Source: a virus
IMG/VR virus record: IMGVR_UViG_3300025062_000075
Span: 1 to 25,700 of that record
Strand: one strand, 5' to 3'
DNA length: 25,700 nt
Both the position numbers and the translations under genes were made by a program. Below the pieces are notes generated by a model. That model saw nothing but the letters and a program-made list of their open reading frames with translations, was not told the DNA's origin and did no database searches. Each line of letters starts with the position of its first letter. The first letter of the stretch is position 1. Of this stretch, positions 1 through 25,700 are shown piece after piece.

Positions 1-345
1 CGTTTTGGCCCTTCCAGCATGGGGGCCAGCAGCACGTTCAAAGGCAGCGCCCTACGCCATGAAAGTGCCAACGCCGTTACGCCACCACTCAAGGCCAGCG
101 CAGGCATCACCATCAACAGTGCCCAACGCAGCGCCGCTACGACCCGACGCAGCGCCAATGCCGAACAAGCCCCGCTCAAGGCCACCAGCCGCGCCGCCGT
201 CACCGCCGTGCAACAGGCGCTGGCCATTGCCCGCCATGCCGCCAACCTCAACGCCCAGGCGAGGCTGTTACCCACCCCGCTCGGCGTCGCCTGCACCTGT
301 CAGGCTACGGCGCTGGCCCGTTACTCAATGGAGACCCCAACATGA
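1..345 (+). CDS. C-terminal part of an unidentified phage structural protein (5' end outside window)
   Basis: The frame is open from the first base of the window to a TGA at 343-345, so this is the end of a longer gene. The visible 114 residues are rich in Ala, Thr, Ser and Arg and show no motif I recognise. The stop overlaps the next start as ATGA, which is typical of translationally coupled phage tail genes and is the main reason to prefer this frame over the other open frames here. In P2-like phages the gene before the tail fibre encodes the baseplate protein I, but the residues seen do not look like protein I, so no function is assigned. Confidence 0.5.
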   Translation, partial: RFGPSSMGASSTFKGSALRHESANAVTPPLKASAGITINSAQRSAATTRRSANAEQAPLKATSRAAVTAVQQALAIARHAANLNAQARLLPTPLGVACTCQATALARYSMETPT

Positions 346-869
346 CAGCGCTAGTACCCACGCTCACCCTGGCGGGCCTGAACGCCGTCTTCAACGCCGA
401 AGGCGATGGCCTGCAAGCTCGTATTACCCATATCGTGCTCGGCGATAAAGCTCGCGACCCAAAACCCACTCATACCTCACTGGGCAACCAACGCCGCCGA
501 GTGGCCATTGCCGATGGCAAAAAGCTTGCGGATCGACAACTCCACGTCACCGGTGTGGTAGATGGCGATGGCCCTGAATTCTGGGTACGGGAAGTGGGTT
601 TCCAGTTAGAGGACGGCACTCTGCTGGCTATCTGGTCTGATCAGCAGCCACTGGCGTATGTCTCCAACAACGTGCCGCTACTGCTCGCGTTCGATTTACG
701 CCTGGATGCCCTGCCAGCGGATTCCGTCACCATCGTTACCACCGGTGCGGATCTCTCCCTGGCGGCCTGGGGGGAGCAATACACCGCCACTGCCGCCGCT
801 ACCGTGGCCAACATGGCCCGCCAAGTGGATCTCCTCTTTCGCGTTCAAGAGTTAGAGAAACGCGCATGA
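342..869 (+). CDS. Tail fibre N-terminal (tail-collar, DUF3751-like) protein
   Basis: This 175-residue protein resembles the N-terminal, baseplate-attaching part of P2-type tail fibre H (phage tail-collar fibre family). It opens with an 'LTLAGLNAVFNAEGDGLQAR' style segment, followed by a predicted beta-rich stretch containing 'FWVREVGFQLEDGTLLAIW', which is characteristic of that family. In P2 this domain begins a long fibre polypeptide; here the gene stops after the attachment domain and the rest of the fibre seems to be encoded by the following small genes. It overlaps the upstream gene by ATGA and the downstream gene by four bases (start 866). Role: docking of the fibre to the baseplate. 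The family assignment is from recognition of the sequence pattern. Confidence 0.75.
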   Translation: MTALVPTLTLAGLNAVFNAEGDGLQARITHIVLGDKARDPKPTHTSLGNQRRRVAIADGKKLADRQLHVTGVVDGDGPEFWVREVGFQLEDGTLLAIWSDQQPLAYVSNNVPLLLAFDLRLDALPADSVTIVTTGADLSLAAWGEQYTATAAATVANMARQVDLLFRVQELEKRA

Positions 870-1237
870 GCACCCAGGCGCCCACCCTCACCGTCATTGA
901 AGGCACCACCTACCGGTTCGGTATGGTGTGGCGAAGTGACGATGCCAACGCCACGCCGGTTGACCTCACCGGCTGTGAGGCACGCCTGGTGGTCGCCAGC
1001 GCACAAGGGGCGCTGCTGCTCAGCGCTGACACCGATAACGGCATTCAGCTAACGCCGGAACAAGGCGGTATCAACGTGCATATCCGCCCCGAACAAACCG
1101 CCGGAAAGATCACCCGCGAATGGTCAGGCGCCCGTTACGAGCTGCGCATTACGTTTCCAAATGGTGATGTGTTCAGCCTATTACGCGGGCACTTCCAACT
1201 ATTGCCCGGCGTATATCCGGAGGCAGCCCATGGCTAA
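866..1237 (+). CDS. Small tail/baseplate-associated beta-domain protein
   Basis: This 123-residue protein has the pattern of a small beta-sandwich phage tail protein: 'DLTGCEARLVV' in the middle, then a 'TDNGIQLTPEQGGINVHI' segment and a C-terminal 'YELRITFPNGDVFSLLRGHF' strand pair ending in a short tail. Proteins of this type commonly sit directly after tail-fibre attachment genes in phages with modular fibres and are thought to be baseplate or fibre accessory proteins. The gene overlaps the previous one by four bases and its end (CATGGCTAA) contains the next ATG, so it is part of one tightly coupled cassette. The exact structural role is not known. Confidence 0.6.
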   Translation: MSTQAPTLTVIEGTTYRFGMVWRSDDANATPVDLTGCEARLVVASAQGALLLSADTDNGIQLTPEQGGINVHIRPEQTAGKITREWSGARYELRITFPNGDVFSLLRGHFQLLPGVYPEAAHG

Positions 1238-1481
1238 CGCTAGCCGTCTCACCGTTCAAATGCCCGCGCGCTCGGTCACGGTTCATCTACCCGCACCGCC
1301 ACGCTTTGAGGTCATCAGTCACGGCCTACAAGGCCCACCGGGCACCTTGCCGCAAGAGCTGGTGGAACAGCTAAAAGAAAACCAAAGCGCGACCCAGCAG
1401 GTGGCCGCGTTAATGAACGCCCTACGCGATGACTTTACCTATTACGGCGGTGCCATGGCCGCCCAGGAGGAAACCCCATGA
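1230..1481 (+). CDS. Short collagen-motif linker protein of the tail fibre cassette
   Basis: The product is 83 residues if it starts at the ATG at 1230, which has a good ribosome binding site (CCGGAGG, 1217-1223). An upstream ATG at 1161 in the same frame lies inside the preceding gene without a visible site, so I reject it. The protein contains one short collagen-like element (GLQGPPG) followed by a helix-prone C-terminal half that may form a coiled coil ('ELVEQLKENQSATQQVAALM'). Such Gly-X-Y elements and coiled coils occur in the shafts of trimeric phage fibres. It overlaps both neighbours. Function beyond fibre-associated linker is inference. Confidence 0.6.
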   Translation: MANASRLTVQMPARSVTVHLPAPPRFEVISHGLQGPPGTLPQELVEQLKENQSATQQVAALMNALRDDFTYYGGAMAAQEETP

Positions 1482-1837
1482 GCTTTACCGATAACCTGAG
1501 CGCCTTGCGCCAGGCCGTCACCCACACCCTGGGCGTGATCGACGGCAAGTTGCGCAACAAGGCCGATAAAAGCGAGGTGATGACGCCAACGCAGGTCGAC
1601 CAGCGTATCCAAACGCTAATCGGTGCCGCCCCGGAAGCCCTCGACACCCTGGCCGAAATCGCCGAGGCGCTGGGCAACAACCCCAACTTTGCCGCCACCA
1701 TCACCGAGCAGCTCGGTACCAAGGCCACCAAAACCCAGCACGCCGCGCTGGAAGCTCAGCTCAGCACCGCCCTGACTGAACTCACCGCCGCCTTTAATCA
1801 GGGCGCCGCCACCATCCAAGCCACCCCAGTGGAGTAA
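1478..1837 (+). CDS. Tail fibre shaft repeat-domain protein
   Basis: The 119-residue product carries the classical tail-fibre repeat signature 'PEALDTLAEIAEALGNNPNF' (about residues 51-70), which in P2/T4-like fibres is part of the helical or beta shaft. The N-terminal third (LRNKADKSEVMTPTQVDQRI) also matches this kind of fibre element. It begins with an AGGAGG ribosome binding site within the end of the previous gene and overlaps it by four bases. It ends three bases before the next start. In most phages this element lies inside a long fibre protein; here it is a separate polypeptide. Confidence 0.7.
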   Translation: MSFTDNLSALRQAVTHTLGVIDGKLRNKADKSEVMTPTQVDQRIQTLIGAAPEALDTLAEIAEALGNNPNFAATITEQLGTKATKTQHAALEAQLSTALTELTAAFNQGAATIQATPVE

Positions 1838-1840
1838 CCC

Positions 1841-2710
1841 ATGAGCCTAGAAAACCAAATTGCCAACCTGGTTGGTGCCGCCAATAACCTGACAAGTGAA
1901 GTCGCTAACAAGATGAAGGGGATTGATAATAAAGTTACTACCGCACTAACAGCGGTACCTGATCAAATTCGCACAACGATGTCGCTTTCACTTCACGTTG
2001 ATGCTGAGGAGGGTGATGACAATAACAATGGCCGTATAGCCACTCCATTTAAAACAATCGGCCGAGCGATTAAAGAAATCCCTTCCGGTGCGAGTGGAAA
2101 GATTTCGTTAAAAAATGGACAGGTGCATACAGTTAGAAAAGAAGATGGCTTTAATCCCTACGAAGCATCTGATAAAACATTGTTAATTTACAGCAGAGAC
2201 TACGGTAGTAGAGCAGTTTTGAAAATAGCCCCAAATATACGTGTGGACAATGTCAATCTAGAGGCATCATTTGTACAAGCCAGCACGCGAGTAGATATAC
2301 GATTCGAGTCAATCGTATTAGAAACAGGGAAAATAACAGATACGCAAAAAGCGATGGGGCTATTCCCGTATCCCACTAGCAATAATTACAATTCAGAATT
2401 TGGTGGCACCTTTAGTCGGGGCGGTGGCACTAGCGAAGCAGCAATGTTTAACGTTCAATTTAGCCGCTGCGTTATCAAACAGCAAGATTTTCGTCTATTC
2501 ACTACGCGCAGCGGTATTTATAATGTTTTGATGTACCAAACAGAGATTCTCAATGAGGGAAACAATGAAGAGATTTTTGACACTTTAGACCCTAAAGTTT
2601 TATCTCTCAACCAAGTAACTTACTCTGGATTCGGTGACAAAACATTGGAAGATATTTTCCTATTAAGAGAAAATTCCTATATTGCCAAGAAAGGGGCAGT
2701 CAGTAACTAA
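1841..2710 (+). CDS. Putative receptor-binding tail fibre/tailspike protein
   Basis: The 289-residue protein begins with a short helical, fibre-like segment (residues 1-45), then changes into what looks like the start of a right-handed beta-helix: 'VDAEEGDDNNNGRIATPFKT' followed by IGRAIKEI is the usual opening of pectate-lyase-like tailspike domains. The remainder is beta-rich with many Asn, Ser and Thr, as expected of a host-recognition domain. No catalytic motif is recognised. The gene is strikingly AT-rich compared with the genes before it, with different codon use, pointing to horizontal exchange of the receptor-binding tip. It lies in the same cassette (spacing three bases from the previous stop), so it probably forms the distal part of the fibre. 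Confidence 0.6.
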   Translation: MSLENQIANLVGAANNLTSEVANKMKGIDNKVTTALTAVPDQIRTTMSLSLHVDAEEGDDNNNGRIATPFKTIGRAIKEIPSGASGKISLKNGQVHTVRKEDGFNPYEASDKTLLIYSRDYGSRAVLKIAPNIRVDNVNLEASFVQASTRVDIRFESIVLETGKITDTQKAMGLFPYPTSNNYNSEFGGTFSRGGGTSEAAMFNVQFSRCVIKQQDFRLFTTRSGIYNVLMYQTEILNEGNNEEIFDTLDPKVLSLNQVTYSGFGDKTLEDIFLLRENSYIAKKGAVSN

Positions 2711-2750
2711 AATTATTTAACTAAAAACCTCTCTCAAATGGAAAATACGC

Positions 2751-3227
2751 ATGAACACATTTACACATGATGGCAAAACATATACTGGTTTTAGCACCCA
2801 AGAAGCACTTGATGCTGGTGTCCCCAAGAGCATTGTAGTTAGCCAATTGCATTTATCACTAAACGCCAATATCGACACCGCCGCAGGCAACGCCCGCGCC
2901 GCCTTCGTCAGCCCCGGCAGCTACATCGACCAAGAGTACCTACTCGCCAAACAAGAAGCGGTGGCTTGGATAGAAAGCGGCAAAGACGAAAACGCCATTC
3001 CATCGAGCGTACAGGATCACATCGATATGTTCGGAGTGAGCGCCGAAGCCGCCGCCACCGAGATTGTGGCCACCGCCGAGCAGTGGGAGCAGGCACTCGG
3101 GGCCATTCGCAGCGCCCGCCTGGGCGGGAAAGCGGCAGTGCAACGTGCCGAGACTATCGAAGCGGCAGAGGCCGCCGCCCAGCAAGCCATCGAACAGCTC
3201 AACCGCTTCCGACCAGATGCCGCCTAA
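2751..3227 (+). CDS. Tail fibre assembly chaperone-like protein
   Basis: The 158-residue product lies directly after the receptor-binding gene, the normal place for a Tfa/G-type fibre chaperone. The N-terminal part has 'FTHDGKTYTGFSTQEALDAG', and the central part has the 'QEAVAWIESGKDENAIPSSV' pattern that I associate with phage tail-fibre assembly proteins (a hydrophilic helix followed by a P-x-x-V/I turn). The C-terminus is a long Ala/Glu-rich helix. About the first 40 codons are AT-rich like the upstream gene, while the rest returns to the GC-rich style of the phage. The gene is therefore mosaic and its 5' end seems to have travelled with the fibre tip. Confidence 0.55.
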   Translation: MNTFTHDGKTYTGFSTQEALDAGVPKSIVVSQLHLSLNANIDTAAGNARAAFVSPGSYIDQEYLLAKQEAVAWIESGKDENAIPSSVQDHIDMFGVSAEAAATEIVATAEQWEQALGAIRSARLGGKAAVQRAETIEAAEAAAQQAIEQLNRFRPDAA

Positions 3228-3252
3228 ACTCACCGCCTAGCCCAGAACGACC

Positions 3253-3275
3253 AAGCCCGCCTATTTGGCGGGCTT
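3253..3275 (+). terminator. Terminator-like hairpin after the tail fibre cassette
   Basis: A perfect 9-bp stem (AAGCCCGCC / GGCGGGCTT, loop TATTT) lies 26 bases after the stop of the fibre chaperone gene and is followed by a short T run (TTTT at 3280-3283). It lies between the converging fibre operon and the lipoprotein gene and could end transcription from either side. The T tract is weak and not immediately adjacent. Confidence 0.6.
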
Positions 3276-3299
3276 AGCATTTTCGGGCTGGAGCTATCG

Positions 3300-3920
3300 T
3301 TACCTAATACCACTGGCGTGGCTATTGCTTAGCAAAGCATCTATAAACAGCGGATCATCGAACAGCTCATCGAGCGTTTCTTCCATTGCCATTTCAATGG
3401 GTCTGGCTAGGTTATAAGAAGACATGTACATCACCCCTTTATGCTCAGGGCTAACCGAAATTTCTCGGCTGAACAATACATCGTTTGTCTCTGACACCAC
3501 CTCTACCTGAATCGTAGAATCGGCGACTGTTTTTCCCGTGAAAAATGTATCAATCAGGTGCAAGTTTGAGTACAGCTTTATGATATCACTCTGGATAGTT
3601 AAGGACGCTCCGCTGCCGATTTCAAACCCTCTAGCTATCAGCTCCTGCTCAATGGCCGATTGCAATTCCTTCTCTACGGGCTCCTCGCTGTAAATCGACG
3701 CCATAGCAAAGCCGCCATAGCTATATTTTTTGTGGCTAATACGACGTTGGTCTTCGCGCTCATCGGTAACCACCACATTCACCGACACTTCGGAAGCCCC
3801 CTCCAACGCCGCCACATCGGCTTGCGGTTCATATTCCAGATCATGTGATTCGGGTATCGCCGCACAGCCGTGCAAAAATGCCAATCCAGCCAATAACCCG
3901 ATAATTTTAAAGCACTTCAT
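3300..3920 (-). CDS. YajG-like outer-membrane lipoprotein (moron gene)
   Basis: The product has 206 residues when started at the ATG whose first base is 3920, preceded by AGGGGAACGT. A longer frame begins at 3950 but would put ten residues before the signal peptide. The N-terminus (MKCFKIIGLLAGLAFLHGC) is a lipoprotein signal with lipobox L-H-G-C, so the protein should be lipidated on the Cys at about residue 19. The mature part is alpha/beta, resembling YajG-like lipoproteins; 'SLTIQSDIIKLYSN' and 'STIQVEVVSETNDVLFSREI' look like its strand pairs. It is transcribed against the tail genes and sits between the fibre assembly gene and FI, where P2 has Z/fun. A TATAAC at 3959-3954 on this strand may be a -10 box. 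Role unknown: possibly surface alteration or superinfection exclusion. Confidence 0.7.
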   Translation of the reverse strand: MKCFKIIGLLAGLAFLHGCAAIPESHDLEYEPQADVAALEGASEVSVNVVVTDEREDQRRISHKKYSYGGFAMASIYSEEPVEKELQSAIEQELIARGFEIGSGASLTIQSDIIKLYSNLHLIDTFFTGKTVADSTIQVEVVSETNDVLFSREISVSPEHKGVMYMSSYNLARPIEMAMEETLDELFDDPLFIDALLSNSHASGIR

Positions 3921-4085
3921 ACGTTCCCCTTGCCACGTCATTTTTAACATTAAGTTATATTTTGCTGGGAAACACTAAAGATAAATCAGGGTTAGTCAAA
4001 TTTTTGAACACAGTATCTTAAGCTTTCTGTCCCCCACTCCCCGCACAACGCCCGCCGCTACCCTCCCGCGCGTAAGCCGATCAGC

Positions 4086-4116
4086 ATAAAGGTTCTTTCG
4101 AGACAGAAACCTTTAT
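4086..4116 (+). promoter_or_regulatory. Inverted repeat in the leader of the tail sheath gene
   Basis: ATAAAGGTT (4086-4094) and its exact complement AACCTTTAT (4108-4116) can form a 9-bp stem about 28 bases before the FI start codon. No T run follows, so it does not look like a terminator. It may be an RNA structure near the sheath ribosome binding site or a protein binding site. Apart from this repeat and the FI ribosome binding site (AGGAG just before 4144), the 193-base gap between the lipoprotein and FI shows no clear feature. Confidence 0.4.
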
Positions 4117-4143
4117 CCGCTTGAACCTGCGCAGGAGACAAGC

Positions 4144-5340
4144 ATGGCAGACCGCTTACACGGCGTGAACGTCGTTGAAATCAACCAGGGCACCCGCCCG
4201 ATCCGCACCGTATCTACCGCCGTGATTGGCTTGGTGGCCACCGCACCACTGGCCGATGAAACCGCCTTCCCGCTGAACACGCCGGTACTTATCACCGACC
4301 CCTACACCGCCATGGGGCAAGCGGGTGAAAGCGGTACCTTACGCCGCAGCCTGGCTGCCATTGTCAGCGAAACCCGCCCGCTGATTATTGCTGTGCGTGT
4401 GGAAGAAGGTGCCGACGAAGACGCCACCACCGCGAATATTATCGGCGGTGTCGATGCCACCGGTAAAAAGCTCGGCATGCAAGCACTCACCGCCGCTGAA
4501 ACCCGCCTGGGCGTCAAACCCCGCATCCTCGGCGTGCCGGAGCTGGATAACGAAAGCGTCGCGAGCGAACTTGCCGGTATCGCCCAACAACTCCGAGCAT
4601 TCGCTTACGTCTCCGCCCACGGCTGCGAGACCAAGGAAGAAGCCAACATGTACCGGGAAAACTTCGGCCAGCGCGAAGTCATGGTCATCTGGCCTAACTG
4701 GCAAGCCTTTGATACCAGCGCTGAACAAACCCGCCCGCTCTCTGCCGTCGCCAAGGCACTTGGCCACCGCGCCAAACTGGATAACGACATTGGCTGGCAC
4801 AAAACGCTGTCCAACATGCCGGTAAACGGTGTGACCGGCATCACCAAGGACATCTCCTGGGACCTGCAAAGCAGCGCTACCGATGCGGGCTATTTGAACG
4901 AAGCCGACATCACCACCCTGATCAACAAATCAGGCTTTCGCTTCTGGGGCTCGCGCACTTGCTCAGAAGATCCATTGTTTGCTTTTGAATCCTACACCCG
5001 CACCGCCCAGGTGTTGGCCGATACCATTGCTGAAGCGCACCTCTGGGCCATCGACAAGCCCATGCACCCGTCCCTTGTGCGCGACATCATCGAAGGCATC
5101 AACGCCAAGTTCCGCGAGCTGACCCGTCGGGGCTACTTACTCGGCGGCTCCGCTTGGTTTGATGAAGAGCTCAACAGCAAAGAAACGCTCAAAAGCGGCA
5201 AGCTGTACATCGACTACGACTACACGCCGGTACCGCCGCTGGAAAACCTCACCCTCAACCAGCGTATTTCCGACCGCTATTTGATCGACTTTGCCAACCG
5301 CGTCGCCCCAGACAGCGTTGCCTTCAATCGCCAGCTTTAA
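4144..5340 (+). CDS. FI: Contractile tail sheath protein
   Basis: This 398-residue protein matches P2 gpFI in length and pattern. The N-terminus '[20 protein letters not shown]' with '[12 protein letters not shown]' is the family's opening, and the C-terminal half has '[20 protein letters not shown]', a strongly conserved sheath segment, and ends with 'YLIDFANRV', the sheath core strand region. The product forms the hexameric rings of the contractile sheath around the tail tube. An AGGAG site lies a few bases upstream. It is the first gene of the FI-FII-E-T-U-D tail operon and is followed after 13 bases by FII. Confidence 0.95.
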
Positions 5341-5353
5341 GCAGGAGCCCTAG

Positions 5354-5863
5354 ATGATTCCGCATATTCTCAAAGACTTTAACCTTTTCGGCGATGGCAA
5401 TAACTGGCAAGGCCAGATCCCCGAACTCACCCTACCAACAATGGCGCGCCGCATGGTCGAGTACGAAGGGGGTGGTATGGAAGGCCCTATCGAAGTCGAC
5501 CAGGGCAACGAACTGCAGGAATTCGAATGGAAGCTCGGCGGTATGACCGTTGACGGCCTGTTCGATCACTACGGCTCGCCCATCCACGATGCCTCACTCC
5601 TGCGACTGACCGGCTCTTACGAATCCGACGAAGACGGCAACATCATTCCTGTCGAGATCGTCATGCGCGGTCGTCACAAAACTATCGAAATGGGCGACGC
5701 AAGCAAGGGGGATAACAACCAGATCAGCATCACCACCACCCTGACCTATTTCAAACTCACCATTGACGGTGAAGACGTGATCGAGCGCGACGTTCCCGGC
5801 TACGTCTTCAAAGTACGCGGTGTGGATCGCTTGGCAGAGCGCCGCGCCGCCCTGGGCGTTTAG
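5354..5863 (+). CDS. FII: Major tail tube protein
   Basis: This 169-residue product is the P2 gpFII-type tail tube protein. It begins 'MIPHILKDFNLFGDGNNWQG', typical of the family, with 'EIVMRGRHKTIEMGDASKGD' and 'YFKLTIDGEDVIERD' in the C-terminal half, which correspond to the beta strands of the tube subunit. Length agrees with P2 FII (172 residues). It polymerises into the inner tube through which DNA passes. It follows FI after 13 bases with an AGGAG site. A GC-rich hairpin follows its stop codon. Confidence 0.95.
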   Translation: MIPHILKDFNLFGDGNNWQGQIPELTLPTMARRMVEYEGGGMEGPIEVDQGNELQEFEWKLGGMTVDGLFDHYGSPIHDASLLRLTGSYESDEDGNIIPVEIVMRGRHKTIEMGDASKGDNNQISITTTLTYFKLTIDGEDVIERDVPGYVFKVRGVDRLAERRAALGV

Positions 5864-5875
5864 CCCCCACCCCAC

Positions 5876-5904
5876 GGCCGCCCCGGCGGCCTTACCCCTT
5901 TTCT
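5876..5904 (+). terminator. GC-rich hairpin between tube and tail chaperone genes (possible attenuator)
   Basis: GGCCGCC (5876-5882) and GGCGGCC (5885-5891) form a very strong stem separated by two C residues, followed by a pyrimidine stretch containing TTTT (5899-5902). It sits between FII, needed in many copies, and E, needed in few, so partial termination or 3'-end protection here could set the ratio. The T run is short, so full termination is unlikely. Confidence 0.4.
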
Positions 5905-5920
5905 TGAATAGGACATCACC

Positions 5921-6268
5921 ATGACCCAACAGACTGAAAATCAGATCGAAGCCCCCGCCGCACAAACCGCCACCGCCCCAGGTGTGCCCACCGAAGTGGT
6001 CGAGCTGGAAACCCCACTGCAACGTGGTAAAAACACTGTGACCGAAATCACCGTGCGTAAGCCAATGTCCGGCGGTATGCGCGGCGTCTCATTGGTAGAC
6101 ATCATGAACCTGGACGTCGCAGCACTCACCAAGGTCATGCCCCGCATTACCACGCCCGCGCTCACCGAAGCCGAACTGAAAACCATGGACATCGTAGATT
6201 TGGTGCAACTCGGCACGGCGCTGAACGGTTTTTTAACCCCCAAGAAGTTCAAGGAAATCGAGGCATAG
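5921..6268 (+). CDS. E: Tail assembly chaperone, short form
   Basis: The 115-residue protein is the P2 gpE-type tail assembly protein: an unstructured Gln/Ala/Thr-rich N-terminus, then 'VTEITVRKPMSGGMRGVSLV' and 'PALTEAELKTMDIVDLVQLG', the conserved core, ending in 'GFLTPKKFKEIEA'. In P2 this protein and its frameshifted extension E+E' help the tape measure protein to start tube assembly and are not part of the finished tail. The 3' end contains the slippery heptamer described separately. The gene lies between FII and T, as in P2. Confidence 0.9.
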   Translation: MTQQTENQIEAPAAQTATAPGVPTEVVELETPLQRGKNTVTEITVRKPMSGGMRGVSLVDIMNLDVAALTKVMPRITTPALTEAELKTMDIVDLVQLGTALNGFLTPKKFKEIEA

Positions 6269-6435
6269 CGCTCGCCGAGTTCGTTGAAGAAGCCATGGCC
6301 GACTTGGCCATGGTGTTCCATTGGGAGCCTAGCGCAATGGACAACATGGAACTCGAAGAGCTAATGGAGTGGCGCGAACGCGCCCGCAAACGCCACGAAG
6401 GCAGCAAGCCTAAAGGCAAACAACGCAGCAGATAG
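5921..6435 (+). CDS. E+E': Tail assembly chaperone, long frameshift form E+E'
   Basis: Shifting the ribosome back one base at T TTT TTA (6229-6235) joins the first 105 codons of E to a 66-codon frame running from 6235 to the stop at 6433-6435, giving about 171 residues. The extension contains the GpE' signature 'MADLAMVFHWEPSAMDNMEL' followed by 'EELMEWRERARKRH', which is the known conserved E' sequence of P2-like phages. An internal ATG at 6295 could be used to annotate E' alone (46 residues), but it has no convincing ribosome binding site. The end of E' is nine bases before the T start. Frameshifting between E and E' is established for P2; here it is inferred from the preserved site and reading frame. 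Confidence 0.85.
6229..6235 (+). other. Programmed -1 ribosomal frameshift site (T TTT TTA)
   Basis: The heptamer lies in the correct phase: the zero frame reads GGT TTT TTA ACC, so it has the X XXY YYZ arrangement with X=T, Y=T, Z=A. The -1 frame is open immediately afterwards and encodes E'. P2 uses a T6G heptamer at the same place; the T6A form is also a known efficient slippery sequence. Confidence 0.85.
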
Positions 6436-6444
6436 GAACGGTCG

Positions 6445-9400
6445 ATGGCACAAAATCTACGCCTGCAGGTAATGCTTAACGCCGTGGACCGTGTCACCGG
6501 CCCTCTGAAGCGCATACGCCAAGGCGCTGGCCAAACCGGCCAAGCCATGCGCGAAACCCGCGACCGGCTCAAAGAACTGCAGCGCACCCAAAGCGATCTC
6601 ACCAGCTACCGCAAAGCCAACGCTGCGTTACGCACCACTACACGCGCAATGCGTGACGCCCGCGCCCGTAATCAGCAATACACTCAAGCCCTGGAACGCC
6701 AACGCGAAGCCCATGCAAGCATCAAGTCTGGCCTGACGGTTGCCCGCCGAGAGTACGACCGGCTAGCACGTGAAATGCTCAATACCAAACAACCCAGCGA
6801 CCAGCTAAGCGCTTCATTAGAGCGCGCTCGTGTGCGCTTGCATGGCCAGCAAACCGAGTTCGACAGATCCGCCAGAGCAATGCGGGAATACCGCAACCGA
6901 ACCCGCAACGCAGACGAAGAGGTAAAAAAGCTCACTCGAAACCACGCCACTCAAACTGAGCGCATCCGTGGGCTAAAAACGCGGTTAGATGAGGCAGGCA
7001 TCAGTACCGACAACCTCGGTCGAAGTTCGCGAGAGCTGCGAACAAAAGAGGATCGGCTAAACACCACCCTACAAGAACAAAAGCGCCACTTAACCGAGGT
7101 CGCCGAGCGGCAACGCCGCTTAACCCAAGCCCGCGACCGCTACCAAAATGGCATGGCCAACGTTGCCCGCGCCCAAGGCGTGGGTATGGGCATGTTCGGC
7201 ACTGGTATAGCGCAAGGTTACGCCGCTAGCCGCCTGCTTACCCCCGGCGTGGCCTGGGGCGAACAGATGAGCACCCTACAAGCGGTAGGCCGCTTTAGTG
7301 CTGACGATGAGCGCTACCAAGCGTTGCGTGAACAGTCACGCGAGCTGGGCGGCTCCACCGCATTCAGTGCCACCGAAGTCGGCGGCGGCCAAGAGTTTTT
7401 GCTACGAGCAGGGATGAGCGCGGAAGCCATTCAGGCCTCAATGCGCGATGTGCTAGATCTCGCCCTGGCCAACAACACCGAGCTAGCCCGCGCGGCGGAT
7501 ATCGCCTCCAACATCGCGGGCACCTTCAAAATCGATATGGAAGCCGACGGCGCGATGGCCCGCGTCGCGGATATTCTCTCCGGTACCGCCAGCCGCGCTA
7601 ACGTCAATCTGGAAATGCTCGGCGAAACCATGAAGTACCTGGGCGGCTCAGAAGACCTCGACCTCACTATGGAACAAGCCGCCGCCATGGCAGGCCTAAT
7701 GGGCAACATCGGCATTCAAGGCAGCATGGCCGGTACCGCCATGCGCGCCATGGCCAACCGACTGACCGATCCCGCCAAGGCAGGTCGCGATGCCATGGAG
7801 CAACTGGGTCTGCAGGTGTCAGATGCCAACGGCAATATGCGCGATATGCCCGACATCCTCCGCGACATCAACAACGCCACGCGGGATCTCGGCAACGTCG
7901 AACGCCGAGCACTGCTCTCCAAGATCTTTGGCGCCGAAGCCGGTTCCGGCATGACCGAGCTGGTCAATGGGATGGCCGACGGTGACTTGGATGAGCTAAT
8001 AAACGCCCTACAAACCAACGCCGGTGAAAACGCCGAGATGGCCCGCGTCATGGCAGACAACCTCGGTGGCGACCTCAAGAGCCTGCGCAGCGCCTGGGAA
8101 GAAGTCGGCATCAGCATCACAGACACCAACGATGGCCCCTTGCGTGAACTGGTACAAACCATCACCGCCATCACGCGCGGCGTGGGCGAATGGATCAAAG
8201 CCAATCCCGAACTCGCGGGCACTATCGCCAAAGCCGCAGCAGGCATGATCGCGCTCGCCACGGTGGGCGGTGCCGTCACCATGACATTCGCCAGCATCCT
8301 CTCCCCGCTGCTGTTCGCCAAATTCGCCATGACCACGCTCGGCATCAAGGTTGGTGGCTTGGGCACCGCACTAGGCTGGATAGCCAAAACCGCCATCCCC
8401 TGGGTAGCCGGTGCGCTTAAAGGGCTATTAGTTGCCATGGGCCCCATCGGCTGGGGCATTGCCGCCATCGCCGGTGCCGCCTTCCTGATCTACAAGTTTT
8501 GGGAACCCATCAAAGCGTTTTTCGTGGGCCTATGGCAGCAAGTGAAAGCCGCGTTCGATGAAGGGGTGGGCGGTGTTGCCCGCTTGCTCATCAACTGGTC
8601 GCCGCTGGGGCTCATTCACAGCGCCTTCACCGGCGCGCTAGACCTGTTGGGCATTTCAGTGCCCGAAGGCTTCCGTAGCTTGGGCGGCTTTGTTATCGAT
8701 GGCCTGCTGAGCGGGATGGAAGCAAAGCTTACCGCGTTACGCGAGTGGGTCACCGGCATGGCCAACAGCGTGGCCAACTGGTTTAAAGAGGTGCTCGGCA
8801 TCCACTCGCCAAGCCGCGTGTTTGAAGGCTTTGGCATCAACATCGTTGAAGGCATGATCAACGGAATCGCCAGCATGGCCGGGGCACTACGCGACCAGGT
8901 CATGGGCATGGCGGCCAATATCGCCGGATGGGTGCAAGAAGCGATGGCCAGCGCCTGGGATTCCATCGGCGATGGTGCCAGCCGCGCCATGCAGTGGGGC
9001 CGGGACACAGCGGCCGGAATGGGGCAAGGCATCCGCGACGGTGCCAGCCGCGCAACCGAAAGCGCCGCCAATCTCGCCAGCGGTGTGACCGATACCGTGC
9101 GCGGCTGGTTGGATATCCATTCCCCCAGCCGCGTGTTTGCCACCATTGGCGGCTACATTTCCCAAGGCTTGGCCAACGGCATTGAAAGCGACGCCGACAG
9201 CCCCGTTAAACAAGTACGTAGCGTCGCCAGCCGCATGCGCGACGCTGCAGCGGGATTAATGCTAAGTGCAGGGATAACGTCACCGGCGGTGGCGATAGAA
9301 GCACCGCCGCCAGAACTACCGCAATTGCCGGGGCTTCACGCCCACATTGAGCGCCCCGAGCTGCCCACGCTGCAAGCCCTGCAGGTAGAGCACCCCACGC

Positions 9401-10962
9401 TGCCAGAGCTGAGCGCACCAGAGATTCGGCGCCCAGAACTGCCACAAATGCCCCGCTTAATGAGCGAGGTGGCGACACCCAAAACGCCCACGTTGGATGC
9501 ACTACGCATCGAACGGCCGGAGCTGCCCCCACTCCCCAGCCTGAGCGCGTTACAGATCCACGCGCCCGACCTGCCGCACCTGTACAGCGAGGTGGCCACA
9601 CCAGAAACGCCCAAGCTGGATGCACTGCGCATCGAACGGCCGGAGCTGCCCGCGTTACCCGAGCTAGACGCGTTAGAGATCAGCGCGCCCGACCTGCCGC
9701 GCCTGTACAGCGAGGTGGCCACACCAGAAACACCCACGTTGGATGCACTACGCATCGAGCAGCCAACACTGCCCGCATTACCCAGCCTGGGCGCGTTTCA
9801 GATCCAACCGCCCACGTTGCCAGCACTGCCCACGCTCTATAGCGAGGTGGCCACGCCAGAGATACCCACGCTGGATGCACTGCAAATCGAACGGCCGGAG
9901 CTGCCCCCATTACCCGAGCTGGGCGCGTTAGAGATCCAGCAGCCCGCGTTGCCAGAAATACCTACGCTCTATAGCGAGGTGGCTACGCCAGAAATACCCA
10001 CGTTGGATGCACTACGCATCGAGCAGCCAACACTGCCCGCATTACCCAGCCTGGGCGCGTTTCAGATCCAACCGCCCACGTTGCCAGCACTGCCCACGCT
10101 CTATAGCGAAGTGGCCACACCAGAGATACCCACGCTGGATGCACTGCGCATCGAGCAGCCAACGCTGCCCGAGCTGGGCGCGCTAGAAATCCATGTGCCG
10201 GAAATACCCCGCTTGATGAGCGAGGTGGCCACGCCAGAGATACCCACGCTGGATGCACTACACATCGAACGGCCAGAGCTGCCCGCGTTGCCCGAGCTGA
10301 GCGCGTTAGAGATTAGCGTGCCGGAAATGCCCCGCTTGATAAGCGAGGTGGCCACGCCAGAAACGCCCACGCTGGATGCATTACGCATCGAACGGCCAGA
10401 GCTGCCCGCGTTGCCCGAGCTAGGCGCGCTAGAGATCCACGTGCCGGAAATGCCCCGCTTGATCAGCGAGGTGGCCACGCCAGAGATACCCACACTGGAT
10501 GCACTGCGCATTGAGCAGCCAACGCTGCCCGCGTTGCCAGAAACACCCCGCGTGATAAGCGAGGTGGCTACGCCAGAAATACCCATGCTGGATGCAATGC
10601 GCATCAAGCAGCCAACGCTGCCCGCTTTACCTAGCCTGGGTGCGTTACAGATCCAGCACCCCGAACTGCCCAGCTTGGACACCCTGGCTTTCGAATGGCC
10701 AGAACTCCCGCAATTCGACCCGCTACGCATCGACACCAGCGGCGTACAGATCGACGCCCGGCCGCCACTGCAAAGCCACACCAGCCAGCCCAGCAGTGGC
10801 CTAGTTATCAACGGCGGCATCAACATCGAAATCAACGCCGCCCCCAGTATGGATGAACAAGCACTAGCACGGCTGGTAAACGCCGAAGTACAACGCGCCC
10901 TGCGCGATGCCGAACGCCGCGCCCAGGCATCACGCCGCAGCGCCTTCCACGATATTGATTAA
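6445..10962 (+). CDS. T: Tail tape measure protein with large proline-rich repeat tract
   Basis: The 1505-residue product is the tape measure protein (P2 T is about 815). Residues 1-240 are a highly charged coiled coil (many Arg, Gln, Glu). Residues about 240-580 are the TP901-type tape measure core ('GGSTAFSATEVGGGQEFLLR' and following). Residues about 590-690 are strongly hydrophobic with several potential membrane segments ending 'FLIYKFWEPIKAFF'. The 'IHSPSRVF' motif typical of tape measures occurs twice (about 786 and 891). Residues about 955-1440 are an unusual Pro/Leu/Glu-rich tract containing ten 'SEVATPE.P.LDAL' repeats, and the last 60 residues are helical. The protein sets tail length, fills the tube and probably takes part in DNA passage through the host membrane. 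It starts nine bases after E'. Confidence 0.93.
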   Translation: MAQNLRLQVMLNAVDRVTGPLKRIRQGAGQTGQAMRETRDRLKELQRTQSDLTSYRKANAALRTTTRAMRDARARNQQYTQALERQREAHASIKSGLTVARREYDRLAREMLNTKQPSDQLSASLERARVRLHGQQTEFDRSARAMREYRNRTRNADEEVKKLTRNHATQTERIRGLKTRLDEAGISTDNLGRSSRELRTKEDRLNTTLQEQKRHLTEVAERQRRLTQARDRYQNGMANVARAQGVGMGMFGTGIAQGYAASRLLTPGVAWGEQMSTLQAVGRFSADDERYQALREQSRELGGSTAFSATEVGGGQEFLLRAGMSAEAIQASMRDVLDLALANNTELARAADIASNIAGTFKIDMEADGAMARVADILSGTASRANVNLEMLGETMKYLGGSEDLDLTMEQAAAMAGLMGNIGIQGSMAGTAMRAMANRLTDPAKAGRDAMEQLGLQVSDANGNMRDMPDILRDINNATRDLGNVERRALLSKIFGAEAGSGMTELVNGMADGDLDELINALQTNAGENAEMARVMADNLGGDLKSLRSAWEEVGISITDTNDGPLRELVQTITAITRGVGEWIKANPELAGTIAKAAAGMIALATVGGAVTMTFASILSPLLFAKFAMTTLGIKVGGLGTALGWIAKTAIPWVAGALKGLLVAMGPIGWGIAAIAGAAFLIYKFWEPIKAFFVGLWQQVKAAFDEGVGGVARLLINWSPLGLIHSAFTGALDLLGISVPEGFRSLGGFVIDGLLSGMEAKLTALREWVTGMANSVANWFKEVLGIHSPSRVFEGFGINIVEGMINGIASMAGALRDQVMGMAANIAGWVQEAMASAWDSIGDGASRAMQWGRDTAAGMGQGIRDGASRATESAANLASGVTDTVRGWLDIHSPSRVFATIGGYISQGLANGIESDADSPVKQVRSVASRMRDAAAGLMLSAGITSPAVAIEAPPPELPQLPGLHAHIERPELPTLQALQVEHPTLPELSAPEIRRPELPQMPRLMSEVATPKTPTLDALRIERPELPPLPSLSALQIHAPDLPHLYSEVATPETPKLDALRIERPELPALPELDALEISAPDLPRLYSEVATPETPTLDALRIEQPTLPALPSLGAFQIQPPTLPALPTLYSEVATPEIPTLDALQIERPELPPLPELGALEIQQPALPEIPTLYSEVATPEIPTLDALRIEQPTLPALPSLGAFQIQPPTLPALPTLYSEVATPEIPTLDALRIEQPTLPELGALEIHVPEIPRLMSEVATPEIPTLDALHIERPELPALPELSALEISVPEMPRLISEVATPETPTLDALRIERPELPALPELGALEIHVPEMPRLISEVATPEIPTLDALRIEQPTLPALPETPRVISEVATPEIPMLDAMRIKQPTLPALPSLGALQIQHPELPSLDTLAFEWPELPQFDPLRIDTSGVQIDARPPLQSHTSQPSSGLVINGGINIEINAAPSMDEQALARLVNAEVQRALRDAERRAQASRRSAFHDID
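9463..10680 (+). repeat. Ten-copy in-frame tandem repeat inside the tape measure gene
   Basis: The segment encoding SEVATP starts at 9463, 9586, 9709, 9841, 9973, 10105, 10219, 10342, 10465 and 10558. Unit lengths are therefore 123, 123, 132, 132, 132, 114, 123, 123 and 93 bases (41, 41, 44, 44, 44, 38, 41, 41 and 31 codons), all in frame. The unit reads SEVATPE-x-PTLDALRIE-(R/Q)-P-(E/T)-LPALP with a variable second half (ALEI/AFQI...PDLPRL). A 114-base stretch is identical at 9732-9845 and 9996-10109, showing recent duplication. Degenerate copies extend upstream to about 9300. Confidence 0.9.
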
Positions 10963-10971
10963 GGTGACTCT

Positions 10972-11421
10972 ATGATGATGGTTTACGGCATGTTCGTCTT
11001 CGCCCTCGATACCGCCGCGTATCAAGAGCTGCAACGGCAGACGCGGTGGCGGCAGGAAGCACAAGGCCGCGTAGGCCTACTGCCCGCCCGGCAGTTTCTC
11101 GGCCCAGGGGAAGACACCGTCACCCTCACCGGCACCCTGCACCCCCAGTTCACCGGCGGCCAACCCCACCTGGATCAGTTGCGAGATATGGCCAGCCAAG
11201 GCCACGCTTGGCCACTGATCGAGGGCACAGGCAAAAACTACGGCTTTTTTGTGATGGAAAGCCTAAAGGAGCGCAAGGTCGCGTTGATGCGCGACGGCGC
11301 CGCCCAGCAAATTGATTTTGATATGGTGCTGCACCGGGTAGAAGAAGATAACGGTAACCTCCTGGCTATGCTTGGACCACTAGCAGGCATGGCCCTACGC
11401 GCCGTGCCAAGGTTGGTGTAA
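10972..11421 (+). CDS. U: Tail protein U-like (tail terminator/completion)
   Basis: The 149-residue protein has the P2 gpU pattern: 'MVYGMFVFALDTAAYQELQR' at the N-terminus, a central 'DTVTLTGTLHPQFTGG' strand segment, and 'GYFFVM'-like 'NYGFFVMESLKERKVALMRD' towards the end. In P2, U is needed to complete the tail. Three consecutive ATGs (10972, 10975, 10978) leave the exact start uncertain by two codons; AAGGTGACTCT lies just upstream. It is between T and D, as in P2, with two bases before D. Confidence 0.88.
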   Translation: MMMVYGMFVFALDTAAYQELQRQTRWRQEAQGRVGLLPARQFLGPGEDTVTLTGTLHPQFTGGQPHLDQLRDMASQGHAWPLIEGTGKNYGFFVMESLKERKVALMRDGAAQQIDFDMVLHRVEEDNGNLLAMLGPLAGMALRAVPRLV

Positions 11422-11423
11422 GC

Positions 11424-12389
11424 ATGATTCCTGCCCGCCGCCCCGCCTACTCAATCGGTGGTATGGCCGCCACCGGCCGCCTGCAAAGTCTCACCATTAC
11501 CGACCGGCGCGACACCACTGCCGATGAACTCACCCTGACATTAGAAGACCACGACGGCCGCCTCGCCATTCCCCCGCGTGGCAAAGTGCTAAGTGTGGCA
11601 CTTGGCTGGGAAGGTGAAGCCCTGGTGGATCGTGGCCTATTCACCGTGGATGAAGTGGAGCACAGCGGCGCGCCGGATGTGCTCACAATCCGCGCCCGCA
11701 GTGCCAACCTGCGCAAAAGCAATCCTGCCAAGCGCTGCGAAAGCTACCACAAAAAAACCTTACAACAGGTGGTTGGCAGCGCGGCCGGGCGGCTAGGGCT
11801 GGGGGCAACCGTGGCGCCTTCGCTAGCGGGGGTCTTCATTGACCATATCGATCAAACCGATGAGTCAGACCTCCACTTTCTCAACCGCCTGGCCGAACGC
11901 TATGACGCCCTATGCATGGCCAAAAATGGCCAACTGCTGTTCATGCCCATGAACGGTGGCGTAACGGCCGGGGGAACCGCCATCCCCTCAATCACCCTAA
12001 AGCGTGGTGTGGGAGACACCCACCGCTATCTGATAGCGGATAGAGAAGAGTTCACCGGCGTGATTGCCTTCTGGTCGGATCTCGACGAAGCCGAACGCAA
12101 AGAAATACTCGTCGGCAGCAGCGAGAACGCCAAACGCCTACGCCACACCTACGCCACCGAAGGCGATGCCATACAGGCCGCCAGCGCCGAACTAAAACGC
12201 CTGCAGAGAAAGCATGCCGAATTCACCCTGGAGCTGGCCGAAGGCCGCGCCGACATCTATCCCGAAACCCCGGTCATCGCCGAAGGCTACAAACCCGAGA
12301 TCGACGCCACCCCGTGGATCATTGACGAAGTCACCCACCAATTCACCAACAGCGGCTACACCTGCGAAATCAAAATGCAGACACGGTAA
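11424..12389 (+). CDS. D: Baseplate hub / late control protein D
   Basis: The 321-residue product is the P2 gpD family ('phage late control protein'), the central hub of the baseplate spike, related to T4 gp27 and VgrG. It contains 'LTLTLEDHDGRLAIPPRGKV' near the N-terminus, 'IDHIDQTDESDLHFLNRLAE' in the middle, and ends 'WIIDEVTHQFTNSGYTCEI', all typical of the family. It closes the tail operon. No terminator is seen directly after it; the next recognisable signals belong to hicAB, which starts 117 bases downstream. P2 has ogr at this position, but here ogr is found in the early region. Confidence 0.93.
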   Translation: MIPARRPAYSIGGMAATGRLQSLTITDRRDTTADELTLTLEDHDGRLAIPPRGKVLSVALGWEGEALVDRGLFTVDEVEHSGAPDVLTIRARSANLRKSNPAKRCESYHKKTLQQVVGSAAGRLGLGATVAPSLAGVFIDHIDQTDESDLHFLNRLAERYDALCMAKNGQLLFMPMNGGVTAGGTAIPSITLKRGVGDTHRYLIADREEFTGVIAFWSDLDEAERKEILVGSSENAKRLRHTYATEGDAIQAASAELKRLQRKHAEFTLELAEGRADIYPETPVIAEGYKPEIDATPWIIDEVTHQFTNSGYTCEIKMQTR

Positions 12390-12433
12390 AGAAAGCCTAT
12401 GCCACCATTATCAAACACACGCCTAGAGTTATT

Positions 12434-12481
12434 GGGGTTATCATTTTTGACACGCCCACTAATCGGGGTTATAGTAACCCC
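12434..12481 (+). promoter_or_regulatory. Candidate HicB operator
   Basis: A perfect palindrome GGGGTTA-TAG-TAACCCC occupies 12465-12481 and covers the -10 element of the promoter below. An additional GGGGTTA half-site lies upstream at 12434-12440, in front of the -35. HicB-type antitoxins bind inverted repeats in their own promoter, so this is a natural autoregulation site; binding is inferred. Confidence 0.65.
12447..12475 (+). promoter_or_regulatory. Sigma70-type promoter of hicAB
   Basis: TTGACA (12447-12452), a spacer of exactly 17 bases, and TATAGT (12470-12475) form a near-consensus promoter. Transcription would begin near 12482, leaving a leader of about 25 bases before the GTG start of hicA. 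This rules out the longer hicA frame that begins at 12399. Confidence 0.8.
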
Positions 12482-12506
12482 ATATTCAACAACTAAGGGG
12501 CAGGAG

Positions 12507-12689
12507 GTGAACAGCAGAGCACTGATCAAGGAACTGGAAGCGGATGGCTGGGAGTTAGTGAGAGTCAAAGGCAGCCACCACCATTTCAGGCACCCGACTA
12601 AGCCAGGCACAGTGACCGTGCCACATCCCAAAAAGGATTTGAACACAGGGCTAGTAAAGGGAATCAGAAAAAGCGCCGGCCTCTTATGA
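12507..12689 (+). CDS. hicA: HicA-like mRNA interferase toxin
   Basis: Sixty residues when started at GTG 12507, preceded by AAGGGG (12495-12500) and lying downstream of the promoter. The sequence follows the HicA pattern closely: 'ALIKELEADGWELVRVKGSH' with the GSHHHF catalytic histidine region (about residues 22-27), then 'PGTVTVPHPKKDLNTGLVKG'. HicA is a small double-stranded-RNA-binding-fold RNase that degrades mRNA and is held inactive by HicB. hicB follows after 42 bases in the same transcript. The frame remains open upstream to 12399, but that region contains the promoter. Confidence 0.92.
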   Translation: MNSRALIKELEADGWELVRVKGSHHHFRHPTKPGTVTVPHPKKDLNTGLVKGIRKSAGLL

Positions 12690-12731
12690 GGCTGGCCACT
12701 GCTGCCCCGCACCACAACAGGAGATCAACGC

Positions 12732-13151
12732 ATGTTGTTTCCCATTGCAATTGAACGCGGCGACGAACAACACGCCTACGGCGTGGCGGTGCCCGATTTA
12801 CCCGGCTGCCATTCAGCAGGCGATACCTTTGAAGAGGCGATGGTCAACGCGAAGGAAGCCATTGAAGGCTGGCTAGAAGTCGCCGTCGACTACGGCGACC
12901 CGATTCCCGAAGCCACCTCCATCGAACACCACATGGATAACCCCGATTTTGAAGGCTGGATCTGGGCCGTGATCAATATCGACCTAACCCCCTACCTGGG
13001 CAAAAGCCACAAAATCAACGTCACATTGCCAGACCTACTGGTGAAACAGATTGACGATTTTGTCGCCAGCCACCCAGGGGATAAAACGCGAAGCGGCTTC
13101 CTCTCGCGGGTTGCCATGGCAGAACTGGCCAAAGCACGTAAAAACGCATAA
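12732..13151 (+). CDS. hicB: HicB-like antitoxin
   Basis: The 139-residue protein has the HicB two-domain structure. The N-terminal partly degraded RNase H-like domain (about 1-75) contains 'YGVAVPDLPGCHSAGDTFEE' and 'AKEAIEGWLE', and the C-terminal domain (about 95-139) looks like a ribbon-helix-helix DNA-binding unit ('INVTLPDLLVKQIDDFV...RSGFLSRVAMAEL'). It should neutralise HicA and repress the shared promoter through the palindrome upstream. It follows an AACAGGAG site. A strong terminator follows the stop. Toxin-antitoxin pairs of this sort on prophages stabilise the element or act in phage defence. Confidence 0.93.
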   Translation: MLFPIAIERGDEQHAYGVAVPDLPGCHSAGDTFEEAMVNAKEAIEGWLEVAVDYGDPIPEATSIEHHMDNPDFEGWIWAVINIDLTPYLGKSHKINVTLPDLLVKQIDDFVASHPGDKTRSGFLSRVAMAELAKARKNA

Positions 13152-13163
13152 CCACGCACAACA

Positions 13164-13198
13164 AAAACCCCCGGCCACTCCACATGGCCGGGGGTTTT
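13164..13198 (+). terminator. Strong (bidirectional) rho-independent terminator
   Basis: A perfect 14-bp stem AAAACCCCCGGCCA (13164-13177) / TGGCCGGGGGTTTT (13185-13198), loop of seven bases, with T residues on the plus strand and an A run before the stem giving T residues on the minus strand. It can end both hicAB and the convergent S24-like gene. Confidence 0.95.
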
Positions 13199-13279
13199 CG
13201 TTTCAGGCTAGCCTAACAGCCGCGCATTTTCAGCGGTATCAGCATCAGGCAAGAAGGCATCGTTTAGCTGGATTATTAC

Positions 13280-13630
13280 CTACACCGCCCAACACCTGGC
13301 TTGCCGAACCACCACGCCCTTATACTGCTTGGGCGTGATAAAGCATCCCTCTCCACCGTTGGCAGGCAGCAAACGGCAACGGCTACCCACGCGATGAGAT
13401 TTAAATAGCCGGTATTCCCCTTCTACCTCAGCCACCACCAGGTCCGCATGGCCAAAAGAGCGTGCTTCATCCACCACCAGCACATCTCCTTCCATCCATA
13501 ACCCACCTGGGTGGGCCTCGTCGCTGATTTCCACCAGAAAACAGCTAGGCGAAAACCGCCGCTTGTCCATCTCTGCTATCGCGGGGTGCTCCACCCCCAT
13601 CACCGCAGGCCCTAAGTAATTTACGCGCAT
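13280..13630 (-). CDS. S24/UmuD-like protein without DNA-binding domain
   Basis: The 116-residue product resembles the C-terminal peptidase fold of LexA/UmuD proteins: 'WMEGDVLVVDEARSFGHADL' (about 45-64) matches the 'GDxLxVD...' strand, followed by 'VVAEVEGEYRLFKSHRVGSR', in which K77 sits at the catalytic Lys position, then 'LLPANGG'. There is no helix-turn-helix. The region of the usual serine (S-M about ten residues before GD) reads differently ('SDEAHPGGLW'); at the matching distance stands an Ala, with a Ser three residues further away, so self-cleavage may be lost or altered. A LexA-type box lies about 74 bases upstream. Converges on the hicAB terminator. It could be a UmuD-like SOS factor or a regulator; family call is moderate. 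Confidence 0.55.
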   Translation of the reverse strand: MRVNYLGPAVMGVEHPAIAEMDKRRFSPSCFLVEISDEAHPGGLWMEGDVLVVDEARSFGHADLVVAEVEGEYRLFKSHRVGSRCRLLPANGGEGCFITPKQYKGVVVRQARCWAV

Positions 13631-13703
13631 AATCCATGCCCTGTGCTAGCTCCACATTCAGCGACGTATATTAGCGTTTACCTGTCGCTTCCCACAGGCA
13701 TAA

Positions 13704-13723
13704 TACTGTATAAAATACCAGCA
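13704..13723 (-). promoter_or_regulatory. LexA-type (SOS) box upstream of the S24-like gene
   Basis: CTG-N10-CAG (13706-13708 and 13719-13721) within TACTGTATA at the left side, matching about 14 of 20 positions of the gammaproteobacterial LexA consensus by my count. It overlaps a TATTAT on the minus strand that could serve as -10. The position suits SOS control of the UmuD-like gene. Confidence 0.55.
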
Positions 13724-13859
13724 ACCGATAGGGGATATAGAGCTTGCGGCTACAAATGCCTAAAAAAGAACTCCCTGACAGCTAAGCTGCACTAGCCGTA
13801 GACCTCGCTATAGGCCAAGGGAAAGGAGGTGGCCATGTAGCTCAACAAGTACTAAAATA

Positions 13860-13881
13860 GCGTTAAATAACGCAATAACGC
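13860..13881. promoter_or_regulatory. Candidate operator before the methyltransferase
   Basis: GCGTTA (13860-13865) and TAACGC (13868-13873) form an inverted repeat with a two-base centre, and a third copy TAACGC follows at 13876-13881. Clustered half-sites about 110 bases before a modification gene suggest a transcription regulator site, but no binding protein can be named. Confidence 0.4.
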
Positions 13882-13988
13882 AGTGCAATAAAGAAATGGG
13901 TGTATGACTACAACGCCGAGAGCGTTAGAATCGCACCCCTTTATGAACACCATCATCCCGTGAGGGAGTCAAGGTTTAGGACGACGTC

Positions 13989-14930
13989 ATGCCAACAGCA
14001 GTGTCACTTTTCTCAGGTTGCGGAGGCTCAGACGCTGGCATTATCAATGCTGGCTTTGATGTGCTGATGGCCAACGATGTGCTGGCTTATGCGCAGGCAG
14101 TATATGAGCACAACCACCCAGAGACTGATTACCGCCTTGGAAGCATAAGCAACATAGAACATTTTCCTGATGCCGAGTTACTGGTGGGCTGCTATCCATG
14201 TCAAGGGTTCAGCCAAGGCGGTGTGCGTGATGCTGGCAGACAAATTAATACCCTCTACCTTGAGTTTGCTCGTGCGTTAAGGCAGATCAAGCCCAAAGCT
14301 TTCATTGTTGAGAACGTATCTGGCATGGTGCGTAAGAATTACGCCCACCTACTACAAGACCAAATACGCGTCTTCACTGAAGCTGGTTACAACGTCTCCT
14401 TTCAAGTGCTTAATTCAGCTGATTTTGGCGTTGCCCAAGAGCGTAAGAGAATTTTTATTGTCGGTATTAGAGACGATTTTGGTATCGAGTACGCCTTTCC
14501 GCAGCCAACCCATGGTGTAAATGGCAGCCCTGCCAAAGCAACGATTTATGATGCCATTGGTGGTATGCCTGAATGGCCAGAGGGAGAGTTCTACGACCTA
14601 GATTTTCACTGGTATTATCTGTCCAGAAACCGTCGTAACGATTGGTCAGAACAATCGAAAACGATTGTGGCTAACCCAAGACACATGCCTCTTCATCCCA
14701 TGAGCCCACCACTGGAGAAGCTCGAGCATAATGTGTGGCGTTTCATAAACGATGGACCAGCGCGTCGTTTTAGCTATCGTGAGGCAGCTAAGTTGCAGGG
14801 GTTTGAGGACTTAGCTTTTCCAGAACACAAATCAGGCAGCATGAGCATGCGCTACAAAGTAGTAGGCAATGCAGTCCCCCCCCCTTTATTCGAATCGGTG
14901 GCACGGGCGCTGCCTGATATATGGAGCTAA
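13989..14930 (+). CDS. DNA (cytosine-5) methyltransferase
   Basis: The 313-residue protein has all main C5-methyltransferase motifs in order: I 'LFSGCGGSDAG' (about 7-17, AdoMet binding), IV 'GCYPCQGFSQGG' with catalytic C71, VI 'ENV' (108-110), VIII 'QERKRIFIVG' (150-159), IX 'RRFSYREAAKLQGF' (259-272) and X 'GNAVPPPL' (293-300). The variable target-recognition region (about 175-258) is short, so the enzyme probably recognises a short site. Its stop at 14930 abuts the stop of the reverse-strand gene at 14931 with no base between. GC content is lower than in the tail genes. As cargo it may protect phage DNA or act as the modification part of a restriction system with the two facing genes. Confidence 0.95.
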   Translation: MPTAVSLFSGCGGSDAGIINAGFDVLMANDVLAYAQAVYEHNHPETDYRLGSISNIEHFPDAELLVGCYPCQGFSQGGVRDAGRQINTLYLEFARALRQIKPKAFIVENVSGMVRKNYAHLLQDQIRVFTEAGYNVSFQVLNSADFGVAQERKRIFIVGIRDDFGIEYAFPQPTHGVNGSPAKATIYDAIGGMPEWPEGEFYDLDFHWYYLSRNRRNDWSEQSKTIVANPRHMPLHPMSPPLEKLEHNVWRFINDGPARRFSYREAAKLQGFEDLAFPEHKSGSMSMRYKVVGNAVPPPLFESVARALPDIWS

Positions 14931-15911
14931 TCATTCGAAATAAGAAACACTCATGCTACAAAGCTCCTGAGCGATCCTACCAGCTTCTGGAATCTCAATA
15001 TCATCAATTACATCAGACAGTAGTTTCAGAATTCTTTTGCGATCAATTAAAATAACGTCACCGATCCTTACACCTCTATTCCACTTACCGTTAATATTCC
15101 TCATATCATGCGGCATAAAATAAAAATTAGCCGCAGGGTGCTGAGGTGTAATCATACTATTCATCGAAGCAGGACTTGCTTCTAGCTGTTTTTTTTCCCA
15201 GTCTTTGGGAGAACAACCACATTGAGCAAATATAACAGGGATGTGGCCTAAAGCATCACCAAGAGGCATAAAAGCTACTACATCCAAACCACCGTCACCT
15301 GTATCTTGTGGATCAAAGTCAGACAGTGGAGCTACATACCGAGGATAAATATCCTTAGCTAGCGAATGCATTTTATTGCCGAGGGTTCCAACATAACCTA
15401 AGCCTGTTTGCTGATGAGCACCAAAAGGTTTAACTTCCCAGCCAGGCAATATTTTTTTTAAAGCAAAGTAGCCGAGCTCTTCAAAAGCGCCTGTCACATT
15501 ACTTATTTTTGTTTTTGAGCAGTACTTTAAAGCAGAACATACCAACAAAAAAAGATACATTTGATGGCTTTTATTACCTTCTTCTAGATCAAGTTCTAAA
15601 AAATCATCTTCAAAAGAGAAGGGCCAAAAATCAGGTATTTGTTTTTTCCTGATCTTTAAAACCTTACTTATATCAGCCCATTTAATATTAATTTTGTCGT
15701 CAAAATTTAAATCCCCACTTCCATAGCCGACATCCAAGTCCACTCTGACATCCTCAAACTCTCCAGACAAATCATCATGTTGACCTATACTATATGATTT
15801 ATCTTGACTAATAACACACAACAACTCCACATAATCGGCCCACAAATATGTATGAGTCTGGCTGGGCACTTCAGTATAGCCCACTATCAATTCACCTAAA
15901 GCATTAGTCAT
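14931..15911 (-). CDS. Putative restriction-endonuclease-like protein
   Basis: The 326-residue protein has no firm family name from me. Its C-terminal half has a nuclease-like arrangement: a helix with E144/E145 ('GAFEELGYFALKKILPGW'), then 'DTGDGGLDVVAF' with D210, then 'IPVIFAQCGCS' with Q230. This spacing is that of PD-(D/E)xK enzymes of the Mrr-like type (E...D...QxK), except that the usual Lys after Gln is replaced (QCG); K236 or K240 nearby might compensate. The N-terminal 110 residues are acidic and unrecognised. It is the second gene of a minus-strand operon: AAGGAG overlaps the stop of the ParB-like gene and the gap is 12 bases. AT-rich, so probably acquired. Restriction function is inference from motif and context. 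Confidence 0.55.
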   Translation of the reverse strand: MTNALGELIVGYTEVPSQTHTYLWADYVELLCVISQDKSYSIGQHDDLSGEFEDVRVDLDVGYGSGDLNFDDKINIKWADISKVLKIRKKQIPDFWPFSFEDDFLELDLEEGNKSHQMYLFLLVCSALKYCSKTKISNVTGAFEELGYFALKKILPGWEVKPFGAHQQTGLGYVGTLGNKMHSLAKDIYPRYVAPLSDFDPQDTGDGGLDVVAFMPLGDALGHIPVIFAQCGCSPKDWEKKQLEASPASMNSMITPQHPAANFYFMPHDMRNINGKWNRGVRIGDVILIDRKRILKLLSDVIDDIEIPEAGRIAQELCSMSVSYFE

Positions 15912-15923
15912 ATAGATAGCTCC

Positions 15924-17021
15924 TTAATAACCTTTATTTCTTCGTGAAACAGTAAAGGCTAGAGCAGCTGTTTTTTCATCTATTGAACTTATTAGAAAGC
16001 TATGATCTTTATCTAAATCATCAACATTAGAAATAATATCAAAAGCTTGATCAATACTTTTCAACGCAGTTTCCAGCAAGTCTTTAAGCACTTGCGAAGG
16101 ACCTTCTGTATGCATAAATGCAAAATCAATATCTTTTTCTTTATTTAATATTTCTATCGCATCTCCTCCTTTTACGGTTATAGCTGCAAGCTTTCTTAAA
16201 TTCCGCGATTCACCCAGAATAGTTTCACCTAGTTGATCTTGAACAAACATCCAAGACATTAAATTCTTCAGGCTATCTTTATTTAACCCTTCAGCCTCAA
16301 CATCAAGCCTACTCTTCAAACCTAAATAATCAGTAATTCCTTTATAGGAAATAGAAGTAGTCAAAACGCCAAAATCTATATCATCGCTTTTAAGACCAGC
16401 AAGACCAAAATAATCTTCATCTTGAGCCACACTCAAAATCCTAAGACTTGTCAATATCTGAGCAACATAGTCAGATCTACTACCTATTTCTTTAGCTATT
16501 AATCTACACTGCTCATGAATTGATAAATCATTGTAAAAAGTATCTCTTAGCTCTTTAACGTACATAGCTTTTGAAAGAGGGTCCCACCGCTTTGCACCAG
16601 TTATGTGCCTATAGCCTAAATACCTTAATATGTCTTTTCTTTCTTTGAAAATAAGACAAGGCACTTTACTAGGCTTATGCTTCGCATCTCTTATAACTTC
16701 GTCAATTGAAGCTTTATTTTTCTTTGCAACAATATCTCCATTTAGAAGTTTAAGGGCAGATAGCCTTCTGTTACCTTCTACAACAATGTAATTACCCTCA
16801 GAATCAGGAGTAACTAAAAGTTGCTCACCATCAAAGTATCCCTGTTCGGAAATAGACCCCATTAATTCTAAAATATTTTCACGACGAATCATGCGATCAA
16901 CGATTTCTTCTTCAGGCTGCTCATGATCGCCGAAGTATCTAGCAAACCGTGGATTTTTTGGATCAAATTTTAACAGGTCTAGAGAAATTGTGTCTCTTTT
17001 ACCTTTAGGTGTGGTTGCCAT
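15924..17021 (-). CDS. ParB/Srx-fold protein with HTH-like segment
   Basis: About 365 residues from the ATG at 17021, which has AGGA eight bases upstream; an ATG three codons earlier (17030) is possible but lacks spacing. Counting from 17030, an N-terminal ParB-like fold is shown by 'LLKFDPKNPRFARYF' (19-33), 'SISEQGYFDGEQLLV' (59-73) and the phosphate-binding motif 'VVEGNRRLSALKLL' (83-96). A helical segment 'LSIHEQCRLIAKEIGSRSDY' followed by VAQILTSLRIL (about 169-200) resembles the ParB/KorB DNA-binding HTH. The C-terminal 150 residues are helical and unrecognised. There is no partner ParA, so chromosome partition is unlikely. ParB-fold proteins also act as nucleases or CTP/ATP switches in defence and modification systems. 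Operon with the nuclease-like gene; strongly AT-rich. Confidence 0.75.
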   Translation of the reverse strand: MATTPKGKRDTISLDLLKFDPKNPRFARYFGDHEQPEEEIVDRMIRRENILELMGSISEQGYFDGEQLLVTPDSEGNYIVVEGNRRLSALKLLNGDIVAKKNKASIDEVIRDAKHKPSKVPCLIFKERKDILRYLGYRHITGAKRWDPLSKAMYVKELRDTFYNDLSIHEQCRLIAKEIGSRSDYVAQILTSLRILSVAQDEDYFGLAGLKSDDIDFGVLTTSISYKGITDYLGLKSRLDVEAEGLNKDSLKNLMSWMFVQDQLGETILGESRNLRKLAAITVKGGDAIEILNKEKDIDFAFMHTEGPSQVLKDLLETALKSIDQAFDIISNVDDLDKDHSFLISSIDEKTAALAFTVSRRNKGY

Positions 17022-17081
17022 ATTATTCATCCTGTCAAAATACTTTCATAAAATAGGAATAAAGAAATACTATTAATCTAA

Positions 17082-17184
17082 TCAAACCACCCGCCCAATC
17101 CGAATCTCACACCGCCCCAGAATCTCCACATCATGCATATCCTACGGCTTGATCATTTCCGGCTGGCAATGGTCGTTGTCGCTA
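17082..17184 (-). pseudogene. Fragment of a second S24 phage repressor (3' end only)
   Basis: This 103-base stretch matches the 3' end of the intact repressor gene (17640-17742) with about seven differences. Read on the minus strand it encodes the last 33 residues and a stop (TGA instead of TAA). Most differences are silent third-position changes (Val, Ile, Leu, Glu codons), but one turns a Gln codon into TAG and one changes Tyr to Cys. The silent pattern means that the copy diverged as part of a working repressor, then was cut off and decayed. It lies between the secreted-protein gene and the ParB-like operon. Confidence 0.85.
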
Positions 17185-17195
17185 GCCCGAAAGAA

Positions 17196-17573
17196 TCAAT
17201 TCAAATATTGCTCAGCAGTATCAACTAAAGCTTCAGCAGCTTCACAGCTGGAAACAGCATCAGGCACACAGGATAAGCAGCGGTGTAAATCAATAGCGGC
17301 CATATCCAAGTTTGATTTAGAAACACTGAAAGGTAGCGAAGCAATCCGTGAGCGTAGCTCTTCAGCTCTGGGTTGATGCTCCTGCATCATATCCATGCAT
17401 TGAGCTACATCGCTGTTACTGGAAGAAGAACTGTATTCCGACATATCAAAACCAATAGAAACAAGCCCTCGGGCTTCATTCATAAGCTCTTCGGGCGTTT
17501 CTTCCGCCAAGGCGGTTAGCGAAAACACACTGGCAAAGACGGCTACCATTGCAATAATGCTAATTTTTTTCAT
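17196..17573 (-). CDS. Small exported protein of unknown function
   Basis: The 125-residue product starts at the ATG at 17573, preceded by AGGGAGGTGGGGA; the frame extends 12 codons further upstream without a better site. It has a clear Sec signal peptide (MKKISIIAMVAVFASVFSLT then ALA-EE, cleavage about residue 23). The mature part is acidic, with a Ser run (SSSSS) and five cysteines, including a C-L-S-C pair and one Cys shortly after a 'VSS', suggesting a disulfide-linked helical protein in the periplasm. I do not recognise the family. It lies directly downstream of the repressor on the same strand, so it is likely expressed in the lysogen, a typical lysogenic-conversion position, and is bounded on both sides by copies of the repressor 3' end. 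Confidence 0.75.
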   Translation of the reverse strand: MKKISIIAMVAVFASVFSLTALAEETPEELMNEARGLVSIGFDMSEYSSSSSNSDVAQCMDMMQEHQPRAEELRSRIASLPFSVSKSNLDMAAIDLHRCLSCVPDAVSSCEAAEALVDTAEQYLN

Positions 17574-17639
17574 TCCCCACCTCCCTGTTTTATTTCTCAG
17601 CGATCTCAAAACCGCCTTTATGTATTAATGGTTTTACAG

Positions 17640-17742
17640 TTAAACAACCCGCCCAATCCGTATCTCACACCGCCCTAGAATCTCCACATCATGCATATCC
17701 TGCGGCTTGATCATCTCCGGCTGGTAATGGTCGTTGTCGCTA
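17640..17742 (-). repeat. 3' end of the repressor gene, partner of the fragment at 17082-17184
   Basis: This is the intact copy of the direct repeat. The two copies are in the same orientation, 558 bases apart, and enclose the exported-protein gene. Confidence 0.85.
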
Positions 17743-18305
17743 ATCAAATACAGCGCGCCCCCTGCTAGGCGCTGCACCCGTTTGATTCGGCGCTCACCGC
17801 TGACCAGCAGCAAAAACACACCTTCCTGTTTCGGGTCGCGGTTACTGCGATCCACCAACACCCAGTCGCCATCGTCTAGGGTGCCGAGCATTGAATCACC
17901 GCGCACTTTCACGCCAACCACCTGGTCAGGGTTTAGCCCCTGCTCGGTTAGTTCGGCAGTGGAAAAGTACAGCGTAGTTTTCACCGGCTCGCCTTCAAAG
18001 CTTCTCCCTGCCCCGGCGGCCGCTTCAATGTCGTACATCTTGACCGGCGAATGATCCGCCGAAGGTTCACCAAACGAAACCTTAAAGGCATCGACTGGTG
18101 CGGTATCTGATCTTTTCCCTTTGAGCACATAGAGAATATCAACGCCTCTATCAGAAACCGCAGATAAGTAAGCAGTATCGGGACGACTTGTACCTTTTTC
18201 GTACTTAATTTGTGTCGTTTTACCTACACCTCCGACCTCAGCCAAAGCCGTTTGGCTAAGCCCAAGTCGTTCTCGCTCTTCTTTCAGGCGCTCACCGATG
18301 ACCAT
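17640..18305 (-). CDS. cI: CI-type phage repressor with S24 (LexA-like) autocleavage domain
   Basis: The 221-residue repressor has an N-terminal HTH (about 4-60, 'RERLGLSQTALAEVGGVGKT') and a C-terminal S24 domain with the catalytic Ser in 'VRGDSMLGTLDDGDWVLVDR' (S138) and Lys in 'ERRIKRVQRL' (K175). The linker contains 'IEAAAGAGRSFEG', whose Ala-Gly near 98-99 is the likely RecA-stimulated cleavage point. It maintains lysogeny by binding the GGTTCAT/ATGAACC sites just upstream and should be inactivated during SOS. Classical P2 repressor C is small and not SOS-inducible, so this phage combines a P2-like tail and replication system with a lambda-like switch. It ends at the duplicated 3' segment. 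Confidence 0.93.
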   Translation of the reverse strand: MVIGERLKEERERLGLSQTALAEVGGVGKTTQIKYEKGTSRPDTAYLSAVSDRGVDILYVLKGKRSDTAPVDAFKVSFGEPSADHSPVKMYDIEAAAGAGRSFEGEPVKTTLYFSTAELTEQGLNPDQVVGVKVRGDSMLGTLDDGDWVLVDRSNRDPKQEGVFLLLVSGERRIKRVQRLAGGALYLISDNDHYQPEMIKPQDMHDVEILGRCEIRIGRVV

Positions 18306-18309
18306 TTAT

Positions 18310-18347
18310 ATGAACCATCCTTATTGACAGGTTCATTTTTATGAACC
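18310..18347. promoter_or_regulatory. Repressor operators and early promoter
   Basis: A perfect palindrome GGTTCAT-TTTT-ATGAACC (18330-18347) follows directly after a consensus -35 TTGACA (18324-18329), so it fills the promoter spacer; the -10 is weak (CATTCT at 18347-18352 with 17-base spacing). A further ATGAACC half-site (18310-18316) lies five bases before the repressor start codon. Repressor bound here would block the rightward early promoter and could autoregulate its own gene. Confidence 0.75.
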
Positions 18348-18397
18348 ATTCTATTCATGTCTTTTACTTCATAACACTTTGCAAGGGAGCCACTGCC

Positions 18398-18784
18398 ATG
18401 GCCAAACTTGTTGCTATACCACCGCTATCACCATCTCAAACTGCCTTGGCCAACCGCGTACTTGCGGAAGCCATTGGCGATCTGGCTAAGCACCGCGCCA
18501 ATCACGGCTCGCTCGAAGGCATTGCCGACGAGCTTGCATCAGCGCTGCACATCGGGCTGGGCTTGCTCAATAGGGCGGGATCATCCAAGGATGAGCCCTC
18601 GCATTCCACGCCCTGCCCTTGGGCCGAATTGCGCCGACGTCGCAAGGAACAGCTGGCACTTCTTGAACGTCAGGCCCTCAAGGCTCGGGGCGCTGTCTGT
18701 GTTCGATGCTGGGATCAGGGCGAAAACGGAGATCCCATTCATCCGCAGGCGATGAGTTGTGACTCGCGAGGAGAACAGCCGTGA
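18398..18784 (+). CDS. First gene of the early operon, unknown
   Basis: The product has 128 residues from the ATG at 18398, with AAGGGAG upstream. An in-frame ATG at 18341 lies within the operator palindrome and is rejected. The N-terminal 75 residues are helical and Ala/Leu-rich ('ANRVLAEAIGDLAKHRANHG'); the C-terminal part is basic ('ELRRRRKEQLALLERQALKA') and carries a few cysteines (C-V-R-C) that could bind a metal, then a Gly/Asp-rich tail. By position it could be a Cox- or Cro-like switch protein, but no HTH is evident. Its last 107 bases overlap the reverse-strand gene ending at 18678, so one of the two may be shorter or unused. Confidence 0.6.
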   Translation: MAKLVAIPPLSPSQTALANRVLAEAIGDLAKHRANHGSLEGIADELASALHIGLGLLNRAGSSKDEPSHSTPCPWAELRRRRKEQLALLERQALKARGAVCVRCWDQGENGDPIHPQAMSCDSRGEQP

Positions 18785-18992
18785 AGTCCATCAACGCTAG
18801 CTCCTCCATGGCCGCCTCAAGCTCAGCTTGGCCATACACGGTGAACACCCGATACACCTTCCGCGCGCCGTTTTCGATACCCAGGCGCTTGGGGGCACCG
18901 CCCTCATCGCGGGCCGCGTCTTCCAGCAGGGCTTCGGTCAGCGTGTGGTCAAAACGCGGCACTGCCACGCCCTCAAGGTAACGATGTTCCAT
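18678..18992 (-). CDS. Reverse-strand small protein within the early region, unknown
   Basis: The 104-residue frame starts at the ATG at 18992 with CGGAG upstream. Its composition is that of a folded protein ('ARKVYRVFTVYGQAELEAAM' then EELALMDFTAVLL), while the overlapping plus-strand frames in 18785-18981 are low-complexity Ser/Arg-rich and look like shadows. No family is recognised. It is transcribed against the early operon, so it would be read together with the lysogenic (repressor-direction) transcription or from its own promoter. Antisense overlap with the preceding gene is 107 bases. Confidence 0.5.
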   Translation of the reverse strand: MEHRYLEGVAVPRFDHTLTEALLEDAARDEGGAPKRLGIENGARKVYRVFTVYGQAELEAAMEELALMDFTAVLLASHNSSPADEWDLRFRPDPSIEHRQRPEP

Positions 18993-19017
18993 AACTACTC
19001 CGATCCAAACTGAATAA

Positions 19018-19039
19018 AAGGAAGCCACTGCCATGGCCA
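19018..19039 (+). repeat. Repeated translation-start module of the early operon
   Basis: The 22-base start context AAGGAAGCCACTGCCATGGC+CA at 19018-19039 repeats the one at 18383-18404 with a single change. A 14-base element GTCTTTTACTTCAT at 18359-18372 occurs again at 19114-19127 before the next AAGGAAGCC...CCATGGCCA start (19144). The three starts thus look like descendants of one duplicated leader-plus-start segment. Confidence 0.7.
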
Positions 19040-19098
19040 CACCTGCTACTCACAAAGCCAGTACCACCTAGGTCAACAGCGGCAAGCTGCTGCACTAA
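19033..19098 (+). pseudogene. Very short or broken reading frame behind the repeated start context
   Basis: The ATG at 19033 has an excellent start context but reads only 12 codons (MATPATHKASTT) to a TAG at 19069; after that stop the same frame continues for eight codons (VNSGKLLH) to TAA at 19096-19098. It may be a leader peptide or a decayed small gene. No homolog is known to me. Confidence 0.3.
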
Positions 19099-19143
19099 CT
19101 CGACCCTTTAAAAGTCTTTTACTTCATTAAGGAAGCCTAACCC

Positions 19144-19350
19144 ATGGCCACCGCTAACACCATTACCCCAAAGCCGATTTATGCCCCCAAAGGTTGCGAT
19201 CAGGCCGTGATGACCTACCTCACGGAAACCGAGTGCGCGGACCTCGAGCGGATCCAGCAATTGGAAGTGCGATCAAAATCGGCCACCGCTCGCATGCTCA
19301 TGCTGCGCGGCATCGCCCAATACGACCAAGAAACCCTCATCGCCGATTAA
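19144..19350 (+). CDS. Small phage early protein, unknown
   Basis: The 68-residue product has an AAGGAAGCC site upstream. The N-terminus is polar; from residue 20 on it looks helical ('AVMTYLTETECADLERIQQL' and 'SKSATARMLMLRGIAQYD'), resembling the helix-turn-helix part of ribbon-helix-helix (CopG/Arc-like) proteins, with a 'SKSATARMLMLRG' helix as in such regulators. It is followed by a gene with a similar helix, so both might be a pair of small regulators. Function not assigned. Confidence 0.6.
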   Translation: MATANTITPKPIYAPKGCDQAVMTYLTETECADLERIQQLEVRSKSATARMLMLRGIAQYDQETLIAD

Positions 19351-19385
19351 CCCGTTGTTCGTGCTTCTGCATAAGGAACGCCGTC

Positions 19386-19589
19386 ATGCATCAAGACACC
19401 CGTCGCATCCGTCAACGCTATGCCGCCATCAATTTGGACGACTACGAAGCCAAGTTGATTGACGCCCTGGTCGACTACACCGGCATGTCGAAAGCCACCT
19501 TGCTGCGCCAATTGGTGCTGAAAGAAGCGCTCGAAACACTCGGCGTTAGCGACATCGTGAATACCAGTATGGGCCAGCGTGCGTCGTAA
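19386..19589 (+). CDS. Small putative ribbon-helix-helix protein
   Basis: The 67-residue product starts at the ATG at 19386 with AAGGAA upstream; the frame is open further upstream to 19194 but that part is a shadow of the preceding gene. The segment 'AAINLDDYEAKLIDALVDYT' followed by GMSKATLLRQLVLKEALETL has the strand-helix-helix pattern of Arc/MetJ/CopG DNA-binding proteins ('GxSKAxLLRxLxLxxAL'). It probably binds DNA as a dimer and regulates early genes. Similar small RHH proteins are common in early operons of P2-like phages. Confidence 0.65.
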   Translation: MHQDTRRIRQRYAAINLDDYEAKLIDALVDYTGMSKATLLRQLVLKEALETLGVSDIVNTSMGQRAS

Positions 19590-19626
19590 AAGCAGGCACA
19601 AAAAAGGCCTAAAAGGAGCACTCAAA

Positions 19627-19815
19627 ATGCCCCAGAACCACCTAGCGCTGGATGACGAACTAGAACGCCAGCTGGAGGCGGTGCGGCAACAGCAAGGCTT
19701 AGAAACGATAGACCAAGCCGCCGAATGGCTCGCCCGCCGCCGACTACGAAAGGGCACGGCCAGCCTCACCGGAAGAGGCCGCGCCCTCTACGAAATAAGG
19801 GGGCCGAGTGACTGA
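19627..19815 (+). CDS. Small helical early protein, unknown
   Basis: The product has 62 residues from the ATG at 19627, preceded by AAAGGAGCACTCAAA. The frame continues upstream to 19579 but that adds only a Lys/Arg-rich stretch and overlaps the preceding gene. The product is helical ('DELERQLEAVRQQQGLETID' then QAAEWLARRRLRKG), possibly another RHH-like or coiled-coil DNA-binding protein. Its stop overlaps the GTG start of the Ogr-like gene by eight bases, so the two are translated together. Confidence 0.6.
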   Translation: MPQNHLALDDELERQLEAVRQQQGLETIDQAAEWLARRRLRKGTASLTGRGRALYEIRGPSD

Positions 19816-20188
19816 AAAAACCGATGTGAAACAAGGCTCCGTCGAAGGGGAATACCTCGAAGGAGAAGCAACAGAAAGCGTAGAAAACCAGGACAGTCGA
19901 CTTCGATTCGACTGCCCTCACTGCGGATCACATATGTGGGTGCGAACTTCGAAGACGCATCTACCTATTTTCCGAGTGCTCTACCTGCACTGTAGCAACG
20001 TGTTCGGTTGTGGGTTCCGTACCACAGCAGATCTTTCGTTGAAGCATGTACTGGCACCCAGTTTCCGGCCAAATCCAAAGGTGAATCTTCCGTACTCACC
20101 TTGGTTCAAGCGGCACGCACGCTTGGAGGCACAAGGCCAGATGCGTTTGGGTATAGAAGATCAAACCAAAAAGGAAGCGAGAAAATGA
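19808..20188 (+). CDS. ogr: Ogr/Delta-type zinc-finger activator of late genes
   Basis: The 126-residue product starts at GTG 19808 with AAGGGGG upstream. After a 30-residue acidic extension it has the Ogr/Delta zinc finger: C36-P-H-C39, 'MWVRTSKTHLPIFRVLYLHC' (C62), then S-N-V-F-G-C68, followed by 'FRTTADLSLKHVLAPSFRPN'. P2 Ogr (72 residues) activates the late promoters for head, lysis and tail operons. The last two cysteines are separated by five residues instead of the four I know from P2 Ogr. In P2 the gene follows D; here it is in the early operon between regulators and A, so late activation would be directly tied to early transcription. ATGA overlap with the next gene. Confidence 0.8.
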   Translation: MTEKTDVKQGSVEGEYLEGEATESVENQDSRLRFDCPHCGSHMWVRTSKTHLPIFRVLYLHCSNVFGCGFRTTADLSLKHVLAPSFRPNPKVNLPYSPWFKRHARLEAQGQMRLGIEDQTKKEARK

Positions 20189-20562
20189 ACGTACTACCGA
20201 TTAACTCAGCAAAAGCCCCCTTCGATCTGGCCACAGAGCTGCTATGGAAGCACCGCTGGGACAGCCGCGCCGAAGCGCTGCGCATCACCATCGGCACGCT
20301 GGTGAACGACTACGGCATCGCAGAAGCCAATGCCGAAGTGGCCAGCATTCAAGCCTATGCCGACCTCGATAGCGTTAATGAAACTGCCCGCATTGATGTC
20401 GATGCCAGCACCTCACACGTCGTTATCTTCCGTGACGGAAGCGGATGCCCAGTCATGTTCACCGCCCGCGACCTCAGCCGCATGATTCAGCAAGCCCGCG
20501 ATGCAGGCCTTGCCCAGGTGGTCGATGCCGATACCCGCCGCCCTGTTGTTTTAGAGCACTGA
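20185..20562 (+). CDS. Phage early protein, unknown
   Basis: The 125-residue product starts at ATG 20185 (AAGGAAG upstream, ATGA overlap with the Ogr-like gene). The frame is open upstream to 20008, but that part is inside the Ogr-like gene. The protein is alpha-helical in the first 60 residues, then has a beta segment 'DASTSHVVIFRDGSGCPVMF' and a final helix ('RDLSRMIQQARDAGLAQVVD'). No motif is recognised. It is a conserved-looking, well composed frame in the operon leading to A. Confidence 0.7.
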   Translation: MNVLPINSAKAPFDLATELLWKHRWDSRAEALRITIGTLVNDYGIAEANAEVASIQAYADLDSVNETARIDVDASTSHVVIFRDGSGCPVMFTARDLSRMIQQARDAGLAQVVDADTRRPVVLEH

Positions 20563-20599
20563 GCCTAAGCCCTTAGCAAAAGCACTGAGAGAGGCAGCC

Positions 20600-21010
20600 A
20601 TGACCAACGTCACCCCACTCCCCGCCCGCCAAACACCGCCCCGCGTTCAAACCGACCGTGCGGGCTTTGGCAAACTTCGCGCCGAGCTGCACAGCCGCGT
20701 AGCAGATCAAGATCTAGTCGAGGTCTGGGCAGATCTCAACTTTCCCGAGCGCCGCCTTGTGCTTAAAAGCGCAGGGCTGCAGGTAGACGCGACGCAGCAA
20801 ATCAGCCAGATGACCAAGCCCGAACGCGATGCAGTGCGCGCGGCCATTCACCGTATGAGCAGTTACGCCACCGGCCTGAAAGATCAACTGCGCAACCGCA
20901 CCCAGCACCCAAGCGCCGAACTGGCCAGCCACGCCCGCCAAGCCCTGGCGGAAGGCAACACCAAGGCCGCCCTGCACTGGCTCAGCCTGATCGAAAAGGG
21001 GGTGGCATGA
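20600..21010 (+). CDS. Phage early protein, unknown
   Basis: The 136-residue product, start at 20600 behind GAGAGAGGCAGCC. It has a basic N-terminus, a middle segment 'VADQDLVEVWADLNFPERRL' and 'MTKPERDAVRAAIHRMSSYA', and a helical C-terminus 'ALAEGNTKAALHWLSLIEKG'. This last pattern is seen in small proteins encoded just before replication gene A in P2-like phages. Function unknown. It overlaps the next start as ATGA. Confidence 0.7.
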   Translation: MTNVTPLPARQTPPRVQTDRAGFGKLRAELHSRVADQDLVEVWADLNFPERRLVLKSAGLQVDATQQISQMTKPERDAVRAAIHRMSSYATGLKDQLRNRTQHPSAELASHARQALAEGNTKAALHWLSLIEKGVA

Positions 21011-21216
21011 ATATTCAAACCACCATGGACAACCTGTTCATCACCAAGGTGCGCTTTGAAGAGCTAGCCAACGCATTAGCCGAACGCGGGCATCAGATGG
21101 CTGCGGCAGAACTGCAGCGCGAACTGGAAAAAATCAGCAAGCAGTTAATGCAGTTAGAGCATGTATTAAAAGTGTATCAAGTCGATATTGCCGCCGCCCA
21201 GTTGGGTGCTAAATGA
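21007..21216 (+). CDS. Small coiled-coil early protein, unknown
   Basis: The 69-residue product, ATGA-coupled to both neighbours, is nearly all helix with heptad-like spacing ('AAAELQRELEKISKQLMQLE'), consistent with a short coiled coil. Immediately precedes gene A. No function is recognised. Confidence 0.65.
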   Translation: MNIQTTMDNLFITKVRFEELANALAERGHQMAAAELQRELEKISKQLMQLEHVLKVYQVDIAAAQLGAK

Positions 21217-23513
21217 GCGCGCTGGAACAAAGCCAGAGCTTTGGCACCCGCGAATGCCGCGTATGGCGTGAGGCTAACTTTTGGGCGCCACTACCTAGCA
21301 TCGCTGAAACACTGGCGGGCGGCTTTGTGCATGTGGCCAAGCGCCACGGTAATGCAGCGGGCAACCGGTGGTTAGCGCGCAACGCGACCGAACTGGTAGA
21401 CCCTGCTAGCATCTACCGCCGCTTTGAATCGATGGGAGCTGATCTAGAGCGTGGCTATAACGCCATGGTGAAGCGTGCGTCCACGACCATCGAAGGGTTA
21501 CAGCAGGCGTGCCAGTGGTTGGCCAGCGTGCAAGAACGCTTGGTAGTTCATGGCTTGAACGTCACCCACGACGATGAAGCGGTTATCAATCACGCAGAAG
21601 CCCAAGCCACAGCAATCGAGCGCGAACGTAGCAAGTTGATCGGCGGCATCGCTGAACATAACCGTCGCCTTCGCTTAGGCTTGCTGCCACCTCCTCTCAA
21701 CCTGAAAACACCCAAGGCGCGCACCCTTTCCGGCCAAGCGCGTGAAATCGCGTTGCAGATAGCCGATTCCCGTAACCCGTTAAGCCCGCCATTGGGCGTC
21801 ATTCCATTGATGGCAGTGTTCAACTGGTACCGCGCACCAGTTATGAGCCTGTCCGTCGTCAATGAAATGGCGCTCGAAAAGGCACGCCACCGGGCGCGCC
21901 TGCATGGCATTAACCCGCCTAGCCTGAAGCTGAAAAGCAGCGTGCAACTGGCCAAGCTAACTGACCCTATTTGGTGGCGTCGGCAACTGCGCCGTTTAGG
22001 TGGTCGCCGGTTGGAGCAAGTGCAGCGCGAAGCGCACCGTGTGCACAAACGCGCAGGTATTTACTGCAGCAACGTCACACTCGACCGCCGCCGCTCCCAG
22101 AAGAACCGCAACCGCGCTTTGCTGGAAGCACTGGAAGCCATCAATCAGGAAGGTCAGGTTTATACGCTGGCTGAACTTGCCGAATTGGGCTTATCCAATC
22201 CTGACCATCGCCGCGCTGAATTAATGCTGCGCATCCGCGATACGGAAGTGGAATCCCGTCGCTTAGGGCATGTGGGCATGTTCTACACCATCACCGCGCC
22301 TAGCCGTTTTCACCCGGTGCTTTCTCGCAGTAGCGCCCGTAACCCGAAGTATGACGGCAGCACCCCGCGTGAAGCACAAGCCTATTTGCAGCAGGTATGG
22401 GCGCGCACCCGCGCCAAGCTTGCCCGCGAAAACATCGGTGTTTATGGCATCCGTGTGGTGGAACCCCACCACGATGGCACGCCCCATTGGCATTTGTTGA
22501 TATGGACTGCCCCTGAGCACGCCGACACCGTTAACGAAATTCTACGCTGCCACGCCGAAGCGGATACCCCCGAAGAGCTTTACGACCGCCGTGGCGAGAA
22601 AACCACCGCTCGGTTCAAGGTGGAAAAAATCGACTATCGACGCGGCACCGCTGCGGGGCACGTGGCCAAGTACATCTCAAAGAACATTAACGGCGAACAA
22701 TTCACCCGCGATGGTGTGCAAGACGATGACAAAGACCGCTATGGCCATGACCTCAACAGCAGCGCACCGCGCATCGAGTCGTGGGCGGCCGTGTGGGGCA
22801 TTCGCCAGTTTCAGTTCGTTGGCCTGCCTAGCGTCACCGTGTGGCGTGAAGTGCGCCGCCTGAACGAAAAGCACATTGATGAGCTAACCGCTTGGGAAGC
22901 CGCCACCCGACCAGAAAAACGCATTGCCGGCCGCTTGGAGAAGATCCGCGCGGCGGCTAACTCCGGCCAGTGGGATCAATTCTTACGCTTGATGGGTGGC
23001 CCCAACCTGCCCCGCAAACAGCGCCCGGTTAAGCCGTGGACGATGCCCCGAGTAGACCTCGACCGCCTTGAATTTAGCCACGCCACCGGCGAAGTGCATG
23101 AAGGCGTGGAAGCCAAAGGCCGCCACGGCGAAAGCAAGCTGGGCACCTTCGGCATTGTGGTTTCCGATGGTCGGGGTAACGAACACGAATACCTAACCCG
23201 CTTTTACCGCTGGCAAGTGCGCAGTAAGTCGCGCGGCCACCAGGGGGTTACGGGAGGCGGCGAAGCCGCGTCCCCTTGGACTCGTGTCACTAACTGTACG
23301 CAGGGGCCAGATATCCAGCCCCGAGAGCCATCTCCCGAAGAGAAAAAAGCCCAGCGCGAACGTCTCGAAGAGTGGAAGCGCTCAGAAATTTACCGAGCCG
23401 AAGCGGAAGACGCCTTCCGAGAAGGCCAAGAAGCCATAGAAGCCGCGCGAAACCTCTTCGCGCCCTCCACACCTACCCAGCAGGAAGAGCACTTCCCGCC
23501 CGAACTTTGTTAA
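21213..23513 (+). CDS. A: Rolling-circle replication initiator (HUH endonuclease) A
   Basis: The 766-residue protein corresponds to P2 gpA (761). It has the family's 'FWAPLPSIAETLAGGFVHVA' region near the N-terminus, 'RAELMLRIRDTEVESRRLGH' and 'GMFYTITAPSRFHPV' before the catalytic domain, the HUH metal-binding motif in 'VEPHHDGTPHWHLLIWTAPE' (H425-W-H427), and the tyrosine motif 'RGTAAGHVAKYISKNINGEQ' with Y487. P2 A has two tyrosines in Y-x3-Y arrangement; here the first is His (H483), leaving Y487 alone. A nicks one strand at ori inside its own gene and starts rolling-circle replication. ori is probably within this gene, but I cannot point to it. C-terminal 110 residues are Glu/Arg-rich. 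Confidence 0.93.
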   Translation: MSALEQSQSFGTRECRVWREANFWAPLPSIAETLAGGFVHVAKRHGNAAGNRWLARNATELVDPASIYRRFESMGADLERGYNAMVKRASTTIEGLQQACQWLASVQERLVVHGLNVTHDDEAVINHAEAQATAIERERSKLIGGIAEHNRRLRLGLLPPPLNLKTPKARTLSGQAREIALQIADSRNPLSPPLGVIPLMAVFNWYRAPVMSLSVVNEMALEKARHRARLHGINPPSLKLKSSVQLAKLTDPIWWRRQLRRLGGRRLEQVQREAHRVHKRAGIYCSNVTLDRRRSQKNRNRALLEALEAINQEGQVYTLAELAELGLSNPDHRRAELMLRIRDTEVESRRLGHVGMFYTITAPSRFHPVLSRSSARNPKYDGSTPREAQAYLQQVWARTRAKLARENIGVYGIRVVEPHHDGTPHWHLLIWTAPEHADTVNEILRCHAEADTPEELYDRRGEKTTARFKVEKIDYRRGTAAGHVAKYISKNINGEQFTRDGVQDDDKDRYGHDLNSSAPRIESWAAVWGIRQFQFVGLPSVTVWREVRRLNEKHIDELTAWEAATRPEKRIAGRLEKIRAAANSGQWDQFLRLMGGPNLPRKQRPVKPWTMPRVDLDRLEFSHATGEVHEGVEAKGRHGESKLGTFGIVVSDGRGNEHEYLTRFYRWQVRSKSRGHQGVTGGGEAASPWTRVTNCTQGPDIQPREPSPEEKKAQRERLEEWKRSEIYRAEAEDAFREGQEAIEAARNLFAPSTPTQQEEHFPPELC

Positions 23514-23527
23514 TCCAAGGAAGAACG

Positions 23528-23743
23528 ATGGCAGATAACGCCGACCGCGCAGCGGTCACCATTCAACAAAGCCTGGAGGCCACACTGGCCCGCCGAGCTA
23601 CGCTCGTCACCCAAGCCACCAACGATGAATGCGTTGATTGCGGTTACGAGATCCCCGCCCAACGCCGCAAAGCCGCGCCCTGGGCCACCACCTGCATCGA
23701 GTGCCAGGGCATTCGTGAAATTAAAAAGAAGCAAGGACGGTAA
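23528..23743 (+). CDS. TraR/DksA-type zinc-finger protein
   Basis: The product has 71 residues from the ATG at 23528, preceded by AAGGAAGAACG; a longer frame from 23372 overlaps gene A and is rejected. Four cysteines C35-V-D-C38 and C56-I-E-C59 form the DksA/TraR zinc finger, with 'DECVDCGYEIPAQRRKAAPW' and 'TTCIECQGIREIKKKQ' matching the family. TraR-like phage proteins bind RNA polymerase through its secondary channel and alter transcription without ppGpp; P2-like phages have such a gene (orf82) at this position after A. Confidence 0.9.
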   Translation: MADNADRAAVTIQQSLEATLARRATLVTQATNDECVDCGYEIPAQRRKAAPWATTCIECQGIREIKKKQGR

Positions 23744-23746
23744 GCG

Positions 23747-23953
23747 ATGAAAAACCCGATACCAAAAGAGTGGCGCTACGTCATCAAGTTTACGGTTCTC
23801 GCCTTTTGCGTGGGCAGCGCCTTCCAGCTGGGCATCAGTATCGCGAGCAACCTTAAGCCCCGCATCGAGGTAATAGAGGTCCGCGAAGCGATCGAGATAA
23901 ACAAAACAGACAATCCCAGCGCCATAGGCTTCGTGCACCGCTTTAGCTTTTAG
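23747..23953 (+). CDS. Small membrane protein, unknown
   Basis: The 68-residue product begins three bases after the zinc-finger gene's stop. It has a single predicted membrane segment 'VIKFTVLAFCVGSAFQLGIS' (about 12-31) after a short basic N-terminus and a C-terminal charged tail ('RIEVIEVREAIEINKTDNPS'). No family known to me. It may act at the inner membrane after induction. Confidence 0.6.
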   Translation: MKNPIPKEWRYVIKFTVLAFCVGSAFQLGISIASNLKPRIEVIEVREAIEINKTDNPSAIGFVHRFSF

Positions 23954-23972
23954 ATTAACGATGTGAACTTAA

Positions 23973-24010
23973 CTGCTCAAAAAAACAGAAAAGCATCAGA
24001 TATTGAGCAG
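23973..24010. repeat. Inverted repeat in the gap before the 98-residue gene
   Basis: CTGCTCAA (23973-23980) and TTGAGCAG (24003-24010) are exact complements separated by 22 A-rich bases. It could be an RNA structure or an integrase/excisionase-related or regulatory protein site. No T run follows. Confidence 0.4.
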
Positions 24011-24052
24011 CTTAATGCGCAAAACAGTCAATCATAAGCAGGAAGCAAAACA

Positions 24053-24349
24053 ATGGGGACTCCGAACGCATCACCGCCCAAGGGCGGCACCGTAGCAAGG
24101 CAAGCGGCCATGCTCTGCCAGGATGGTGCCTTCCAGCTCTACCTGGACCGCCGCCGCCGAGCCAAGTTTGGGCTGACAGAAAGTGAACTGCCCGATGGTA
24201 CTCATAACCAGGAAGACGCCCGCGACTGGCTGTGTGCTGCCTGCAAAATTACCAGCCGCGCGGAGTTAGATAGCAACCCAGCCGCGCGCCAATCGTTTCG
24301 CATGATTCGCAATCGCTTCAACCACTGGCGGACAAGGGGCAAGCGATGA
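24053..24349 (+). CDS. Phage early protein, unknown
   Basis: The 98-residue basic product has CAGGAAGC upstream. It contains 'FGLTESELPDGTHNQEDARD' followed by WLCAACKI and 'SFRMIRNRFNHWRTRGKR'; the paired cysteines (C-A-A-C) are too few for a classical finger. It resembles small proteins seen in the integrase-proximal part of P2-like phages. ATGA overlap with the next gene shows operon membership. Function unknown. Confidence 0.65.
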   Translation: MGTPNASPPKGGTVARQAAMLCQDGAFQLYLDRRRRAKFGLTESELPDGTHNQEDARDWLCAACKITSRAELDSNPAARQSFRMIRNRFNHWRTRGKR

Positions 24350-24555
24350 GCCTAAAAAACGTATTAGACTGCGATGAGCTAAAAGCCATCACCGGCTATC
24401 AGCGCCCCGCCGATGCGGCTCGCTGTCTGCGCGAACAAGGTGTGGTCGTATTTAATGGCCGCCGTGGCCCATGGACAACCATTGACCTCATTAACAAAGC
24501 GGGCGGCATTGAAGCCACCCCGGGAAAAGAGCTAAGCCCTAGCGACATACTATGA
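24346..24555 (+). CDS. DUF4224-like protein next to integrase
   Basis: The 69-residue product has the DUF4224 pattern 'ELKAITGYQRPADAARCLRE' followed by QGVVVFNGRRGPWTTIDLI. This winged-helix-like small protein typically lies just before tyrosine integrase genes of this type and may help as an excisionase or recombination-directionality factor; that role is inferred from position. It overlaps the preceding and the integrase genes as ATGA. Confidence 0.75.
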   Translation: MSLKNVLDCDELKAITGYQRPADAARCLREQGVVVFNGRRGPWTTIDLINKAGGIEATPGKELSPSDIL

Positions 24556-25700
24556 AGACACGCCCGCGAAAACATAGCCTCGATATACCGGCACACATTA
24601 ACCAGTCAAAGCTCCCGAACGGAGTATATTTTGATAAGCGCGGCCGGGGCCGCTGGTATGTTCAATACCGCGATGAAGCAGGCAAGCTCAAAACCGAGCG
24701 AATCGCCGGTGCCGATGCCACACTGTCAGAGCTTCACCGCATCATGGAGCAACGCAGCGGCATAGATCGCCGCACCCTGCGCTACCTAGCCAAACAGTTT
24801 CACGAATCGGCACAGCTTAAAGAGTTGGCCATCAAAACTCAGCAGGATTACGAATACTGCCGCGCGGCACTGCTGGAAATGCCCACCAAGTTGGGCAAGC
24901 CTCTGGGGGATCTGCCAACGTCGCAATTCTCACCGGCGCTGGTTCAGCGTCTGGTCGACAAAATCGCCGCTGAAGGCACGCCATCTAAGGCCAACCACTT
25001 GTTGCGCTATCTGCGTCGCCTTTTTCGTTGGGGTATCAATCGCGGTTACTGCGACAGCAACCCAGCTCAGGGCGTGGAGTCTGCCAAAGAGCGAAAGCAA
25101 CGCCGTTTGCCGGATCTGGCCACCATCGCTCGACTAACCGAGTTTGCTCAGCAGCGTGGCCAGCGCACTCGCGGCGAAAAAGGCGCGTGCGCGCCTTATC
25201 TCTGGATTGTGATGGAGCTGGCTTATATTTGCCGATTGCGTGGTATCGAGGTCGTAACTCTGACCGATGCCAACGGCACAGCCGACGGCGTGATGACTAA
25301 CCGCCGCAAAGGCTCCCGAGATAACGTCGTTCGCTGGTACCCAAGATTGACCGCTGCCTGGACCGCCGCCACCGAGCGCCGAGCAGGGATCTGGAAAACC
25401 AAAGGCAGGCCGGTGCCCATGCACCCAGAAAACCGTCCACTAATCGTGGCGGCCGACGGCAGCGAGCTACGCAAATCGAGCCTAGACACTGCCTGGCAGC
25501 GCTTGATCAAGCTGGCCATCGAAGAGGAAATCATTACAGAGGATGAGCGCTTTGGCCTTCACGACCTAAAGCGTCGCGGCATCACCGACACCAAAGGCAC
25601 CCGCCACGAAAAACAAGAAGCCAGCGGCCATCGATCGGCGAGCATGATGGACACCTATGATCTGAGCGTGCCACTGGTGAACCACCCTGGCGAGGAATAA
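24552..25700 (+). CDS. int: Tyrosine integrase
   Basis: The 382-residue integrase ends exactly at the window edge (TAA 25698-25700). An N-terminal arm-binding part ('GVYFDKRGRGRWYVQYRDEA', 24-43) is followed by a core-binding helical domain (about 75-170) and the catalytic domain with R230 ('CRLRGIEVVTL'), K253 ('RRKGSRDN'), H337 ('GLHDLKRRGITDT'), H360 ('ASGHRS') and nucleophile Y369 ('MMDTYDLS'). The second Arg of the classical HxxR motif is Lys340, with R341 next to it, a variant I have met in this integrase group. It recombines attP and attB; attP should lie just right of the window. It is the last gene of the early operon, unlike P2, where int is read from the opposite side of the switch. 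Confidence 0.95.
   Translation: MKTRPRKHSLDIPAHINQSKLPNGVYFDKRGRGRWYVQYRDEAGKLKTERIAGADATLSELHRIMEQRSGIDRRTLRYLAKQFHESAQLKELAIKTQQDYEYCRAALLEMPTKLGKPLGDLPTSQFSPALVQRLVDKIAAEGTPSKANHLLRYLRRLFRWGINRGYCDSNPAQGVESAKERKQRRLPDLATIARLTEFAQQRGQRTRGEKGACAPYLWIVMELAYICRLRGIEVVTLTDANGTADGVMTNRRKGSRDNVVRWYPRLTAAWTAATERRAGIWKTKGRPVPMHPENRPLIVAADGSELRKSSLDTAWQRLIKLAIEEEIITEDERFGLHDLKRRGITDTKGTRHEKQEASGHRSASMMDTYDLSVPLVNHPGEE

Follow-up and report, generated by a model that had tools for sequence, protein, structure and literature searches.

Known systems related to the cassette

PD-lambda-5 protected E. coli against nearly all phages tested, and several systems of the same screen lie in P2-like prophages (PMC9519451). 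Hotspot 1 of P2 is a known defence locus (PMC9519451; PMC9122126). PD-lambda-5 consists of two genes, in which a ParB-like N-terminal domain with an EGNRR box is fused to an unassigned C-terminal part and stands adjacent to a DNA methyltransferase; in the genome loci of this family the partner is a D12 methyltransferase. Likewise, the ParB-like domain of PDC-M38A is fused to an ATPase of the AAA/AbiEii type. Type II systems with HaeIII-type methyltransferases have a separate convergent C5 methyltransferase, with a HaeIII-type recognition segment, and a nuclease-fold partner.

The window (the whole 25.7 kb stretch of DNA that was analysed) is from a virus record with P2-type genes, namely gpU, gpD and the replication protein gpA (Pfam). 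Three of its genes encode a cytosine-C5 DNA methyltransferase (M), a PD-(D/E)xK-type nuclease-like protein (B) and a ParB-like protein (A), and this trio is probably a restriction-modification system, one whose restriction side is made of two genes and had gone unrecognised. The EGNRR-bearing ParB-like domain and the adjacent methyltransferase are common to the trio and PD-lambda-5. However, the PD-(D/E)xK protein of the trio is encoded separately and the methyltransferase is of the C5 and not the D12 type, the C-terminal part of PD-Lambda-5_A is absent from A, and no B homologue was recognised in PD-lambda-5. The separate convergent methyltransferase and the nuclease-fold partner are as in the type II systems, whereas the restriction side is made of a ParB-like protein plus a nuclease, neither of which matches a curated restriction-enzyme family (Pfam, NCBIfam, PADLOC). 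No curated library searched names the trio as a system. A literature search found no description of it, whether as the trio, as Wphi orf96/mth or as defence by ParB plus methyltransferase, though the supplementary tables of the P2-hotspot papers may list it.

Gene layout in the window

M (13989-14930, plus strand) is a complete gene for 313 aa with a full-length PF00145 match (E=2e-63). B (14931-15911, minus strand; 326 aa) belongs to PHROG phrog_3984 (4e-59), which is annotated 'unknown function', and A (15924-17030, minus strand; 368 aa) to PHROG phrog_3694 (3e-95). A and B form an operon with a gap of 12 bases, and M is convergent with B, their stop codons abutting at 14930/14931. The A-B genes have a G+C content of 34-41%, whereas the tail and replication genes are at about 55-63%. 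The trio is flanked on one side by gpD (11424-12386, PF05954), followed by a HicAB pair, and on the other by an S24/HTH repressor (17640-18302). The first-pass annotation, made from the sequence alone, had thus read the locus correctly as a complete plus-strand C5 methyltransferase facing a two-gene operon, AT-rich relative to the phage backbone, in a cargo slot between tail gene D and the repressor. The span it gave for the module was 13989-17021; A extends to 17030, and position 17021 corresponds to an alternative second ATG. A scan for promoters and terminators gave counts near chance.

The methyltransferase and its predicted target

The best PDB match of M is M.HaeIII (1dct, E=8e-50), with an alignment that runs through the target-recognition region. 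In the recognition segment LSRNRRNDWSEQSKTIVANPRHMPLHP (14619-14699, plus strand), supported by this alignment and by conservation, the stretch SRNR...RHMPLHP of M is aligned with SRNR...RQCQLHP of M.HaeIII, and R213, R215 and R231 face R225, R227 and R243, which we take to be the residues that contact GGCC. Since the arginines of M align with these, a GGCC target of the HaeIII type is predicted. All three are invariant or nearly so among 52 aligned M proteins, in which C71 of the catalytic PCQ motif (P70-C71-Q72; 14196-14204, plus strand) and E108 are invariant. M is a DNA methyltransferase with intact catalytic motifs, as belongs to a restriction-modification system. Outside the trio, GGCC is not avoided in the window (175 sites seen, 204 expected). 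A protected phage would need no such avoidance, and the count is not diagnostic.

Occurrence in phages and E. coli genomes

The trio is also found in phage Wphi (A, B and M being orf98, orf96 and mth), in E. coli phages 12474II-V, in Pseudomonas phage vB_PaeM-D14A, where it adjoins gpD as in the window, and in a bacterial chromosome (locus L004). The M proteins of Wphi, 12474, PaeM-D14A and L004 are 66-73% identical to that of the window. Among the loci found with the B profile in the viral collection (L010-L058), A lies upstream in 49/49 and M next to B in almost all. Conversely, when the search starts from this M clade, both A and B are present at 77 of 80 viral loci. B runs into the contig end in two of the other three and the third contig ends just past M on the B side, which is consistent with contig-end truncation. 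M is convergent to A-B in 79/79 of the viral M-clade loci. An orphan or anti-restriction methyltransferase as the whole story was rejected, as the M clade is always found with A-B apart from the contig-end cases.

In complete E. coli genomes, the trio is present in 139 of 5,426 (about 2.6%), of which 103 have Wphi-type and 36 have 12474-type A-B, while M is common to both with about 93% DNA identity. The 36 genomes match Wphi in M only and were suspected of carrying orphan methyltransferases, an idea which was rejected as they carry 12474-type A-B. In every E. coli locus opened, the trio lies between the P2 portal and the replication endonuclease, which is P2 hotspot 1. A search of gene neighbourhoods, which the first-pass annotation had proposed, thus found that the trio recurs at dozens of loci, some with A-B pairs only about 22-30% identical, which is more than chance would give. 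The earlier reading of a possible defence module is thereby refined: the trio is not a one-off but a widespread cassette with a swappable methyltransferase, related to PD-lambda-5, which occupies known P2 defence hotspots. This cassette appears to have gone unrecognised in Wphi and in the 139 E. coli genomes.

Among the E. coli loci opened, which are a sample of the 139, five are damaged, with IS1, IS5 or ISKpn26 or else a frameshift disrupting A or B in 5/5 while M is intact. Given the gene lengths, all five lesions would fall in A-B by chance in about 16% of cases. These few lesions agree with restriction-modification. They are also as expected if A-B is dangerous without M, which is the basis of a reading as abortive infection or addiction. 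Here, methylation by M would restrain A-B, and the cell would be killed when the mark is lost or when an invader blocks or outruns M. PD-lambda-5, with its related ParB-like domain and D12 methyltransferase, is described as compacted RM+Abi (PMC9519451), and the fusion of ParB-like domains to AAA/AbiEii-type ATPases in the PDC-M38 candidates points the same way. However, B resembles a DNA restriction nuclease and not an RNase or NADase, and the presence of at least three kinds of methyltransferase points to recognition of a DNA mark, which direct restriction explains equally well. We regard abortive infection as unlikely.

A-B as a unit with an exchangeable methyltransferase

Over 33 representative loci, the evolutionary distances of A and B are correlated at 0.88, as compared to 0.18 for A and M and 0.26 for B and M. 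M proteins that are 85-99% identical stand beside A-B pairs which are only 22-32% identical, and in the extreme case M is 97-99% identical with A-B identities of 32/22%. As the distances of A and B are correlated while those of M barely are, and near-identical M proteins accompany divergent A-B pairs, it follows that A-B is inherited as a unit and M is exchanged. A and B are adjacent in every locus scored.

The exchange extends to the chemistry of methylation. The neighbour of A-B is a DNA methyltransferase in 12/12 distant loci of prophages and genomes. Its class, assigned by Pfam for seven neighbours at most and by motif or the M profile for the rest, is D12 N6-adenine in eight loci (L161-L165, L167, L171 and L172), N6/N4 in two (L166 and L169), C5 without a HaeIII-type motif in one (L168) and HaeIII-type C5 in one (L170). 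The class changes at least seven times on the A-B tree. The D12 enzyme of some A-B loci matches PD-Lambda-5_B (6e-123, in distant loci such as L161), and identity between the D12 enzymes of A-B loci and of PD-lambda-5 loci reaches 53%. In protein A of PD-lambda-5, it is the N-terminal portion that is related to A, the match covering only about residues 1-187 of 440-526. These relationships imply that a related ParB-like domain and methyltransferase have been joined to a different effector. The first-pass annotation would have doubted its reading if homologues of the pair never occurred with a methyltransferase or with other defence genes; the sole exception encountered was a Persicobacter plasmid, which carries A-B but on its whole length no methyltransferase of the C5, D12 or N6/N4 families.

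One family of A-B beside different chemistries would be easier to explain if it is M that lends A-B its site specificity, in the manner of type I or III systems, since A-B then need not re-evolve its specificity at each of the class changes. Yet the occurrence of one M lineage beside such dissimilar A-B pairs speaks against a conserved interface between M and A-B, and the trio has no recognisable helicase or translocase motor, which leaves this explanation with little probability in our view. Rather, that M has moved between such divergent A-B pairs suggests that A-B acts on the DNA itself and not via a fixed interface with M.

The nuclease-like protein B

B has no Pfam or NCBIfam match and only one insignificant match in PADLOC. 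Its AlphaFold model, built from 30 homologues, has a pLDDT of 87.5, and in a Foldseek search of the PDB the first match is MspJI (PDB 4f0p/4f0q), with E=1.2e-3 and a probability of 1.00, although the match is partial (TM about 0.3). The weaker entries include other PD-(D/E)xK enzymes, for example N.BspD6I, BamHI, EcoT38I, SgrAI and Bse634I. With the B profile against PDB sequences nothing was significant, MspJI again coming first but weakly (E 1.3, then 0.14). In this weak alignment, GDGGLD and Q of B are aligned with GDGGVD (D334) and Q355 of MspJI, giving a common GDGGxD...Q core. The pattern noticed at the outset, QDTGDGGLDVVAF...IFAQC, is indeed present in the 326-residue protein, and the PD-(D/E)xK-type core proposed from it, on which that reading had been made to depend, is supported by the fold match.

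The putative active site of B comprises D206, D210, Q230 and K241 (15189-15296, minus strand), which are identical in 35/35 homologues, some of them only 16-19% identical to B of the window. The lysine of the usual QxK motif, K357 in MspJI, is absent; at the corresponding position 232, 25 of the 35 homologues have G and 10 have A, the window protein having G232. K241, located in the helix after the strand, is a candidate replacement, and as the canonical lysine is absent, the activity of B would hinge on the invariant K241 standing in for it. Apart from the missing lysine, B thus shows what the restriction side of a restriction-modification system would have, namely linkage to the methyltransferase, an endonuclease-type fold and conservation of the active-site residues.

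MspJI is a single larger enzyme of 456 aa which needs 5mC, unlike B, which stands beside an enzyme that makes 5mC. This nearest fold, together with a sub-threshold match of A to GmrSD_N, could be taken to mean that A-B cuts modified DNA in the manner of type IV systems, with M serving an unrelated purpose such as protection of the phage from host restriction. However, a nuclease that depends on 5mC would be self-destructive next to a methyltransferase making 5mC, and the association holds with adenine methyltransferases too. The near-obligate methyltransferase linkage is not that of a type IV system, and the reading was rejected as highly improbable.

The ParB-like protein A

The EGNRR motif reported earlier is present at residues 85-89 of A (16764-16778, minus strand) and forms the ParB phosphate-binding box, in which E85, G86, N87 and R89 are conserved in 35/35 homologues and R88 in 34/35. 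The region aligned with the ENxQR box of ParB reads [RK]H[IV]xG. The AlphaFold model of A (pLDDT 91) matches KorB, ParB, Noc and Spo0J at E about 1e-5, so that both the ParB N-terminal fold and the phosphate-binding box of the ParB CTPases are found in A. With Pfam ParB_N the score is 15.9 bits, below the gathering cut-off of 26.3. A survey of ParB folds in 2025 used the Pfam gathering cut-offs for ParB_N (PMC12704722), which places A below the cut-off of that survey. The ParB fold suggests that A may bind NTP, which would be unusual for type II restriction-modification.

The suggestion that the ParB-like partner could be a clamp gains from the match to ParB, KorB and Noc, which are clamp-type ParB proteins. 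A shares the fold and the phosphate-binding box with these CTPase clamps but has no ParA beside it; in the window, in Wphi and in the E. coli hotspot it is surrounded by B, M and phage genes. A role of A in ParABS partition was rejected for the absence of ParA and the presence of B and M as partners. KorB and Noc-like ParB proteins can also regulate, and M is not part of the A-B transcription unit, so A could mainly be a transcriptional regulator of the cassette, with B alone acting as the restriction enzyme for the M site. This is hard to reconcile with the tight coevolution of A and B and their constant adjacency, and the ParB-like domain of PD-lambda-5 belongs to a putative effector protein; we thus consider a mainly regulatory A improbable.

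Proposed mode of action

A restriction-modification cassette carried as prophage cargo, in which M protects self and A-B attacks DNA without the mark, is the probable explanation of the trio. It is favoured because a methyltransferase of any chemistry is near-obligately linked to a nuclease-fold pair and because the locus is a known defence hotspot. The Vsr gene beside M in L004 also speaks for it, as does PD-lambda-5, a tested anti-phage system in which the ParB-like domain and the D12 methyltransferase are both related to those of A-B loci. The restriction or defence function first proposed is likewise supported by the nuclease-fold signal of B and by the company of a DNA methyltransferase in essentially every locus examined. 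M would methylate a short sequence, in all likelihood GGCC at its inner C, across the lysogen and its own phage DNA. A, as a ParB-fold DNA-binding protein, would engage DNA, perhaps in an NTP-dependent manner, and find the sites that lack the mark of M. B, as a PD-(D/E)xK nuclease, would then cut the DNA found by A, the two presumably forming a complex that works as one restriction module, and incoming phage or plasmid DNA without the mark would be destroyed.

A broader and more speculative reading, which we put forward tentatively and think somewhat doubtful, is that a nucleotide-gated clamp of the ParB type is what reads the mark at the core of an entire class of defence systems. In this class, the methyltransferases (C5, N6-adenine and N6/N4) and the effectors would be interchangeable, the latter being a separate PD-(D/E)xK protein here, the fused C-terminal part in PD-lambda-5 and the fused AAA ATPase in PDC-M38. 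A sliding clamp would license cutting, a mechanism outside types I-IV.

Should A and B together prove to be a restriction module, restriction biology would gain both a family of nucleases and a reader of the ParB type, PD-lambda-5 would gain a mechanistic relative, and the reading of DNA methylation by a ParB clamp would become directly testable in a laboratory phage. The free exchange of methyltransferase chemistries on one restriction core also raises the question of where site specificity is located.

A further feature of the chromosomal locus L004 is a gene for Vsr, which repairs 5mC deamination, beside M. Vsr is likewise part of the EcoRII-C / Vsr / EcoRII methylase cargo of the P2-like phage KL3 (PMC3091744), a cassette which has a classical type II enzyme and no ParB-like protein but, like the trio, combines a restriction enzyme with a C5 methylase on a P2-like phage.

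Methyltransferases and ParB-like domains in related systems

D12 methyltransferases are common to the cassettes built around the A-B pair (ParB-like protein A and PD-(D/E)xK-type nuclease-like protein B) in L161-L165, L167, L171, and L172, and to the loci of the known defence system PD-lambda-5 (L179 and L180), with identities of up to 53% between the two groups. Sharing at this level suggests, from sequence comparison, that methyltransferases have been exchanged between both defence systems. The A-B pair is also present on the 405-kb Persicobacter plasmid pPP2 (L009:4870-6939), where a search of the whole plasmid recognised no C5, D12, or N6/N4 methyltransferase. The C5 methyltransferase (M) is adjoined by a minus-strand Vsr mismatch endonuclease gene in two loci (L004:9923-10465 and L143:4457-4939). 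The ParB-like domain is put to a third use in the candidate system PDC-M38 (L182:3320-6393, minus strand; also L181), where it forms a fusion with an AAA/AbiEii-type ATPase; the protein encoded next shows weak similarity to an OLD-like TOPRIM.

Other features and possible cargo in the window

The slot holding the A-B-M trio carries a second cargo item, a HicA toxin and HicB-like antitoxin pair (12399-13151) directly after gpD. A small S24-peptidase-like protein (13280-13630, minus strand; weak Pfam match, just below the cut-off) is distinct from the main repressor, and no DNA-binding domain was recognised in it. A second AT-rich stretch (about 2000-3000, 42% G+C), overlapped by a 289-aa ORF without a Pfam match (1841-2710), may represent other cargo. 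Just upstream of A, a small ORF (17196-17609) is flanked by a 101-base direct repeat (17084-17184 and 17642-17742, 94%), a duplication of the repressor gene's 3' end that is possibly a scar left by cargo gain.
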